The translations under genes were made by a program, and so were the position numbers. Below, piece after piece: positions 1 to 64,000 of a stretch of DNA of 64,000 nt. Source of the stretch: Lachnospiraceae bacterium (GTDB lineage: Bacteria > Bacillota > Clostridia > Lachnospirales > Lachnospiraceae). How positions within the stretch are numbered: the stretch's first letter is position 1; each line of letters opens with the position of its first letter. The notes under the pieces are model-generated. The model had not been told where the DNA came from, did not search any database, and worked only from the letters and a program-made list of their open reading frames with translations. The DNA lies in contig SVFD01000002.1 of the NCBI GenBank assembly GCA_015057025.1, forward strand, positions 124,001-188,000, given 5' to 3'.

Positions 1-2
1 AG

Positions 3-50
3 GGTGCAGTTCCCGAAAACTTGAAAGACAGAGTAATGGTTGCATTATAA
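3..50 (+). CDS. 3' end of an upstream gene (partial)
   Basis: An open frame enters from the left edge, encodes GAVPENLKDRVMVAL and stops at TAA. A strong terminator follows about 50 bases later, which fits the end of a transcription unit. Too little is visible to name the product. Confidence 0.4.
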   Translation, partial: GAVPENLKDRVMVAL

Positions 51-100
51 ACCGTACATAAGAGTTCTTTAAGCGGACTTTTTAGAACATACTACAAAGA

Positions 101-125
101 AAGCCTCGGGGCTCCGGGGCTTTTT
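101..125 (+). terminator. Rho-independent terminator
   Basis: AAGCC-T-CGG pairs with CCG-G-GGCTT around the loop GGCT (one T-G pair), followed by TTTTT. It closes the gene entering from the left and lies just before the HlyD-like gene. Confidence 0.85.
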
Positions 126-172
126 ATTGTATGGCAACAAAAAATTTAGAGAATCATATTAAGGATTTGATT

Positions 173-1573
173 ATGGCTTCCAATGCAAATAATAACAAAG
201 TAGTAAAATATCGAAAACCAATTAATTTCAACATAGGTATGCTTATTTTTGTAGTAATTGCAATCTATGTTGTTATTTGTGTTGTTTTATATATGCGTTC
301 AAATCCTGTTGTTGGATATGAAGTAAAAGTAGGTTCCCTTTCTGTTAATAATGTATATAACGGAGTTGTGATTCGTGATGAACAGATAATAACTACTCAG
401 GATGCCGGTTATGTAAATTATTATGCAAGAGAAAGTGAAAAAGTGGCTTGTGGTGATTTGGTTTATACGGTGGATGGAAGCGGTAAATTAACAGAAATGC
501 TACAGTCTGATACTTTAGGAGAAAATACTTTATCGGATGCCGATTTGAATGAAATCAAAGGTGATATTGTAAGTTTTGCAAAGGATTTTGATACTTCAAA
601 TTTTTCTGATGTATATAGTTTTAAATTTAGTTTACAGGGAACTTCACTTAAACTGGCAAATTTAAATGTATTAAACAGCATTGATGCAGTACAAAGCGGT
701 TCTTTGGGATACAGTGTGAAATTATGTAATGCACCAAGAAGCGGCTATGTAGTATATCATACGGATGGTTATGAGAGTTTAAATGCAAATGAAGTTACAG
801 AAGAAACTTTTGATCAGGATGAATATGAAAAGACGCAGTTAATAAACAATGAGCTTGTTGCACCGGGAGATGCTGTTTATAAATTTGTTACTTCCGAAAA
901 TTGGTCTGTAGTTATTCCGGTTACGGCCGAAAGAGCAACAGAACTTCAGGAAGCAGAATATGTTCAGGTACGCTTCTTAAAAACACAGGATATTTCTTGG
1001 GCATCTACAGAGATTTATACAAGCGGTGATGATTATTTCTGTATTTTAGGATTTAATAACTCTGTAGTTAATTTCTGTACAGAGCGTTTTGTAGACATCG
1101 AACTTATTACAGAGGAAGAAGAGGGATTGAAGATTCCAAATTCTGCTATTGCGGAAAAGGAATTTTTCCTGATTCCGAAAGATTTTATGACCGGAGAAGC
1201 AGGCAATGACGGTACATATCGTTTCTTAAGAGAGACATATTTAGAAGATGGTACTTTATCCGTGGAAACTATTGAGCTTACTGTATATAACGAGACTGAG
1301 ACGGACTATTATGTAAGTGACAGTAGCCTTCGTATCGGTGATTATCTTGTACAGGAAGATTCCGGTGAAAAATATGCAATTAGCAAGAAGGCCACTCTGA
1401 TAGGTGTTTATAATATGAATAAAGGCTATGCAGACTTCAGACAAATTATAATTTTGTATCAAAATGATGAATATGCCATAGTAAAATCCAATACAGAATA
1501 CGGTTTAAATGCATATGATTATATCGTATTGGATGCAGCCAGCGTAACAGATGACAGTCTCATATATGAATAG
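173..1573 (+). CDS. HlyD-like membrane-anchored protein
   Basis: A 466-residue protein with a short basic cytosolic N-terminus, one transmembrane segment at about residues 23-44, and a long extracytoplasmic part. The region just after the membrane span (VKVGSLSVNNVYNGVVIRDE) resembles the start of the lipoyl-like barrel of HlyD/RND adaptor proteins, and a second barrel-like stretch lies near the C-terminus. The frame is open from an ATG at 131, but that codon directly follows a terminator. The ATG at 173 has AAGGA seven bases upstream and is preferred. No ABC transporter or outer-membrane partner lies nearby; it heads a cluster with yggS and sepF, which suggests an envelope or division role rather than export. 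Family assignment is moderate; function is unknown. Confidence 0.65.
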   Translation: MASNANNNKVVKYRKPINFNIGMLIFVVIAIYVVICVVLYMRSNPVVGYEVKVGSLSVNNVYNGVVIRDEQIITTQDAGYVNYYARESEKVACGDLVYTVDGSGKLTEMLQSDTLGENTLSDADLNEIKGDIVSFAKDFDTSNFSDVYSFKFSLQGTSLKLANLNVLNSIDAVQSGSLGYSVKLCNAPRSGYVVYHTDGYESLNANEVTEETFDQDEYEKTQLINNELVAPGDAVYKFVTSENWSVVIPVTAERATELQEAEYVQVRFLKTQDISWASTEIYTSGDDYFCILGFNNSVVNFCTERFVDIELITEEEEGLKIPNSAIAEKEFFLIPKDFMTGEAGNDGTYRFLRETYLEDGTLSVETIELTVYNETETDYYVSDSSLRIGDYLVQEDSGEKYAISKKATLIGVYNMNKGYADFRQIIILYQNDEYAIVKSNTEYGLNAYDYIVLDAASVTDDSLIYE

Positions 1574-1599
1574 AAAATGAAAGGCAGGCGTTAAAGAAC

Positions 1600-2304
1600 G
1601 TGAGTCAGACAGATATAAAAATGAATTATGTACAGGTATTACATAATATAAAAAATGCTTGTGATAAAGCCGGACGTAATAAAGAAGACGTTACTCTTAT
1701 AGCGGTATCTAAAACAAAACCTGTTGAAATGTTGCAGGAAGTATATGATGCAGGCTGTAGGGACTTTGGTGAGAATAAGGTACAGGAAATCATGGATAAA
1801 TATGATAAACTTCCTTCTGATATTCGCTGGCATATGATAGGACATTTACAGACCAATAAAGTTAAGTATATTGTAGATAAAGTATATATGATTCACAGTG
1901 TTGACAGTATGAAGTTAGCAAAAGAAATCAGCAAAGAGGCATTAAAGAAAAATGTAACGGTCAAAATCTTATTAGAAGTAAATGTTGCAAAAGAAGAGAG
2001 TAAATTCGGAATGATGTCTGAGGAAGTCAAAAATTTTTACAAAGAAGTTATTGACTTGCCGGGTCTGGAAGTGTGTGGATTGATGACGATTGCACCATAT
2101 GTTGAGAATGCAGAAGAAAATCGTCAATATTTTGTGAATTTAAAGCAATTAGTAGTTGACATAGCAGACGAAAAAACTGATAATAAAAGTATAGGTGAAT
2201 TGTCAATGGGGATGACCGGTGATTATGAAGTTGCAGTAGAGGAAGGTGCAACCTATGTAAGGGTCGGAACCGGCATATTCGGTGAACGAAATTATGCGAT
2301 TTAA
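1600..2304 (+). CDS. yggS: YggS family PLP-binding protein
   Basis: This 234-residue single-domain protein has the fold-type III alanine-racemase-like barrel of the YggS/PROSC family, which buffers pyridoxal 5'-phosphate and amino-acid pools in the cytosol and has no settled enzymatic activity. The PLP lysine is K38 in AVSKTKP. Family motifs FGENKVQE, WHMIGHLQTNK and VRVGTGIFG are present. The start is GTG at 1600 with AAAGGCAGG upstream; an ATG at 1621 lacks a ribosome binding site. It sits 26 bases after the HlyD-like gene and 26 before sepF, an arrangement usual in Gram-positive division clusters. Confidence 0.95.
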   Translation: MSQTDIKMNYVQVLHNIKNACDKAGRNKEDVTLIAVSKTKPVEMLQEVYDAGCRDFGENKVQEIMDKYDKLPSDIRWHMIGHLQTNKVKYIVDKVYMIHSVDSMKLAKEISKEALKKNVTVKILLEVNVAKEESKFGMMSEEVKNFYKEVIDLPGLEVCGLMTIAPYVENAEENRQYFVNLKQLVVDIADEKTDNKSIGELSMGMTGDYEVAVEEGATYVRVGTGIFGERNYAI

Positions 2305-2330
2305 ATTTTAGTGATGAAGGAGAATGAAAC

Positions 2331-2831
2331 ATGGGTGTAATGGACAAATTTTTAAATGCTATGCAGTTAAATGATAATACATATGAGGGCGAAGATGACT
2401 TTTACGATGATGGAGTAGAAGAGGAAGTAGCTCCCGTTAAAGTTTCTGCAAAGCAAGATGATGCAGTTATTGAAGAGAAGCCAAAGAAGTCTGTATCTAA
2501 AGTCACACCAATGAAGCAGAATAGAAGAAATAATAGTTCTAACGGAGGCGGAATGAGAGTTTGTGTTATTAGACCTACATCAATTGAAGAATGTCGTGAA
2601 ATTACAGATACTTTGTTGAGTAATCGCACTGTTGTTTTAAATTTGGAAGGTCTTGATGTTGACATTGCACAAAGAATTATTGACTTTACTTCAGGTTCTT
2701 GTTATGCAATGGCAGGTAATATGCAGAAGATTTCTCACTATATCTTTATTATTACACCTGCGTCTGTAGATATTTCAGGTGATTTCCAGGATATTATCAG
2801 TGGTTCTATTGATGTTCCTGACATTCAGTAG
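2331..2831 (+). CDS. sepF: Cell division protein SepF
   Basis: SepF polymerises into rings that tether FtsZ to the membrane during septation. The 166-residue protein has a short N-terminal amphipathic stretch (MGVMDKFLNAMQL), an acidic then basic linker up to about residue 75, and the conserved SepF domain from MRVCVIRPTSIEECREI to the end, with the motif VVLNLEGLD and the glycine-containing FTSGSCYAM turn. AAGGAG lies eight bases before the start. It follows yggS in the usual order and is closed by a terminator at 2876-2904. Confidence 0.95.
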   Translation: MGVMDKFLNAMQLNDNTYEGEDDFYDDGVEEEVAPVKVSAKQDDAVIEEKPKKSVSKVTPMKQNRRNNSSNGGGMRVCVIRPTSIEECREITDTLLSNRTVVLNLEGLDVDIAQRIIDFTSGSCYAMAGNMQKISHYIFIITPASVDISGDFQDIISGSIDVPDIQ

Positions 2832-2875
2832 ATAGATATATCTTATCGGATACATTGTATGAAATAAGTTATATA

Positions 2876-2904
2876 AACTTCCCGTATTATGCGGGGAGTT
2901 TTTT
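2876..2904 (+). terminator. Rho-independent terminator after sepF
   Basis: AACTTCCCG pairs with CGGGGAGTT over a seven-base loop, followed by a run of six T. It separates sepF from the next gene; a good -10 box (TATAAT, 2959-2964) lies downstream of it. Confidence 0.9.
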
Positions 2905-2984
2905 ACCTTATGACGTTTATATTTTAGGGAAAATATCTTTGTAACATTTATATATTACTATAATGATAAAGAGGAATAAATATT

Positions 2985-4043
2985 ATGTGTGAAACAATCT
3001 ATATTGAAAAAAATAAATCAAGCCGATTTGGAGTGCATTTTTATAATGATTCAACAGAATGGAATGTATTTCTGGAGTCTTGTGGAGTAAATGCAGATAA
3101 ACTTGCGGTTATTTATAATAAAAATATTGAAAATGAAACATGGAAAGCTTTTGCGGAAGCAAAGAACAATAAGGCAGTTTTACCAATTTCGGCAGAGGAT
3201 GCCAATAAGTCTGCAAGTGTAAGAAATTTTTTAGAACAAAATAAAGAGAATTATACCTTTGTGATTCTGGAAGAGCCATTTATAATGGAAACGATTCGTG
3301 GAATTGTAACATCTGATGATTATAAACTTTCATATATTTTGGTTCCGGTAACCCCCTTTGCACAGTTTGATAGTGTTTCCATCAGACCTAAGACAGATTT
3401 GGTCGGTGATATAATTACAAAGGAAATCTTTCCACTTGGAATTTATGTAGATACCTCTGTAATATTAAATGCTAAAACACAATATTTTTTGGGCGGTATT
3501 GCATGTGCATTCAGATTGGCTGTTTCATATAAAGCTTCTATGTTTGAATGGATGATTTCTAATTTATATGAATTGCTTGATTGTGAAGCAGAAGCTGTTT
3601 GTGAGCTTTTATGTCGAGGATATAATGTACATAAAGAACGCATTGAAAAGGATACGGCAAAGGAACGTTCACTTCCGGTTTACGGAAGAGATTTTTATAC
3701 TCTTTTTTCACAAATGAAATCAGAGTCTTCAGAAGCGGATTTGTTAGCTCTTTCTATGGTTTGTCAGTCATATCTTTCATGGAAGTCAGAGCTTTTATCA
3801 ATGGAAGAATACTATGAAATTCGTGATATGTTTGTTGCTTTCGGGCTTGCGATTACCGAAACTTTCGCAACAGATGAGGAATTAATGGATGCATTAGAGA
3901 GAACAGAGTCGGATTTAATTGCCGGCAAAGAAGGGGTTTATATTCGTAAGCTTGGTAAAATGGTTATTATGAACGCACCTTCAAAAGAGTTAATAAAAGA
4001 AGCTTTTGGCCAAATTTATTATAATGAATATGAAAATGAGTAA
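2985..4043 (+). CDS. Degenerate 3-dehydroquinate synthase-like protein
   Basis: By eye this 352-residue protein lines up along its length with AroB, the NAD- and metal-dependent 3-dehydroquinate synthase. VPVTPFAQFDS (120-130) matches VPTTLLAQVDS, LGIYVDTSVI matches the KAVLIDTD strand, and FEWM (187-190) matches FEWLE. The active-site residues are gone. The glycine-rich NAD loop GGGVxGD is EEPFIME (96-102). The metal-binding Glu of GLAEVIK is Cys174 in GGIACAF. The His of FGHTFGH is lost in YGRDFYTLF (233-241), and the His of HGEAVAxGM is Glu250 in EADLLALSM. It is probably not a working AroB. It has its own -10 box and lies four bases before rluD. I infer a pseudoenzyme or a changed activity. 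Confidence 0.6.
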   Translation: MCETIYIEKNKSSRFGVHFYNDSTEWNVFLESCGVNADKLAVIYNKNIENETWKAFAEAKNNKAVLPISAEDANKSASVRNFLEQNKENYTFVILEEPFIMETIRGIVTSDDYKLSYILVPVTPFAQFDSVSIRPKTDLVGDIITKEIFPLGIYVDTSVILNAKTQYFLGGIACAFRLAVSYKASMFEWMISNLYELLDCEAEAVCELLCRGYNVHKERIEKDTAKERSLPVYGRDFYTLFSQMKSESSEADLLALSMVCQSYLSWKSELLSMEEYYEIRDMFVAFGLAITETFATDEELMDALERTESDLIAGKEGVYIRKLGKMVIMNAPSKELIKEAFGQIYYNEYENE

Positions 4044-4046
4044 TAT

Positions 4047-4955
4047 ATGGAAAAATTAGTATTTCAAGTTCCTCAAGAAATGGAAGGGGAACGACTGGAT
4101 GTGTTTATTAACGAATGGATTGATACAGTGTCCAGAAGTTATTTGCAAAAGTTAATAAAAGAAGGACAGGTGTCTGTTAACAGTAAAAGTGTTAAGCCCA
4201 GTTTTACCGTAAAAACGGATGATGAGGTCATAGTATGCCTTCCGGAGGCTGTAGAACCTGAAATTAAGGCCGAAAATATTCCTTTAGATATTTTATATGA
4301 AGATAAAGATGTGTTGGTTGTAAATAAGCCCAAGGGAATGGTTGTGCATCCTGCAGCAGGTCATTACGAAGGGACACTTGTAAATGCACTTATGTATCAT
4401 TGTAAGGATGATTTGTCCGGTATCAATGGTGTAATGCGTCCGGGTATTGTACATCGAATTGACAGAGATACCACAGGCTCTTTAATTGTTTGTAAAAATG
4501 ATTTTTCGCACCAGGCAATTGCTGCACAATTAAAAGAACATTCTATTAAACGTATTTATAAAGCAATTATAACCGGTAATTTTACGGTAGAAGAAGGAAC
4601 TATTAATGCGCCAATCGGGAGACATCCTACAGAACGCAAGAAAATGGCAATTAATTCCAATGGGCGTGAGGCAATTACGCATTATAAAATTTTAGAACCA
4701 TTAAAAGGTTATGCTTATGCGCAGTTTCAGTTAGAAACCGGAAGAACCCATCAGATTCGTGTTCATATGGCAAGCAAGGGGCATCCTTTACTGGGGGATA
4801 CCGTATATGGCAGTGGTAAAGATCCTTATCATACCAATGGACAGGTCTTACATGCTCAAACACTTGGATTTATACATCCCAGAACAAGGGAGTATATTGA
4901 AGTGAATGCACCATTACCGGAATATTTTGAAAAACTGTTAAATAAGTTAAGATAA
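4047..4955 (+). CDS. rluD: RluD-family 23S rRNA pseudouridine synthase
   Basis: The 302-residue protein has an N-terminal S4 RNA-binding domain (about residues 14-75) and a RluA/RluD catalytic domain. The catalytic aspartate is D139 in HRIDRDTTGSLIV. The domain also has the expected NKPKGMVVHP strand and the ETGRTHQIRVHM motif. Members convert uridines to pseudouridine in the helix 69 region of 23S rRNA; the exact targets here are inferred from the family. It starts four bases after the DHQ-synthase-like gene and is probably co-transcribed with it. Confidence 0.93.
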   Translation: MEKLVFQVPQEMEGERLDVFINEWIDTVSRSYLQKLIKEGQVSVNSKSVKPSFTVKTDDEVIVCLPEAVEPEIKAENIPLDILYEDKDVLVVNKPKGMVVHPAAGHYEGTLVNALMYHCKDDLSGINGVMRPGIVHRIDRDTTGSLIVCKNDFSHQAIAAQLKEHSIKRIYKAIITGNFTVEEGTINAPIGRHPTERKKMAINSNGREAITHYKILEPLKGYAYAQFQLETGRTHQIRVHMASKGHPLLGDTVYGSGKDPYHTNGQVLHAQTLGFIHPRTREYIEVNAPLPEYFEKLLNKLR

Positions 4956-5105
4956 AATTATTTTGTTTTTTTAAAAAGATTAAAGCGATATAGAATATTA
5001 TATAATTAAAAAAATAGTCGAAACAAATGACATTTTATGTTATAATTTTATTATAAAATGAGATGGTATATGGGGATATATTCTTAATAATAAGGGGGTA
5101 TTTTT

Positions 5106-5732
5106 ATGAATAGTAATACCGTTATTACAATCGGAAGACAATTTGGTTCCGGTGGTCATGAAATTGGTGAAAAATTAGCAAAATCTTATGGGATTCCCTG
5201 CTATGATAAGGAATTATTAGCAAGAGCTGCAAAAGAAAGTGGATTTTGTGAAGAAATGATTAAAAATCATGACGAAAGACCTACAAATTCTTTTCTTTAT
5301 AATCTTGTTATGGATACATATTCTATGGGATATTCTACAGGTGCATATGTTGATATGCCTATTGGTCAGCGCGTGTTTTTAGCACAATTTGACACAATAA
5401 AAGAAGTAGCAAAAGAGGGCGCTTGTGTAATTGTTGGTCGCTGTGCTGATTATGCACTGAGTGAACAGGTAGAATGCATTAACATTTTTATATATGCTGA
5501 TATGGATGTACGTATTAAAAGAATTATGGAAAAATATAATTTGTCTGAAAAAGAGGCAAAGGATATGATTACGAAGAAAGATAAACAGAGAGCCAGCTAC
5601 TATAATTATTATTCCAATAAGAAGTGGGGGCAGGCTTCTTCTTATAATCTTTCAATCGATAGCGGTGTTCTTGGAATTGATGGTACTGTTGAAATGTTAA
5701 AGAATTTTATTGATGCAGCAAGTAGAAAATAA
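5106..5732 (+). CDS. Cytidylate kinase-like family protein
   Basis: A 208-residue P-loop nucleotide kinase-like protein. TIGRQFGSGGHEIGEKLA (residues 8-25) is the modified phosphate-binding loop of the cytidylate-kinase-like family, followed by YDKELL and, later, VGRCADY. These proteins are widespread in Clostridia beside the true Cmk, and their substrate is not established. AAGGGGG lies eight bases before the start. The 150 bases upstream are very AT-rich and contain TATAAT at 5041-5046, so it probably has its own promoter. A terminator follows directly. Confidence 0.85.
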   Translation: MNSNTVITIGRQFGSGGHEIGEKLAKSYGIPCYDKELLARAAKESGFCEEMIKNHDERPTNSFLYNLVMDTYSMGYSTGAYVDMPIGQRVFLAQFDTIKEVAKEGACVIVGRCADYALSEQVECINIFIYADMDVRIKRIMEKYNLSEKEAKDMITKKDKQRASYYNYYSNKKWGQASSYNLSIDSGVLGIDGTVEMLKNFIDAASRK

Positions 5733-5737
5733 TATAT

Positions 5738-5776
5738 AAAAGGGGACTGGAAATAAAAATTCGGTCCCTTTTATTT
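5738..5776 (+). terminator. Rho-independent terminator
   Basis: AAAAGGG-G-AC pairs with GT-CCCTTTT across an A-rich loop, followed by ATTT. It ends the cytidylate-kinase-like gene. Confidence 0.75.
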
Positions 5777-5972
5777 AAGGGAATTGAAAAAAGCTAATGA
5801 CAATGAGTAAGGATTTAATTAAATATATAAAAAAATAAAGGGAGAGATTAGTATTTTATGAGATATAACTATTCGCTAAAGTCTAGTTTAACGCAGTCTT
5901 GATATGTATAATACTATATTATAAACCTTTAAATGTTAAATAATCATATATAGTAATAAATTCTAATAATAT

Positions 5973-6012
5973 AAAAAACACCTTAATACTTGATAAGAAT
6001 TAAGGTGTTTAT
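5973..6012 (-). terminator. Terminator after the AI-2E family permease gene
   Basis: A perfect 12-base stem (AAACACCTTAAT with ATTAAGGTGTTT) around a ten-base loop. On the minus strand it ends in TTTTTT just after the permease stop codon. Confidence 0.9.
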
Positions 6013-6015
6013 ATG

Positions 6016-7410
6016 TTAATCTTTTTTAGAATCATCTTCTGAAGTTTCTTGTTTGGAAGTTTCCTCTTTTTTCTTTGCAAATAATGCTTTGTATTTTGCT
6101 TTTTTTTCTTCCTTTTGTAAGCGCCTTTTTTCTTTTAATTCTTTAGCTTTAACAGATTCCGGTAATAAATCAATAAATTCGTTTGTTTCTGTATTAATGT
6201 AATCAACAGATACATATTTGCATGTTTCTGTGGGTAATTCCTTTTTGGATAATTTAGTCGTAAGAATCGTTTTAATAATTGCATAAAATACTGCAAATAA
6301 TGGAACACCCACAATCATACCGGTTACACCCCATAGACCTCCAAATAACGTGATGGAAAAAATTACCCAGAAGCTGGAAATTCCGGTAGATTCACCTAAA
6401 ATTGCAGGTCCTAATATGTTTCCGTCAAATTGTTGCAATGCCAAAATGAAAATTGCAAAATACAGACTATGCAAAGGATTTATCATAAATAAAAGTAAAA
6501 TACATGGTATTGCACCGATAAATGGTCCAAAAAACGGTATAATATTTGTTACACCAATAATTAATCCAAGCAAAACCGGATAATCAAATCCAAATATACT
6601 GCATCCGACAAAACATAAAATACCAATTACTAATGAATCCAGAAGTTTTCCCACAATAAAACCGCTAAATTTATGATTTACCATACGAATGTTTGAAATT
6701 AAAACATTAGCTGTTTTAGTATTCAAAAATCCATATGCAAGTTTCTTAAACTGGCCGGAAAATTTCTCTTTGCTAAATAATACATAAATTGAGACAATTG
6801 CACCAATCAGAATATCCCATAATGCACTGAAAAAATTAAATACACCTGTAGATACTGTAGCAAGTAACTCTTGAACCTTGGGTAATAAATAATTATTTTT
6901 CCATTCTGAGAATTGTGCTGCATAGGTATCAAAAGAATCCATTACCCATACTTCAATATCCGGATATTTTTCAAATAAGTCATTTAACCAGTTTTCGATA
7001 TTGGCTTTGTATTGTGAAGATTGTGCATAAATATTTGTAATACTTTCTTTTATTTGCGGAATTACTGTAATTATAAATGCGGTCAGAAGGGATATTACAA
7101 TTACATATGAAAGTAAAATAGATAATACTCTTAGCCATTTTGCTGCTTTTTCACTTACAGGTTCACTTCTCTTCTCTTTTTTTCGAAATAAAATAAAGAC
7201 TTTCTGCTCAAACCAATTTATTAAAGGACAAAGTAAAAAAGCAATAATCAATCCGTCAATTACCGGAAAACATATATTAATAATATTTTTGAAGATTTGC
7301 AAAAACTGTGCATTATGAAAAACAAAATAATAAAATAAAATTGCAGATGCCAGAACTAAGAAAGCTGTAACTCCCCAATATAAATACTTCTTGTCCCATT
7401 TAAAATTCAT
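6016..7410 (-). CDS. AI-2E family transporter (YdiK/TqsA-type)
   Basis: A 464-residue integral membrane protein. Two membrane spans lie in the first 60 residues and one near 95-118, then a soluble loop (about 120-190) and four or five further spans, including LLGLIIGVTNIIPFFGPFIG, a hallmark of the AI-2E/PerM permease family. The C-terminal 80 residues are a lysine- and glutamate-rich cytosolic tail. Members export small molecules or ions; AI-2 transport is shown for only a few, so the substrate here is unknown. AAGGAAGG precedes the start, and a perfect palindrome at 7427-7441 lies just upstream of it. Confidence 0.88.
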   Translation of the reverse strand: MNFKWDKKYLYWGVTAFLVLASAILFYYFVFHNAQFLQIFKNIINICFPVIDGLIIAFLLCPLINWFEQKVFILFRKKEKRSEPVSEKAAKWLRVLSILLSYVIVISLLTAFIITVIPQIKESITNIYAQSSQYKANIENWLNDLFEKYPDIEVWVMDSFDTYAAQFSEWKNNYLLPKVQELLATVSTGVFNFFSALWDILIGAIVSIYVLFSKEKFSGQFKKLAYGFLNTKTANVLISNIRMVNHKFSGFIVGKLLDSLVIGILCFVGCSIFGFDYPVLLGLIIGVTNIIPFFGPFIGAIPCILLLFMINPLHSLYFAIFILALQQFDGNILGPAILGESTGISSFWVIFSITLFGGLWGVTGMIVGVPLFAVFYAIIKTILTTKLSKKELPTETCKYVSVDYINTETNEFIDLLPESVKAKELKEKRRLQKEEKKAKYKALFAKKKEETSKQETSEDDSKKD

Positions 7411-7426
7411 GTGTTTTACCTTCCTT

Positions 7427-7441
7427 ACCTGTCAGACAGGT
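7427..7441. promoter_or_regulatory. Perfect inverted repeat before the AI-2E permease gene
   Basis: ACCTGTC-A-GACAGGT, seven-base arms around one central base, lies six bases upstream of the AAGGAAGG ribosome binding site. The near-absent loop makes a DNA operator more likely than an RNA hairpin, and the shape resembles GntR-type operators. No candidate regulator is next to it. Confidence 0.4.
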
Positions 7442-7668
7442 TTATCTTTGTAGATGCATTTTCTTTAAATTAAATAATATATCCGTATTTATTATAGCAT
7501 ATTCCACTTTTGTTGTGTGTTTTATTATAAAAAAATTAAAATTCTTATATATTTCTTTGCTGAAATGTTATAAAATGTAATTGTTTAACGAAGAGTTAAT
7601 GTGTAAAATATTTATTTATATTGATTTAATGTAATTTAATTATTATTTAGAATGGAGATAGATATATT

Positions 7669-8382
7669 ATGAAACTGCAACAGGTTATGAGTCTGACACG
7701 TAAAGCGATAGACGATTATCGTATGATAGAGGATGGAGATAAAATTGCAGTGGGTATCTCCGGTGGGAAAGATAGCCTTACTCTCCTGCATGCATTAAAT
7801 GGCTTAAAACGCTTTTATCCTAATAAATTTGAATTAGTAGCCATAACAGTCGACTTAGGCTTTAAAAACGTCGATTTTGAGCGAATTAAAGCTATGGCGG
7901 CGGAAATGAATATTGATTATCATGTTGTTGCTACTGATATTTCGCAAATAATATTTGAGGATCGTAAGGAAAGTAACCCTTGTTCCTTGTGTGCCAAAAT
8001 GCGTAAAGGTGCTTTGAATCAACTTGCAAAAGAATTAGGATGTAATAAGATTGCTTATGCTCATCATAAGGATGATGTCGTAGAGACAATGATGATGTCT
8101 CTGATTTACGAGGGAAGAATTCATACTTTTTCTCCCAAGACATATCTTGACAGAATGGATTTAACTGTAATCAGACCATTGATGTATATGAATGAAGCCG
8201 ATGTTATCGGATTTGTAAATAAAATGGAACTGCCGGTATTAAAGAGCCCCTGCCCTGTGGATGGTTATACAAAACGTGAATATATTAAAGATTTATTGAA
8301 AAACATTAATGTTGAAACACCGGGAGTTAAAGAGCGTATGTTTTCTGCTATTCAAGCATCGATTATTCCGCCTTTAAATTAA
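7669..8382 (+). CDS. TtcA-like tRNA 2-thiolation protein
   Basis: A 237-residue PP-loop ATPase of the TtcA/TtuA group. SGGKDS (residues 31-36) activates the target base with ATP. C105 and C108 (NPCSLC) and C195 (SPCPVDG) are placed like the three cysteines that hold the iron-sulphur cluster in TtcA. TtcA makes 2-thiocytidine at tRNA position 32; Firmicute members of the wider family may act on another base, so the exact target is inferred. GGAG lies about 11 bases before the start. It stands alone, 69 bases before the recombinase gene. Confidence 0.85.
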   Translation: MKLQQVMSLTRKAIDDYRMIEDGDKIAVGISGGKDSLTLLHALNGLKRFYPNKFELVAITVDLGFKNVDFERIKAMAAEMNIDYHVVATDISQIIFEDRKESNPCSLCAKMRKGALNQLAKELGCNKIAYAHHKDDVVETMMMSLIYEGRIHTFSPKTYLDRMDLTVIRPLMYMNEADVIGFVNKMELPVLKSPCPVDGYTKREYIKDLLKNINVETPGVKERMFSAIQASIIPPLN

Positions 8383-8451
8383 ACATAATATTTTTAATCT
8401 TAGAAATAAAAGGAATACTTCATATAATGTAATAATAGGAGGTAAAGTAAA

Positions 8452-9501
8452 ATGGATAATCAAAATTATCATGAACAACTCATGAAAAAAAATATTCTGC
8501 GTCTGCGTGAATTTACAAAAAATCTTCCACCCTTCTGTCAGGAGTATTTCTTAGGAACGGCACAAACTATTTCCTCAAGGACACAGTTAGCATATGCATT
8601 TGATTTAAAAGTTTTTTTTGAATACATACATCAATTTAAAAATGGATATCAGAATATTGAAATTACCGAATACGAATTGTCTATTTTAGATGAAATAACA
8701 CGTAAGGATATCTTGCAGTTTCTTGAATATCTTTCTTATTATGAAAAAGACGGTAAAGAATTTACGAATGATGAACGTGGTAAAGCACGAAAACTTTCTA
8801 CATTAAAGAGTTTTTATCGCTTCTTTTATCGAAATGAAATGATTAAAACCAATCCTGCTGCATTAGTTGATATGCCTAAAATACATGAGAAAGAAATCAT
8901 ACGTTTAGATATTAATGAAGTTGCTGAACTTCTTGATATGGTTGAAAATGGAGACAAACTCACTAAAGGTGAAAAACGTTATTATGAAAAAAATAGTTTG
9001 CGTGATTTCACTATTCTTACTGTTATGCTTGGCACCGGTATCCGTGTATCTGAATGTGTGGGGCTTAATTTAAAAGATTTGGATACAGAAGAAAATAGGT
9101 TTAAAGTAAGACGAAAAGGCGGTAATGAAAGTATCATTTACTATGGTGAAGAAGTTGCAGCTGCCTTGGAACGTTATCTTATTCAACGTGAACATGAAAT
9201 TCCCTGTGAAGGAAGCGAAGATGCACTCTTCCTTTCTATTCAGAAAAAACGTATGAGCGTACGGGCTATGGAAAATATGGTCACTAAATATACAGAAAAG
9301 TTAAATTGTCTCAAACGAATCACACCGCATAAGTTACGTAGTACATTCGGTACGAATCTTTATCGTGAAACGCAGGATATTTATATGGTTGCGGACTTCT
9401 TAGGACATCGTGATGTAAATACTACCCGTAAACACTACGCTTCTATTTCAGATGATAAGCGAAGAACTGCAATTCGTAAGTTTAAATTGCGAGAAGAATA
9501 A
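8452..9501 (+). CDS. Xer-like tyrosine recombinase
   Basis: A 349-residue site-specific recombinase with an N-terminal SAM-like DNA-binding domain (about 20-140) and a C-terminal catalytic domain. All catalytic residues are visible: R198 (TGIRVSE), K222 (RRKGG), H293 and R296 (HKLRS), H319 (LGHRD) and the nucleophile Y329 (KHYA). AGGAGG precedes the start. The protein resembles chromosomal XerC/XerD more than phage integrases. No attachment site, phage gene or tRNA lies beside it, and its neighbour lexA is a conserved chromosomal gene, so a housekeeping role is likely. XerC, XerD or another paralogue cannot be told apart here. Confidence 0.85.
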   Translation: MDNQNYHEQLMKKNILRLREFTKNLPPFCQEYFLGTAQTISSRTQLAYAFDLKVFFEYIHQFKNGYQNIEITEYELSILDEITRKDILQFLEYLSYYEKDGKEFTNDERGKARKLSTLKSFYRFFYRNEMIKTNPAALVDMPKIHEKEIIRLDINEVAELLDMVENGDKLTKGEKRYYEKNSLRDFTILTVMLGTGIRVSECVGLNLKDLDTEENRFKVRRKGGNESIIYYGEEVAAALERYLIQREHEIPCEGSEDALFLSIQKKRMSVRAMENMVTKYTEKLNCLKRITPHKLRSTFGTNLYRETQDIYMVADFLGHRDVNTTRKHYASISDDKRRTAIRKFKLREE

Positions 9502-9504
9502 AAA

Positions 9505-9966
9505 TTATTTAATTTCTTCGCTGTAATAAGGAATTACAATGCTGGTTCCGCTGATAAGATCATCTGCATCTGTTATATGATTAATTTGCATTACTTCATT
9601 AATATATTCGTTTTGGTTATCGTAGCCTAATTGATAATGTTCATTTGCGATAGACCAAAGGCTGTCTCCAGGGTGTATAGTTACGGAAGTATAATATTTA
9701 TGTAAAATGTCATTATCATGAGCTTCTATATTTTGACTAAACAGACTTGCAGATAATGCAATCAGAATAGCTAATACACATACTATAAATACAACTGCTG
9801 CTTTATGAAGAAGATTCTTATAAAGCAGTTTTTTCTTAGAAGCAGTTCCTTTCTTTAATGTTTGATATGTATAATATGCAGAATGTACAAACGGTTTCAA
9901 TATTGCAACTAATATATTAAAAAAATAATCTCCTATTGAATTAAAATTTAATATTGTTAAATTCAT
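9505..9966 (-). CDS. LysM protein, YneA-like SOS division inhibitor candidate
   Basis: A 153-residue protein with a membrane-proximal N-terminus, a lysine-rich stretch, one transmembrane helix (about 55-73) and a C-terminal LysM peptidoglycan-binding domain (about 95-147, HPGDSLWSIANEHY). In Bacillus the equivalent gene divergent from lexA is yneA, which blocks septation during DNA damage. This protein has the same domain plan and position but a longer N-terminus than YneA. GAGGTG lies five bases before the start. Its promoter (10020-10048) has a perfect LexA box inside the spacer. It converges on the recombinase gene with only three bases between stops. Confidence 0.75.
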   Translation of the reverse strand: MNLTILNFNSIGDYFFNILVAILKPFVHSAYYTYQTLKKGTASKKKLLYKNLLHKAAVVFIVCVLAILIALSASLFSQNIEAHDNDILHKYYTSVTIHPGDSLWSIANEHYQLGYDNQNEYINEVMQINHITDADDLISGTSIVIPYYSEEIK

Positions 9967-9988
9967 ATAATCACCTCACAATTTTTGT

Positions 9989-10039
9989 CGAACATGTGTT
10001 ACGAACATCTGTTTGTTACAGTATACGAACTATTGTTCG
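9989..10039. promoter_or_regulatory. Cluster of three LexA (SOS) boxes
   Basis: Gram-positive LexA boxes follow CGAAC-N4-GTTCG. Here are CGAACATGTGTTAC (9989-10002), CGAACATCTGTTTG (10002-10015) and CGAACTATTGTTCG (10026-10039); the last is a full match. A weaker copy, CGAACAAAATTTCG, lies at 10068-10081 nearer lexA. The three main boxes cover the promoter and start region of the LysM gene. Confidence 0.92.
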
Positions 10040-10048
10040 GTTTGTCAA
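10020..10048 (-). promoter_or_regulatory. SigA promoter of the LysM gene with embedded LexA box
   Basis: On the minus strand TTGACA (10043-10048) and TATACT (10020-10025) are 17 bases apart. The perfect LexA box 10026-10039 lies inside the spacer, so LexA would directly block RNA polymerase. The leader to the ATG at 9966 is about 47 bases. Confidence 0.88.
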
Positions 10049-10091
10049 TAGATTTTTTGCAAAAAATCGAACAAAATTTCGGAATATATGT

Positions 10092-10120
10092 TTGCTTTTT
10101 CTTAAAAAGTATGATAGGAT
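10092..10120 (+). promoter_or_regulatory. Probable lexA promoter
   Basis: TTGCTT (10092-10097) and TAGGAT (10115-10120) are separated by 17 bases, about 20 bases before the GGAAGGAGG ribosome binding site of lexA. The weak LexA box at 10068-10081 lies just upstream of the -35. Both hexamers are off consensus. Confidence 0.5.
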
Positions 10121-10147
10121 AAAACTATCAGAGGAAGGAGGTTCTTT

Positions 10148-10792
10148 ATGAGTAAAGGTAAAATTTCAGCAAAACAAAGAGAAATATTAGATTTTATTAA
10201 AGAAGAAATATTGCAGAGAGGTTATCCGCCTGCTGTTCGTGAAATTTGCGAAGCGGTTCATTTGAAATCAACTTCTTCTGTACACTCTCATTTAGAAACA
10301 TTAGAGAAGAACGGATATATTCGCCGTGATCCGACCAAACCCCGTGCAATTGAAATTATGGATGATGAGTTTCAGACTGTACGTACAGAAGCATATCATG
10401 CAACTTCCGGTCCTGAAATGGTTAATATTCCTGTTGTTGGTACTGTTGCAGCCGGTCAGCCTATACTTGCTCAGGAGAATATTGAAAGTTACTTCCCTAT
10501 GCCGGTACATATGGTTCCCAATGCCGAAACTTTTGTATTAAAAGTGAAGGGTGAAAGTATGATTAATGTGGGAATTTATGATGGTGACAGTATTTTTGTA
10601 GAGAAATGCGAAACTGCCCGTAATGGAGATACCGTTGTGGCATTGGTGGAAGACTCTGCCACTGTTAAGACTTTTTATAAAGAAGACGGACATTATCGTT
10701 TGCAGCCTGAGAATGATACTATGGATCCTATTATTGTAGATGAATGTCAAATTCTTGGTAAGGTATTTGGTGTATTTAGATTATGGCATTAA
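10148..10792 (+). CDS. lexA: SOS repressor LexA
   Basis: A 214-residue repressor with an N-terminal winged helix (1-65) and a C-terminal S24 self-cleavage domain. The cleavage pair is A102-G103 (VAAGQP); the catalytic dyad is S137 (GESM) and K174 (ATVKTF). When RecA-ssDNA forms, LexA cuts itself and releases SOS genes. It faces the LysM gene across a 181-base region with three good LexA boxes, the Bacillus lexA-yneA plan. GGAAGGAGG precedes the start and a strong terminator follows. Confidence 0.98.
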   Translation: MSKGKISAKQREILDFIKEEILQRGYPPAVREICEAVHLKSTSSVHSHLETLEKNGYIRRDPTKPRAIEIMDDEFQTVRTEAYHATSGPEMVNIPVVGTVAAGQPILAQENIESYFPMPVHMVPNAETFVLKVKGESMINVGIYDGDSIFVEKCETARNGDTVVALVEDSATVKTFYKEDGHYRLQPENDTMDPIIVDECQILGKVFGVFRLWH

Positions 10793-10831
10793 GATTAATC
10801 AGATATTTCTTTTAAACAATGGTTATAAAAT

Positions 10832-10866
10832 AACCCGAAGAATATATTTCTATTCTTCGGGTTTTA
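10832..10866 (+). terminator. Terminator between lexA and rsfS (convergent)
   Basis: AACCCGAAGAATA pairs perfectly with TATTCTTCGGGTT over six bases, followed by TTTT. It lies between converging genes and may also serve the minus strand, where ATTTTAT follows the stem. Confidence 0.9.
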
Positions 10867-10909
10867 ATATTATACTCTTCTATTTATAAATTGTAATAAT
10901 AGGTATTTT

Positions 10910-11260
10910 TTACATGAAATCTTTAGCATCTACACAGACACCGTCTCTCCAAATACGTTCCAGATCATAGAACAAGCGGTTTTCATTATCAAAAATATGA
11001 ACAATAATATCAGCATAGTCCATAAGTACCCAATTAGCACTTTCATATCCTTCAATTTGTTTCGGTGCAGCACCTGCTTTACCTAAATCTTTCTCTACAG
11101 AATCGGTCAATGCCTGAATTTGATTGCGATTCTTTCCTTCTGCAATAATAAAGTAATCTGCTAAAACGCTAACTTTACTGATATCTATTACACGAATGTT
11201 TTCTGCTTTTTTTTCTTCCAATGCATTGATTGCAATTTTTACCATTTCTTTGGATTCCAT
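10910..11260 (-). CDS. rsfS: Ribosome silencing factor RsfS
   Basis: A 116-residue protein of the RsfS/Iojap family, which binds uL14 on the large subunit and blocks joining of the subunits in starvation. Motifs DISKVSVLADYFIIAEG and WVLMDYADIIVHIF are typical and the length is normal. AAGGAG lies eight bases upstream of the ATG. It is the last gene of the block obgE-yhbY-nadD/yqeK-rsfS, 20 bases after the fusion gene. Confidence 0.97.
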   Translation of the reverse strand: MESKEMVKIAINALEEKKAENIRVIDISKVSVLADYFIIAEGKNRNQIQALTDSVEKDLGKAGAAPKQIEGYESANWVLMDYADIIVHIFDNENRLFYDLERIWRDGVCVDAKDFM

Positions 11261-11280
11261 TTATTTTACTCCTTTATATT

Positions 11281-12501
11281 TTATAAATACTTTTTATAGA
11301 ACTCATATGTTTCAAGCGTCATCGGATCAATTAAAGTAATATTATCCGTGTGTTTCTTTTGAAGATATTCAATATTATCTTTTAAAATATGTGCGGTTAC
11401 TTTGTTTAAATTAAGCATTGCAAGTTCACGATATTCCGGAAGCTTATCACTATGTTTGCGTCCCGGTTCAATATAATCTGCCACATAAATAATCTGCTCT
11501 AACAGACTCATTTCCGGTTTGCCGGTTGTATGATAATAAATTGCCGATAAAATATCGGTGTCAATAATTTTATAATTTTCATATGCCAGTAAAGCTCCTG
11601 CTTTTGCATGTAAAAGTTCAGGATTATTTATTTCTAAATCACTAACGGAAACGTCAAATTTGGCGCATAAAGCGAGTTTTTGTTCTGTATCAATATATTT
11701 TGCACAATCATGTAAAAGAGCCGCCAAACGTGCTTTTTCAACGTTACAAGCCCATTTCTGTGCAAGAATAACAGCTGTATCAACCACTCCCATGGTATGA
11801 CGAAAGCGTTTTGGTTTAATATCTTCCTTTAATTGATTGTGTATTTGCTCGGTTTCGGCTGAATATAAATCATGTCGCATTATATAATCTGCTACACAAT
11901 CAGGTAAATCCAGTGAATCTAAAGAACTGTTCGGATGTTTTTTTCGAAACGAACGAATTTCAGTGGAAGAAATATCCATAGTCGGACAATGGATAAAATT
12001 GATATTTGCATCAAATTTATTATATAATTCTTTCGCTTTTTTTTGTTCCTTTTGTTCCATCTGTTCTTCTGTATTTTCGTCTGTCCTTGTGGCACATAAA
12101 ATAGTACAATTCTTAAATATATATTCTACATTACGCCATTTTTCAAGAGAAAATAAACTGTCTGTTCCGATTATAAAATATAATTCGGCATCAGGATGCT
12201 TTTTTTTGAAATATTCTATGGTATCACAGGTATATGTATTACCTTTTCGCTCTATTTCTACATCGCTTATAGTAAATTCAGGATGATTCTGAATCGCAAG
12301 TGAGGTCATTTCATAACGAAAATATGAATCCGTGACATTTTTTTTCATATATGAAATACCTGTAGGTATAAAAATCACTTTTGATAAAGCATATTCTTTT
12401 AAAGCAGCCTCTGCAATCATAAGATGACCATTGTGAATCGGGTCAAAAGTGCCGCCTAAAATACCGATTTTTAAATAATTTGCCTTTACTTCGCGATTCA
12501 T
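11281..12501 (-). CDS. nadD: NadD-YqeK fusion: nicotinate-nucleotide adenylyltransferase plus HD hydrolase
   Basis: A 406-residue two-enzyme protein. Residues 10-205 are NadD, which makes NaAD from NaMN and ATP: GGTFDPIHNGH (16-26) is the nucleotidyltransferase motif and SSTEIRS the second. Residues from about 215 to 406 are a YqeK-type HD domain, with FRHTMGV, LLHDCAKYID and a distal YVADYIEPGRK. YqeK proteins are symmetrical Ap4A hydrolases. In many Firmicutes nadD and yqeK are separate neighbours in this order; here they are joined with no stop between them. Both parts look complete. GGAGAG precedes the start. Confidence 0.93.
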   Translation of the reverse strand: MNREVKANYLKIGILGGTFDPIHNGHLMIAEAALKEYALSKVIFIPTGISYMKKNVTDSYFRYEMTSLAIQNHPEFTISDVEIERKGNTYTCDTIEYFKKKHPDAELYFIIGTDSLFSLEKWRNVEYIFKNCTILCATRTDENTEEQMEQKEQKKAKELYNKFDANINFIHCPTMDISSTEIRSFRKKHPNSSLDSLDLPDCVADYIMRHDLYSAETEQIHNQLKEDIKPKRFRHTMGVVDTAVILAQKWACNVEKARLAALLHDCAKYIDTEQKLALCAKFDVSVSDLEINNPELLHAKAGALLAYENYKIIDTDILSAIYYHTTGKPEMSLLEQIIYVADYIEPGRKHSDKLPEYRELAMLNLNKVTAHILKDNIEYLQKKHTDNITLIDPMTLETYEFYKKYL

Positions 12502-12518
12502 ATCATCTCTCCGCTAAA

Positions 12519-12815
12519 TTATTTTGGAAGTACAATCTGCTTATTGTCTTTATTTTCCTTATATAACACAATTTTTTTTCCAATTACATGAACAACATTT
12601 GAATTTGTTCGTTCAGCTAAAGTATGTGCAATTTCTTTCGGGTCATCCATGCAATTTTTTAATACTGCAATTTTAATTAATTCATGTGTGTTAAAAGTTT
12701 CTGCAATAGCATTGGTAAATTCCGGAGTCAGGCTTGATTTTCCAATCTGAAACAAGGGCTCCAAGTTAGATGCCAGGGACTTTAAATATGCTCTTTGCTT
12801 ACTTGTCATTTCCAT
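12519..12815 (-). CDS. yhbY: YhbY family RNA-binding protein
   Basis: A 98-residue single CRM domain protein that associates with pre-50S ribosomal subunits. KQRAYLKSLA, the IGKS turn and ELIKIAVLKN are family features. The frame is open from a TTG at 12830, but AGGAG lies between that codon and the ATG ending at 12815, so the ATG is taken as the start. It lies between obgE and nadD/yqeK, as in many Firmicutes. Confidence 0.93.
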   Translation of the reverse strand: MEMTSKQRAYLKSLASNLEPLFQIGKSSLTPEFTNAIAETFNTHELIKIAVLKNCMDDPKEIAHTLAERTNSNVVHVIGKKIVLYKENKDNKQIVLPK

Positions 12816-12891
12816 TTTTTCTCCTAACAATTCATATCAATAGATATTGAATATAAAGTTATTTGTAATTTTATTTGTTATTCAGTTTACA

Positions 12892-14238
12892 TTATGACTT
12901 ATAATAATCAAACTGTAATCCATACATGCGAACTGTGTCACCTTCAGAAATTCCAAGTTCCTCCAATTGATCTAAAATTCCGTTTTCTTTCATGAATTTC
13001 TGGAAGAATTGGAAGCCTTTTTCGGATTCAAGATTGGTGTAGCCCAGCATTTTTTCAATACGGGGACCTTCAACAATATATTCGTCCTCTTCTTCATCAT
13101 ATTCCACAGTAAAAGGTTCATTGGAAAGAGGCATTTCCATTTCAGGGAAATATTCCTGCTCGAAGATAATCGGCTCAGCTTCTGTTTCGTCTAATATTTT
13201 TTGAACATGATATAAAAGTTCCTTTAAACCGGTCCCGCTGACTGCACTGATTGGGAACACTGCATAACCTTGTGGTTCAAATTCATTTTTGATTCTGGTT
13301 AAGGGATCTGTTACAGTTTCGCCATAAATTAATTCACCATTTTCATCGATATCGATAGCTTCCGGTTCTTCCGCAATAACAGCATCCATTTTGTTAGCTG
13401 CAATTACTTGAGGACGTTTTGCAATTTCAGGGTTATATTTCTCTAACTCTTTATTGATTGCATAAATATCTTCGATAGGATCACGTCCTTCTGTTGATGC
13501 GGCATCTACAATGTGAATAATAACTCTTGTACGTTCAATATGACGTAAAAATTGATGCCCTAAGCCTACTCCTTCTGCCGCACCTTCAATAAGTCCGGGA
13601 ATATCAGCAATAACAAATCCTTTTGCATCCGGCAAATCTACTACACCTAAGTGAGGATTAATTGTTGTAAAATGATAATTTGCAATTTCCGGTCTGGCAT
13701 TGGTAACTCTTGATAAGAATGTAGATTTTCCGACATTAGGATAACCAACTAACCCTACATCAGCAATAACCTTTAATTCGAGAAAAAGTTCCAGTTCCTG
13801 GGCCGGTTGACCGGGTTGCGCATATTTTGGAGCCTGCATGGTAGATGTAGCATAATGCTGATTGCCGTTTCCGCCCTTACCGCCTTTTAAAATCATAAAT
13901 TCAGTAGTGTCACCGGACATATCCACAATAACCTTACCGCTGTTTGCTTCTTTGATAACGGTTCCTTCAGGTACTTTAATAATTTTATCTTCACCGTTTT
14001 TTCCGCGACAATTACGCTTTCCGCCTTCCTGACCATGCTCAGCACAATACTTTCTGATATGTCTAAAATCTGTAAGTGTATTCATTCCTTTGTCTACAAC
14101 AAAATAAACGCTGCCGCCGTCACCACCGTCACCGCCGTCCGGACCACCATCCGGAACATATTTTTCGCGTCGGAAGGAAACGTGTCCGTCTCCGCCTTTT
14201 CCGCTTCGAACATAAATTTTAGCTCTGTCTGCAAACAT
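12892..14238 (-). CDS. obgE: GTPase Obg
   Basis: A 448-residue ribosome-assembly GTPase. The glycine-rich Obg fold fills about residues 1-158, followed by the G domain with GYPNVGKST (P-loop), DIPGLIEGA (switch II) and NKMD (guanine specificity), and a C-terminal OCT domain. An acidic stretch (EYDEEEDEY) precedes the OCT domain. The longest frame starts at GTG 14247, but AAAGGCGG lies right against it; the ATG at 14238 has proper spacing. A hairpin at 14265-14291 lies between rpmA and this gene. Confidence 0.97.
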   Translation of the reverse strand: MFADRAKIYVRSGKGGDGHVSFRREKYVPDGGPDGGDGGDGGSVYFVVDKGMNTLTDFRHIRKYCAEHGQEGGKRNCRGKNGEDKIIKVPEGTVIKEANSGKVIVDMSGDTTEFMILKGGKGGNGNQHYATSTMQAPKYAQPGQPAQELELFLELKVIADVGLVGYPNVGKSTFLSRVTNARPEIANYHFTTINPHLGVVDLPDAKGFVIADIPGLIEGAAEGVGLGHQFLRHIERTRVIIHIVDAASTEGRDPIEDIYAINKELEKYNPEIAKRPQVIAANKMDAVIAEEPEAIDIDENGELIYGETVTDPLTRIKNEFEPQGYAVFPISAVSGTGLKELLYHVQKILDETEAEPIIFEQEYFPEMEMPLSNEPFTVEYDEEEDEYIVEGPRIEKMLGYTNLESEKGFQFFQKFMKENGILDQLEELGISEGDTVRMYGLQFDYYKS

Positions 14239-14257
14239 CAATGCCACCGCCTTTACT

Positions 14258-14291
14258 TTAAAATAAGCCCCAAATACAAGATTTGGGGCTT
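14258..14291 (-). terminator. Hairpin between rpmA and obgE (partial terminator)
   Basis: AAGCCCCAAAT pairs perfectly with ATTTGGGGCTT over five bases and is followed on the minus strand by ATTTTAAA. The T run is short and interrupted, so some read-through into obgE is likely. It would lower obgE expression relative to the ribosomal proteins. Confidence 0.7.
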
Positions 14292-14303
14292 AAAGGTCAT
14301 ACA

Positions 14304-14588
14304 TTATTTTTCAACAGGATATACACTTGCCTGCTTCTTGTCGCGGCCCTTACGTTCAAATTTAAGTACGCCGTCTACTAAAGCAAACAGAGTATCATCT
14401 CCGCCGATACCTACATTAACACCGGGATGAATCTTTGTTCCACGCTGTCTGTATAAAATGTTACCTGCTTTAACGAACTGTCCGTCAGCTCTCTTCGCAC
14501 CTAATCTCTTGGATTCTGAATCTCTACCGTTCTTAGTAGAACCAACACCCTTTTTATGTGCAAATAATTGAAGGTTCATATTCAACAT
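14304..14588 (-). CDS. rpmA: 50S ribosomal protein bL27 with cleavable N-terminus
   Basis: A 94-residue L27. The mature protein starts after [10 protein letters not shown], the Firmicute-type extension removed by the protease Prp, whose gene is immediately upstream; the rest ([20 protein letters not shown]) is the conserved tail that reaches the peptidyl-transferase centre. A longer frame exists to 14654, but AGGAGG nine bases before the ATG ending at 14588 fixes the start. It follows rplU and prp in the normal order. Confidence 0.98.
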
Positions 14589-14592
14589 AGGT

Positions 14593-14916
14593 TTACACCT
14601 CCTTGTAATCAACTGATAAATATTTCTTGCCATACTGATTTCGAATGCCCTCAAGCCCTAAAACCAAAGAATCTATCAATAAAACCGCTTCTTTTGAAGG
14701 ATGTTCTTTTAAAAGAATCTCTGTTGTACCGTCTTCATAAGTTTGTGCAAGAACTAAATCCTTGGTAAACTTCTCTAAAGAATTCGCTGCATTTATGACT
14801 AAAACAGAAACTGCAGAACAAATAATATCTTTGCCGTAGTCGTCATACTCTGCATGACCGAACGCTTTAATTTGACTATATTCATTATTGTGCCTGATAA
14901 TCGAAATCTGAATCAT
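14593..14916 (-). CDS. prp: Ribosomal-processing cysteine protease Prp
   Basis: A 107-residue protease that removes the N-terminal extension of L27 before ribosome assembly. The catalytic pair is H21 (FGHAEY) and C33 (DIICSAVS). It lies between rplU and rpmA, as in other Firmicutes, and its substrate site MNLQLFA is present in the L27 gene four bases downstream. The start follows the L21 stop by ten bases and has only a weak ribosome binding site, which suggests coupling to rplU translation. Confidence 0.96.
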
Positions 14917-14926
14917 AAAATCTTAA

Positions 14927-15232
14927 TTAAGCATTGATCTTCTCAATCTTTACGCGTGTGAAAGACTGTCTGTGTCCGTTTTTCTTGTGGTATCCGGTCT
15001 TTCTCTTGTACTTGTATACAATAACTTTCTTGTCTCTACCCTGTTCCATAACAGTTGCAGATACAGTAGCCTTAGCAACGTCGTCACCTACTTTTAAAGT
15101 GTCATCGCTGATTGCTACAACCTGATCAAATGTAACAGCATCTCCTGCTTCTCCGGCAAGCTTTTCTACTTTGATAACATCGCCTTCAGAAACTTTGTAC
15201 TGCTTTCCACCTGTTGCAATAATTGCGTACAT
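14927..15232 (-). CDS. rplU: 50S ribosomal protein bL21
   Basis: A 101-residue L21 starting [18 protein letters not shown] and ending with the conserved [18 protein letters not shown] frame extends upstream to 15253, but AGGAGG before the ATG ending at 15232 fixes the start. It opens the rplU-prp-rpmA unit and is preceded by a leader of about 80 bases that probably carries an L21 autoregulatory element. Confidence 0.98.
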
Positions 15233-15316
15233 AAGGCACCTCCTTATTTCCATTACTCGCTAGTTTTGGTGATGCAAACGGGCATACTTATACCTAACTA
15301 TGCGGCATACTCACAT
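15233..15316 (-). promoter_or_regulatory. Probable L21 leader RNA
   Basis: About 80 transcribed bases precede rplU. They contain TATGC-C-GCATA, a repeated GTATGCC (twice within about 25 bases) and a short GCATCACC stretch. Firmicute rplU genes usually carry an L21 leader that represses translation when L21 is in excess. Position and size fit; I have not matched the consensus structure. Confidence 0.5.
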
Positions 15317-15346
15317 ATATTAGCATGTCAAGGGATTTTATGTCAA
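15317..15346 (-). promoter_or_regulatory. rplU promoter
   Basis: On the minus strand TTGACA (15341-15346) and TAATAT (15317-15322) are 18 bases apart. A second TTGACA lies inside the spacer, too close to that -10 to be used with it. Confidence 0.8.
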
Positions 15347-15430
15347 GTTATTTTTGAAAAAAACTGTAATTTTTTAGTAATTTAGAAAAAGAATAATTAT
15401 AAATACCCTCTTTAACTTTTTTAGTGATAA

Positions 15431-15460
15431 TAAAACGGAGTACCGTTTCCGATACTCCGT
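15431..15460 (-). terminator. Terminator after the SHOCT-repeat gene
   Basis: ACGGAGTA pairs with TACTCCGT, with further CGG/CCG pairing inside, and is followed on the minus strand by TTTTATTA. It insulates the rplU promoter from the gene upstream. Confidence 0.9.
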
Positions 15461-15471
15461 CAAATTACATT

Positions 15472-17160
15472 TTATAATTCGCTCATAAGCTTCATCTTGT
15501 AGCTTGTAAACTCATCATTTGTAAGCATTCCGGTTTTTTCAAGATCCATAAGTTTCTTAACCTTACCCTGGAATTCATCCATTGAAGCATAAGGAGCAAA
15601 AATATCATCAATGAATTCCTGCTTCTTAGCCTGGTAATCACCTTCAGAAATAAGTCCGATGCCGGGAAGTGCAATGTAAAGCTGAACTTTAGTGATATAG
15701 TCTTCTACTGCGCCAACCTTACGCAATAATTCAACTTTCTTAGCATGGAAGTCGAGTTCTGATAACCAATCACATGTCTTTAATGCCATTAATCTTTCAA
15801 CAACAACCTTAAATTCAGGAACAGATGCCCAAGGAGCATTTACGAATTCATCAATAACAGTACTCTGTTTCTTTTTGAATTCTGTTTCGCTGATTAAACC
15901 TGCTCTGACAAGTATGGGCCACTTATTCAGCTTCTTAATTAATGTATCAATAGAATCTGTCTGAGATACATCAATGATGTCAACTAATGCCTGAACCTTG
16001 ATTGCATACTCGTCAGCTGAAAGCATTTCACAATCTCTTAAAATAGGCCAACGCTCTAACTTCTTCTGAAGCACTTCTAAGCTGTCATTTGCGCTGTATT
16101 CAACTTCCTTAAGAACAGATGCCTTCTTTTCCTGGAACTCAGCTTCTGAAATCATGCCACCAAGCTTAATGTAAGGAAGTCTTTCAACGTTACGCTTATA
16201 TTCATCAAGGTCATCAACATCTGTATTGCAACATTCTTTGATGATATCAACCTTACGTGTTTCGAATTCTTTTTCAGAAAGCATACCGCAATCTTTTAAT
16301 ACAACTAACTTCTGAACCTTTTCGTTGAAGTCTGTCATTCCGCAAAGTTCACTTACCAATTCAAGCTTCTTTGCTTCAAATTCCTTATCATTTAACATAC
16401 CGCAATCTTTTAAAACATAAAGTTTCTTCATGCGGTTTTCGAAATCTTCAGAATCCTTCTTCTCTTCTTTTACAGGAGCCGGTGCGGGAGCAGGTGCAGG
16501 AGCCGGTGCGGGAGCAACAGGCTTCGGTTGCATAACTGCTGAACCAACTGCTGATGAAGTATTTGAAACAACAGAACCGGTAGAACCCATAAGTGATGAA
16601 CCGGTTTGGGCCATATGTAAAGGTGATTCCTTCTTGATAACAACATTCTGTGTTACAGGAATATCGCTCTTAATAATCTGCATTTCAGGCTTGGGAGCCG
16701 GAGCAACAGGTGTAGGAGCTACAGGAACAGGAGCCGGAGCAACGGGTGTAGGTGCTGCGGGTCTTGCAATAGGCTGGCTCTGGGTTGTTGCCTGTCTGAT
16801 TTCAGGTGCAGAACCTGCTGAACTCTCCTTTATGCTTCCTAATATTTCAATAACTGTATCAATATCTTTGATTGAAGGGAAAATAGTCTGCGCTTTCTTT
16901 GTACCGTACAAACTTGTGATACGAGTATTCATAATCAGAGCCTGATTACCCTGATACTCCCCTTTGAATACTTCTCGAACATCTGCGATGGGATATTCAA
17001 AGTTGTCGATATAACCGTTACGTCCCTCTTCGTTACAGATATAACCTTTACCGGAAATCTTTGTATCCTCAATCTTTAAGAAAAGCTTCTCTCCGCCTTT
17101 CAACAGCTTATTTTTAATGCTGCCGCTGTAATTACATGTAAAAACTTGAGCACCTGCCAT
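15472..17160 (-). CDS. Protein with eight SHOCT-like repeats
   Basis: A 562-residue protein in three parts. Residues 1 to about 115 form a beta-rich domain that could be PH-like. A linker of about 130 residues is rich in Pro and Ala (repeated PAPVAP and APAPAP). From residue 245 to the end run eight tandem units of 38-43 residues (the last 28), each of the form LxxLKDCGMLSExEFExKK, which is the SHOCT motif. SHOCT normally occurs once, at a C-terminus, so eight copies are unusual. No signal peptide or membrane segment is present. The frame is open to 17217, but AGGGAGG eight bases before the ATG ending at 17160 fixes the start. Function is unknown; a scaffold or oligomerising role is a guess. 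Confidence 0.8.
   Translation of the reverse strand: MAGAQVFTCNYSGSIKNKLLKGGEKLFLKIEDTKISGKGYICNEEGRNGYIDNFEYPIADVREVFKGEYQGNQALIMNTRITSLYGTKKAQTIFPSIKDIDTVIEILGSIKESSAGSAPEIRQATTQSQPIARPAAPTPVAPAPVPVAPTPVAPAPKPEMQIIKSDIPVTQNVVIKKESPLHMAQTGSSLMGSTGSVVSNTSSAVGSAVMQPKPVAPAPAPAPAPAPAPVKEEKKDSEDFENRMKKLYVLKDCGMLNDKEFEAKKLELVSELCGMTDFNEKVQKLVVLKDCGMLSEKEFETRKVDIIKECCNTDVDDLDEYKRNVERLPYIKLGGMISEAEFQEKKASVLKEVEYSANDSLEVLQKKLERWPILRDCEMLSADEYAIKVQALVDIIDVSQTDSIDTLIKKLNKWPILVRAGLISETEFKKKQSTVIDEFVNAPWASVPEFKVVVERLMALKTCDWLSELDFHAKKVELLRKVGAVEDYITKVQLYIALPGIGLISEGDYQAKKQEFIDDIFAPYASMDEFQGKVKKLMDLEKTGMLTNDEFTSYKMKLMSEL
15475..16428 (-). repeat. Eight diverged SHOCT-like protein repeats
   Basis: A coding repeat with a period of about 115-130 bases over 954 bases. 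Unit starts read KKLYVLKDCGML, QKLVVLKDCGML, ERLPYIKLGGMI, ERWPILRDCEML, NKWPILVRAGLI, ERLMALKTCDWL, QLYIALPGIGLI and KKLMDLEKTGML. The copies differ enough at protein level to suggest old duplication under selection. Confidence 0.85.
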
Positions 17161-17221
17161 TAAAATAACCTCCCTTTCGTTCCCTTTATACACATCTATG
17201 CTATTTTTTTCATTCAAGCGA

Positions 17222-17249
17222 TAAAAAATCCGCTTTCAAAGGAAAACGG
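17222..17249 (-). terminator. Terminator after the RNase E/G gene
   Basis: CCGTTTTC pairs with GAAAGCGG (one T-G pair) around the loop CTTT, then ATTTTTT. It lies about 85 bases past the rng stop codon and implies a separate promoter for the SHOCT-repeat gene. Confidence 0.75.
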
Positions 17250-17332
17250 CATAATCGCATAAATTACGCAAAGCACGATTTATTAGTATAATACCAATAA
17301 AAAGGACATTTTTCAAGTCTTTTTTAGCAATA

Positions 17333-18586
17333 TTATACTAAAATTTGTTCATAAATTGTTTTGTCACACTTTTTACGGGTAATTTCTACCAAACCAAGCC
17401 TTGTAAAACCTAAAACGCGCCCGGGATTAGTATCTTTTTGCAAGGCATTTGTAAGCGCTTTCAGTAATTCATCCCGGTGTCCTTTTTTCTCCATATTAAT
17501 AAAATCTACAACGATGATACCGGTAAGATTTCTCAGAAAAATCTGTATTGCAATTTCCTCTGCCGCTTCCATGTTGACCTGAAAATAAGTTTCTTCATTA
17601 GTAGACTTCTTATCGTATTTTCCACTGTTAACATCAATTACCGTCAATGCCTGAGTGGGCTCAATATATAGAAAACCACCGCATTTAAGCCAAACTTTAT
17701 CTGATAATGCTTCGGCAAGTTTACCTTCAAGACCATATAAAACATTTAGCGGTACAAGACAGTCTTCATAAAAATGCAGTTTATTTACAAACTCAGGATT
17801 TTTACCTTTGAGAAATGTCTTGGTTTGCTCATAAATTAACTTGTCATCAGTCAGAATCTTCTCAAAAACAGTCTCGTCTTTATCAAACACCGAAGCAATA
17901 AACTCCTGATACTTGGGTGTCACTTCAGAAAGGATTGAATAGTCACTGCGATACGATGCTTTATCCCGTAAATCATTTAACTTAGAACATAATTGTTCTG
18001 CTTCAAAGTGGATTTCCTCGCCTGTAATATTTTCATTGGCTGCTTCGGAGCGGACAATAATTTGAATACCTTCGGGGGGGTGAAAACTGGCTTCTTTTAG
18101 CTGTTTACACAGTTCCTCCCTGCGTGCTGGAGTTATTTTACGGGAATATAAGAATTCTGTTTTTCCAAATGATGCCACGCACAGTTTGCCTTCCAGACGA
18201 ATGGATGTGCTTGCTGAAGCTTCTTTTCCTTTGGACGGTTCTTTTATGATTTGTACTAAGACATTGTCTCCCTGAGCGAAGCTTTTACCCGGACGAGTAA
18301 GGTTAAAACCGTTCTGCAAATCTTCCAGATTGATAAAGCACTTGCGTTCGCCGAAAACACGTAAAAAGGCTGCATTAATGTTAGGAACTATATCCATAAC
18401 CTTTGCAATACAAATCATACCTTCCATTCGTCCGTTTTCATCGTCAGTCGTAAGTTTTAATAGTTTATTGTTTTGGATAAAACAGCCATGAATTTTCCCT
18501 TTTCTGCGCACCAAAACGAGACTTCCCTTATTAGGCATGTCTTGATAAAGCTTTCCGTCTTGATTTTTAGGTACGGGTTTGATCAT
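17333..18586 (-). CDS. rng: Ribonuclease E/G family protein
   Basis: A 417-residue endoribonuclease that processes rRNA and mRNA. An S1-like region (AKVMDIVPNINAAFLRV) is followed by the catalytic core; the two metal-binding aspartates lie in VIDVNSGKY and VVDFINMEKKG. The protein ends at TRKKCDKTIYEQILV, so the CPxCxG zinc link that follows this point in Escherichia coli RNase E/G and joins the dimer is absent. The frame opens at TTG 18619; the ATG ending at 18586 with AAAGGAAA upstream is preferred. It follows the two radical-SAM-associated genes, as in other Clostridia. Confidence 0.93.
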   Translation of the reverse strand: MIKPVPKNQDGKLYQDMPNKGSLVLVRRKGKIHGCFIQNNKLLKLTTDDENGRMEGMICIAKVMDIVPNINAAFLRVFGERKCFINLEDLQNGFNLTRPGKSFAQGDNVLVQIIKEPSKGKEASASTSIRLEGKLCVASFGKTEFLYSRKITPARREELCKQLKEASFHPPEGIQIIVRSEAANENITGEEIHFEAEQLCSKLNDLRDKASYRSDYSILSEVTPKYQEFIASVFDKDETVFEKILTDDKLIYEQTKTFLKGKNPEFVNKLHFYEDCLVPLNVLYGLEGKLAEALSDKVWLKCGGFLYIEPTQALTVIDVNSGKYDKKSTNEETYFQVNMEAAEEIAIQIFLRNLTGIIVVDFINMEKKGHRDELLKALTNALQKDTNPGRVLGFTRLGLVEITRKKCDKTIYEQILV

Positions 18587-18676
18587 CAGTGTTGGTTTCC
18601 TTTTAATTAAGAGGTACAATTAATATTTTATTAGAACAACTAATTATTTGTTATAAGAGTCAAAACATAAGTGGAA

Positions 18677-19372
18677 TTAAAATACATCGCCAACCTCACC
18701 CAACGAAATATATCCGCCATTGGGTGCATCTGTAAAAGTATCCTCTCGGGTTACCTGTACGGCGTTGGAATCGTATTCTTTACCATAAAAGCCTGCCAGA
18801 CATTCCATTACCGCTCCGGGTTTTACGTTGCCGGCACTGCTGGCATCAACAAGCATATATATGGTTCTGTCATCAAGTGCTTTTAATTCAAATACAGCCT
18901 CTTTTAAATTACGCTCAATTACGCTTTTGGCTGTCTTTTTGGTGTAAAGAACCTCGTCCCGGACTAGAAACTGACTAATAGCTTCTGTTAAATCATAATC
19001 AGGAGCATGGCCATCTTTCCAGTTTAATCGATATGACGCTGCTTTTACGGATGCCATGGCATTCTTTGCGTCATCAGATAGAATTCTCATGCCTGTTATA
19101 ACCATACCTTCAGCCATTTCATTATTAAGACGAGCAATCATATCTTCTGCTGTTGTGACTGAATTTGCTTCAATATCAAAATATTCTCCTTCGCTTTCCA
19201 CACCAACACCCAAGGGCGCCGCAAAAGACATAATCTGATGAGGACTAAAACCTGTGGAATAGGCAATATCTATATCGCTTCGGCGGATTGCCTTCTGAAA
19301 ATATCTCATTATATCCAAGTGTCCTATAAAGCGCAAGGGACCTTTCTTGGAAAACTTAATTCTTAACTTCAT
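18677..19372 (-). CDS. TIGR03936 (DUF2344) radical-SAM-associated protein
   Basis: A 231-residue protein beginning MKLRIKFSKKGPLRFIGHLD, the hallmark of the DUF2344/TIGR03936 family, always found next to or fused with a TIGR03960 radical-SAM protein. The pair's substrate is unknown; its constant association with RNase E/G and L21/L27 suggests RNA or ribosome modification. A frame extends to 19408, but GAGGAACAC before the ATG ending at 19372 fixes the start. The partner gene lies 70 bases upstream. Confidence 0.92.
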   Translation of the reverse strand: MKLRIKFSKKGPLRFIGHLDIMRYFQKAIRRSDIDIAYSTGFSPHQIMSFAAPLGVGVESEGEYFDIEANSVTTAEDMIARLNNEMAEGMVITGMRILSDDAKNAMASVKAASYRLNWKDGHAPDYDLTEAISQFLVRDEVLYTKKTAKSVIERNLKEAVFELKALDDRTIYMLVDASSAGNVKPGAVMECLAGFYGKEYDSNAVQVTREDTFTDAPNGGYISLGEVGDVF

Positions 19373-19442
19373 GTGTTCCTCTTTTCTTGTTTTTACATAA
19401 AAGTTCATTTTATATTCATGCTAAATTTGCTGTATTTGGACC

Positions 19443-21305
19443 TTATTCAAAACAGAACTTGCCGCTTCCGTAAACTGCAGCTCCGCAGCCTTGACATTTT
19501 TCCTTACAATTAGGCGTAACTTCACCCTTTTGTGCACGCTCCCACTCACGTTTTAAGAATGTTTTGGTAACACCGATATCAATAAAATCCCAAGGAAGAA
19601 TTTCATCAGTGCTTCGTTCTCGTTCATTGTAAAACGCAATGCCTAAGCCATTCTTTTCGAAAGCATCAAGCCACTTATCATAGTGAAAATATTCATTCCA
19701 TGCATCAAAAACACAACCGGATTTGTATGCATCCAAAATAACATTAGCGATTCGTCTGTCACCACGGGCAAAAACACCCTCAAGCACAGATACATCCGTA
19801 TCATGCCAATTGTATTTAATACTCTTTTGGTTTAATTGACTGATAATGCCCTGACGGGTTTTATATGCCTTTTCACGGAAGTCTGCCTGCGAGTTCATGG
19901 GAGCCCACTGGAAAGGCGTAAAAGGCTTCGGAATAAAGAAAGACGTACTTGCAGTAATCTGTACACGGCCGTTTCTTTTTTCCTTCGGTACGGTTTCATA
20001 GTAAACCTTAGCAATTTCGTTGCAAAGTGCACCGATTCCGGCAATATCTTCGTCTGTTTCTAAAGGGAGTCCTAACATAAAATATAATTTTACCTTATTC
20101 CATCCGCCTTCAAAGGCTAATTTAGCACCATCGAGAATGACTTCCTCAGTCAAACCTTTGTTTATTACGTTTCGCATACGTTGTGTACCGGCTTCAGGCG
20201 CAAAGGTAAGGCTTGTCTTCTTTACATCTTGGATTTTACTCATAATATCTAAAGAAAAAGCATCAATTCTCAAGGAAGGTAAAGAAATATTAATTTTCTT
20301 CTTGCTGCATTCTTCGATTAAGAATAAAAGCAACTCTTCTAACCGGCTGTAATCGCTGGAACTCAAGGAACTCAAAGAAATCTCCTCATGTCCCGTGTTT
20401 TCAATCAATTCCTTAGCATATTGCTTTAACACTTCCACATCGCGCTCGCGAATGGGACGATAAAGCTGACCGGCCTGACAGAATCGACATCCTCTTGTAC
20501 AACCGCGCTGAATTTCCAAAACAAGCCTGTCCTGGGTAGACTTGATAAATGGGATCACCGGTTTTACAGGATAATAAGTATCAGAAAGTTTTGTTTCCAC
20601 TTCCTTACGTACTTTCACCGGTATATCTTCAAATTTGGGCTTAAATTCGCTGATAATCCCCTTTGCATCATAACTCACCTCATAGCAAGAAGGTGCATAA
20701 ATGCCGGGAATATTAGTTGCATGACGCAGGAATTCCTCACGGCTTACGCCTGCGGCACGGTCTTTTTTATATAAGTCAAGAAGGGCTCTGTACTGTGTTT
20801 CGCCTTCTCCGATGTAAAATAAATCAAAGAAAGGTGCAATCGGCTCCGGATTATAGGAACATGGACCGCCACCGATGACAATGGGATCCTCCCAGGTACG
20901 TTCTGTATTGATTAAAGGAATACCAGCTAAATCTAATACCTGTAAAATATTGGTATAGCACATCTCATACTGCAGTGTAATACCTAAAAAATCCATACTT
21001 TTTACCGGTTCCTGGCTCTCTAATGCGAACAAAGGAATTTTCTCTTCACGCATAATCCCATCCAAATCCGGCCAGGGCGAATACACACGCTCGCACCAGG
21101 TATCCTCAAAACTGTTGAACATATCATACAGAATTTGAATGCCTAAATGGCTCATGCCGATTTCGTATACATCCGGAAAACACATACAGAAACGAACATC
21201 CACAGCATTTTTGTCTTTTATAACACTATTGATTTCGTGACCGATGTATCGTGCCGGCTTCTCAATTTTCATTAAAATTTCATCTGATAAAGCTAATTGT
21301 CTCAT
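19443..21305 (-). CDS. TIGR03960 B12-binding-domain radical-SAM protein
   Basis: A 620-residue protein. Residues 50-200 resemble a B12-binding domain (MCFPDVYEIGMSHLGIQILY). The radical-SAM core follows, with CTRGCRFCQAG as the CxxxCxxC ligand motif of the [4Fe-4S] cluster that cleaves S-adenosylmethionine. The C-terminus adds a cysteine-rich end (CKEKCQGCGA) that may bind a second cluster. Family members pair with the DUF2344 protein encoded next; the reaction is not known. It is the first gene of this run after the small membrane-protein gene. Confidence 0.94.
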   Translation of the reverse strand: MRQLALSDEILMKIEKPARYIGHEINSVIKDKNAVDVRFCMCFPDVYEIGMSHLGIQILYDMFNSFEDTWCERVYSPWPDLDGIMREEKIPLFALESQEPVKSMDFLGITLQYEMCYTNILQVLDLAGIPLINTERTWEDPIVIGGGPCSYNPEPIAPFFDLFYIGEGETQYRALLDLYKKDRAAGVSREEFLRHATNIPGIYAPSCYEVSYDAKGIISEFKPKFEDIPVKVRKEVETKLSDTYYPVKPVIPFIKSTQDRLVLEIQRGCTRGCRFCQAGQLYRPIRERDVEVLKQYAKELIENTGHEEISLSSLSSSDYSRLEELLLFLIEECSKKKINISLPSLRIDAFSLDIMSKIQDVKKTSLTFAPEAGTQRMRNVINKGLTEEVILDGAKLAFEGGWNKVKLYFMLGLPLETDEDIAGIGALCNEIAKVYYETVPKEKRNGRVQITASTSFFIPKPFTPFQWAPMNSQADFREKAYKTRQGIISQLNQKSIKYNWHDTDVSVLEGVFARGDRRIANVILDAYKSGCVFDAWNEYFHYDKWLDAFEKNGLGIAFYNERERSTDEILPWDFIDIGVTKTFLKREWERAQKGEVTPNCKEKCQGCGAAVYGSGKFCFE

Positions 21306-21325
21306 GTATACCTCTTGTTATACTC

Positions 21326-21718
21326 TTATTCTGTTGACGGTACGTCGGTATCCATATTGCTGTTTTCTTGGGTTTCTACCTTTTCTTCGGACGAACTTTC
21401 AACATTCTCTTGTAAAGTATAAGTGAAAGGGCTCATAAAATCAATCAAATTTCCATTTTCTTCTGTGGTAATCATTGTATTGACGTACTGCTTAATAGTT
21501 GGATTTTTACTTCCGATAAAAACAATAATGCCAAATATCAGCACGCAGATCACCAGACGAATGATTAGAAAGGTAAGAAAATGTCCAGATTCTTCGGTTT
21601 GGGATTGATTTTGTAAAGTTTTGACGTTGTTTTTTGAGTTAATTGGGGCGTTGGAGTTGTTTTTTAATTGTTGTACGATGGCAAGTTTCTCTTCTATTGT
21701 TCTGTTAGATGGGGTCAT
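21326..21718 (-). CDS. Small single-pass membrane protein
   Basis: A 130-residue protein I do not recognise. Residues 1-45 are polar with many Asn and Gln, one transmembrane helix spans about 47-68 (FLTFLIIRLVICVLIFGIIV), and the last 60 residues are acidic and rich in Ser and Glu. AGGGAGAG lies seven bases before the ATG. It is 20 bases upstream of the TIGR03960 gene and probably the first gene of that transcript. Confidence 0.7.
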   Translation of the reverse strand: MTPSNRTIEEKLAIVQQLKNNSNAPINSKNNVKTLQNQSQTEESGHFLTFLIIRLVICVLIFGIIVFIGSKNPTIKQYVNTMITTEENGNLIDFMSPFTYTLQENVESSSEEKVETQENSNMDTDVPSTE

Positions 21719-21779
21719 AGCTATACTCTCCCTATTAGGTTTTAGTATAAGATATGTGGAAATTAGACAAAAATGAATA

Positions 21780-21804
21780 GAAAAAAGTCGCCCGAAGGCG
21801 ACCC
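21780..21804 (-). terminator. Terminator after the Rpn nuclease gene
   Basis: GTCGCC-TTCG-GGCGAC on the minus strand, a six-base GC-rich stem with the very stable TTCG tetraloop, followed by TTTTTT. Confidence 0.95.
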
Positions 21805-21811
21805 TTTGATT

Positions 21812-22729
21812 TCATAAATTATATTTAGTATACATCTCATTTAGAAAATTTTTATCTTGAAGTTTGATTAAAAGATGTAGTTCGTTATTATTTTCCATAT
21901 ATTTCAATAACGTAAGCATTCTGTCCTGTTCCTTTATGCGTCCTTCTTCGCGGGCATCTTCCTCAATTAATTTCATATGTTTTTCCTGATCATATTCAAA
22001 AATACTCATAGCAATTACCTCCGCACGTTGTGCTTTTAAAAAGTCTGCGAGAATACCGTCACGAATACAATCTTCAACAGCTTGATTTACTGCCAGCCGC
22101 AAGTCCATTGTCTTTCGGTTTTCTCGAATCTTTGTAGTAAATAACATATATTCTTTTAGCAGATGACAAGCCTCAAGCAGTTCTTCATTCATTCCCGGAT
22201 TAATATTATATACCGTTACAATCAATTCTAACTCGGGATATTCCGTCTTCTTTTGAAACAGGTCAGATAATCGATATTCTGTTCGCTCCGGCATTTGCGT
22301 ACTACCATTGTAAAATACGGCGAAACGTGGTGTCGGAATATGTATACTTTTACTATGATATAAATTCTTCTCGGAAACAAGTTTTTGCAATTGCCCGGCA
22401 ACATATAACAAATCGTGCAAAGGCATATTGGGATTCACCGTCGACTGATGTTCATATAAACTAAGTTCGAACGCAAACATACAGGAAACATCATTTTTCA
22501 TTCCCATATATACGGCATTTTCTAATGTAGTTATTTCTAAATCATCCACATTAGTAAAATTCGTCTTGTTTACCGCATTATACAAACTCAATAACGCACT
22601 CTTTTCGCGAAAAAGCATCCGAAAAACAGTATCCTTGTAGTTGCGTTCCGCCATCGGCATGATGTTATTTCTTATCGCTTTCTGTTCGGTAAGTTTATCT
22701 TCTGTAGAAGTAACATTCGTGTAGTCCAT
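21812..22729 (-). CDS. Rpn-family PD-(D/E)XK nuclease (transposase-related)
   Basis: A 305-residue protein of the Rpn/putative transposase family, common in many copies in Lachnospiraceae. The N-terminal nuclease domain starts NYKDTVFRMLFREK and holds the core around KNDVSCMFAFELSLYEHQ, where D and E-x-S/K-type positions of the PD-(D/E)XK fold fall. The C-terminal third is helical and charged. Rpn proteins promote RecA-independent recombination; chromosomal copies may be domesticated. AAGGAGG lies before the ATG. No terminal repeats were seen around it. Confidence 0.82.
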   Translation of the reverse strand: MDYTNVTSTEDKLTEQKAIRNNIMPMAERNYKDTVFRMLFREKSALLSLYNAVNKTNFTNVDDLEITTLENAVYMGMKNDVSCMFAFELSLYEHQSTVNPNMPLHDLLYVAGQLQKLVSEKNLYHSKSIHIPTPRFAVFYNGSTQMPERTEYRLSDLFQKKTEYPELELIVTVYNINPGMNEELLEACHLLKEYMLFTTKIRENRKTMDLRLAVNQAVEDCIRDGILADFLKAQRAEVIAMSIFEYDQEKHMKLIEEDAREEGRIKEQDRMLTLLKYMENNNELHLLIKLQDKNFLNEMYTKYNL

Positions 22730-23074
22730 ACACTTACCTCCTTATTCCGCAAGGACCCTTAAATCCCTGCTTATGTTGTAATTTGTGAATAAAAGCATGG
22801 ATTCTTAAGAATTCCTTTTAGAGAAAGGAAGAACGGCGATATTGCCGGAAGATGTATAAAAACTGCTTATACAAAAAGAAATATGCTTTGTATATGTATT
22901 GTATAAAAGAGAATAGGGATTGACAATTGGTAAATGTGACGAAAAATATTTCTGCTTAAAATGTATGTTGTATTGCGGTTTAAAGTTTATATGATATAAT
23001 TATATATTATAGCACGCGAAAATTACATGTACTTATATAGATAAAACAAATTATAAAGAAAGAAGGTACGTATT
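22730..23074. other. 345-base intergenic region between divergent genes
   Basis: No gene seen. It holds the palindrome ATTCTTAAGAAT (22801-22812), a small hairpin TTCCTTT/AAAGGAA (22812-22830), CGGC-GATATT-GCCG (22834-22847) and a probable forward promoter at 22973-23000. No convincing promoter for the minus-strand nuclease gene was found. Confidence 0.6.
22973..23000 (+). promoter_or_regulatory. Probable promoter of the zinc-ribbon gene
   Basis: TTGCGG and TATAAT (22995-23000) are 16 bases apart; the -10 is perfect. It lies 74 bases before the ATG. Confidence 0.6.
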
Positions 23075-23614
23075 ATGGTAAAAATCAATTTGAAACCCAA
23101 TGAAGTAATAATTTTACATCACGAAAATATTTCTCGGGGTGATAAAGGAAGGTTTAAAGACGAACTTATTTTGACAAATCTATGTCTACTTCATGTTGAA
23201 AAAGGTATGTTTAATAAAATAAAAAAAATAAATGTCTTTCCACTAAATACAATTAAAATATTTAACAATAAAGCACAAGCCTTAGCAAACAGACACAAAA
23301 ATGGATATTATTATTTAGATGTCTATTTTATTAACAGTCAAGAATCCTTTGGATTTTATAACAAAAGTGATTTACAAAAATATGTTAAAGAAATAAATAA
23401 ATTATTAGTTGTTCCTCAAGAGAAAAAAACTATAAATACAAATGAATTAAAAGCAACCATTATTGATACAGCAACATCGCTTATTGGTGCATTAAAGGTA
23501 AAACCAAAAGAAATATCTATGGTTTGTCCTAGTTGCGGTGCAACAATATCTGGCGAAAAGGGAAAAAATATATGTTGCGATTATTGTGGGATGTTTCATA
23601 CATTAAAAGAATAA
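23075..23614 (+). CDS. PH-like/zinc-ribbon protein of unknown function
   Basis: A 179-residue protein. Residues 1-112 look like a compact beta-rich domain (KDELILTNLCLLHVEKG, then a YYYLDVYF strand), plausibly PH/GRAM-like, as in short bacterial PH proteins. Residues 152-175 form a zinc ribbon with CPSCG and CCDYCG. No membrane segment is present. AAGAAGG precedes the start and a terminator follows, so it is a single-gene unit. It is more AT- and lysine-rich than its neighbours, in keeping with an accessory gene. Function is unknown. Confidence 0.7.
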   Translation: MVKINLKPNEVIILHHENISRGDKGRFKDELILTNLCLLHVEKGMFNKIKKINVFPLNTIKIFNNKAQALANRHKNGYYYLDVYFINSQESFGFYNKSDLQKYVKEINKLLVVPQEKKTINTNELKATIIDTATSLIGALKVKPKEISMVCPSCGATISGEKGKNICCDYCGMFHTLKE

Positions 23615-23641
23615 TATTTATACACAGAGATATAATAAGAG

Positions 23642-23672
23642 ATGGACAGGAAAACAATCCTGTCCATTTTTG
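23642..23672 (+). terminator. Terminator after the zinc-ribbon gene
   Basis: ATGGACAGGA pairs perfectly with TCCTGTCCAT over six bases, followed by TTTTTG. The minus side lacks a T run, so it does not clearly serve hisIE. Confidence 0.85.
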
Positions 23673-23692
23673 TATTTTATATATTATATTTT

Positions 23693-24973
23693 CTACCTCT
23701 GCGCCAACTCGCTTGTAATTTCTTCCCAGGTAATATCCTTCTCAACCATAAGTACCATCATATGGTACAGGAAGTCAGAAATCTCATATTTAATCTCTCC
23801 GGCTTCGGGATTTTTGGCTGCAATAACAATTTCAGTCGCCTCTTCGCCCAATTTCTTAAGGATTTTATCAATACCTTTATCGAAAAGATAATTGGTGTAA
23901 GAACCTTCCTTAGGGTTCACCTTACGATCAGCAATTACGCCGTAAACATCTTCGAATACCTTAAGAGGATTTTTCTCGGCATAAGGTTTTGATGCGATTT
24001 CTTTAAAGAAACAGCTTTGGCTACCGGTATGGCATGCAGGTCCAATCTGTGAAATTTTTGCAAGGATGGTGTCATTATCGCAATCTGCATAAAGAGACTT
24101 CACATACTGGAAATGTCCGCTGGTTTCGCCTTTTTCCCACTGTTTCTGACGACTTCTGGAGTAATAATTCATTTTACCAGTTTTTAAGGTGTTTTCGTAA
24201 GCTTCTTTGTTCATATAAGCCATCATAAGCACTTCACCGGTTTTATAGTCCTGGGCAATGACAGGCACTAAACCGTCACTGTTTAACTTTAAGTCTTCCC
24301 ATGCAATTGCAGGGATTAAGGCATTTACTTCGATGTCACGTTCCACGCAAAGGGCTTTAATGGAATTAATCTGGTTTATGTTAGCATTGATAATATTGCC
24401 ATAAATACCGCCAACGCATTCTGTTCCGAAGAGTTCAAGTAATTTCTCAAGCATAACGTCCGCAACCGGGAAAATACCGGGTAATGAACTTAAACCTTCA
24501 TAATCCTGAGGTTTCATGGATTTTAAAGCAACAAATTCAGTTGCATATTTCTCTGCCTGCTGTCTGTAAATATTAAAAAGCGAGTAGTCATCAATGCTGA
24601 CAGCGATTTTATCCGCGCCAAAACGCTTAGACACCTCTTCCAACATCTCCCAGTTAGAAGTCTTTGATAAGTTAAGAATCACCTTCTTGCAGTTGGCATA
24701 AACCAATTTCTTAACGTCTTCCACTCTTTCAATAGGGAAAGTTGCCATTACAGGAATTTCACAGTTATTGCTGATTTCTTTTAAAAGTGCAAGCACCTCT
24801 TCTTTCTCGGCATCCCCTTCTGCTTCCGTAAAAGCAATGACTTCGTCTGCATTAGCATCACCAAAGAGTCTTAATTTCTCATATAAACAGTCGGTGATGT
24901 CATTTTTCAACTCGGCATCCATGTAAACTCTTTTATTCTGAATATAAATACTTACGATAAATTTCTTTTTCAT
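23693..24973 (-). CDS. hisIE: HisIE with N-terminal degenerate HisF-like domain
   Basis: A 426-residue protein. Residues from about 234 are HisI, phosphoribosyl-AMP cyclohydrolase, with [13 protein letters not shown] and the upstream ADCDND metal site. Residues 335-426 are HisE, phosphoribosyl-ATP diphosphatase, with [15 protein letters not shown]. Together they do steps 2 and 3 of histidine synthesis. Ordinary HisIE is about 200 residues; the extra first 225 follow the HisF barrel ([39 protein letters not shown]). The first catalytic Asp of HisF (PCLDVKDG) appears replaced by Tyr, while the second is kept in SIDD. AAGGAG precedes two ATGs; the second is best spaced. It is the last gene of the his operon. 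Confidence 0.9.
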
Positions 24974-24983
24974 CATATACTCC

Positions 24984-25571
24984 TTAAATCTGTCCTTTAG
25001 TAGATAATACACCCTTACGGTCACCATCTTTTGCGCAGGCAATCTTTAATGCATTGGCAAAGCCCTTAAACATAGCTTCAATGATGTGATGTGCATTTTC
25101 ACCATCAAGTACTTTAATGTGAATATTCATACCTGCAGCATAAGACAGGGCATAAAAGAACTCATTTAAAGTCTCAGTCTCAAAATACCCCACGCGTTCC
25201 ACGTTAAAGTTATACTTGAAGTTCAAGTAAGGTCTGTTGCAAAGGTCTACAGCCACCAAAACAAGGGCATCATCCATAGGTTGGATAAAACTTGCATAGC
25301 GGTTAATTCCTTCTTTATCTCCAAGTGCCTGACGAATAGCACTGCCAAGAACGATACCTGCGTCTTCTACTGTATGGTGATTGTCTACATTCAAATCTCC
25401 GGCCGCAGTTAATTTCAAGTCAAAAGAACTATGCTTTGTAAAGCCTTCCAACATGTGGTCAAAGAAAGCAATGCCGGTTTTAATATCATATTTACCGCTT
25501 CCGTCCAACTCAAGAGATACACTGATATCAGTTTCGCTGGTTTTTCTTTTTAATTCTGCTTTTCTACTCAT
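24984..25571 (-). CDS. hisB: Imidazoleglycerol-phosphate dehydratase
   Basis: A 195-residue monofunctional HisB that dehydrates imidazole glycerol phosphate to imidazole acetol phosphate. Manganese-binding motifs [13 protein letters not shown] and [11 protein letters not shown] are intact, as is [11 protein letters not shown] near the end. AGGTG lies before the ATG. It lies between the membrane-protein gene and hisIE, ten bases before the latter. Confidence 0.97.
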
Positions 25572-25629
25572 TTTTCACCTGTCAGGTATTTTTATCAAAT
25601 ACCATTTTTCCTTTCTTTTTTTATTGAAA

Positions 25630-27510
25630 TCAACCGGCTTTCTTTATTGGTGTCACATTTTCGTTTGCGTTACTTTTCGCAAAGAAAAGAAACAGCCAAC
25701 CTATCATAAAAGGTACAACAGCTACAGCCGGCAAGGCATAACGCATCGCATCTGCAAGAGGAGCTATTGTACATACAAAGATATTTACAAGATTAGGTAT
25801 CAGTAATACAATTCCACCTTTTTTCTTGTTTTTAACAATAAGCCATAAAGCAGCAATCGTCAACCAGGTATACAAACCGGGACAAGTGGTATATTTGATT
25901 AAGCTTGTTCCGAGATTAATATTCCAAAGCCATACTGCAATATAATTTAAATTACTGCCTTCAACATGATTTACGCCCTTTTCTAAAAGATACGGATCAT
26001 AATCCGCTAAATTAATATATGCGCCTATATCTCTTGAAACCGGTGCCATGTATCCATAAGAGCCATTCAAGTAGGATTCAACATAAACCATAGGATGTTT
26101 TAGAAACATTTCGAACCAAATCTTAAGATAAGATTTAAAGTCAGAATGATTATAATATATCTTTACAGGATCCATGATGCGCGGGTCATAGTTATACAAA
26201 GATTCGTAACTGTAAAAATTATTCGAAATTACTTCTTTCTCATATTCCGTCACTTCACCGGGATATTCCTGTACATATCTGGCTGTGGCCTGGAACATAA
26301 CGCCGAGAGTTTCTGACGTGGAAGATTTACCGATTCCAATGGCCGGATAAAGTACGTTTGTAACCAGTTCAAAACAAACAAAAATAATAATCAAAGATGA
26401 TATAATTTTCTTTCGGTCAATTCCTTTTAAATAAAAGCCTGCTGCAATTAATGTAGGTACTATAACAAAAATACCGTTATTGCGTAACAATGATGTTATA
26501 ACTCCCGTAATACAGATAAAAGAAAACATCTTCCAACTGCAAGTCCGGTCAAAGATAACTTCACTGATTAACGTCACCAGCAAAACAATAAATACCGTAT
26601 AAAGGAAATCTTTCTGGAACCATTGTACATATGCGCCCCATATGGGAGTTAATCCAAAAAATAACATTCCAACGGTAGGAATCGCAAGAGGCAGACCTCT
26701 TTTTACAAGCCTGTTTAGGGAAAAAGAGAAAATCAATGCACCAACAATACCTTGAAAAAAATTATATAAAAACATACCAAAGCCGCCATCAACAAGGCTT
26801 TTGCCGATATGAAACAATCCACCTATAATCAAAGAAGAAAAAGGCGGCTGCCAAGCTGTTCTGGCAATTTCTCCGTAAAAATTTTGGAGTTGCACGATAG
26901 AATCCGGGCTTGTAGAGCCGGGATACGTAAGTAATAACCAAACAAGCCAACAAATTAAAATAAACCAAAATGATACAATTCCAAAGTTTTCTTTAAACCA
27001 TAAATACCATTTGACATCTTCTTTTTGGAATTTTTTTGCAACAAATTTTTCATTTAAAAAATAATCTGCAGCATTTAAAAGAAAATATAATAAAATCCCA
27101 ATGCCCGTAATTTCAAATAAAGTCATTAAGGTTTGAAAGGTATCGCAGAATAAATATTCCGTAGAATTAAAATTATTGTAAAATACAGCAAGTACATACA
27201 TCACCGCTAAAAGTAATGAAACAAAAATGCCGCTTATACTAATCTTCTTATGCTTCTTTAAGCTCCAACCAAAAAAGAAAAACAGTGCAATTAATGCAAT
27301 AAAATCAAGATACTCCACATTGGAAAAGGCATTATAAAATCTGCTGAAAATATTAGCGATTTTATTTTCGGGACAAAAGCTTTCATACAACGTATTTCTC
27401 ATATTAAGCGATAAAGTCGATATAATTGCAAACAGAAAGCATAATATTTTTTGTAAGATATCCTGTCTCTTTTGTATATTTTCTTTGGTTATCTGTTTTT
27501 GTCCGATCAT
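25630..27510 (-). CDS. Polytopic membrane protein (DUF6020-like) inside the his operon
   Basis: A 626-residue protein with about 12 transmembrane helices and a larger extracellular loop (about 400-530). The order of helices and the motif STSPDSIVQLQNFYG after helix five resemble GT-C-like lipid-linked sugar transferases and the DUF6020 family of Lachnospiraceae. It is not a known histidine gene. Its ATG overlaps the hisD stop by one base (TAATG) with GAGGAG just before, so it is coupled to hisD translation. Whether it takes part in histidine metabolism or only hitch-hikes is unknown; family assignment is moderate. Confidence 0.65.
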   Translation of the reverse strand: MIGQKQITKENIQKRQDILQKILCFLFAIISTLSLNMRNTLYESFCPENKIANIFSRFYNAFSNVEYLDFIALIALFFFFGWSLKKHKKISISGIFVSLLLAVMYVLAVFYNNFNSTEYLFCDTFQTLMTLFEITGIGILLYFLLNAADYFLNEKFVAKKFQKEDVKWYLWFKENFGIVSFWFILICWLVWLLLTYPGSTSPDSIVQLQNFYGEIARTAWQPPFSSLIIGGLFHIGKSLVDGGFGMFLYNFFQGIVGALIFSFSLNRLVKRGLPLAIPTVGMLFFGLTPIWGAYVQWFQKDFLYTVFIVLLVTLISEVIFDRTCSWKMFSFICITGVITSLLRNNGIFVIVPTLIAAGFYLKGIDRKKIISSLIIIFVCFELVTNVLYPAIGIGKSSTSETLGVMFQATARYVQEYPGEVTEYEKEVISNNFYSYESLYNYDPRIMDPVKIYYNHSDFKSYLKIWFEMFLKHPMVYVESYLNGSYGYMAPVSRDIGAYINLADYDPYLLEKGVNHVEGSNLNYIAVWLWNINLGTSLIKYTTCPGLYTWLTIAALWLIVKNKKKGGIVLLIPNLVNIFVCTIAPLADAMRYALPAVAVVPFMIGWLFLFFAKSNANENVTPIKKAG

Positions 27511-28805
27511 TATTGCTCCTCAAAACGTACTTTTATGGAATTTGCATGCGAATATAAGCCTTCATTCTCGGCAAACATTTCAATCTTCTCATGAACTGCT
27601 TTTAAGGCATCGTATGAGAAGTTAATCACGCTGGATTTCTTGATAAAATCATCCACTGATAAGGGCGAGAAGAATTTTGCGGTGCCATTGGTGGGTAAAA
27701 CATGGTTCGGTCCGGCAAAATAATCACCTAAAGGCTCAGATGAATATTCTCCCAAGAAAATAGCACCTGCATTTTTGATTTTAGTCATTGTCTCAAAGGG
27801 ATTCTTGGTAATAATCTCTAAGTGTTCGGATGCAATGTCATTAGCTGCTTCAATGGCATCTTCCATAGAGTTTGCCACTAAAATATAACCGTAATTACTT
27901 AAGGATTTCTCTAAAATCGCTTTTCTGGGTGCAACCGCCACGAAATCATCCGCTTCTTTTACCACATTTTCAGCTAATTCCCTGCTTGTAGTAATGAGAA
28001 TGCCGGATGCCATTTCATCATGCTCGCACTGGGATAAAAGATCCGCTGCCACAAATCTGGGATTAGCACTTTCATCAGCCAAAATAAGAATTTCTGAAGG
28101 ACCGGCAATGGAATCAATACTTACATAACCATAAACTGCTCTTTTAGCAAGAGCTACGAAGATATTTCCGGGTCCTACAATTTTATCTACTTTGGGGATA
28201 CTTTCCGTACCATAAGCTAAAGAGGCAATTGCCTGAGCACCGCCGCACTTATAGATTTCTTTAACACCTGCTATTTTGGCAGCTGCAAGGGTTCCTGCAT
28301 TTACTTTACCCTCGCTGTTAGGCGGTGTTACCATTACAATACGCTCACAACCTGCAACAAGGGCAGGAACAATGTTCATAAGTGTAGATGAAGGGTAAGC
28401 AGCCTTACCGCCGGGCACATAAACACCAACTTTGGCAATAGGCGTAATACGCTGTCCTAAAATGCTTCCGTCCGGTTTGGTACTAAACCAGCTGTTGCGA
28501 ACCTGCATCTGATGATAAGCCTTGATATTTTCAAATGCTTCCTTCATCACTTCTATGTATTCCGGTGAAATGGATGCATATGCTTCTTCGATTTCTGCAT
28601 CTGTTACCCGGATGTTGTCAGCATTTAATTCAAATTTATCAAATTTTGCAGTATATTCAAATAAAGCCTTATTACCGTTGGTTTTGATATTTTCTACAAT
28701 ATCTGCCACAATTGCTTCGTATTCACCATAGTGATTAGGACTTCTCTTTATCAGCTCATCTAAAACATTTTTTTTATTTTCCTGAGTTAATTCTAAAACT
28801 CTCAT
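27510..28805 (-). CDS. hisD: Histidinol dehydrogenase
   Basis: A 431-residue NAD-dependent zinc enzyme that oxidises histidinol to histidine in two steps. Zinc-ligand motif LLSQCEHDE, the GPGNIFVALAK nucleotide region and the C-terminal GPNHVLPT are intact, and the length is normal. AAGGAG lies nine bases before the ATG. It follows hisG by 33 bases and is coupled to the membrane-protein gene downstream. Confidence 0.98.
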   Translation of the reverse strand: MRVLELTQENKKNVLDELIKRSPNHYGEYEAIVADIVENIKTNGNKALFEYTAKFDKFELNADNIRVTDAEIEEAYASISPEYIEVMKEAFENIKAYHQMQVRNSWFSTKPDGSILGQRITPIAKVGVYVPGGKAAYPSSTLMNIVPALVAGCERIVMVTPPNSEGKVNAGTLAAAKIAGVKEIYKCGGAQAIASLAYGTESIPKVDKIVGPGNIFVALAKRAVYGYVSIDSIAGPSEILILADESANPRFVAADLLSQCEHDEMASGILITTSRELAENVVKEADDFVAVAPRKAILEKSLSNYGYILVANSMEDAIEAANDIASEHLEIITKNPFETMTKIKNAGAIFLGEYSSEPLGDYFAGPNHVLPTNGTAKFFSPLSVDDFIKKSSVINFSYDALKAVHEKIEMFAENEGLYSHANSIKVRFEEQ

Positions 28806-28838
28806 TTTAAGTTTCTCCTTAAATTTATCAATTCACAT

Positions 28839-29489
28839 TTAATTCAGGTTTTCTCTCAATGCATTAATAATCTGTTCAATACGTTCATTTTGCATTTTCA
28901 TACTTACCTGATTTACGATGACTCTTGCGGATAAAGGACAAATTTCTTCTAAAACATCCAAACCGTTTTCTCTTAAAGTGCCACCGGTCTCTACAATATC
29001 CACAATTACATCTGAAAGACCAACAATGGGACCTAATTCCACGGAGCCGTTTAATTTAATCATATCCACGGTCTGATTTTTTACATTAAAGAAATAATCC
29101 TTGGCAATTGTGGGATATTTGGTTGCTACACGGATTCGCTCGCGGTGTTGTAAAAGTTCTCTCGCACTTTCAGGCCCGCATACGCACATGCGGCATTTAC
29201 CAAAGCCTAAGTCAAGCACTTCATAGACTCTTCTGTTTTCTTCCATAATGATGTCACTACCTACCACACCGATGTCTGCAGCCCCGTGTTCAACGTATGT
29301 AGGAACGTCCGGCCCTTTTGCAAGGAAAAATTTTACCTTTAATTCTTCATTTACAAAAACCAGTTTACGTGAGTCTTTATCTTTGATTTCATCGCAATGA
29401 ATGCCGATTTTCTCTAATAATTCCAATGTTTTAAATGCCAGTCTTCCCTTACAAAGAGCAAAGACCAAGTACTTACCGTTCTCTTCCAT
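28839..29489 (-). CDS. hisG: ATP phosphoribosyltransferase, short form
   Basis: A 216-residue HisG, the first committed enzyme, joining ATP and PRPP. It is the short form without the C-terminal regulatory domain, which needs HisZ; hisZ is the gene upstream. The PRPP loop VDIVETGGTLRENGL and the early ALCKGRL motif are present. GGAGG precedes the ATG. Confidence 0.97.
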   Translation of the reverse strand: MEENGKYLVFALCKGRLAFKTLELLEKIGIHCDEIKDKDSRKLVFVNEELKVKFFLAKGPDVPTYVEHGAADIGVVGSDIIMEENRRVYEVLDLGFGKCRMCVCGPESARELLQHRERIRVATKYPTIAKDYFFNVKNQTVDMIKLNGSVELGPIVGLSDVIVDIVETGGTLRENGLDVLEEICPLSARVIVNQVSMKMQNERIEQIINALRENLN

Positions 29490-29571
29490 CGTAAGCCTCC
29501 AAATTATTTTTTATAATTCATATTATTAAGTATTAGGATCTGTATTTTTCTCATATATTTTTCCTTAAACA

Positions 29572-30759
29572 CTATAATACAAAAATCGTTTCTTTCATCT
29601 CGTTCTTTTCACCGTATGAAGTATAATAATCTTCTGCTTTATCAGCATTTTTCTTCATCATAGTGACATTTTTGCCTTGACTACGCAAGTTATTTGCCTG
29701 CTCAAGGGCATTTTCGTAATTATCTTCAGAATAGACCATAAGAATATTATCTTCTGAATCTATATTAATGTTAATATTCTGACGTTTTAAAGCTGTCTGA
29801 AGTTCATCAATTAAGAACACGCAACCTACGGAAGGTGCTTCCTTTCCGAATTTGCCAAGAAGTCCGTCATAACGGCCGCCTTTTACAATGGCATCACCTA
29901 CACCATAGGTATAAGCCTTGAAAATAATGCCTGTATAATAGTTAATTTTACTAAGCATACCCAAATCAAAAGAAATGTATTTATCATACCCTCTTTTTGC
30001 AAGCAAAGTCTTAATTGTAAGCAGACGTTCCAAAGCAGCAACAGACTTGGGATTATTTGCTTTCTTTATCATTTCTTCCATATCATTATCTGAGATATAA
30101 AGCTTTGAAATCGCTTCAAACTGAGCAACAATTTCCTTATCTAAGCCTTTACTTTTCAAGAACTCTCCGGTTCCAAAGTAATTCTTAGAAGAAATATGAG
30201 CCTTAATTTCCAACTGGGTCTCTTCATCCAAATTTGCAGCTTCGCAAATTCCTTTAAAATAAGAACTGTTACCTACACTAATCTGAAAATCTTTTAAACC
30301 GCAGGCTTTTAAGCCTTCAATTACCAAAGACAAAGCTTCCGCATCTGCTTCTGCGCTTGCATCGTTAATCAATTCAATACCCATTTGAGTGGTTTCTTTT
30401 AATTTACCCTGTAATTCAGAAGTGTTTACGAAAGAATTGCCTTCATAGCAGAATCTCAAAGGTACTTCTTCTTCCATAAAATACTTTGCTGCACATCTTG
30501 CAATCGCAGGAGTAAAGTCGGGTTTTAAAACAAGAGTATTACCTTCTTTATCAAAAAACTTATACAAATCCTTGGATGGTACGGTTCCGATATCTTTTGA
30601 AAATACATCAAAAAATTCAAAGGAAGGTGTTTGGATATTGCGATAGCCGTAACGACGCAAAACTGTCATTAAGTTTTTACCAACCTGCTCTTTTTCCAAT
30701 AATTCACGTCCATAAATATCACGTACGCCGTCCGGTGTATGTAAAAGTGATGTGTTCAT
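29572..30759 (-). CDS. hisZ: ATP phosphoribosyltransferase regulatory subunit HisZ
   Basis: A 395-residue relative of histidyl-tRNA synthetase that serves as regulatory subunit for short HisG. The synthetase-like core is clear (PDGVRDI, FEFFDVF, VLKPDFTPAIARC, VKGGRYDGLLGKFG). It lacks a tRNA anticodon-binding domain of normal size, as expected. It is the first gene of the his operon; GAGGTAAT precedes the ATG, and a promoter with an operator lies 32-85 bases upstream. Confidence 0.94.
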   Translation of the reverse strand: MNTSLLHTPDGVRDIYGRELLEKEQVGKNLMTVLRRYGYRNIQTPSFEFFDVFSKDIGTVPSKDLYKFFDKEGNTLVLKPDFTPAIARCAAKYFMEEEVPLRFCYEGNSFVNTSELQGKLKETTQMGIELINDASAEADAEALSLVIEGLKACGLKDFQISVGNSSYFKGICEAANLDEETQLEIKAHISSKNYFGTGEFLKSKGLDKEIVAQFEAISKLYISDNDMEEMIKKANNPKSVAALERLLTIKTLLAKRGYDKYISFDLGMLSKINYYTGIIFKAYTYGVGDAIVKGGRYDGLLGKFGKEAPSVGCVFLIDELQTALKRQNININIDSEDNILMVYSEDNYENALEQANNLRSQGKNVTMMKKNADKAEDYYTSYGEKNEMKETIFVL

Positions 30760-30790
30760 TATTATTACCTCTTTGCTTTAATGAATTAAA

Positions 30791-30844
30791 GTGCTAATTC
30801 GCTAGCACAATAAAAAGTATAGTGTTTTTATTCTGTTTTGTCAA
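30791..30844 (-). promoter_or_regulatory. his operon promoter with TrpR-like operator
   Basis: On the minus strand TTGACA (30839-30844) and TATACT (30816-30821) are 17 bases apart, a near-perfect SigA promoter. The perfect inverted repeat GTGCTA-N6-TAGCAC (30791-30808) begins about eight bases past the -10, so it covers the start site. It has the length and CTAG/TTAG half-sites of the trp operator. The leader is too short for a T-box. Confidence 0.8.
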
Positions 30845-30907
30845 CATAATATTATAATTTTCTATTTTATTAATCTCTGTTTATAAACAACCTAATTATT
30901 AAAAAAT

Positions 30908-31888
30908 CTATATCCATTTGTTTGGAATTTCACAAATAATTTCCTTCTGGGATAAATAAAAAAGCTTCCCTATCATCTCGGGAAATACCAGACGATACGC
31001 ATGTAGCATTTGCCCGTGAGTTTTAGCCTTATTTTCTGTGCCGGCGTATTTCACATCTCCCACAAGAGGAAAGCCTAATTTTTCCATCTGAGCACGAATT
31101 TGGTGAGTTTTTCCTGTAAAAAGTTCAATTTCAAGTTCTGTACAATCAGAAATTTCATTATATTTTATAGGTTTTATACCTGTTTTGATAGGTTTTATCT
31201 TATCTTTTACTTCAGTCGGAACCACTTTAAAATTATTATAAACCGTAACTTTATTTTTTTTCTCATCTTTAAAAAGATAAGCTTCATAAACACCGTCAAG
31301 TTCACATTTTCCATGAACAAGGCTTCGATAAAATTTATGAAGACTGCGGTCTTTTAATATTTTTGCCATTTCCTGACTACCCAACAGGGTTTTGGAACAT
31401 ACCAAAAGTCCTGAGGTATTGCGATCCAAGCGATTGCATACCGACGGTTTAAATGTCTGCAAGTCATCCGGCGTAATTGCTTTTTTATCTAAAAGATAAC
31501 CAATTAACCATTCGTTTGCTGATAAATCTTTACCTTCCGCTTTTTGACTAAGTATCCCCGAGGGTTTATTAAGAAAAAGTACATCTTCAAATTCGGAAAC
31601 TACCTGAATTCCTTTTAGTTCAGCATAAGCCTTTTTGTAAGGTAAGGTTATATCAACAGATATCTTCTGTCCTATAAACTTTTCTATGGTTTCTTCAGAA
31701 AGGAACAGCTTAACGCTGTCCCCTTCTTTAATTTGTTCGTTTCCGGTTACTTTTTTACCGTTTAGAACGATATTCTTTTTTCGCATCATTTTATAAAGAA
31801 AAGAATTGGGAGCATCCTTCAGATATTTATGCAGGAATTTATCCAATCTCTGACCGGCTTCCAGTTCTTTTACAATAAGTTCACGCAT
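30908..31888 (-). CDS. RluA-family pseudouridine synthase
   Basis: A 326-residue RNA pseudouridine synthase with an N-terminal S4 domain (about 10-75) and the catalytic motif NRLDRNTSGLLV, where Asn replaces the usual first His of HRLD; the catalytic Asp is kept. The C-terminus has FTGKTHQIRAQM. The architecture is closest to RluC-like or Firmicute YjbO/YlyB types; the target uridine is not known. GAGGTG overlaps the first candidate start, so the ATG ending at 31888 is chosen. It stands upstream of a terminator-free gap beside the his promoter. Confidence 0.9.
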   Translation of the reverse strand: MRELIVKELEAGQRLDKFLHKYLKDAPNSFLYKMMRKKNIVLNGKKVTGNEQIKEGDSVKLFLSEETIEKFIGQKISVDITLPYKKAYAELKGIQVVSEFEDVLFLNKPSGILSQKAEGKDLSANEWLIGYLLDKKAITPDDLQTFKPSVCNRLDRNTSGLLVCSKTLLGSQEMAKILKDRSLHKFYRSLVHGKCELDGVYEAYLFKDEKKNKVTVYNNFKVVPTEVKDKIKPIKTGIKPIKYNEISDCTELEIELFTGKTHQIRAQMEKLGFPLVGDVKYAGTENKAKTHGQMLHAYRLVFPEMIGKLFYLSQKEIICEIPNKWI

Positions 31889-31925
31889 GCACACCTCAAA
31901 TTTACTTTTATTTCAGTTAAAATTT

Positions 31926-32330
31926 TTATACGCCTGCAGTAAAATATAAAACAATCGACATTACAACAAGAATTGCACCAAGTGCAATAAATACAATGCT
32001 TGTCATTGTTTTTGCAAAACTCTTTACAAAGTACTCCTTCGGTTTCTCAGGATTAATATAAATTGTAATTTTTTTGCCTTTCTTGGGCATTTTCTTATAT
32101 TCTTTGTCATCGTCGGCTTTGTACTCTTTTCCTTCATATTCGTACTCATAAACAGGACAATAAACAACAGGCTCGTCTTCCTTTTCCTGCTTTACTTTAA
32201 CGTCTACAACTTTGGCAACACTTTTAACTGTACAACGTTCCTTCTTTTTGTTTCTGAAAACAAGCATAAGAATACCTGCAATCAATAAAATTAAACCAAA
32301 ACCACCCAATGCTACATACAACCAAACCAT
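31926..32330 (-). CDS. DUF3592 membrane protein
   Basis: A 134-residue protein with a transmembrane helix at each end (about 3-25 and 110-130) and a DUF3592-type beta domain between them (PVYEYEYEGKEYKADDD, ITIYINPEKPKEYFV). Members occur in many bacteria; function is unknown. The ribosome binding site is AGGAGG. It lies between hydA and the pseudouridine synthase gene, separated from hydA by a terminator. Confidence 0.8.
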   Translation of the reverse strand: MVWLYVALGGFGLILLIAGILMLVFRNKKKERCTVKSVAKVVDVKVKQEKEDEPVVYCPVYEYEYEGKEYKADDDKEYKKMPKKGKKITIYINPEKPKEYFVKSFAKTMTSIVFIALGAILVVMSIVLYFTAGV

Positions 32331-32441
32331 AATTAAATCCTCCTTTGATTAATAAACTGTTAATTTATGTATTTTTTCTTTTGTAATAATTCTTCTACAG
32401 AATAATATTTTATCATACTATCATCAAAACAACAAGCAAAT

Positions 32442-32470
32442 GAAAAGCTTCCGTAAAAAACGGAAGCTAA
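32442..32470 (-). terminator. Terminator after hydA
   Basis: AGCTTCCGT pairs perfectly with ACGGAAGCT around five T, then TTTTC on the minus strand. It ends the hydCBA operon. Confidence 0.9.
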
Positions 32471-32478
32471 ATCATTTT

Positions 32479-34167
32479 TTATTGTAAATTTCTGTGTAAG
32501 AGCTTATGCTCCTTACCGTTAATTACTTCTTCAAACACATGTCCGATAACAGGGTTATCTGAAGCAAAACGAATCTGAGATTCACGGTCTACGGAATAAA
32601 TTCCCTTAGCGCGGGCTTTCTTTGTTCTGGGACCAACGGGAAGGGGTTGACCGCCACCTACGATACATCCGCGTTTACAAGCCATAACTTCAACAAAGTC
32701 ATACTGAACTTCGCCTGCCTTAATACTTCCCAGAAGTTTTCCTGCATTGGCAAGTCCATGAACAACCGCAATTTTCACTTCTCTTTCGCCGAGCATGATG
32801 CTGGTTTCTTTAATATCATCATTACCGCGAACACCGGAATATTCAATCTGTGAAAGTGCTTTATAACCTTTGTCTGAAGAAAGATGTCTTAAAACAGCTT
32901 CTGTCACACCACCGGTTACGCCAAAAATTGCTGCTGCTCCGGAAGCCATACCGAAAGGCATATCCAAAGCTTCACTGTCGATTTCATCAAACTTAATACC
33001 TGCCTGACGAATCATACGAATCAACTCAACAGATGTAATAACACGGTCTGTATCCTGTCTTCCGTCGGTAAAGTTATCCGGACGAAGGATTTCGCCCTTC
33101 TTAGCAGTACAAGGCATTACAGAAACAACAAAAGTCTTCTTGCCTTCTTCTTCGTCAGCTTTCGCAAAGTAATCCTTGATTACTGCCGAAAACATACCCT
33201 GAGGCGAACGACAGGTTGATATATTGCCTGCAAATTCAGGATACTTGGTTTCGCAGTATTTTACCCAACCGGGACAACAGGAAGTAAACAAGGGAAGATT
33301 TTCATTTTTTTCAAGTCTTTCAGCTAATTCCTTGGACTCTTCCATAATTGTTAAATCTGCACCAAAATTGGTATCATAAATCTTATCAAAGCCCATAAGA
33401 CGCATTGCAGCTACAATTTTACCCATGGTATTGGTTCCTTTCGGAAAACCAAACTGATCGCCGATGGCAACACGTACTGCCGGTGCAATCTGAGCTACTA
33501 CTCTTACATTAGGGTCCATAATCGCATCCCATACATCTGTCACATTGGTTCGGATAGAAATTGCACCGGTAGGACAAACTACACGACACTGTCCGCAACC
33601 AACACATTCTGTTTCGTTCAAAGGCTTATCAAAAGCAGGCTGTACCTGCATGTTAGAGCCTCGATGTGCAAAATCTAGTGCACCAACACCCTGAATTTCC
33701 GCACAGGTTCTTACACAGTCACCGCAGAGAATACATTTATTGGGATCTCTTACGATAGAAGGTGAACTGATATCAATAGGTACCTGCTTACGGTTGTTCA
33801 AGAAACGTACCGCATGAATACCTACCTTAAAAGCAATCTTTTGTAATTCGCAGGAACCGTTTTTGGTACAGGTTGTACAGTCACGGCAGTGTGATGCTAA
33901 TAAAAGTTCAACGATTAATTTTCTGTATTTTTGTATTTTTCTGGTATTGGTTCTGATAACCATACCCGGTCTTGGCTGTTCAGAGCAGGAAGCAAGAATT
34001 CTGCCACGCTCATCTTCTACCATACACATACGGCAGGCACCGTAAACCGATAATTCTGAATGATAACAAAATGTAGGCAAATCAATACCGGCCTTACGAA
34101 TCAGGGCTAAAATATTTTTCTCCCCTTCAATAGGCACGCTTTTGCCATCTATTGTAATATAATCCAT
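32479..34167 (-). CDS. hydA: [FeFe] hydrogenase catalytic subunit HydA
   Basis: A 562-residue NADH-dependent group A [FeFe] hydrogenase. In order: a [2Fe-2S] ferredoxin domain (ACRMCMVE), a His-ligated cluster (HCRDCTTC), two [4Fe-4S] clusters (CILCGDCVRTC, CVGCGQCRVVC), and the H-cluster domain with TSCCPGW, MPCTAKK and EVMACKRGC-IVGGGQP. The last motif fits ExMxCxxGC, with K-R in place of the common P-G. With HydB and HydC it couples NADH and ferredoxin to hydrogen by electron bifurcation. The maturation genes hydEFG are not in the window. Confidence 0.96.
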   Translation of the reverse strand: MDYITIDGKSVPIEGEKNILALIRKAGIDLPTFCYHSELSVYGACRMCMVEDERGRILASCSEQPRPGMVIRTNTRKIQKYRKLIVELLLASHCRDCTTCTKNGSCELQKIAFKVGIHAVRFLNNRKQVPIDISSPSIVRDPNKCILCGDCVRTCAEIQGVGALDFAHRGSNMQVQPAFDKPLNETECVGCGQCRVVCPTGAISIRTNVTDVWDAIMDPNVRVVAQIAPAVRVAIGDQFGFPKGTNTMGKIVAAMRLMGFDKIYDTNFGADLTIMEESKELAERLEKNENLPLFTSCCPGWVKYCETKYPEFAGNISTCRSPQGMFSAVIKDYFAKADEEEGKKTFVVSVMPCTAKKGEILRPDNFTDGRQDTDRVITSVELIRMIRQAGIKFDEIDSEALDMPFGMASGAAAIFGVTGGVTEAVLRHLSSDKGYKALSQIEYSGVRGNDDIKETSIMLGEREVKIAVVHGLANAGKLLGSIKAGEVQYDFVEVMACKRGCIVGGGQPLPVGPRTKKARAKGIYSVDRESQIRFASDNPVIGHVFEEVINGKEHKLLHRNLQ

Positions 34168-34182
34168 TTCCTATGTACCCCC

Positions 34183-36090
34183 CTACTCAATCGTAATTGC
34201 ACCGAACGGGCAGGCACTTTCACAAGCACCGCATTTAATACACTTCGCACCGTCAATGGTATAAGGATTTTTGATAACGCCTGAAATTGCGCCAACGGGA
34301 CAATTTCTTGCACATTTTGAGCAACCCTTACATTTTTCAGGGTCAATCACGTAGGTCTTTAATGCCTGACAATTGCCTGTACGACATTTTTTATCTACTA
34401 CATGTTCCACGTACTCATCACGGAATAATCTTAAAGTACTAAGCACCGGCAACGCCGCACTTTTACCAAGACCGCAAAGCGCGGTATCCGTAATGGCTTC
34501 TCCCAGTTCTTTTAAAATATCAAGTTGTTCTAAGGTGCCTCGACCTGCTACAATGTCTTCTAAGATTTCCAGCATACGCTTGGTACCTTCACGACAAGGA
34601 ATGCATTTGCCACAGCTTTCGTTTTGTGTAAAATTCATAAAGAATCTTGCAACTTCTACCATACAGGTGTCCTCGTCCATGATTACAAGACCACCGGAAC
34701 CAATCATTGCCCCCATTTTCTTTAATGAATCAAAATCCAAAGCCACATCCAAGTGATCACCAATCAGACATCCGCCGGAAGGTCCTCCAATCTGAACTGC
34801 CTTAAATGCTTTATCATTCTTAATGCCGCCACCGATTTCGTAAACAATTTCACGAAGTGTGGTTCCCATGGGAACTTCGATAAGACCTGTATTGTTGATA
34901 CTACCGGTTACCGCAAATGCTTTCGTTCCCGGACTTCCTTCCGTACCGATACTCTTAAACCATTCCGCTCCGTTGGTAATAATCATAGGTACATTAGCAT
35001 AGGTTTCAACGTTATTTAATACGGTAGGCTTACCAAACAAGCCCTGCTCTACAGTACGAGGAGGCTTGGTTCTGGGCATACCTCTTTCACCTTCAATAGA
35101 AGCTGTTAACGCACTACCTTCACCACAAACGAACGCTCCTGCACCACGGTTAATATGTAATTTAAAACTAAATTCTGTCCCGAGAATGTTATCGCCTAAT
35201 AAGCCTGCTTCTTCTGCCTGCTCAATTGCAATTTTTAATCGACTGATAGCGAGAGGATATTCTGCACGTACATAAATATAACCTTCCTGTGCTCCGGTAG
35301 CATATGCAGCAATCAGCATACCTTCAATCATTTTATGAGGATCACCTTCCATAATGCTTCGGTCCATGAAAGCACCAGGGTCACCTTCATCACCGTTACA
35401 AACCACATAACGGATTGTTTCAGCTTGTCTTGCTACCTGTTTCCACTTATAACCGGTCTGGAATCCACCGCCTCCGCGGCCACGTAAGTTAGATTCCAGG
35501 ATTTCATTAACAACATCTTCCGGTTTCATATCAAACAAAACTTTTTCCAAAGCGGAATAACCGCCAACTGCCAAATACTCACTGATATGTTCAGAATCAA
35601 TATGTCCGCAGTTCTTAAGAACAAGTCTTGTCTGTTTAGCATAAAAAGGAATTTCTTCCTGCGCTTTGTATTTTACACCATCTCTTTCGTACAATAAGCG
35701 TTCTACAGGCTCGCCTTTTAAAATTGTGGTATTAAAAATTTCTTCGCAATCTTCCTCTTTTACCTTAATATAAAGGAAATTAGAAGGCTCGATACGTACT
35801 AAGGGACCCATTTCACAGAAACCATGGCATCCGCTTTTCTTTACATTACCGGCAGTTTCAGTATGTGAAGGACATTCTCCATTGGGACCGTGTGCAACAC
35901 CTGCACCAAATTCAACATCAACATCTAAACCGGCATCTTTTACGAGTTTGCACATTTTATCATAAATTTTTGCAGAACCGCCGGCAAGGCATCCTGTACC
36001 GGCACAGATCAAAATACGGAATTTCTGCTGTTCCAAAGCAACCTTAGCCTGATTGCGGGCATCGATTAAATCCTGTCTGTTTTTTAACAT
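34183..36090 (-). CDS. hydB: Bifurcating hydrogenase NuoF-like subunit HydB
   Basis: A 635-residue flavoprotein. An N-terminal thioredoxin-like [2Fe-2S] domain (CAGTGCLAGG) precedes the NuoF core, with GRGGGGFQTGYKW for FMN/NADH binding and the CGKCIPCREG cluster. The C-terminus adds two [4Fe-4S] motifs (CKGCSKCARNCP, CIKCGACESACP), typical of HydB from bifurcating hydrogenases and absent in respiratory NuoF. Its ATG overlaps the hydC stop by one base. It binds NAD(H) and is where electrons split. Confidence 0.96.
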   Translation of the reverse strand: MLKNRQDLIDARNQAKVALEQQKFRILICAGTGCLAGGSAKIYDKMCKLVKDAGLDVDVEFGAGVAHGPNGECPSHTETAGNVKKSGCHGFCEMGPLVRIEPSNFLYIKVKEEDCEEIFNTTILKGEPVERLLYERDGVKYKAQEEIPFYAKQTRLVLKNCGHIDSEHISEYLAVGGYSALEKVLFDMKPEDVVNEILESNLRGRGGGGFQTGYKWKQVARQAETIRYVVCNGDEGDPGAFMDRSIMEGDPHKMIEGMLIAAYATGAQEGYIYVRAEYPLAISRLKIAIEQAEEAGLLGDNILGTEFSFKLHINRGAGAFVCGEGSALTASIEGERGMPRTKPPRTVEQGLFGKPTVLNNVETYANVPMIITNGAEWFKSIGTEGSPGTKAFAVTGSINNTGLIEVPMGTTLREIVYEIGGGIKNDKAFKAVQIGGPSGGCLIGDHLDVALDFDSLKKMGAMIGSGGLVIMDEDTCMVEVARFFMNFTQNESCGKCIPCREGTKRMLEILEDIVAGRGTLEQLDILKELGEAITDTALCGLGKSAALPVLSTLRLFRDEYVEHVVDKKCRTGNCQALKTYVIDPEKCKGCSKCARNCPVGAISGVIKNPYTIDGAKCIKCGACESACPFGAITIE

Positions 36091-36566
36091 TAATTTTCAC
36101 CTCGCAATTCTTTAATTAAGGCTGTTACCTTTTCAGGTGTCATAGCCGCGTGTACTTCATCATTTACAGTAAGAACCGGTGCAAGACCACAGGCTCCAAG
36201 ACAGGATACGGTTTCTACCGTAAAAAGCATGTCCTCAGTGGTATGCTGTCCTTTCTGTAAATTTAATTCTTTATATAATTGGTCTAAAATTGTTGTAGAC
36301 TTACGAACGTGACAAGCAGTTCCGTCACAAACCTTTATTACATACTTACCTTTCTGTTCAAAAGAAAAGTTCTCGTAAAATGTGGCAACACTGTACGCTT
36401 TTGCTTCTGTAATATGAAGTTTACCTGCAATATATGTAAGTAATTCAGGGGGTAAATAGCGATACTCCGTCTGAACATCCTGAATGATTGGAATTAACCA
36501 TTTGGGTTCTGTGCCATATTTTGCAATAATTTCATCAGCCTTATCATAAAAAGACTTGTCTAACAT
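36090..36566 (-). CDS. hydC: Bifurcating hydrogenase NuoE-like subunit HydC
   Basis: A 158-residue NuoE-like protein with the four [2Fe-2S] cysteines in CDGTACHVRKS and CLGACGLAPV. First gene of hydC-hydB-hydA; the one-base overlap with hydB couples their translation. AGGAGG precedes the start. It forms the soluble cytosolic hydrogenase with the other two subunits. Confidence 0.95.
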   Translation of the reverse strand: MLDKSFYDKADEIIAKYGTEPKWLIPIIQDVQTEYRYLPPELLTYIAGKLHITEAKAYSVATFYENFSFEQKGKYVIKVCDGTACHVRKSTTILDQLYKELNLQKGQHTTEDMLFTVETVSCLGACGLAPVLTVNDEVHAAMTPEKVTALIKELRGEN

Positions 36567-36610
36567 AACCCTTCCTCCTTCATGTAATGTAATAGATACA
36601 TATCTTTTTA

Positions 36611-36619
36611 ATTATATCA
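36611..36619 (-). promoter_or_regulatory. Probable extended -10 of the hydCBA operon
   Basis: TGATATAAT on the minus strand, a full TGnTATAAT, about 45 bases before the hydC ATG. The -35 position (TACGAA) is poor, as is usual with an extended -10. Confidence 0.5.
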
Positions 36620-36690
36620 TTTTTTGGGTTTGATTCGTAGATATTTTTCTGATTATTTTAGTTAAATATATCTTTTTTTTACAAAAGCAA

Positions 36691-36724
36691 GTCTTTTATA
36701 TGGCATATTTTTGATATAAAAGAC
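36691..36724. other. Perfect 11-base inverted repeat upstream of hydCBA
   Basis: GTCTTTTATAT and ATATAAAAGAC flank a 12-base centre, after the end of the upstream gene and about 70 bases before the hydC -10. As RNA it is a weak AT-rich hairpin with no clean T run; as DNA it could be an operator. Confidence 0.55.
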
Positions 36725-36743
36725 ATATTTTTATATTGTAAAA

Positions 36744-37328
36744 TTAAAGAGATAAATTTAATAGCAAACGATACATTGCTTTCTCATTATTTGATGACTC
36801 CAAGTTTTCTTCACATAGTTGGGAAAAACGCTCCAAAAATTTGTTTTCGTCCGAAAAAATCTTAATATTAATACCGGTAATTCCGTTTTTTTTCATATAT
36901 TCTTCCAAATGCATCTTACACTTGTTGCAATCGCATTTTTCCCAAGGTGTATAGGCTATCAAAGAACCTTTTCTAACCAGTGCAGCACATAAAGGGAAAT
37001 TTTTGTCATAGCTTGTAAGATAAAAATCAAACCCTGCAATTAACTCTTCTTTTTTTTCTGCGGTAATTTCCAAAATCTTATTATGAAGTTCATCGCTACA
37101 GCTGAATTTCTCAGCTTTCATAAATAAAATCATGGATACAATCACTTTTGCCACCGGAAGCATTCCTAACACTGCAATTACAGTCAAAATTGTGGCATAT
37201 TCTTTTAACCAAAAAAATCCTGTCAAAAAAATTGCCGAGCAAAATCCTAACATTCCTAAGGCGATTAAACCTTGTTTTACTGCTTGTTTTTTTAGATATC
37301 CGTAACTACCTTTTCCTTTTTCGGTCAT
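36744..37328 (-). CDS. Two-pass membrane protein of unknown function
   Basis: A 194-residue protein with two transmembrane helices (about 17-37 and 42-65) followed by a cytosolic domain of about 125 residues with a cysteine cluster CDCNKC. I do not recognise the family. Its start overlaps the ygiQ end by 23 bases in another frame, and AAGGAC precedes the ATG, so the two are probably co-transcribed. Confidence 0.65.
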
Positions 37329-39282
37329 TTAATTTGTCCTTTCCTGATGCCTGCTTCTTTTTCATGATATAATTTGCGTTTTTGCCATTTTTGCTTATTT
37401 TCTGCTTATGTGAAAGATTCTTTTGTGTGTTTGATTTATTATTTGTGTTTTGTAAATCCTTCTTCTCCTTGGCTAATTTCCTGGGACGAATCAGGCATTT
37501 TTCACCAAAACCGATCAGGTCCTGTCGTCCGCATATTTGCAATGCTTCCTTTACCAAGTCGTAATTTTCAGGATTGGAATACTGAATCAGGGCGCGCTGC
37601 AATGCTTTCTCATGAGGATTCTTTGCAACATAAACAGGCTTACCGTCTCTTGGATCGATTTCCGTATAATACATTACTGTTGACATGGTAGAAGGCGTAG
37701 GATAATAATCCTGTACCTGCTCAGGAATATAACCGGTATCACGGATATATTCAGCCAAGGCCACAGCATCCTTTAATGTACTTCCCGGATGAGAACTCAT
37801 AAAATAAGGAACTAAATACTGATTTTTCTTAAATTCCTTATTATATTTCTCATATTTCGCCACAAAACGCTTGTAAACCGCAAACGAAGGCTTGCCCATT
37901 TTATTAAGAACCTGATCCGATACATGTTCAGGCGCCACCTTAAGTTGCCCGCTGATATGATGCTCTACCAATTCTTTTAAGAATGCATCATCTTTATCAG
38001 CCAATAAATAATCAAAACGAACGCCGGAACGTACAAAAACCTTTTTTACCTTCTTTAAACTTCTTAATTTACGTAACAATGCAATATAATCTGAATGGTC
38101 TGCATCCAGATTTTTACATGGTGTGGGAAACAGGCATTTTTTATTCTTACATGCCCCGGTTTTTAACTGATTTTTGCATGCCGGATGTCTGAAATTTGCG
38201 GTAGGACCGCCCACATCATGAATATAACCTTTAAAATCCGGCATGTTAATAATTTGTTCTGCTTCTGAAATTAATGATTCATGACTTCTTGTCTGAACAA
38301 TTCTGCCTTGATGGAATGCAAGAGAACAAAAGTTACAGGAACCAAAGCATCCCCTGTTACTTGTCAATGAAAAACGTACTTCTTCAATGGCCGGAATACC
38401 GCCTAATGCCTTATATGACGGATGAATCGCACGCATATACGGAAGATTATAAACCTCATCCATTTCTTTTTCAGACAAAGGTAAAGCCGGTGGATTTTGA
38501 ATAATATAACAATGTTCTGAGTATTTTTCGATTAAAGTACGCCCGTTTATCGGATCGGTATTTTGTGATTGTATTAAGAAACTATCGCCATATTTCTTTT
38601 TATCTGCAAGCATTTCTTCGTAGGTAGGTAAAAATATTGCTTCTGCAAAGTCATCCTTTAGAACCTTACGTTTATATACCGTTCCGGGAACATATGTTAT
38701 ATCTTTTATATTAATACCTGCATTTAAAGCATCTGCAATCTCTACAATACTCTTTTCGCCCATTCCGTACGAAACCAAATCCGCACCGCTCTCTAAAAGA
38801 ATTGACCTTCTGAAAGAATCCGACCAATAATCATAATGGGCAAGACGGCGCAAAGAAGCTTCAATTCCCCCCACAATTATAGGAATATCCTTGCAATGCT
38901 TCCGAATCATATTGCAATATACAATGACAGCTCTGTCGGGACGTTTGCCGATTTCTCCACCGGGAGTATATGCATCCTTTGTTCTTCTTTTCTTGGATAC
39001 ATAATAATGATTTATCATAGAATCCATGTTTCCGGAAGAAACAAGAAAGGCAAGACGCGGAATCCCTAAAGAAAGAATGGAATCCGCATTACGAAAATCA
39101 GGTTGAGCAATAATTCCTACCGTATAACCGTTATGCTCCAATACACGCCCGATAATAGCCGCACCAAAAGAAGGATGATCGATATACGCATCACCCAGAA
39201 CATACACAAAATCTAATTGTTTGATTCCTTTTGTCTGCAAATCTTCTTTGCAGACCGGAAGAAAACCTTTGTATTTGCTCAT
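37306..39282 (-). CDS. YgiQ family radical-SAM protein
   Basis: A 658-residue protein of the YgiQ/UPF0313 family. The radical-SAM ligands are in [11 protein letters not shown] (CxxxCxxC); the N-terminus has [20 protein letters not shown] and the C-terminal part [11 protein letters not shown], both family hallmarks. The last 60 residues are lysine- and asparagine-rich and look disordered. The reaction is unknown. GGAGCAGT precedes the ATG, and it starts 10 bases after the RsuA-type synthase gene. Confidence 0.94.
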
Positions 39283-39292
39283 ACTGCTCCTT

Positions 39293-40012
39293 TTATACCG
39301 GCATTTTTATGCTTCCGCCTTTTAAATCTTTTAATTCTTCAGCCGTTAAGGCTCTGTATTCCCCGGGCTTTAAATTATCGTCTAATTTTAAGCTTCCCAT
39401 ACTAAGTCTTTTTAATGAAACAACCTTATTTCCTACTGCATGCAACATTCGTTTCACCTGATGAAAACGTCCTTCCCGAATAGTTAAATACAGTTCATTC
39501 TCGTGTTGTCCTGCTTTAGCTAATGCAGGAAGTGTTTTTTTATCATCTCCGATATCAACACCCTTACGTAAAGTTTCCAATTGTTCTTCTGTTACTTCGC
39601 TCTCACAGGTTACATAGTAGGTTTTATCTACATGCTTTCTAGGGGATAAAAGATTATGTGATAATTCTCCGTCATTGGTTAAAAGCAATAAGCCGGTAGT
39701 GTCTTTATCTAAGCGCCCTACAGGAAATAAATCCTTTGCATCTTCTTTGGACAAGCAATCCAAAACCGTTTTATCTAAATTATCTTCTGTAGCAGAGACT
39801 ACTCCTGTCGGTTTATTTAACATATAATAGCGATGTTTGCACAAAGAAATACGTTTCCCCTGATAATATATTACATCATTATTTTCATCAATTACCTCAT
39901 CGCTGCTTCTTGCCTTATGGTCATTGATACTAACCTGTCCTTTTTTTATCAGAGCTTTCACCTGACTGCGGCTTCCCACTCCGGCATTGCTTAAAAATTT
40001 ATCAAGTCTCAA
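39293..40012 (-). CDS. rsuA: RsuA-family 16S rRNA pseudouridine synthase
   Basis: A 239-residue protein with an S4 domain ([18 protein letters not shown]) and the RsuA/RluB catalytic motif [20 protein letters not shown]. RsuA modifies U516 of 16S rRNA; the exact target here is inferred. The longest frame starts at GTG 40030, but GGAG lies six bases before the TTG ending at 40012, which gives the family's usual MRLDKFLS start; I chose TTG. Confidence 0.88.
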
Positions 40013-40118
40013 TTTTTTCTCCGTTCTCACATAAAATAAAAGTTATAAAACACACAAATTTAGCTTATCGTTCTTTGTATATAAAAATAAACATAAAATA
40101 AAACAAAAATGGTGTAAA

Positions 40119-41057
40119 ATGAAACGTTTTATCCTGACAATATCTATAATAACTTTAATTTTTGAAATTTTAATGTTTCCAAAGGATGCCGCATATTATG
40201 CAACTATCGGTTTAAAGCTTTGGTTTGATACTATGATACCGGCATTATTTCCTTTTATGGTAATATCATCCCTGATTATACGCTTAGATATTGCTCCGTT
40301 AATTATATCTTTTTTACACCCATTCCTTAATCTGCTTTTTAAAACAAATCACTATTGTGAATATGCCATAATGCTGGGATTTTTGTGCGGTTATCCAATG
40401 GGCGCTGTTATAATAAGGGATTTAATGAAAGAAAATAAAATCACAACCATGCAAGCAGAATATTTACTGGCCTTTTGTAATAATATCGGTCCTGTTTTCT
40501 TCTTCTCAATCGTTTTACCAATATTCAGGCCTGAAATTCATATATTTTTATTTATCGGTATGTATATAATACCTTTTTTGTATGGCATAATTTTGCGATA
40601 TACTGTCTATAAAAAAGCTTTTGAAAATACAAAAAAAATAAGAATCCCAAAAGAAAAAGAAAACAAAAGCTTTTCAAGTGCATTTACCGATGCTATAAAT
40701 CAAGCAGTCAGTTCTGTATTGTTTCTGGGTGCCTGCATGATATTTTTTAATATGCTCCGTTTTCTTCCGGTAAAATTTTTTTCGGATAATATTATTTTGC
40801 AAACATTTTTTTGCTGGCTTTTGGAAATAAACGGAGCAATTACAGCTACCGCAAAAATATATTCGGACGGCTTAGCATTTCCGGCGCTTTTTATGATTCC
40901 TCTTATGCAAATCGGAGGATTATCATGTATTATGCAGACAATGGGCATTTTATCAAATTGTGATTGTAATATTCTAAAACATTTTTTACATAAATGCATT
41001 CAGGCACTTTTTTGGCTTTTTCTTATGCTGTCGGTACTTTTTATTTTCCCGGAATAA
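40119..41057 (+). CDS. YlbJ-like nucleoside-recognition (gate) membrane protein
   Basis: A 312-residue protein with about eight membrane helices and two nucleoside-recognition (gate) repeats: LWFDTMIPALFPFMVISSL and LGFLCGYPMGAVIIRDLM early, SVLFLGACMIFFNML later. This is the pattern of YlbJ, a Bacillus sporulation membrane protein, and of SpmA/SpmB. The ribosome binding site is poor. Its last 58 bases overlap the 3' end of the amidase gene on the other strand. Confidence 0.8.
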   Translation: MKRFILTISIITLIFEILMFPKDAAYYATIGLKLWFDTMIPALFPFMVISSLIIRLDIAPLIISFLHPFLNLLFKTNHYCEYAIMLGFLCGYPMGAVIIRDLMKENKITTMQAEYLLAFCNNIGPVFFFSIVLPIFRPEIHIFLFIGMYIIPFLYGIILRYTVYKKAFENTKKIRIPKEKENKSFSSAFTDAINQAVSSVLFLGACMIFFNMLRFLPVKFFSDNIILQTFFCWLLEINGAITATAKIYSDGLAFPALFMIPLMQIGGLSCIMQTMGILSNCDCNILKHFLHKCIQALFWLFLMLSVLFIFPE

Positions 41058-42274
41058 TTATGTAAAATCAGCATAAATAGGGTTAAAATTCCAAGTATTA
41101 CACCAAGTATAATCACGACAAAACTTGCCTGCCTTGCTTCCGGTGACATTTCTTTTATAAATAAACTGATATTGCTGTCTTCCGGATTGGCAACTAAGGT
41201 TAACTCGGGCATGTCTTCCGGAAAGGTTTCATAATGTCCAAACAAAAGCTCATTCAATTTTAAACAATTACTGTCCGTATACAGTCCATATGCATTATAT
41301 GCACGGATAATTAAATCATTATCATTCATACCGTAAGCAAACAAATTTACATCAAAGTCATCCCTGATACCAACTTGTTCACGATTCCTGAATGTTTTTC
41401 CGTTATTGAAGGAATATTCGTAGTATACAACGGAACTTTCATCATCTTTCACTTTAATATTTAAGGTTAATTCAAAATTAGTCCTGTCAAAATAAACAAT
41501 GTCAATAGCTACTTCGGAAGGTGGAGTTGTGTCTGCATCGTAAATATAATCAGGTAATTCTGTGTTATACACTCTATGCCCCGTATAATCAACACCTAAT
41601 TTTTCCGAAGAAAGTCCGTATGACATAGCAACTGCTGTTGCATCAATCCGCCCAAGGCGCTCTAAAGCATCATCTGTTTCATAAAATTTCTCTTCTTCCA
41701 CTCTGTCCAGATAACAATGTTCTACAATAACCGCAGGAATTCCATATTTTGCACTTTCACGAATGACACCATAATAATCCGTCCCTTCGTCATTTAGCCG
41801 AGTAAAACAACCCCTTTTTTCAATGCCGTATTCTTCTAAAAGTTTTAATTCTATATCCGCAAAACGTTGCGCTTCTGTTTTTAATGATTCCTGTGACGAA
41901 ATCCACATTTCGCTTCCGTGTAAATCATGATTTTCTGACATATTAAAATGTAAACTCAAAAAAAGATCCGCTTTTACACTTTCTGCAAATGCAGCTCTTT
42001 CTGCCAATTCCATATCTTCATCTGACGTTCTTGTTACATAAACTACAACGCCTTCATATTTCTCGAGTTCTGCTTTCATTGCTGCTGCAACTTTTAAGGT
42101 GGCTTCTTTTTCGGTTACTCCATTATACTCTGCCCCCATGTTGCTTCCGCCATGCCCCGGATCTATCACAATTACAATGTCTCTCTTTGCCAAAACATCC
42201 ATTTTCATCCCGACAAATACAAACAAAACAATGATAAGCATAATCAATGAATGGATTACATGTTTCTTTGTCAT
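41000..42274 (-). CDS. N-acetylmuramoyl-L-alanine amidase (Amidase_3)
   Basis: A 424-residue cell-wall hydrolase. An N-terminal membrane helix (about 9-27) is followed by an Amidase_3 domain with the zinc ligands in DPGHGG, TEKEATL and LHFN, and the catalytic Glu in IVEHCYLD. Then comes a beta-rich region and a C-terminal transmembrane helix (about 378-405), so it may be anchored at both ends. AGGAAAC precedes the start. It converges on the ylbJ-like gene with a 58-base overlap. Confidence 0.9.
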   Translation of the reverse strand: MTKKHVIHSLIMLIIVLFVFVGMKMDVLAKRDIVIVIDPGHGGSNMGAEYNGVTEKEATLKVAAAMKAELEKYEGVVVYVTRTSDEDMELAERAAFAESVKADLFLSLHFNMSENHDLHGSEMWISSQESLKTEAQRFADIELKLLEEYGIEKRGCFTRLNDEGTDYYGVIRESAKYGIPAVIVEHCYLDRVEEEKFYETDDALERLGRIDATAVAMSYGLSSEKLGVDYTGHRVYNTELPDYIYDADTTPPSEVAIDIVYFDRTNFELTLNIKVKDDESSVVYYEYSFNNGKTFRNREQVGIRDDFDVNLFAYGMNDNDLIIRAYNAYGLYTDSNCLKLNELLFGHYETFPEDMPELTLVANPEDSNISLFIKEMSPEARQASFVVIILGVILGILTLFMLILHNYSGKIKSTDSIRKSQKSA

Positions 42275-42312
42275 CTATATGTTTCCTGTCTTTTAAACTA
42301 CTTTTTATAACC

Positions 42313-42349
42313 TAAAAATACCGGTTCCTGTATAATAGAAACCGGTATT
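42313..42349 (-). terminator. Terminator after the coiled-coil gene
   Basis: AATACCGGTT pairs perfectly with AACCGGTATT over 13 bases and is followed by TTTT on the minus strand. Confidence 0.85.
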
Positions 42350-42359
42350 GTGGTTTATC

Positions 42360-42983
42360 TTAAATCATATCTAAGTTTATTTCTCCGGTAGTTGATTCAA
42401 TCACCTGCATATCTTCTTCTACAGGATTTTCTCCCTCTGCAACAGCAGCCGGCTGTAAATCATCACGATTTGCTTTCACAATTTGATAGTAATGATTTAA
42501 TGAATTCTGTAAATCCTGATATCTTGCATTGTTTGAATCAATTGCAGAGATAAGAATTTTTTCAATATTTGCAAGCACATCATCTGTATATTGAATTGCT
42601 GCATCTCTTACCTGATTAGCCTCTAATGTAGCTTTATCAATAATTTCCTGTGCCTGATATGTAGCGCATGCAACCACCTCATCAGCCTGTGCATATGCCT
42701 GTAACATAATCTGATGTTCACTAAGAAGCTGGTTTGTTTGTGCAGTTGCTTCGTTAATCAATGCTTCGGCTTTGGCTTTGGCATCATTCATGATTGCTTC
42801 TTTGTTGCTGATAATTTTACGCAACTGTTTGATTTCTTCCGGTGTCTGCTTGCGTAAAGCGTCAATATGTGCTTCAATTTCTTCCTTGTCTACAATAATT
42901 TTGGAAGAATCCATAAATTTAGGTTTTGCTTCGTCAATACACTGCTGAAGGTCTTCAATACACTGTTCAATTTTACTTACCAT
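42360..42983 (-). CDS. Coiled-coil protein, V-ATPase subunit H/DivIVA-like
   Basis: A 207-residue, mostly helical protein with long heptad stretches rich in Glu, Lys and Ala between residues 40 and 170. Similar proteins beside coaD in Lachnospiraceae are annotated as ATPase-subunit-like, but no ATPase motif is present; DivIVA-like scaffolding is equally possible. GAAGGAG precedes the ATG. It lies 17 bases after coaD and ends the transcript. Confidence 0.65.
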   Translation of the reverse strand: MVSKIEQCIEDLQQCIDEAKPKFMDSSKIIVDKEEIEAHIDALRKQTPEEIKQLRKIISNKEAIMNDAKAKAEALINEATAQTNQLLSEHQIMLQAYAQADEVVACATYQAQEIIDKATLEANQVRDAAIQYTDDVLANIEKILISAIDSNNARYQDLQNSLNHYYQIVKANRDDLQPAAVAEGENPVEEDMQVIESTTGEINLDMI

Positions 42984-43000
42984 CTTCTTATCTCCTTCTT

Positions 43001-43486
43001 TTATTTATGACCATATTTTTCATAAAGCTTGTCCGCAACATAATCCGGAACACACTTCGAAATATCACCGTTAAAACTTGCAATCTCACGTACTGTACTT
43101 GCACTTAAGAATGAATATGCCAAATCTGTGGTTAAAAATACCGTCTCCAGTTCGCCACCGGATAACAACGAATTTGTCTGTGCCAAATGTAATTCATAAT
43201 CAAAGTCTGTTACCGCACGTAAACCACGAATCAAAACTTTTACATCTTTGTTTTTTGCATAATCACTGGTAAGACCACTAAAACTATCCACTTCCACATT
43301 AGGAATTTCTTTCGTTACCTCTTCTAGCATTTTAACACGTTCTTCCACAGAAAACAACGGAGTTTTTGCGCTATTATTCAAAACACTCACAATTATTTTG
43401 TCAAAAAGGCCGGAAGCACGTTTAATAATGTCCAAATGACCGTTTGTAACAGGGTCAAAACTACCGGGATAAATAGCCACTCGCAT
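43001..43486 (-). CDS. coaD: Phosphopantetheine adenylyltransferase
   Basis: A 161-residue CoaD, which adds AMP to 4'-phosphopantetheine in coenzyme A synthesis. It begins [17 protein letters not shown], with the nucleotidyltransferase motif, and has [12 protein letters not shown] near the end. A frame runs to 43519, but AGGAGG before the ATG ending at 43486 fixes the start, two bases after the rsmD stop. Confidence 0.97.
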
Positions 43487-43488
43487 TT

Positions 43489-44037
43489 TTATTTCCTCCT
43501 GATAAATACATGCTGGCATGTTTTATATTCTTTGATTTTGTATACTTCAAGTCCGATTTTATCAACAAAATCAAAATCCGCCTCTAAATCACATTCTACC
43601 ACTATAATTGCATCTTCATCCAAGCGATTCCAGTTTGCAAGGAACTGCAATACCTGTACTTCCGCATGTTCCACATAAGGCGGGTCCATAAAAACCACAT
43701 CCACGGTTTCGTTGATGGAACTCTGTAGAGCGAATATAACATCCTGCTTTAATACAGTGGCTTTATCTGCCAATTTGGTATGGTTTAGATTATCAATGAT
43801 GCATTTATGCGCCGCAGTATTATTTTCTACAAAATATGCCTTCTTAGCACCTCGGCTTAATGCTTCTATACCGATACCACCGCTTCCGCTGTAAAGGTCA
43901 ACAAATACTGCACCGCCAAGGTATGACTGTAACACATTAAATAAAGTCTCTTTGTATTTATCTGTTGTAGGTCTTGTATGATTACCGGGCGGAGTCTTTA
44001 ACAAAAGACTGCGCGCACTACCTGCGATTACTCTCAT
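43489..44037 (-). CDS. rsmD: 16S rRNA (guanine(966)-N2)-methyltransferase RsmD
   Basis: A 182-residue SAM-dependent methyltransferase with the N-terminal [10 protein letters not shown], the SAM-binding [19 protein letters not shown] and the catalytic MDPPY. It methylates G966 of 16S rRNA in the family standard. AGGAG precedes the ATG. It stands ahead of coaD, a usual pairing, and nine bases after parC. Confidence 0.97.
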
Positions 44038-44046
44038 GGTTTTCTC

Positions 44047-46284
44047 CTAAACTCTGATTTTGGTCCCCTTAGTATCACGCTTACCAAGCTTAATCTTATT
44101 TAATTCAATCTTTTTGTCATTATATTCAATACTGCTTTCTACGGCATTCTTTGAGAAGTGAACTTGGTCAATTACCGCTTTGGCACTTAACTTCATGCCG
44201 CGCACTCCGATAGCCGCTTTCTTCTTCTCAGGAATCTCTTCCAAGGGGAAACGCAAGAAATAGCCATCATTGGATATCAAAATCATATTTCGCTGCTCTT
44301 TTAACACTTCCACGCAAACCACTTCGTCACCATCTGCAAGTTTAGTTGCCGCAACAGAACGTTTCGCCACGTCAAATTCACCGCCGTCAACTATTTTTAT
44401 CATAGCGGTCTTGGTTACAAATACTAATCTGTAAAGATTTAATTCCGTCTGGCTTGTTGCGCACAAGATGCGCTCATTCTGTGAAGAATACGGACTGATA
44501 TTGTCAATAGGCACACCCTTATCACGAAGCTTTCCGAAAGGTATATCGGATACTTTAATGGTATACAACTGTCCTTTATCAGTAAAAATACACATTCTTC
44601 CGGTGTTTTTACATACAAAGACATATTTATTCTCGGCTTCAATGGTATCTTTGTTACGTTCAAAAGTTGCCTTGTCAACACTCCTTACATATCCGAAACG
44701 GTCAACCATAACATAAACATCCATTTCTTCCGGTTTCTTTTCTTCATATACCGCTTCTGCTGCATTTTCGATTAGAGTTCGACGTGCTCTGCCATATTCT
44801 TTCTTAAAATCTTCTAACTCTTTGATGATAACCTGGGTCATGGAACTTCTGCTGTCTAAAATATCCTCGTAACGATAGATGTTGGCCATAGTCTGGTCGT
44901 GTTCCGCAATTAAAGCCTGGATTTCCAAGCCGATTAACTTATACAAACGCATTTCAAGAATAGCATTTGCCTGGCGCTCAGAAAACATCAACTGCTGGGC
45001 CATAATTTTAGACTCTTTAGACTTAAACTTAATGCCATCGGTAATACCTTCTACAAGACATTTTTTCGCCATGGCACGATCCTTGGAACCGCGTAAAATC
45101 TCAATAATTAAGTCGATTACATTACAAGCTTTAATTAAACCTTCCTGTACTTCGCGTCTTTCGTTTTCTTTTGCTAAAAGATTGGTATATTTGCGCTTAT
45201 TTACTTCGTAACTAAAATCCACACAATGCTTAATAACCTGTTTTAAGCCTAAGGTTTCAGGTTTACCGTCAGCAATGGCAAGCATATTTACACCAAAAGT
45301 ATCCTCAAGACGCGTCTTTTTATAAAGCATATTCTTGAAGTTTTCAACGTCGGTATCTTTCTTTAACTCTATAACAATACGGATACCTTCTTTAGAAGAC
45401 TGGTTTGTGATATCAACGATATCTGTTGTCTTCTTGGTCTCATACAATGCCGCAACATCCTGCAAAAACTTTGAAATGTTAGCACCAATCATCGTATATG
45501 GAATTTCAGAAATCACAAGATTAATGTGTCCGCCCTTGCCCTTTTCCACGTCTGCCTTGCCGCGAAGTTTGATTTTACCTACACCGGTTTCGTAAATTTC
45601 AAGCAAATCATCCTGATTGATGACAATACCGCCGGTGGGAAAATCAGGACCTTTGACATATTTCATCAATTCTCTTGTGGTAATATCAGGATTGTTCATA
45701 TAGGCTTTGGTAGCATCAATGACTTCCGCAAGGTTATGAGGCGGAATACTTGTTACCATACCAACCGCAATACCTTCTGCACCATTTACAAGAAGATTTG
45801 GAATTTTAACAGGTAAAACTGAAGGTTCTTTTTCTGTTTCATCAAAATTAGGTATAAAATCAACAACATCCTTATCTAAATCCGCAAGAAAAGCTTCTTG
45901 GGTAATTTTCTGAAGGCGGGCTTCGGTATAACGCATAGCCGCTGCAGAATCACCTTCGATATTACCAAAATTGCCGTGTCCATCTACCAAAGGAAGTCCC
46001 TTCTTAAAATCCTGAGTCATAACAACCAAAGCATCGTAAATGGAACTGTCACCATGAGGGTGATATTTACCCATGGTATCACCTACGATACGGGCACTTT
46101 TACGGTAAGGTTTGTCATATTTGATTCCAAGCTCATGCATATCATATAAAGTACGTCTCTGAACGGGTTTTAAGCCATCTCTCACATCAGGCAACGCACG
46201 GGCAACAATAACGCTCATGGCATAGTCGATGTAAGACTTTTGCATCACCTCGGAATATTCGGTTTTGATTATCTTTTCAGCCAT
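44047..46284 (-). CDS. parC: DNA topoisomerase IV subunit A
   Basis: A 745-residue type IIA topoisomerase A subunit. The catalytic Tyr is in AAAMRYTEARL and the quinolone region in YHPHGDSSIYDALV. The C-terminal beta-pinwheel shows no QRRGGKG GyrA box, and the length is shorter than GyrA, so topoisomerase IV is favoured over a second gyrase. It follows parE by 88 bases and decatenates chromosomes with it. GGAGC lies before the ATG. Confidence 0.88.
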   Translation of the reverse strand: MAEKIIKTEYSEVMQKSYIDYAMSVIVARALPDVRDGLKPVQRRTLYDMHELGIKYDKPYRKSARIVGDTMGKYHPHGDSSIYDALVVMTQDFKKGLPLVDGHGNFGNIEGDSAAAMRYTEARLQKITQEAFLADLDKDVVDFIPNFDETEKEPSVLPVKIPNLLVNGAEGIAVGMVTSIPPHNLAEVIDATKAYMNNPDITTRELMKYVKGPDFPTGGIVINQDDLLEIYETGVGKIKLRGKADVEKGKGGHINLVISEIPYTMIGANISKFLQDVAALYETKKTTDIVDITNQSSKEGIRIVIELKKDTDVENFKNMLYKKTRLEDTFGVNMLAIADGKPETLGLKQVIKHCVDFSYEVNKRKYTNLLAKENERREVQEGLIKACNVIDLIIEILRGSKDRAMAKKCLVEGITDGIKFKSKESKIMAQQLMFSERQANAILEMRLYKLIGLEIQALIAEHDQTMANIYRYEDILDSRSSMTQVIIKELEDFKKEYGRARRTLIENAAEAVYEEKKPEEMDVYVMVDRFGYVRSVDKATFERNKDTIEAENKYVFVCKNTGRMCIFTDKGQLYTIKVSDIPFGKLRDKGVPIDNISPYSSQNERILCATSQTELNLYRLVFVTKTAMIKIVDGGEFDVAKRSVAATKLADGDEVVCVEVLKEQRNMILISNDGYFLRFPLEEIPEKKKAAIGVRGMKLSAKAVIDQVHFSKNAVESSIEYNDKKIELNKIKLGKRDTKGTKIRV

Positions 46285-46372
46285 TTTATAGCTCCAATCT
46301 TTTTGTAAAACTACTTTCTTATGTCTAATTCTTACATTCTAAATTCTTATAATTGAACTCTGCAGTAATCTT

Positions 46373-48295
46373 TTACACATCCAACTCTGCATCGTTGGCA
46401 TGCTCATAAATAAAAGCCTTACGAGGGGGAACTTCCGTACCCATAAGAAGCTCTGTCATGCGGTTCGCCATTCCGGCATCTTCAATCTGAACAAGCTTCA
46501 AATTACGTGTCTCGGGATTTAATGTTGTCTCCCACAACTGTTCAGCGTCCATTTCACCAAGACCTTTGTATCGTTGTAAGGTAAAAGGTCCTTTATGCTT
46601 TTTACGGTATTGCGTAAGGGCATAATCATCATAAAGATATTCTTCCTCGCCCTTGGAAGGAATTGCCTTATATAGAGGCGGCATCGCAATATACACATGC
46701 CCTTCCTGAATCAGTTCAGGCATGAAACGGTAGAATAATGTCAATAACAAGGTGCTGATATGGGCACCATCCACATCGGCATCGGCCATGATAATGATTT
46801 TATCATAACGAAGTTTAGTAATATCAAAGTCATTGCCGTAACCTTCTGAGAAACCGCAGCCAAAGGCATTAATCATGGTCTTGATTTCTGCATTGGCAAG
46901 AACCTTGTCCATACTAGCCTTCTCAACGTTGAGAATTTTACCACGAATCGGCAGAATTGCCTGATATTTACGGTCTCTTGCCGTTTTGGCACTACCACCT
47001 GCAGAATCACCTTCTACGATAAAAATTTCACACTTAGACGCATCTTTGGACTCGCAGTTTGCCAGTTTACCGTTAGAATCGAAAGAAAACTTCTGCTTAC
47101 TAAGCATATTAGTCTTGGCTTTTTCTTCTGCCTTACGGATTTTGGCTGCTTTTTCGGCACAGCCGATAACGCCTTTTAAGCATTCCAAATTACGGTCAAA
47201 GTAAAGTACAAGTTCATCTCCGGCCACCTTGGAAACTGCTTTAGACGCATCCTGATTATCCAATTTAGTCTTGGTCTGTCCTTCAAATCTCGGTGTAGGA
47301 TGCTTAATACTTACAATAGCCACCATACCGCTTCGTACTTCCGGACCGGTAAAATTCACATCTTTTTCTTTTAAAATATTCAAGGTTCTGGCGTAAGAAT
47401 TAATTACAGTTGTAAAAATTGTTTTAAAGCCTGTAATATGGGTACCGCCTTCGGCATTGTAAATGTTATTACAGAAACCTAACACATTCTCATGGAATTC
47501 GTTTACGTACTGGAATGCACATTCTACAATGATATCCTCAGAACTGCCCTGAAAATAAACCACATCATGAATGGCTTCTTTGCCCTTATTTAAGTCCTTT
47601 ACGAAGCCAACAATACCTTCTTCTTCGTGGAATTCAATCACTTCATTCAAACCGTCGCGTTTGTCTTCAAATACAACCGTAAGTTTCGGATTCAAGTAAG
47701 CTGTTTCATGAAGTCGGCTCTTAATATCTTCTGCCTTAAAACGGGTCTTCTCAAAAATGGTATCATCCGGCGTAAAATTCACTGTAGTTCCGGTTTCTTT
47801 CGTTCTGCCTACAGAAGGAAGTTCGCCATTGTCAAGTTCTAAGGTCGGAATACCTTTCTCATAAAAGTCTTCATACACATGGCCGTCACGCTTAATCGTA
47901 ACCTTCATCTGCTTAGACAAAGCATTTACGACCGAAGAACCAACACCATGCAAACCACCGGAATTTTTATAAATATTGTTATTAAACTTACCGCCGGCAT
48001 GCAATGTGGTAAATACAAGACGTTCCGCACTGATTCCCTTTTCATGCATATCTACGGGGATACCACGACCATTATCAGACACGGTTGCTGAACCGTCTGC
48101 TTCCAGAGTAACTGTAATGCGATCGCAGAACCCGGCCATATGCTCGTCCACGGAGTTATCTACAATTTCGTATATCAAATGGTTCAAGCCCTTGGTTGAG
48201 ACACTGCCGATATACATACCGGGACGTTCACGTACCGCTTCCAAACCCTCCAAAACGGTAATTGCACTTGAATCATAAGTCACTTTCTTTGCCAT
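46373..48295 (-). CDS. parE: DNA topoisomerase IV subunit B
   Basis: A 640-residue ATPase subunit with GHKL motifs (VDNSVDEHMAGF, DNGRGIPVDMHEKG, GLHGVGSSVVNAL) and the TOPRIM domain (EGDSAGGSAK, MADADVDGAHI). Its pairing with a GyrA-box-free A subunit supports ParE over GyrB. AAGGAG precedes the ATG, and an extended -10 lies 45 bases upstream. Confidence 0.88.
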   Translation of the reverse strand: MAKKVTYDSSAITVLEGLEAVRERPGMYIGSVSTKGLNHLIYEIVDNSVDEHMAGFCDRITVTLEADGSATVSDNGRGIPVDMHEKGISAERLVFTTLHAGGKFNNNIYKNSGGLHGVGSSVVNALSKQMKVTIKRDGHVYEDFYEKGIPTLELDNGELPSVGRTKETGTTVNFTPDDTIFEKTRFKAEDIKSRLHETAYLNPKLTVVFEDKRDGLNEVIEFHEEEGIVGFVKDLNKGKEAIHDVVYFQGSSEDIIVECAFQYVNEFHENVLGFCNNIYNAEGGTHITGFKTIFTTVINSYARTLNILKEKDVNFTGPEVRSGMVAIVSIKHPTPRFEGQTKTKLDNQDASKAVSKVAGDELVLYFDRNLECLKGVIGCAEKAAKIRKAEEKAKTNMLSKQKFSFDSNGKLANCESKDASKCEIFIVEGDSAGGSAKTARDRKYQAILPIRGKILNVEKASMDKVLANAEIKTMINAFGCGFSEGYGNDFDITKLRYDKIIIMADADVDGAHISTLLLTLFYRFMPELIQEGHVYIAMPPLYKAIPSKGEEEYLYDDYALTQYRKKHKGPFTLQRYKGLGEMDAEQLWETTLNPETRNLKLVQIEDAGMANRMTELLMGTEVPPRKAFIYEHANDAELDV

Positions 48296-48335
48296 TTAAA
48301 CTTCTCCTTAAAAATGCACAAAAATTTCCAAATGA

Positions 48336-48344
48336 ATTATACCA
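48336..48344 (-). promoter_or_regulatory. Probable extended -10 of parE-parC
   Basis: TGGTATAAT on the minus strand (TGnTATAAT), about 40 bases before the parE ATG. No good -35 was seen. Confidence 0.5.
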
Positions 48345-48463
48345 CAAAGAATTGTAAATGAGAAGCAAAAAATACACGATATTGTGGTTTTTTAACACAA
48401 ATACCACATAATATACTTAACACATCAGGTTAGTTAAACAATTTTTATGTCAGTTATTAATTA

Positions 48464-48493
48464 AATAAAAATGACAGGTACAAATCCTGCCAT
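48464..48493 (-). terminator. Terminator after the 166-residue hypothetical gene
   Basis: ATGGCAGG pairs with CCTGTCAT (one G-T pair) around seven bases on the minus strand, followed by TTTTTATTT. Confidence 0.8.
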
Positions 48494-48505
48494 TTCATCG
48501 TCTTT

Positions 48506-49003
48506 TTATTTTTCATTTTTTTCTAAGATAATATATGCATATGCCTCAAATGCCTTTTTTATAATCTTTTGCATTTGTGTATCCGAAATATAATATAAAA
48601 CCGAAGGTGTAATCACTCTGCGAATATCCCAAGAGACATGAAAACCATCCTTCATATTGCCCTCATAATCGAACTCTGCATTCACTCGAACCGGTTGATT
48701 ATTGATAATAAGCCAATACTCATCCTCTTCAATACTCATCATAAAAAGATTATTTATGCGGTCTGTTACCCAAAATTTAGGCATTTCATAATTTGTATAA
48801 ATTCTGCCGTCATTATAATAAAATGTATGTGATGCAAGATACATTCGATCCCCTGTTGTCAGCGCTTCCGGCTTAAATTCCGGTTCTTTACACATAAATT
48901 TAGGAATTTCATCTTCATTTGCCACATACCCCGGCAATCTTTTAATTCCAAAAAAATCGTTCCAAGCAAAGAAAATCATAAACTCCTCCCATCCAAAAGA
49001 CAT
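48506..49003 (-). CDS. Hypothetical protein
   Basis: An unrecognised cytosolic-looking protein of about 165 residues, aromatic-rich (Trp, Tyr, Phe), with beta strands such as EYWLIINNQPVRVNAEFDY. No signal peptide, membrane helix or known motif. The start at the ATG ending 49003 is set by AAGGAGA; a GTG six bases earlier is too close. It is followed by a terminator and lies 51 bases past the B12-radical-SAM gene, so the two may share a transcript. Confidence 0.6.
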   Translation of the reverse strand: MSFGWEEFMIFFAWNDFFGIKRLPGYVANEDEIPKFMCKEPEFKPEALTTGDRMYLASHTFYYNDGRIYTNYEMPKFWVTDRINNLFMMSIEEDEYWLIINNQPVRVNAEFDYEGNMKDGFHVSWDIRRVITPSVLYYISDTQMQKIIKKAFEAYAYIILEKNEK

Positions 49004-49053
49004 AAGCACTCTCCTTTTAATCTTTTAAACCTAAATATATTTATAAAGCAAAC

Positions 49054-50394
49054 TTACAGATACTTCGACAGCTTTTCACCCCAATAACCGATTCTTTTAT
49101 AAGTAACAATTTTACAAAGGAAATCAGAAAACTTACCCCATTTACGATACAAGAAATTAAATGCAAGATAAGGAAATACACATTCTCGGGTTTTCGGCAT
49201 ACGTTTCATTATATTTTTAAAACTGTAAACCTTGCGATAAATCCACAAATAACCATTATAAAGCTCTTCTTTTGTCATATTCTTAGGTTCAAAGACAACA
49301 TGTGCCGTATTATAAAGCGATAAATCGTCTGTTAAAATACGCCCCTCTTCTTTCATTCTGTCGTATAGAACCGTCCCCGGATACGGAGTCATAATATGGG
49401 AAGTTACGGTTTCAATACGATTACGCACAATAAAATCTAAAGTATGCTTAAATGTTTCCGTTGTATCACAATCAAGACCAAACACAAAGCTTGCATTAAT
49501 CATAATACCATGATCATGAATTTGACGGATGGCATCTTCGTATTTGCTGACATCATTCTGCACCTTATGTACATTATGGATAGAATCGGGATGAACACTT
49601 TCAAATCCAATAAAAAGACTGCCGCATCCGCTTTCTTTCATTTCTTGCAAAATGCCCGGAATGTTTACCACATTAATGGATACTGCAGCATTCCAGACAA
49701 TATTTAACTTCTTCAATTCTTTTAAGAAAGCCTTTGTCCATGCAATATCGCCAATAAAATTATCATCAATAAACATCACATGCTTAGAACCAACCTTCTT
49801 AACATCCTCTAATACATCTTCAATAGGTCTGTTAATATAATATCGTTCCGGTGCACTGTTATAACAGAAGTCACATCGGAAAGGACAACCACGGCTTGTA
49901 TGTACAATATTACAGTATAAATATTCGGATTTATCCACCATATCATACGCCGGCGCAACAATCTGTTCCCCGGGTAGTTTTTTATCACAACGGTAAATAT
50001 ATTTTAATTGATTATTCTCATAATCAGAAACAATCTGTGGCCATGTATTCTCGGCAGGTCCGATGGAAAGCGCATCAAAAACACCCTCCGGTATCATATG
50101 ATGTGCAGTGGTAATATGAATTCCGCCGGCAACCACCACTGAACCTCTTTTACGATATTCTTCAGCAATCTGTGCCGCCCGTGGATATGCGTCTACAGTT
50201 ACTGTAATGCCAACAATATCCGGATGGTCATCAAAATCTAATTCTTTAATATTTTCATTTGCCAATACTACCTTATGCTCATTTCTAAACATATTGGCGA
50301 TTGTTAAAAGTCCTAAGGGCGGTGACATATGAATTTTAAGCCCCGTATCCATAGGACGCTTTTTCATTTTTGGCTGAATCAGCTTAATGTACAT
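49054..50394 (-). CDS. B12-binding-domain radical-SAM protein
   Basis: A 446-residue protein. Residues 1-130 form a B12-binding-like domain (HPDIVGITVTVDAYPRAAQIA, VVAGGIHITT). The radical-SAM core follows, with TSRGCPFRCDFC as CxxxCxxC and MFIDDNFIGD. The C-terminal part is typical of BchE/HpnR-like enzymes that act on lipids or natural products, but no pathway genes lie near. GAGGGG precedes the ATG. The substrate is unknown. Confidence 0.9.
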   Translation of the reverse strand: MYIKLIQPKMKKRPMDTGLKIHMSPPLGLLTIANMFRNEHKVVLANENIKELDFDDHPDIVGITVTVDAYPRAAQIAEEYRKRGSVVVAGGIHITTAHHMIPEGVFDALSIGPAENTWPQIVSDYENNQLKYIYRCDKKLPGEQIVAPAYDMVDKSEYLYCNIVHTSRGCPFRCDFCYNSAPERYYINRPIEDVLEDVKKVGSKHVMFIDDNFIGDIAWTKAFLKELKKLNIVWNAAVSINVVNIPGILQEMKESGCGSLFIGFESVHPDSIHNVHKVQNDVSKYEDAIRQIHDHGIMINASFVFGLDCDTTETFKHTLDFIVRNRIETVTSHIMTPYPGTVLYDRMKEEGRILTDDLSLYNTAHVVFEPKNMTKEELYNGYLWIYRKVYSFKNIMKRMPKTRECVFPYLAFNFLYRKWGKFSDFLCKIVTYKRIGYWGEKLSKYL

Positions 50395-50495
50395 TGATAA
50401 ATCCCCTCATAAATATCTTATCATAGGTTATCTTTTTCATTTATATAATAACAATACATATATAAAAATAACTCACTATCTCTTTAACACCCGAT

Positions 50496-52478
50496 TTATA
50501 TTTCCTGATTCTCCACCGCATCTCTTGCCAGCATCAAAATATCCGCATCCTGATAAATATCTCCCATGGCAAATTGCATCAGACCACTCTGACGGATGCC
50601 AAACAAATCCCCGGGACCACGCAAACGCAAGTCTTCGTTAGCAATAAAGAAGCCATCGTTACTCTTTACAAGCACTTCTAAACGTTCCGACTGTCTCTGT
50701 TCTTTATTTCCCTGTATAAAAACACAGTAAGACTGAGCATCACCACGCCCAACACGTCCACGCAACTGATGCAACTGGGCCAAACCGAAACGCTCCGCAT
50801 TCTCAATCATAATAGCTGTTGCGTTGGGCACATCAATACCAACCTCAATAACTGTAGTCGATACCAGAATATCAATATTTCCCCGGGAAAACTCATTCAT
50901 AATTTTATTTTTATCTGCCGGTTTCATCTGTCCATGCAATACACCGATTCGGAAAGTTTCCGGCATCACTTCACGAAGTTTATCTGCATAATCAATAACA
51001 TTTTCAAGGTTTCCTGCTTCTTCCGAAGCTTCCACCATAGGACAAATCACATAGGCCTGATGTCCTTTTTGCACCTCAGTCATAAGAAAGCGGTATGCCA
51101 CGTCTCTTTTATCCGTACCAACCACACAATTTTTAATCGGCAGACGGTTCTTTGGTAATTCATCCACAATAGACACGCTTAAATCTGTATATAAAACAGA
51201 CGCTAAAGTCCTGGGAATCGGAGTCGCACTCATAACAAGGACATGAACCTTATCACCCTTTTCTTCCAGTTTCTCACGTTGTCTGACACCAAAACGGTGC
51301 TGTTCATCGGTAATTACCAGGGCAAGACGTTCAAACACTACTTTTTCCTGAAATACTGCATGAGTTCCGATAACGGTATCAATCTCTCCGCTTCCAATCT
51401 GTTCATAAATTCGACGCTTCTCAGCCGCCGTTGTCGAACCGGTAAGCAAGGCTGGATGCAGGGGTAAATCATACTGTTTAATAAGCTTACTAAGACTCTC
51501 GAAATGCTGGGCGGCCAATACTTCCGTTGGTGCCATAAAAGAACATTGAAAACCGTTACTTACACATAGAAGCATTGCCATAAAAGCAATAATTGTTTTA
51601 CCGGCACCAACATCACCCTGTACAAGACGGTTCATCACATAGCCACTTGTCATATCATCGCAGATGTCTTTCCATGCACGCATCTGGGCATCCGTCAATG
51701 TAAAAGGTAATTTTTCAATAAAGCGCGCAGTATATGCATTTTCAATCATAGGAAAATGACTTATCACACGGTTATTTTCTTCTTTTGATGCCTTCAGCGC
51801 CTTTAAAAAGGCATAAAATTCATCAAAAACCAGTCTTTTACGTGCTTCAATCAGCTTTTCATAAGATTTGGGCAAATGTACACCTTTTAAAGATTCTTTT
51901 AAAAGCACCAACTCATATTTTTCCCTGAAATCATCCGTATAAGGCTCCGAAAACTCCCCATAATCTGCAAAAACCTGTTTTACCGCTTTCTTGATTGCAT
52001 TTGAAGTTAATCCTTTGGATAATGAATACACAGGCTGCAATGCCTGCATAAGGACCTCGTAATCCTCCGGTTTGATAATTTGCGGTTGGTCCATGTGCAA
52101 TTTATTCCCGCGTCTGCTTACAATACCATAAAAGCAGAAAATATTGCCCGGTTTCAACACCTGACGTAAATATTTCAGATGAAAGAATGTCAGCCCGATT
52201 CGTCCGGTTTCGTCTTCTACAGATACGGTAGTTATGGTTTTACCCTTAATATCCTTTTGAAAGAAATCTCGGCATACACCTACACGAATGGCGCCTGTAT
52301 AGCCTTCATATAATTCATTTACTTTCACAGGCTCTGTATAGGTCTGATAAGTTCGCGGATAATAATATAAAAGGTCGTATAAGTTCTCAATTCCTACCTT
52401 TGTAAAAGGAACGGCACTTTTCTCGCCGATGCCTTTTAACTTGACCAAAGGTATGTTTTTCAAATCATTGATTTGCAT
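50496..52478 (-). CDS. recG: ATP-dependent DNA helicase RecG
   Basis: A 660-residue branch-migration helicase that remodels stalled forks and Holliday junctions. The N-terminal wedge (OB) domain is followed by helicase motifs: Walker A GDVGAGKT, DEQHRFG, SATPIPRT and QLRGRVGRG. The protein ends shortly after QDADILMLARDAVE, about 30 residues before the usual C-terminus of the family. The frame opens at 52511, but AAGGAG before the ATG ending at 52478 fixes the start. Confidence 0.96.
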   Translation of the reverse strand: MQINDLKNIPLVKLKGIGEKSAVPFTKVGIENLYDLLYYYPRTYQTYTEPVKVNELYEGYTGAIRVGVCRDFFQKDIKGKTITTVSVEDETGRIGLTFFHLKYLRQVLKPGNIFCFYGIVSRRGNKLHMDQPQIIKPEDYEVLMQALQPVYSLSKGLTSNAIKKAVKQVFADYGEFSEPYTDDFREKYELVLLKESLKGVHLPKSYEKLIEARKRLVFDEFYAFLKALKASKEENNRVISHFPMIENAYTARFIEKLPFTLTDAQMRAWKDICDDMTSGYVMNRLVQGDVGAGKTIIAFMAMLLCVSNGFQCSFMAPTEVLAAQHFESLSKLIKQYDLPLHPALLTGSTTAAEKRRIYEQIGSGEIDTVIGTHAVFQEKVVFERLALVITDEQHRFGVRQREKLEEKGDKVHVLVMSATPIPRTLASVLYTDLSVSIVDELPKNRLPIKNCVVGTDKRDVAYRFLMTEVQKGHQAYVICPMVEASEEAGNLENVIDYADKLREVMPETFRIGVLHGQMKPADKNKIMNEFSRGNIDILVSTTVIEVGIDVPNATAIMIENAERFGLAQLHQLRGRVGRGDAQSYCVFIQGNKEQRQSERLEVLVKSNDGFFIANEDLRLRGPGDLFGIRQSGLMQFAMGDIYQDADILMLARDAVENQEI

Positions 52479-52511
52479 GCCGTTCTCCTTTCTTAGTTTT
52501 TTTCCTTTCAA

Positions 52512-53258
52512 TCAATTGTAATCCTGTAATCTCCCCATTAACATGGAATTATCTAGCCAAAATTCAATAAATTCGCGCGAATCATTTTGACTCAGATATC
52601 TCCGAAAATAGATACTGTCCTTCATTCCTTCTCCTTGGGTGCACAATGAAATATCCTCATTTTCAAAATGTAAAATGATTACCCAATCTCCATCCGTTTC
52701 CAAGCCATCCGAATCGAACTGCACTTCTTGAATCTTTGCATGACGGATTGCATCGTATAAATCCAATATCTCTTCGTCATCGATAATTAAAACAGACTTC
52801 TCTTTTCCTTCCGGTCGTTGGTATTGAATCACCTCAATTGAAACCGGCTGTTTATTCCCAAAACCAAACAAAAATACACCGCTATAAAAACAGTATAATA
52901 ATCCTAAAAACAACACAACATAGCAAAAGAGAATAATTAAACACTGAATCCTTTTAAAAAGTGGTACTTTTTCATTTCCGTAAGGTACATAATAAAACAT
53001 AAACAAATGCATAAACGGCAATAACATAAGCCCTAACATAACAAGAAAAAGAACGTTGCCATCAAAATTATTTAAACATAATACACAAAGTAAAATCAGC
53101 GATACAATCATTTCTGCGTACGGAATGACAACAAACCACTTATATACCTTCTTTTTGTCTTTATATTTACGGCAAAAATAGATATAAATCCACATTATAA
53201 AAGAGAATACAATTGCAAATATTATATATATAATATTTGATTCTAATTTGTAGTTCAT
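52512..53258 (-). CDS. Four-pass membrane protein of unknown function
   Basis: A 248-residue protein with four transmembrane helices in the first 145 residues, then a cytosolic or extracytoplasmic domain of about 100 residues with beta strands and acidic patches. No family is recognised. AGAGGT precedes the ATG. It lies 33 bases upstream of recG on the same strand and may be co-transcribed. Confidence 0.6.
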   Translation of the reverse strand: MNYKLESNIIYIIFAIVFSFIMWIYIYFCRKYKDKKKVYKWFVVIPYAEMIVSLILLCVLCLNNFDGNVLFLVMLGLMLLPFMHLFMFYYVPYGNEKVPLFKRIQCLIILFCYVVLFLGLLYCFYSGVFLFGFGNKQPVSIEVIQYQRPEGKEKSVLIIDDEEILDLYDAIRHAKIQEVQFDSDGLETDGDWVIILHFENEDISLCTQGEGMKDSIYFRRYLSQNDSREFIEFWLDNSMLMGRLQDYN

Positions 53259-53351
53259 ATTTATACCTCTTTTATTCTATCGCAAACTGACACATATACA
53301 AATACGTAATTACCTTTATATTATATAAAATTTCTTCTTACTTCACAATCA

Positions 53352-53387
53352 TAAAAAAGAGCAACACCCTTCTGATGTCGCTCTTTT
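53352..53387 (-). terminator. Terminator after the FakA-like gene
   Basis: AAAGAGCGACA pairs with TGTTGCTCTTT (one G-T pair) over nine bases, then TTT on the minus strand. Confidence 0.85.
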
Positions 53388-53420
53388 AACCAAACTATAT
53401 TCTTTTATGAAGACAACAAC

Positions 53421-55088
53421 CTACTCTACCGACACAATATAGTAGTAAATCGGCTGGCCGCCATACTGAAGTTCAACATCCAAATCAGGATATTTTGCTT
53501 CGATTTCTTCAGACAATGCAGTTGCATCTTCTTCGGAAATATCCTCACCATAATAGATGCTGATTAATTCATCACTGTCTTCATCTACCATTTCGGTAAT
53601 CATTTCAAGGGTTACATCCTTCATTTCCTTACCAACGGAAAGAATGCCCTTATCGCCGATACCCATATAATCGCCCTGGGCAATCTTTTTATCGTCGATT
53701 TCGGTATCACGAACCGCATAGGTTACCTGACCGGTCTTAACGTTGCCCATTTCAGAACCCATCTGCTCTTCGTTCTCATCGGGAGCAATATCAGCCATAA
53801 AGTTAATTACCGCTGTAATACCCTGAGGGATGGTCTTGGTAGGAATTACAATAATTTTCTTATCCTGGGTCAAATCTCTTGCCTGATTTGCAGCCATAAC
53901 AATATTCTTGTTATTAGGAAGAATAAAAATATTGTCTGCATTTACTTTGTCGATGGCATTCAACATATCCTCTGTACTGGGATTCATTGTCTGACCGCCT
54001 TCGATGATGTAATCAACGCCTAAACTCTTGAAGATTTCATTGATACCCTTACCAACAGAAACTGCAATAAAACCATATTCCTTACGAGGTTCGTCAGCCT
54101 TAGGAGCCTCTTCTGCACCTTCTTCAGACTTAATTACCATTTCATTATGCTCTAAACGCATATTGTCAATCTTTAAGTTAGAAAGCTGACCATACTTTAA
54201 TGCTCTCTGGATTGCAAGACCGGGATCATTGGTGTGCACATGTACTTTTACAATTTCATCATCTGCAACCACAACAATAGAATCACCGATGGACTCTAAG
54301 TAGTCCTTAAAATCCATCTCATGCTTTACATTGAATGTTTTGCTTAAAAGAATGATAAATTCGGTACAATATCCAAATTTAATATCGGAAGTTGCAAGAT
54401 TCTCCATACCTGCAGCAGAGGTCTTCTTAGAAGATCCACTTGATGCTTTTAAGGTAAAATCAGTTACCTTACCCTGATATGCATCAAAAGCACCCTTTAA
54501 TACTTCCATAAGTCCCTGTCCGCCGGAGTCTACAACTCCTGCCTGCTTTAACACGGGTAATAAATCGGGAGTTGTGCTTAAAACATAATCCGCATGTTTA
54601 ATTACTTCATCAATAAATTCTTCCATATTGTCGCAACCATTATCAGCAAGTTCTTTTGCTTTGGTTGCTGCGCCTGCAGCTACGGTAAGGATTGTACCTT
54701 CCTTTGGCTTCATAACAGCCTTGTATGCGGTCTGAACCGCCTTGTCGACAGCTTCAGCCAACACGGGAATTGTAATTTCATCTGTTTCCGATGCAACCTT
54801 TGTAAAACCACGAATCAACTGGCTTAAAATAACACCGGAATTACCTCTTGCCCCGCGAAGGGAACCGGAAGAAATTGCCTTGCAAACAGTCTGCATAGAC
54901 TTTTCATTCAGGTTATTTAATTCCTTTGCTGCTGACATAATGGTTAATGTCATATTTGTACCGGTATCGCCATCCGGAACGGGGAATACATTTAATTCAT
55001 TGATATATTCCTTTTTGCTTTCCAAATTTTTAGCGCCGGCAAGAAACATCTTCGCAAGCAATTCGGCATTTAAAACATTAGTAGCCAC
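53421..55088 (-). CDS. FakA/YloV-like DAK2-domain protein
   Basis: A 555-residue protein of the YloV/FakA family. The N-terminal 200 residues are a DhaL-type DAK2 kinase domain, with FPVPDGDTGTNM as the Mg-ADP site and SGSLRGARGNSGVILSQ. The rest is the FakA middle and C-terminal domains (CTEFIILL, HVHTNDPGLA, PTKTIPQG). FakA phosphorylates fatty acids held by a DegV-type FakB; no degV gene is in the window. AGGAGG precedes the GTG start, and asp23 lies just upstream, as in many Firmicutes. Confidence 0.92.
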   Translation of the reverse strand: MATNVLNAELLAKMFLAGAKNLESKKEYINELNVFPVPDGDTGTNMTLTIMSAAKELNNLNEKSMQTVCKAISSGSLRGARGNSGVILSQLIRGFTKVASETDEITIPVLAEAVDKAVQTAYKAVMKPKEGTILTVAAGAATKAKELADNGCDNMEEFIDEVIKHADYVLSTTPDLLPVLKQAGVVDSGGQGLMEVLKGAFDAYQGKVTDFTLKASSGSSKKTSAAGMENLATSDIKFGYCTEFIILLSKTFNVKHEMDFKDYLESIGDSIVVVADDEIVKVHVHTNDPGLAIQRALKYGQLSNLKIDNMRLEHNEMVIKSEEGAEEAPKADEPRKEYGFIAVSVGKGINEIFKSLGVDYIIEGGQTMNPSTEDMLNAIDKVNADNIFILPNNKNIVMAANQARDLTQDKKIIVIPTKTIPQGITAVINFMADIAPDENEEQMGSEMGNVKTGQVTYAVRDTEIDDKKIAQGDYMGIGDKGILSVGKEMKDVTLEMITEMVDEDSDELISIYYGEDISEEDATALSEEIEAKYPDLDVELQYGGQPIYYYIVSVE

Positions 55089-55102
55089 CTTTTAAGTCCT
55101 CC

Positions 55103-55459
55103 TTAATCAACCACCTTAACGCCTTCAATGTATACGTTCACTTTTTCTACATCCAGACCGGTAAACTGTTCCACTTTGTATTTTACTTCACTCATAAGAT
55201 TGTTTGCAACTGCCATAATACTTACTCCAAATGCAACAATAATATGAAGATTCAAAGTCATTTTGTTATTTTCTACTTTTACTGTGATTCCTTTAGACGC
55301 ACTGTCTTTCTTCAAAAGTCCGACAAAGCCGTCTTTTACATTCATGGCTGCCATACCTACAACACCATAGCATTCCATAGCAACGCTGCCTGCATAATTC
55401 GCAATTACATTGCTGTCTACCAAAATACTACCCATATGAGTATCCATAGAACCTTTCAT
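55103..55459 (-). CDS. Asp23/Gls24 family protein
   Basis: A 118-residue Asp23/Gls24 (DUF322) protein, with VIANYAGSVAMECYGVVGMA at the start. Such proteins, including YloU, sit beside yloV/fakA in Firmicutes and are linked to envelope stress, but their biochemical role is unsettled. AAGGAGG precedes the ATG. A -10-like TATAAT lies about 75 bases upstream. Confidence 0.92.
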   Translation of the reverse strand: MKGSMDTHMGSILVDSNVIANYAGSVAMECYGVVGMAAMNVKDGFVGLLKKDSASKGITVKVENNKMTLNLHIIVAFGVSIMAVANNLMSEVKYKVEQFTGLDVEKVNVYIEGVKVVD

Positions 55460-55530
55460 AGTTACGCCTCCTTAATTCCTAAAGTCGGTTAATCTGCATC
55501 ATGTATGACTTTAAATACATATGCCTATAT

Positions 55531-55536
55531 ATTATA
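55531..55536 (-). promoter_or_regulatory. Possible -10 of the asp23-fakA-like operon
   Basis: A perfect TATAAT on the minus strand, 72 bases before the ATG, downstream of the rpmB terminator. The matching -35 (TTTTCT) is weak. Confidence 0.4.
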
Positions 55537-55678
55537 ACCTCTTTTTCCCAAAAAGAAAACAAAAATATTTGAAGTTATAATATTTTAATATTATTATGCT
55601 TTATTTTTATCAAGTTAAAGGAAAATACATTACAATAATATCATTCAGTTGTTAAAAATATATTAATATAATACGCCA

Positions 55679-55710
55679 TAAAAAAACCGCCGAAAAACTT
55701 CAGCGGTTCA
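55679..55710 (-). terminator. Terminator after rpmB
   Basis: AACCGCTGAA pairs with TTCGGCGGTT (one T-G pair) over four bases on the minus strand, followed by seven T. Confidence 0.95.
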
Positions 55711-55731
55711 TAATCAGATTATAAAATAAAA

Positions 55732-55917
55732 TTATGCTCTTTCAACGCGACCTGACTTTAAGCAGTTTGTACATACGTGCATAGTCTTAGTAGCACCATT
55801 AACTTTACATTTTACTCTTCTGATGTTGGAATTCCAAATATGATTGGAACGTCTATGAGAGTGGCTTACATTATTTCCGAAATGAACGCCCTTATCACAA
55901 ATTGCACACTTTGCCAT
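55732..55917 (-). CDS. rpmB: 50S ribosomal protein bL28
   Basis: A 61-residue L28 with MAKCAICDKGVHFGNNVSHS and RRSNHIWNSNIRRVK. Two CxxC pairs (CAIC and CTNC) mark the zinc-binding form. GAGGAGG precedes the ATG. It is a single-gene unit with its own promoter and terminator. Confidence 0.98.
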   Translation of the reverse strand: MAKCAICDKGVHFGNNVSHSHRRSNHIWNSNIRRVKCKVNGATKTMHVCTNCLKSGRVERA

Positions 55918-55966
55918 GATTGCACCTCCTCAGCATAAATTGAGTTCACTGACTCGCAACATTGTT

Positions 55967-55995
55967 ATATTAACAAAACTTTATCAATAATGCAA
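55967..55995 (-). promoter_or_regulatory. rpmB promoter
   Basis: On the minus strand TTGCAT (55990-55995) and TAATAT (55967-55972) are 17 bases apart, about 50 bases before the rpmB ATG. Confidence 0.75.
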
Positions 55996-56033
55996 GAAAA
56001 ATTTTAAAATATTTTTAAAATCACCAAAAGTAC

Positions 56034-56627
56034 CTACCAAGCCTGTCTGTCAATCCCTAAATCATGCTTTAAGATTTCATACTCTCTGTTAATCTGTTGT
56101 AAGGTATCATTATCACCGCTCATATTATCAGGATGAAAAATTTTAATCAAATCTTTATACCGCTTTTTTAAAGCAAGTTGATTGGTAATTCCCTTAAAAA
56201 AGATTCCCTGTCTGTATTCTAACTGTCTGGTTCTGGGAAGTTGGTTTTTGGCATCCTCACGGTAACGCTGAAACTGCTTCTTGTCAGACTCAAGTTTCTG
56301 CCTGTCCAAATCAAGCTGGCGGAAGGATTGTTCTAATACTCTTTGCTTTTTTTCAAAAAACAATGTATCTTCCTCCAGTCGACGCCTTTGTTCCTGAAGT
56401 TCCTTCTTGATTTGACGCATTTCATGATTTAACGCCTTACGTTCATTTTCAATTTCTGCCCTGGTTTCTTCCAGTTTTTTTCTTTCGATGCCGAGCTGGT
56501 CATACATTTCCTCCAGCTCTGTTCTATCCGTTTTGATACGGACATTTTCTCGAAATAACTGGACCTTGTATTGCTCTAATTCTTCCGGCGAAGAGGCATC
56601 TCTTAAGATACTGATAAAATTATCCAT
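56034..56627 (-). CDS. Coiled-coil J-domain protein
   Basis: A 197-residue protein. Residues 15-130 are a long coiled coil rich in Glu, Arg and Lys. The C-terminal 60 residues are a J domain with the HPD motif in KIFHPDNMSGD and the helix RYKDLIKIF before it. J domains stimulate Hsp70 ATPase, so it is probably a DnaK co-chaperone; the coiled coil may bring the client. Having the J domain at the C-terminus is less common. The ribosome binding site is weak (GGGGATAATCT). Confidence 0.82.
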   Translation of the reverse strand: MDNFISILRDASSPEELEQYKVQLFRENVRIKTDRTELEEMYDQLGIERKKLEETRAEIENERKALNHEMRQIKKELQEQRRRLEEDTLFFEKKQRVLEQSFRQLDLDRQKLESDKKQFQRYREDAKNQLPRTRQLEYRQGIFFKGITNQLALKKRYKDLIKIFHPDNMSGDNDTLQQINREYEILKHDLGIDRQAW

Positions 56628-56657
56628 AGATTATCCCCGGTCACTCTAAATGTTTTA

Positions 56658-56798
56658 TTAATCGTAGCAATAAAGATTATATCCAAGTACTAATAACAGG
56701 GCGATTACTATACACCCGATAAATTTATTGGAAATAAACATCATTATAAGCATTCCTACTGCTATTGATAATAAGAACGCACCAATTTTTCTTTTCAT
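56658..56798 (-). CDS. 46-residue two-pass membrane protein
   Basis: A short open frame encoding MKRKIGAFLLSIAVGMLIMM... with two hydrophobic helices (about 5-20 and 26-42) around a short polar turn FISNKF, ending YNLYCYD. Codon use is like that of neighbouring genes and the N-terminus is basic, as in true small membrane proteins. It lies between the J-domain gene and gerW, a sporulation gene. The Shine-Dalgarno match is weak, and an eight-base inverted repeat (56804-56811 with 56834-56841) lies against it. Function unknown. Confidence 0.6.
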   Translation of the reverse strand: MKRKIGAFLLSIAVGMLIMMFISNKFIGCIVIALLLVLGYNLYCYD

Positions 56799-56856
56799 AG
56801 TTCTCGCCGCAGAGTCTTTTTATCATAAATATATGCGGCGACAATACTGTTTAAGC

Positions 56857-57258
56857 CTACTTTTCTTCGATTGCATCAGGAAAAGCAGCTTTTTTAACAT
56901 CCTCTTCTTTTATTTCAGCTGTCTTTCCCTTCTCCTGAAATCTGTCAACTAAATCAGGAATCATATCAAGAATCTTAGTAACGCTGTCCTGATTCTTAAT
57001 ATTCACAAGTTTTGAATGTCCGTTACTGATTACAAGAATTGCACTGGGAGTCATTTTACCGTTTAATGCACCGGCACCGCCTTTGTTTTTATCTCCGTGT
57101 AAGCATCCTGCCTGTACACCGAAAGATACATCAACCAAAGGAACAATAATTGTATCTCCGATTGTGGTTGCATCACCTACAACAGTTTTAGTAGATAAAA
57201 AACCATCCATTCCTTTCATTAAAGAATCTACAACATTGTTAAAATTACTTTCTGCCAC
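56857..57258 (-). CDS. gerW: Sporulation protein GerW (YtfJ)
   Basis: A 133-residue YtfJ/GerW family protein with the glycine-rich core FGVQAG and GGAGALNGKMTPSAILVI. In Bacillus it is needed for normal spore germination. GGGAGG precedes the GTG start, which overlaps the DUF2953 gene by 14 bases; the ytfI-ytfJ pairing is as in Bacillus. The last 20 residues are charged. Confidence 0.93.
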   Translation of the reverse strand: MAESNFNNVVDSLMKGMDGFLSTKTVVGDATTIGDTIIVPLVDVSFGVQAGCLHGDKNKGGAGALNGKMTPSAILVISNGHSKLVNIKNQDSVTKILDMIPDLVDRFQEKGKTAEIKEEDVKKAAFPDAIEEK

Positions 57259-58240
57259 GTCTCTTTACCTCCCGCATGATTAGTCTGACTAATTTTCTGA
57301 AATTTCTATCCGCAAACAACTTCCAACCAAAAAATAACATTTGAATCATTTGAACACGTCCGGATAGGGTTGCATTCAAATTTAATACTTTATTCTCCAT
57401 ATCCGGTAAAAATTTGACTTTTTTACCGTAAAACGGATAAATCATACAATAATATCCGTATATTTTCATAGTAGATGCCGGATCTCCCGAGCCAAATTCT
57501 ATATTAGCTTTTAATCTCCTCGGTCGTACATGTTTTAATAACTTTTTAACACTTTTCCATACTTTTTTTAATGCCGGCTGTATACACGGATGCTGTATTA
57601 GCTTAATATAATATTTTGCTTCCTTGTATTTCTTTTTTGCTTTATTGGCAAATTCTACAATGGTATCTTTTATATTATAACACTTCTGACGACATTTTAA
57701 AATAAGTTCTTTGATTTTCTCAATAAAAGCCTTTATTTTCTTTAAGAACGGCATTTTATCAAAAGCATCTTCCTGCGTATCATCATTCCATTGTTCTTCT
57801 ATTTCGCGATTAATATCCTCATCGGAAAACATTTCACTTTCTTCATAACCATCATCAAAGAATTCGTTATCTTTTGTATCGTTGTCTGATTGTATATTTT
57901 CCGCTGAAGCTTCAGTCGTTTCATCAGACATTTTTTCTTCTGAAATACTCTCCTCCGGTTTTGCTTTCTCTTCCGTCGGCCAAATTTTTAACTTATATAT
58001 GGGAATTCCCAACAATCTGACTTTAAGCCAAGCCTCTTTATTATAATTGACCGTTGCAGTCACCATCCCTAATAGCCAAAGAATTCGAACCGCTACATCA
58101 AAATCCTTCTCTTGTTTATATCCTTTGATCCGATATGAAAAAGGCCACAACAACATCAATAATATCAGTAATACAGCAATACCGACAATGGAGAGAAGTA
58201 CAATTCCAATGATTTTTAAAATAAGTAATACAACTTCCAC
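57245..58240 (-). CDS. DUF2953 protein (YtfI-like)
   Basis: A 331-residue protein with an N-terminal membrane helix (about 5-30), an acidic insert (about 90-155), a lysine-rich helical stretch and a C-terminal DUF2953 region (NIEFGSGDPASTMKIYGYY, NATLSGRVQMIQMLFFGWKLF). The family partners gerW in spore formers; the role is unknown. It starts at GTG and lies two bases after the upstream gene. Confidence 0.88.
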   Translation of the reverse strand: MEVVLLILKIIGIVLLSIVGIAVLLILLMLLWPFSYRIKGYKQEKDFDVAVRILWLLGMVTATVNYNKEAWLKVRLLGIPIYKLKIWPTEEKAKPEESISEEKMSDETTEASAENIQSDNDTKDNEFFDDGYEESEMFSDEDINREIEEQWNDDTQEDAFDKMPFLKKIKAFIEKIKELILKCRQKCYNIKDTIVEFANKAKKKYKEAKYYIKLIQHPCIQPALKKVWKSVKKLLKHVRPRRLKANIEFGSGDPASTMKIYGYYCMIYPFYGKKVKFLPDMENKVLNLNATLSGRVQMIQMLFFGWKLFADRNFRKLVRLIMREVKRRGRK

Positions 58241-58242
58241 TC

Positions 58243-58623
58243 TTACTCTTCGCCTTTCTGTTCCATTACGGTTATGTCATATCTTTTGAAATAACTTTTT
58301 TGTAATTTATCTGTCTTTTCTTTTAAATAGATTTTAACATCCGCATTACCTGTCTTATCAACACATTCTTCAATGATTTGTACTACAATATTCTTTGCAC
58401 TGTCAGCATTTTGTGCCATGCCGATAATTAAAGGATAGTCTTCTGTTTCTTTATAATACTTCTGTTTAAAAGACTTACAGTCAAAGTATTCCACTCTGCC
58501 ACTGTTTTTAGACAAAACAATTACATATGTGCCTGAAGGAAAGTTATGATTACGAAATTTCTTTCGAAGACTGTTAAAATGCTTCGACGTATATTCATCC
58601 AGATATAATTGTCTGCTAAACAT
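58243..58623 (-). CDS. Hypothetical protein
   Basis: A 126-residue basic cytosolic protein, not recognised, with mixed alpha/beta pattern (TYVIVLSKNSGRVEYFD, IIGMAQNADSAKNIVVQII). AGGAGAGAAAGAT precedes the ATG. It lies right before the DUF2953 and gerW genes and is probably in their operon. Confidence 0.65.
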   Translation of the reverse strand: MFSRQLYLDEYTSKHFNSLRKKFRNHNFPSGTYVIVLSKNSGRVEYFDCKSFKQKYYKETEDYPLIIGMAQNADSAKNIVVQIIEECVDKTGNADVKIYLKEKTDKLQKSYFKRYDITVMEQKGEE

Positions 58624-58642
58624 ATCTTTCTCTCCTTTCTAA

Positions 58643-58684
58643 GCAAAAAGGAAAGCCCAGCATCTAACCGGTAGCTTTCCTCCT
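58643..58684 (-). terminator. Terminator after the Nudix gene
   Basis: AGGAAAGC pairs with GCTTTCCT around a 17-base loop, then TTTTT on the minus strand. Confidence 0.8.
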
Positions 58685-58697
58685 GAAAAATCGTACT

Positions 58698-59150
58698 TTA
58701 ATAGTATTTTTTACTGCCCCAAAGATTCTTCTTTTTTAAAGAAAGATAATCATTATACGCTTTCTCAAGAATCTGCTTTTCATTAGGGAACTTCAGCAAA
58801 TGATACGCCTCATGATACTTATAAAAGCCCGAATCAACAAAAAATTCCTCGCGCTGCGGTTTACTGTAATAGCTGTCAGCCATCATTAAATACCAATGTA
58901 CTTCTTTATCGACAACGTCTTCCGGCGTGGTAAAAGAATATTCGCTCTTTCCCACATATTTGATTATGGAAGCTTTAGCACCGGATTCTTCTAAAACTTC
59001 TCTCAGTGCCGTATCCTTATACTCTTCGCCTTCTTCTACAGTTCCTTTTGGTAAAACCCAGCCTTCATAGCGGTTTTTGTAATTCTTATACAAAAGCAAA
59101 ATTTTACCGCGAAATATAACCACACCGCCACAGCTTACTGCTTCACTCAT
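58698..59150 (-). CDS. Nudix hydrolase
   Basis: A 150-residue Nudix hydrolase; the box GTVEEGEEYKDTALREV...EESG has all metal-binding glutamates. The start MSEAVSCGGVVIF and the short size suit a diphosphoinositol- or Ap4A-type hydrolase, but substrate cannot be told from sequence. AGGAGG precedes the ATG. It is a single-gene unit with a good promoter and a terminator. Confidence 0.92.
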   Translation of the reverse strand: MSEAVSCGGVVIFRGKILLLYKNYKNRYEGWVLPKGTVEEGEEYKDTALREVLEESGAKASIIKYVGKSEYSFTTPEDVVDKEVHWYLMMADSYYSKPQREEFFVDSGFYKYHEAYHLLKFPNEKQILEKAYNDYLSLKKKNLWGSKKYY

Positions 59151-59191
59151 TGCAATACCTCCTGTTGGTGTGAACGTAAAAACTAATAAAA

Positions 59192-59220
59192 AGTATATCC
59201 TATTTCACGGGAATATGCAA
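59192..59220 (-). promoter_or_regulatory. Promoter of the Nudix gene
   Basis: On the minus strand TTGCAT (59215-59220) and TATACT (59192-59197) are 17 bases apart, about 40 bases before the start codon. Confidence 0.75.
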
Positions 59221-59274
59221 GTAATTCCTTCTATACATCATCAAAGAAAGACTTTGTATAATATACACTAAATT

Positions 59275-59308
59275 TAAAAAAAGGGAAGAGATTTCCTCTC
59301 TTCCCTTT
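59275..59308 (-). terminator. Terminator after the CheY-like gene
   Basis: AAAGGGAAGAGA pairs perfectly with TCTCTTCCCTTT over five bases, followed by TTTT on the minus strand. Confidence 0.95.
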
Positions 59309-59339
59309 AGAATACAATTTACTTTTGTTTTATAAACAA

Positions 59340-59693
59340 TTACATCTTTGCAATTAAAGAAATAATTTCTTCGGCTTCAAAAGGCTTTGTTACAAATTCA
59401 GATGCACCGTTCTTAATTGCTTCTACCATCTTGCTCTGCTGTCCGGCAGCAGTAACCATAATAATCTTAGCAGAAGCATTTATTTTTTTAATTTCTTTTA
59501 ATGCTTCTAATCCATCCATATTAGGCATTGTAATATCTAAGGTAGTAATTTCGGGTGAAAGTTCCTGAAATTTATTTACACCATCAACACCATCAACTGC
59601 TTCGCCGATTACTTCATGTCCGGCACCTTCAAGAATTGTTCTTAATATCTTACGTGATGTTCTTGAATCATCTACAATTAAAATCTTAGCCAT
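59340..59693 (-). CDS. CheY-like response regulator
   Basis: A 117-residue stand-alone receiver domain. D8 and D9 bind metal, D53 (TLDITMPNMDG) is the phosphorylation site, T81 and K103 (TKPF) complete the switch. No output domain. It lies 16 bases after the CheX-like gene, so the pair may be a phosphatase and its target. No histidine kinase is near. Confidence 0.95.
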   Translation of the reverse strand: MAKILIVDDSRTSRKILRTILEGAGHEVIGEAVDGVDGVNKFQELSPEITTLDITMPNMDGLEALKEIKKINASAKIIMVTAAGQQSKMVEAIKNGASEFVTKPFEAEEIISLIAKM

Positions 59694-59708
59694 TTCCCCT
59701 CTATCCTC

Positions 59709-60593
59709 CTAAAACGTAATTGTTTCATCAAATGATGTGAGCATATTAATTGTTTTACCATTTACACAAACCGGAAGCAAACAAATCTTTCCGGCTTTGG
59801 CAACGCTTCTTGTATCCTTATATGAAGGAGGAAGCATATCCATATTGCATGTGCCTGAAAGCTTGGTTGTATACATACCGTTAACACAGTTAATAAATTC
59901 ACCAACTGCATCAAGTGCATCCAAATCAACCTGTGCAAAATCTTCCTGTCCGTAAACATCCGCAATTGCTTTTAAATCATTACCATCAGCAGCAAAGCAA
60001 AGAGTTGCGTTATGATCGCCATTCATATCCTGAAGAGCCATTCTGTCTGCTTCATATGTATTTACAACAGTTCCTTTCATAACATATGTATCAGAATCAA
60101 TCAAACGGATCAAAGCTCTGACTGCACCCTGCATAAGTTCAGCCTGTAAGCCTGTACATTCAACCGGCATAAACAAAGGCACGATTCTATCGGCATCTCC
60201 GCTCTTTAACGCATCAATATCAGTTGCTGTAAAAGAATTTTCCTTCTGGTAATCTGACAAAGCCGCGTCCGCTTCTTCCGGTGTCATAATCTTGCAATCA
60301 TCCATAGCCTGAATAAAAGTAAGATATGCATTGCCCTGCAAACCAAGAAGTCTTGATACCTGTTCGTCTGTTAAATATCCTTTTTCTACCGCAATATCAC
60401 CAAAACGCTTGTCCTTAATTGCCTGCAGATTATTAACCTCATCTGCCTGCTCCGGCGTCATGAGCTTCTCAGCAACAGCAATCAGTCCAAGTTTTACACG
60501 AACTTTCTTCTGTGTTTCGATAACGTTTTCCAACTGTTCCTGTGTGATTTTTCCGGCTTTAACCAGATAATTACCAAATAATCTATTAATCAT
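59709..60593 (-). CDS. CheX/CheC-like protein with PilB-type N-terminal repeats
   Basis: A 294-residue protein. Residues 1-122 hold repeated helix-loop-helix units of the form FGxxLVKAGKITQEQLExxxxxQ, seen about four times, like the MshEN/GspE N-terminal domain that binds cyclic di-GMP in some ATPases. Residues 125-294 are CheX/CheC-like (ALDAVGEFINCVNGM is the phosphatase helix region with E...N). It probably dephosphorylates the CheY-like protein encoded next. GGGAGG precedes the ATG. Confidence 0.75.
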   Translation of the reverse strand: MINRLFGNYLVKAGKITQEQLENVIETQKKVRVKLGLIAVAEKLMTPEQADEVNNLQAIKDKRFGDIAVEKGYLTDEQVSRLLGLQGNAYLTFIQAMDDCKIMTPEEADAALSDYQKENSFTATDIDALKSGDADRIVPLFMPVECTGLQAELMQGAVRALIRLIDSDTYVMKGTVVNTYEADRMALQDMNGDHNATLCFAADGNDLKAIADVYGQEDFAQVDLDALDAVGEFINCVNGMYTTKLSGTCNMDMLPPSYKDTRSVAKAGKICLLPVCVNGKTINMLTSFDETITF

Positions 60594-60736
60594 TTTTACC
60601 CTCCCGAAACCCTTTATGTCAAAAAAAGTTTCTTGCTAAACAATATATTATAAATATACAACATTTTTCCATAAAAAGAAAGATAAAATATATGAAAAAT
60701 ATTAATTTTACATAAATTGTATGTGCAATTCTGCTC

Positions 60737-62251
60737 TTATTGAGGATATTGCTCAAAATAAACATCAAAAAGGCGTTTTGCAATAGGTACTGCATAGTCT
60801 CCGCCGCTACCGGCCCCTTCCACAATAATAGTTACTGCTACTTTAGGATCTTCTGCCGGCGCAAAGCCGGTAAACCATGCATGGCTGTCACCTTTGGCTG
60901 TTCCGAATTCCGCTGAACCGGTTTTGCCGGCACTGGTATAATCTGCAGACAAAAGAAAGTCTCCGGTTCCGTCTTCTACAACCCCTGTCATCAGCCCGGT
61001 CAAAAACGCCGCCTCATCTTTTGTCATTAATCTTGCATAAGTTTCTGATGAATATGACTTTACTTCACCTCCGGATGCGCTTTCAATTCGGGAGATTACC
61101 ATAGGCCGCATAACTTCACCTTCATTTCCGATAGCGCAAGTAATCATATTTAAATGTAACGGAGTCATCAATGTAGTTCCCTGACCGATGGAAATCTGTA
61201 CCATCTGTGCATCATCGGTATCTTTAGACATATCAACAAAGCTTGTTTTCCCGGACTGAAAAGGTCCCGGCAATTCACAGCCAAACAACAATTCGGTTAA
61301 AGTACTTGCAAAAGACTCCCTATCAAGTTGCAAACCTATATTAGCAAAAGAACAGTTACAGGATTTTGCAAAAGAACGATGCAAATCTACGGTTCCGTGA
61401 GATATTCCGTGATAACAGGTAATTTTACGCTCACTATAACGTATGGTTCCGCTACACTGATATGAATAATTTTCAATTGCATCCGGAAATTGTCTGTGAT
61501 ATTCCAATGCATCCACAATTTTAAAAGTAGAACCGGGCGGATACTGACCATGGGTCACACGATTTAAAAGAACCGAAGAATTATCATCATTTATAATATC
61601 TTCCCATTCATATGCAATATAATTCGGGTCGAAATCCGGCTTCGAAACCATGGCAAGAATTTTACCCGTTTCAATTTCCGTTACAATAATAGCACCTTTA
61701 AATGCACCCAGGGACTTAAAAGCCACTTCCTGCATGCGTACATTTAATGTCGATACAACCGTATCCCCCGTATCCTTATTATTATTTAAATCATTATCAA
61801 CCTTTTCTGCAATGGATGAATTGGATTGCAAAAGACTCATATTGGCTACTTTTTCAATACCCATACCACCATTGGTACTATACCCTACAACATGGGCAAA
61901 CTGAACACCATAAGGATAAACCCTGCGTTCTTCCTCTCCCAAAACTTCAGTATATGCTAATATGTCACCTTGTTCAGTAATAATAGAACCACGAATATTC
62001 TGTTGTGCCAAAATTTCATCTCTTGGATTATATTCACTGTTAATGGCGTCATAACTGTCTTTTTCAACATAAACAGCTAAATTGATTATCATTGCAATAA
62101 AAATAATACCAAATAAAACTGCCGACACCACAATCGGTTCGTTTTGACTCTTTTCCTTTTTTTCGTTTTGAATAATTATTTTAACAATATTTTTAAAGAA
62201 AGCCGGAATTTCATGAATTAATTTTTTGATTTTTAATAATATTTCACTCAT
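60737..62251 (-). CDS. Class B penicillin-binding protein (peptidoglycan transpeptidase)
   Basis: A 504-residue transpeptidase with an N-terminal membrane helix (about 41-60), a short PBP dimer region and the catalytic domain. Active-site motifs: PPGSTFK (S-x-x-K), SCN (S-x-N) in KSCNCSFANI, and KTGSAEF (KTG). It is short for PBP2/FtsI and of the PbpA/SpoVD-like size. GGAGG six bases before the ATG ending at 62251 fixes the start; it overlaps the end of the SEDS gene by eight bases. The pair forms a glycan polymerase-transpeptidase unit. Confidence 0.93.
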   Translation of the reverse strand: MSEILLKIKKLIHEIPAFFKNIVKIIIQNEKKEKSQNEPIVVSAVLFGIIFIAMIINLAVYVEKDSYDAINSEYNPRDEILAQQNIRGSIITEQGDILAYTEVLGEEERRVYPYGVQFAHVVGYSTNGGMGIEKVANMSLLQSNSSIAEKVDNDLNNNKDTGDTVVSTLNVRMQEVAFKSLGAFKGAIIVTEIETGKILAMVSKPDFDPNYIAYEWEDIINDDNSSVLLNRVTHGQYPPGSTFKIVDALEYHRQFPDAIENYSYQCSGTIRYSERKITCYHGISHGTVDLHRSFAKSCNCSFANIGLQLDRESFASTLTELLFGCELPGPFQSGKTSFVDMSKDTDDAQMVQISIGQGTTLMTPLHLNMITCAIGNEGEVMRPMVISRIESASGGEVKSYSSETYARLMTKDEAAFLTGLMTGVVEDGTGDFLLSADYTSAGKTGSAEFGTAKGDSHAWFTGFAPAEDPKVAVTIIVEGAGSGGDYAVPIAKRLFDVYFEQYPQ

Positions 62252-63662
62252 AATCTTCCTCCTCTTCATCATATTCTACATATAATTCTTCATCATAATC
62301 ATCTTCATCATAATCGTCTTCATCATAATCGTCTTCATCATAATCATCTTCATCTTCATCATAACAACCTATTTCATTAATATATATTCCCTGTACAACA
62401 CCAAACATCAAAATTGTTGAAGTTAATGAACTTCCACCCATGCTGATAAGCGGCAATGTTACACCTGTCAAAGGAATAAAACGGGTTCCCCCGCCAATAG
62501 TAAGAATAACCTGCGTCCCCAGAGATACCGCCAAACCCGATAATATCAATTTATGAAAAAATTCCTGTACCCTTGCGGACATTCTGAAAATATGTAAAAC
62601 AGTAAGCAAATATAATAAAATCAGCAAGACAGCGAATAACACACCAAACTCTTCCGCAATGGCACTAAAAACAAAATCTTCATTTACATAGGGAATGGTT
62701 GTCGGGTCACCTTGAAGCAGGCCCATACCTTCCCAACCACCTGTACCGATGGCAAAAAGAGACTGTGTAATCTGATATCCGGTATTAGTCATATCCATCC
62801 ATGGATTTAACCAGTTTTGTACACGGATTTTTACATGAGAAAACATTTTTAATGCCAAAACAAATGCACCGGCTCCCAGCAACGCTCCCACTCCCAACGT
62901 AATCATATTGCGATTTGAAATATAAAACAGAAATAAATATATCATGCAATAAATTCCTGCACCACCCAAATCTCTTGACAAAACAAGTATACCGATATGT
63001 ACTGCCACTAATGCAGCAGTAATTATATAACGATACTTATTTTTTGTATTTGATAAAAGAGCTGCCAAGAAAAAGACAAGTGTAATTTTAACAAACTCCG
63101 AAGGCTGAAACGACATTCCGTTAACAGTAAATGCAAGCTTAGAACCATTTGTAATTTCACCGGTAAGCCATACAGCCCCCAAAGACAGTATGCCTATTGC
63201 AGCATATATATAACCCATTTTATTTAAAAGCTTCGTATGTTTCATTATCCAGGGAATCATCATAGATACCGCAAGCGCAACCACGGTAATTACAAATTGA
63301 CGTACAGCATTCATAAACGCCAAACGTCCAAGGATAGTAAAACCAACAAACAAAAGCATAATAACATTATTTAACATTAATCTGCTGACAGAGTGATATA
63401 TAGTTCTAAAGACCAGAATCAGCGCAAACAGTATAAGTTCCTGAAACGCAAAGAAAAAGAAATATCTCGGATCTTCCGTGCGCATAAACAGAGTAATATA
63501 ACCTACCGCATGAAAAGCAATGGCCAATAAAGTCTGTAACATATAAAAATGTTTATGTTGTTCCGGATTCTTAAAAAAGAACACAGCAATATTGGTTGCA
63601 ACATAAACAGCCATAATGACTACAAATGCATAATTTGAAATTTCCGAAATAAAACTACCCAT
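62244..63662 (-). CDS. SEDS-family FtsW/RodA-like protein with acidic C-terminal tail
   Basis: A 472-residue peptidoglycan polymerase of the SEDS family with about 12 membrane helices, two more than usual at the N-terminus. SEDS motifs FQPSEFVKI, SRDLGGAG, NPWMDMTNTGYQ and SAIAEEFG are intact. The last 38 residues are almost only Asp, Glu and Tyr, made of DEDDY repeats. AGGAG precedes the ATG. Its partner transpeptidase gene follows with an eight-base overlap. Whether it serves division or elongation is not clear. Confidence 0.92.
   Translation of the reverse strand: MGSFISEISNYAFVVIMAVYVATNIAVFFFKNPEQHKHFYMLQTLLAIAFHAVGYITLFMRTEDPRYFFFFAFQELILFALILVFRTIYHSVSRLMLNNVIMLLFVGFTILGRLAFMNAVRQFVITVVALAVSMMIPWIMKHTKLLNKMGYIYAAIGILSLGAVWLTGEITNGSKLAFTVNGMSFQPSEFVKITLVFFLAALLSNTKNKYRYIITAALVAVHIGILVLSRDLGGAGIYCMIYLFLFYISNRNMITLGVGALLGAGAFVLALKMFSHVKIRVQNWLNPWMDMTNTGYQITQSLFAIGTGGWEGMGLLQGDPTTIPYVNEDFVFSAIAEEFGVLFAVLLILLYLLTVLHIFRMSARVQEFFHKLILSGLAVSLGTQVILTIGGGTRFIPLTGVTLPLISMGGSSLTSTILMFGVVQGIYINEIGCYDEDEDDYDEDDYDEDDYDEDDYDEELYVEYDEEEEDYE
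62291..62350 (-). repeat. Four tandem 15-base repeats in the SEDS gene tail
   Basis: CATCATAATC(A/G)TCTT occurs four times head to tail with one variable base. It encodes the DEDDY repeats of the acidic C-terminal tail, and near-identity makes it likely to vary in copy number. Confidence 0.9.
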
Positions 63663-63689
63663 ACTTTTTCTCCTAAGGTTTTGTATCGC

Positions 63690-64000
63690 TTATTGGATTC
63701 CTCGTAAAAAATGTCCGTTTGTATATGCAAACGGAACTTCTGTTATAACTTCATTCTTTGCATATTTTTGATACAAATCCAATACTGTCTTGGTTTCCTG
63801 AAAGTTTTCCGTAGTAAAACGTAACTGATAACCTTGACACATAAAAGAATCAATTATTGCTTTATGCTTATGCAACGAAGTAGGTACACTGTTATAAACT
63901 GTATTATAACATATACTCTCTTCACAATGCCCCCGATAAGGAAATTCTGCTTTTGTTTTATCTTTTAACTTACTCACTGCTTCCTTATGATTTTTATGAC
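63690..64000 (-). CDS. C-terminal part of an unrecognised protein (runs off the window)
   Basis: The frame is open to the window edge, so the visible 103 residues, from HKNHKEAVSKLKDK to the end NGHFLRGIQ, are only its C-terminal part. A GTG at 63977 lies within the frame but has no good reason to be the start. No motif recognised; it lies 27 bases upstream of the SEDS gene and is probably in the same operon. Confidence 0.55.
   Translation of the reverse strand, partial: HKNHKEAVSKLKDKTKAEFPYRGHCEESICYNTVYNSVPTSLHKHKAIIDSFMCQGYQLRFTTENFQETKTVLDLYQKYAKNEVITEVPFAYTNGHFLRGIQ

Follow-up and report, generated by a model that had tools for sequence, protein, structure and literature searches.

Within a stretch of 64,000 nucleotides from a Lachnospiraceae genome (hereafter the window), the frame lying between sepF and an rluD-type gene encodes a protein, here called X, a displaced resident aroB that is probably kept for a second, non-catalytic function of its C-terminal domain that predates the loss of catalysis. 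Behind this reading stand descent from 3-dehydroquinate (DHQ) synthase, a second aroB, purifying selection, a set of retained columns and an independent case in a second genus, all of them observed. In short, an old AroB copy of some gut bacteria, replaced elsewhere in the genome, has lost its active site and often half of its length, and the near-unchanged state of a small patch suggests a second job of an ordinary enzyme. The features of the locus are collected in Table 1.

Table 1. Features of the X locus in the window (positions are those of the window; residues are those of X).
Feature	Position	Strand	Basis
yggS-type gene, same cluster, upstream	1600..2304	+	TIGR00044
sepF, upstream neighbour of X	2331..2831	+	PF04472, 97.9 bits
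Terminator-like hairpin separating sepF and X	2875..2901	+	scan of 2700-5200
X, DHQ-synthase-fold putative pseudoenzyme, 352 aa, displaced resident aroB	2985..4043	+	open ORF, fold, gene slot
EEP, residues 96-98 (E96-E97-P98), where intact AroBs carry NAD-loop GGG	3270..3278	+	
C-terminal helical domain, residues 165-352, part kept in C-only homologues	3477..4040	+	
Cys174 replacing metal-binding Glu	3504..3506	+	
Tyr195-Glu196, invariant in 22/22 genus homologues	3567..3572	+	
Helix EEYYEIRDMFVAF, residues 274-286; E278, I279, R280, D281, V284 invariant 22/22	3804..3842	+	
RluA-family pseudouridine synthase (rluD-type)	4047..4955	+	TIGR00005, 323 bits, above cut-off

Fold and Lost Active Site

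An earlier note on this DNA, made from the letters alone, had described X as a DHQ-synthase-like protein and proposed structure prediction with a fold search as a check. The AlphaFold2 model of X (pLDDT 89.7, pTM 0.89) indeed shows the DHQ synthase fold: the best 50 of 774 rows returned by Foldseek against the PDB (E <= 10) all belong to DHQ synthases and their relatives, and among these 50 the best E value is 1.8e-16 with a TM score (by query) of 0.71, 3okf_A gives a TM of 0.75, and the rmsd is above 5. Sequence profiles stay below their cut-offs, with 18.5 bits against 27.6 for DHQS_C and 19.9 bits against 305 for the AroB model TIGR01357; a DHQS_C match at E 0.01 or better is found in 16 of 18 genus members.

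The active-site residues of X were placed by comparison with intact AroBs of the same gene slot, using the functional roles in AroB of the NAD loop, the metal ligands (Glu and two His), the Lys and the catalytic His. The replacement of catalytic residues that the note had claimed is found throughout the site: EEP stands in place of GGG, the metal-binding Glu has become Cys174 and the Lys three residues past it Arg177; Arg235 and Thr239 replace the two His of NFGHTxGHA, and Glu250 replaces that of HGE. The pattern extends to the homologues. None of the three Gly of the NAD-loop motif GGG..GD is kept in any full-length form (0/4). Across the homologues of the genus whose frame is complete (22), Glu174, His235 and His239 are gone from every one, His250 from 20 and Lys177 from 18. 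Judged by its sequence, X is a pseudoenzyme, a protein of catalytic-family descent whose catalytic residues have been lost and which is under selection.

Gene Order and Expression Signals

X has an open, full-length frame of 352 aa and is flanked by sepF and the rluD-type gene, as described before. The name rluD-type was chosen for the latter gene, which scores 260 bits with the RluD model, below the cut-off of 351. Only 3 nt separate the stop of X from the start of this gene; X adjoins it directly (4043-4047) because the genome's own lspA sits elsewhere, at G000:C6:163669-164094, away from the sepF-rluD cluster. In many relatives of the window genome, lspA precedes rluD. AGAGGA can be read ahead of the ATG of X. 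The good promoter that had been ascribed to X was not confirmed, since no sigma-70-like site directly upstream of 2985 on the + strand came up in the promoter scan (2700-5200).

A Second aroB and the Ancestral Slot

A true aroB, for which a search had been recommended, is present elsewhere in the window genome, at G000:C14. It gives a strong PF01761 match and is the sole PF01761 aroB there; its translation carries GGG, NFGHT and the remaining motifs, and the surrounding gene order can be read as aroF-tyrA-aroB-aroA.

Two sets of loci from other genomes describe the slot that X occupies. The first was assembled by motif: GTDB genomes were scanned for one conserved peptide and the best 80 of 517 confirmed relatives were taken; among these 80, sepF is present in all, rluD in 77, and an intact NAD loop (GGG..GD) in the slot AroB of 77, the three without it being the genus relatives G001, G006 and G020 under their public names. 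The second set consists of 40 places hand-picked down the list of best places from a search of 299 family genomes. Among these 40, GGG..GD is found in all, rluD in 39 and sepF in 35, and the motif EIRD in 19; two further places read EMRD or EVRD. In other Lachnospiraceae, AroB has its home between sepF and rluD, often with lspA before rluD. In a phylogenetic tree, 22 X sequences form one clade (100/100) and four operon AroBs another (100/98); branches are long, and the bootstrap is unsettled. The label 'EIRD' in that tree follows a loose pattern and is wrong for one row (L185), which stands outside the motif group in all counts. By this comparison of sequences and neighbours, X is no newcomer to the division cluster but the aroB that resided there in this family all along, and it decayed where it stood once it had been displaced. 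Recruitment of an unrelated protein was also considered and was rejected on the DHQ synthase fold together with the gene slot.

Stepwise Trimming within the Genus

Thirty-one genomes of the genus were searched for X. Matches were obtained in 24, and X is counted as present in 23, because the match in G028 coincides with the true aroB of that genome. The eight genomes without X (G011, G013, G016, G019 and G027-G030) have rluD relatives that are weak at best and lack yggS save for a fragment in G016; the cluster is taken to be missing from them, through an assembly gap or loss, and they were not scored as losses of X. Conservation of the position had been named as a further check: sepF neighbours X at all 23 loci and rluD at 21, the remaining two stretches stopping at contig edges. 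A PF01761 aroB match elsewhere is found in 29 of the 31 genomes, in a few of them in short or cut frames. The genome G035 gives no PF01761 aroB match; its lspA-rluD pair (L201, G035:C37:88000-96000) is preceded by a frame read as glycosyltransferase-like, not AroB.

The length of X varies widely among the 23 genomes. Four carry forms of 349-352 aa, seven of 256-301 aa and two of 238 aa, and in ten only the C-terminal domain is left (nine of about 204 aa and one truncated at the end of a contig). The C-only form has a predicted structure with pLDDT 86.5 and pTM 0.85, and DHQ synthases are matched by it over part of their length (best E 7e-8, TM 0.79 by query and 0.48 by target).

Selection on X

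X is under purifying selection. There is no internal stop in 22 X frames, and in nine of 15 pairs, those outside the full-length group and with C-only forms included, dN/dS is 0.006-0.12. Three pairs of the full-length group give 0.17-0.26, values that are unsure because dS is 1.6-2.2. Three further pairs are undefined from saturation. For the same pairs, sepF, yggS and rluD have dN/dS of 0-0.21, and wherever a full-length pair gives a value (three pairs), the dN of X is the highest among the four genes. Within full-length forms, identity is 0.41-0.55 in the N-domain versus 0.54-0.66 in the C-domain; at 0.41-0.55, the N-domain of these forms is not plainly free. The claim that X is kept rather than decaying stands for the genus, with dN/dS values that are unsure in the full-length pairs.

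An Independent Case in Another Genus

Eighty low-scoring genomes of the family were read for AroB and rluD. One of them, G243, belongs to another genus, and next to its rluD lies a short AroB frame that encodes a C-only protein of 191 aa between sepF and lspA, with an ATG and AGGAG 12 nt ahead. This protein retains YEI and EYYEIRDMFVPFNLPIS and shares the helix of X, whereas the Glu, the Lys and the three His are replaced by Tyr, Gln, Met, Asn and Asp. A full-length aroB lies elsewhere in G243, with 50% identity to the window genome's own. Four of its five genus mates (G352, G353, G355 and G356) have an intact AroB in the slot; the fifth, G354, has a single AroB match, weak and operon-like. 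In a BLAST search with the G243 C-domain, the two best scores come from two genus mates, at about 42% identity. A tree of sepF and rluD groups G243 with four mates (100/100), and for these two genes a grouping of G243 and nine X rows is rejected (p-AU 1e-42). In a neighbour-gene tree without the mates, G243 had joined the motif row L157 (99/91); this grouping was dropped, as G243 groups with its mates and not with L157 once they are added. On the evidence of these trees, the C-only trimming in G243 is independent of that in the window's genus.

Lineages without AroB in the Slot

By reading, 68 of the 80 low-scoring genomes have both AroB and rluD, and seven have AroB within 3 kb of rluD, a count that may miss some because drafts and contig ends hide them. 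In 15 stretches without AroB nearby (two of them from genomes without any AroB match), tblastn at 1e-3 detected no AroB-like piece between sepF and rluD. Displacement need not leave a remnant, and these lineages may never have had the motif. Thirteen of the 15 stretches (L205-L216 and L221) have between sepF and lspA a frame that reads as YlmH-like, and one such frame, when tested, matches PF17774 YlmH_RBD. The notion of X as a YlmH stand-in was rejected: a 58-aa YlmH query matched five of 12 genomes, so YlmH and cluster AroB are not strict alternatives in them, and it gave no match in four genomes of the window's genus. Frames of AroB are split in G063, G141 and G169, on two contigs each, with at least those of G141 and G169 at contig ends. 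In L204 (G151:C34), close to the end of a contig, the AroB next to rluD is spread over two frames, through either a break or an error of the draft, and no other aroB was found in G151.

Residues Retained in the C-Terminal Domain

The test covered C-domain columns that reach >=90% conservation among the intact AroBs of the motif clade (24 sequences). Another 19 cluster AroBs served to split them, a column being enzyme-wide at 80% or more there and clade-specific at 50% or less. Among the 22 X sequences, only two of 43 enzyme-wide columns (S265 and G324) are kept in >=90%, versus six of eight clade-specific columns (E196, E278, R280, D281, V284 and I290). Fisher's test gives p 4e-5 for this difference, a value that serves only as a guide, because the columns are non-independent and the 22 X share one origin. 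Y195, I279 and K322 are likewise invariant in the 22 X. The kept clade-specific columns fall mostly within one helix, EIRDxxV. In the 19 other cluster AroBs, polar letters occupy position 195 in all 19, position 278 in 15, position 281 in 18 and position 284 in 15, which suggests exposed sites. From these letters we infer that the retained residues may lie together on the surface and serve to bind a partner.

The same helix is present in the single PF01761 aroB of G033 and of G036, a working enzyme in each. Because these genomes carry it in their only PF01761 aroB, the constraint on the helix predates the loss of catalysis and has outlived it. The helix is absent from the four operon AroBs that were examined.

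Possible Function and Alternatives

The course of events that we favor would be as follows. An aroB elsewhere in the genome would take over the reaction, allowing the resident aroB to lose catalysis, and the C-domain of the clade's AroB would carry a second, non-catalytic function, already selected in the intact enzyme. With catalysis dispensable, the NAD domain would erode partly or wholly while the C-domain stays. The working element would most likely be a partner-binding patch made of the helix EEYYEIRDMFV and Tyr195-Glu196. Gene order, the sole source of these guesses, points to an RluD-type protein or the ribosome as a possible though rather unlikely partner, and to SepF as a less likely one. 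On a wider scale, it can be tentatively proposed, with a plausibility just short of even, that AroB has two functions throughout a large Lachnospiraceae clade, with a C-domain that binds neighbouring division or ribosome-modification machinery, and that lineages outsourcing catalysis have trimmed the protein to this module at least twice independently.

Several other readings account for part of the data. The retained residues might represent only a folding core, e.g., a buried salt-bridge network, with X kept for another property of the C-domain; that this domain is predicted to fold alone and that I279 and I290 are hydrophobic and kept would fit such a core, but the enzyme-conserved residues of the domain are mostly gone from X (2/43) and positions 195, 278, 281 and 284 are mostly polar in other AroBs, making this explanation unlikely. 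It is exceedingly improbable that X is a decaying pseudogene, or a frame held open only for ribosomes to reach rluD. X of the full-length group does evolve faster than its neighbours and ends 3 nt before rluD; however, the stop-free frames of 22 homologues, the low dN/dS of nine pairs including C-only forms, and residues invariant in 22/22 reveal constraint at the amino-acid level, and pseudogene decay is refuted as far as sequence allows.

Other readings assign X a role closer to that of the enzyme. X might regulate, as a partner, the catalytic AroB made from the other locus, and it does co-occur with a second aroB (29/31 genus genomes have a PF01761 match elsewhere), but the helix is already conserved in the single-aroB genomes G033 and G036 and is missing from the four operon AroBs; a subunit of catalytic AroB was for this reason set aside as the main reading and is improbable. 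A new catalytic or ligand-binding activity in a remodelled two-domain cleft would agree with the two-domain fold kept in the model of the window protein and with the moderate N-domain identity of the four full-length forms. Nevertheless, half of the cleft is missing wherever only the C-domain is left, both in the genus and in G243, so that such an activity is not the shared role, and this proposal is very improbable. A like objection applies to the nucleotide binding that the earlier note had offered as one example of a new role: C-only forms lack the whole NAD domain, which makes it unlikely that the shared role is to bind a nucleotide in the old cleft, although the broader idea of a conserved pseudoenzyme with a new role is supported. 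A displaced resident aroB kept for a C-domain function thus remains our preferred reading.

Relation to Known Systems

If the wider, bifunctional reading is true, a hidden function of a textbook housekeeping enzyme has been exposed. One slot in one family displays the whole route from intact enzyme to full-length dead protein, partly trimmed forms and a bare C-terminal domain, and the second independent case adds genus mates of G243 that still have the intact enzyme. Evolution has performed here a natural deletion experiment that marks a few residues as important. A hidden AroB function is thereby directly testable, and the C-only proteins allow a search for partners without interference from catalysis.

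A literature search conducted mainly on abstracts found no report of a dead DHQ synthase or of such trimming; in the one paper found to contain both '3-dehydroquinate synthase' and 'pseudoenzyme', the latter word is applied to TrpC-TrpF. For the AroB of Synechocystis and its Nostoc homologue, an RNase-dependent shift is reported (PMC12475003). These proteins may resemble X in a possible second, RNA-linked role, which is a lead only, and they differ from it in being intact cyanobacterial enzymes.

The closest known system is the cluster copy of 3-dehydroquinate synthase AroB of Lachnospiraceae (TIGR01357; PF01761, PF24621), with which X has in common the fold, the slot and the C-domain helix of the EIRD clade. 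Unlike cluster AroB, X is devoid of the NAD loop, the metal ligands and the catalytic His, has profile scores far below the cut-offs and, in part of the genus, is missing the N-domain. Pseudoenzymes, which have reportedly been reviewed by Jeffery in 2019, in general conserve a fold without its catalytic residues under purifying selection, and X is alike in this. What sets X apart from pseudoenzymes generally is the stepwise trimming to one domain within one genus, together with an independent second case.
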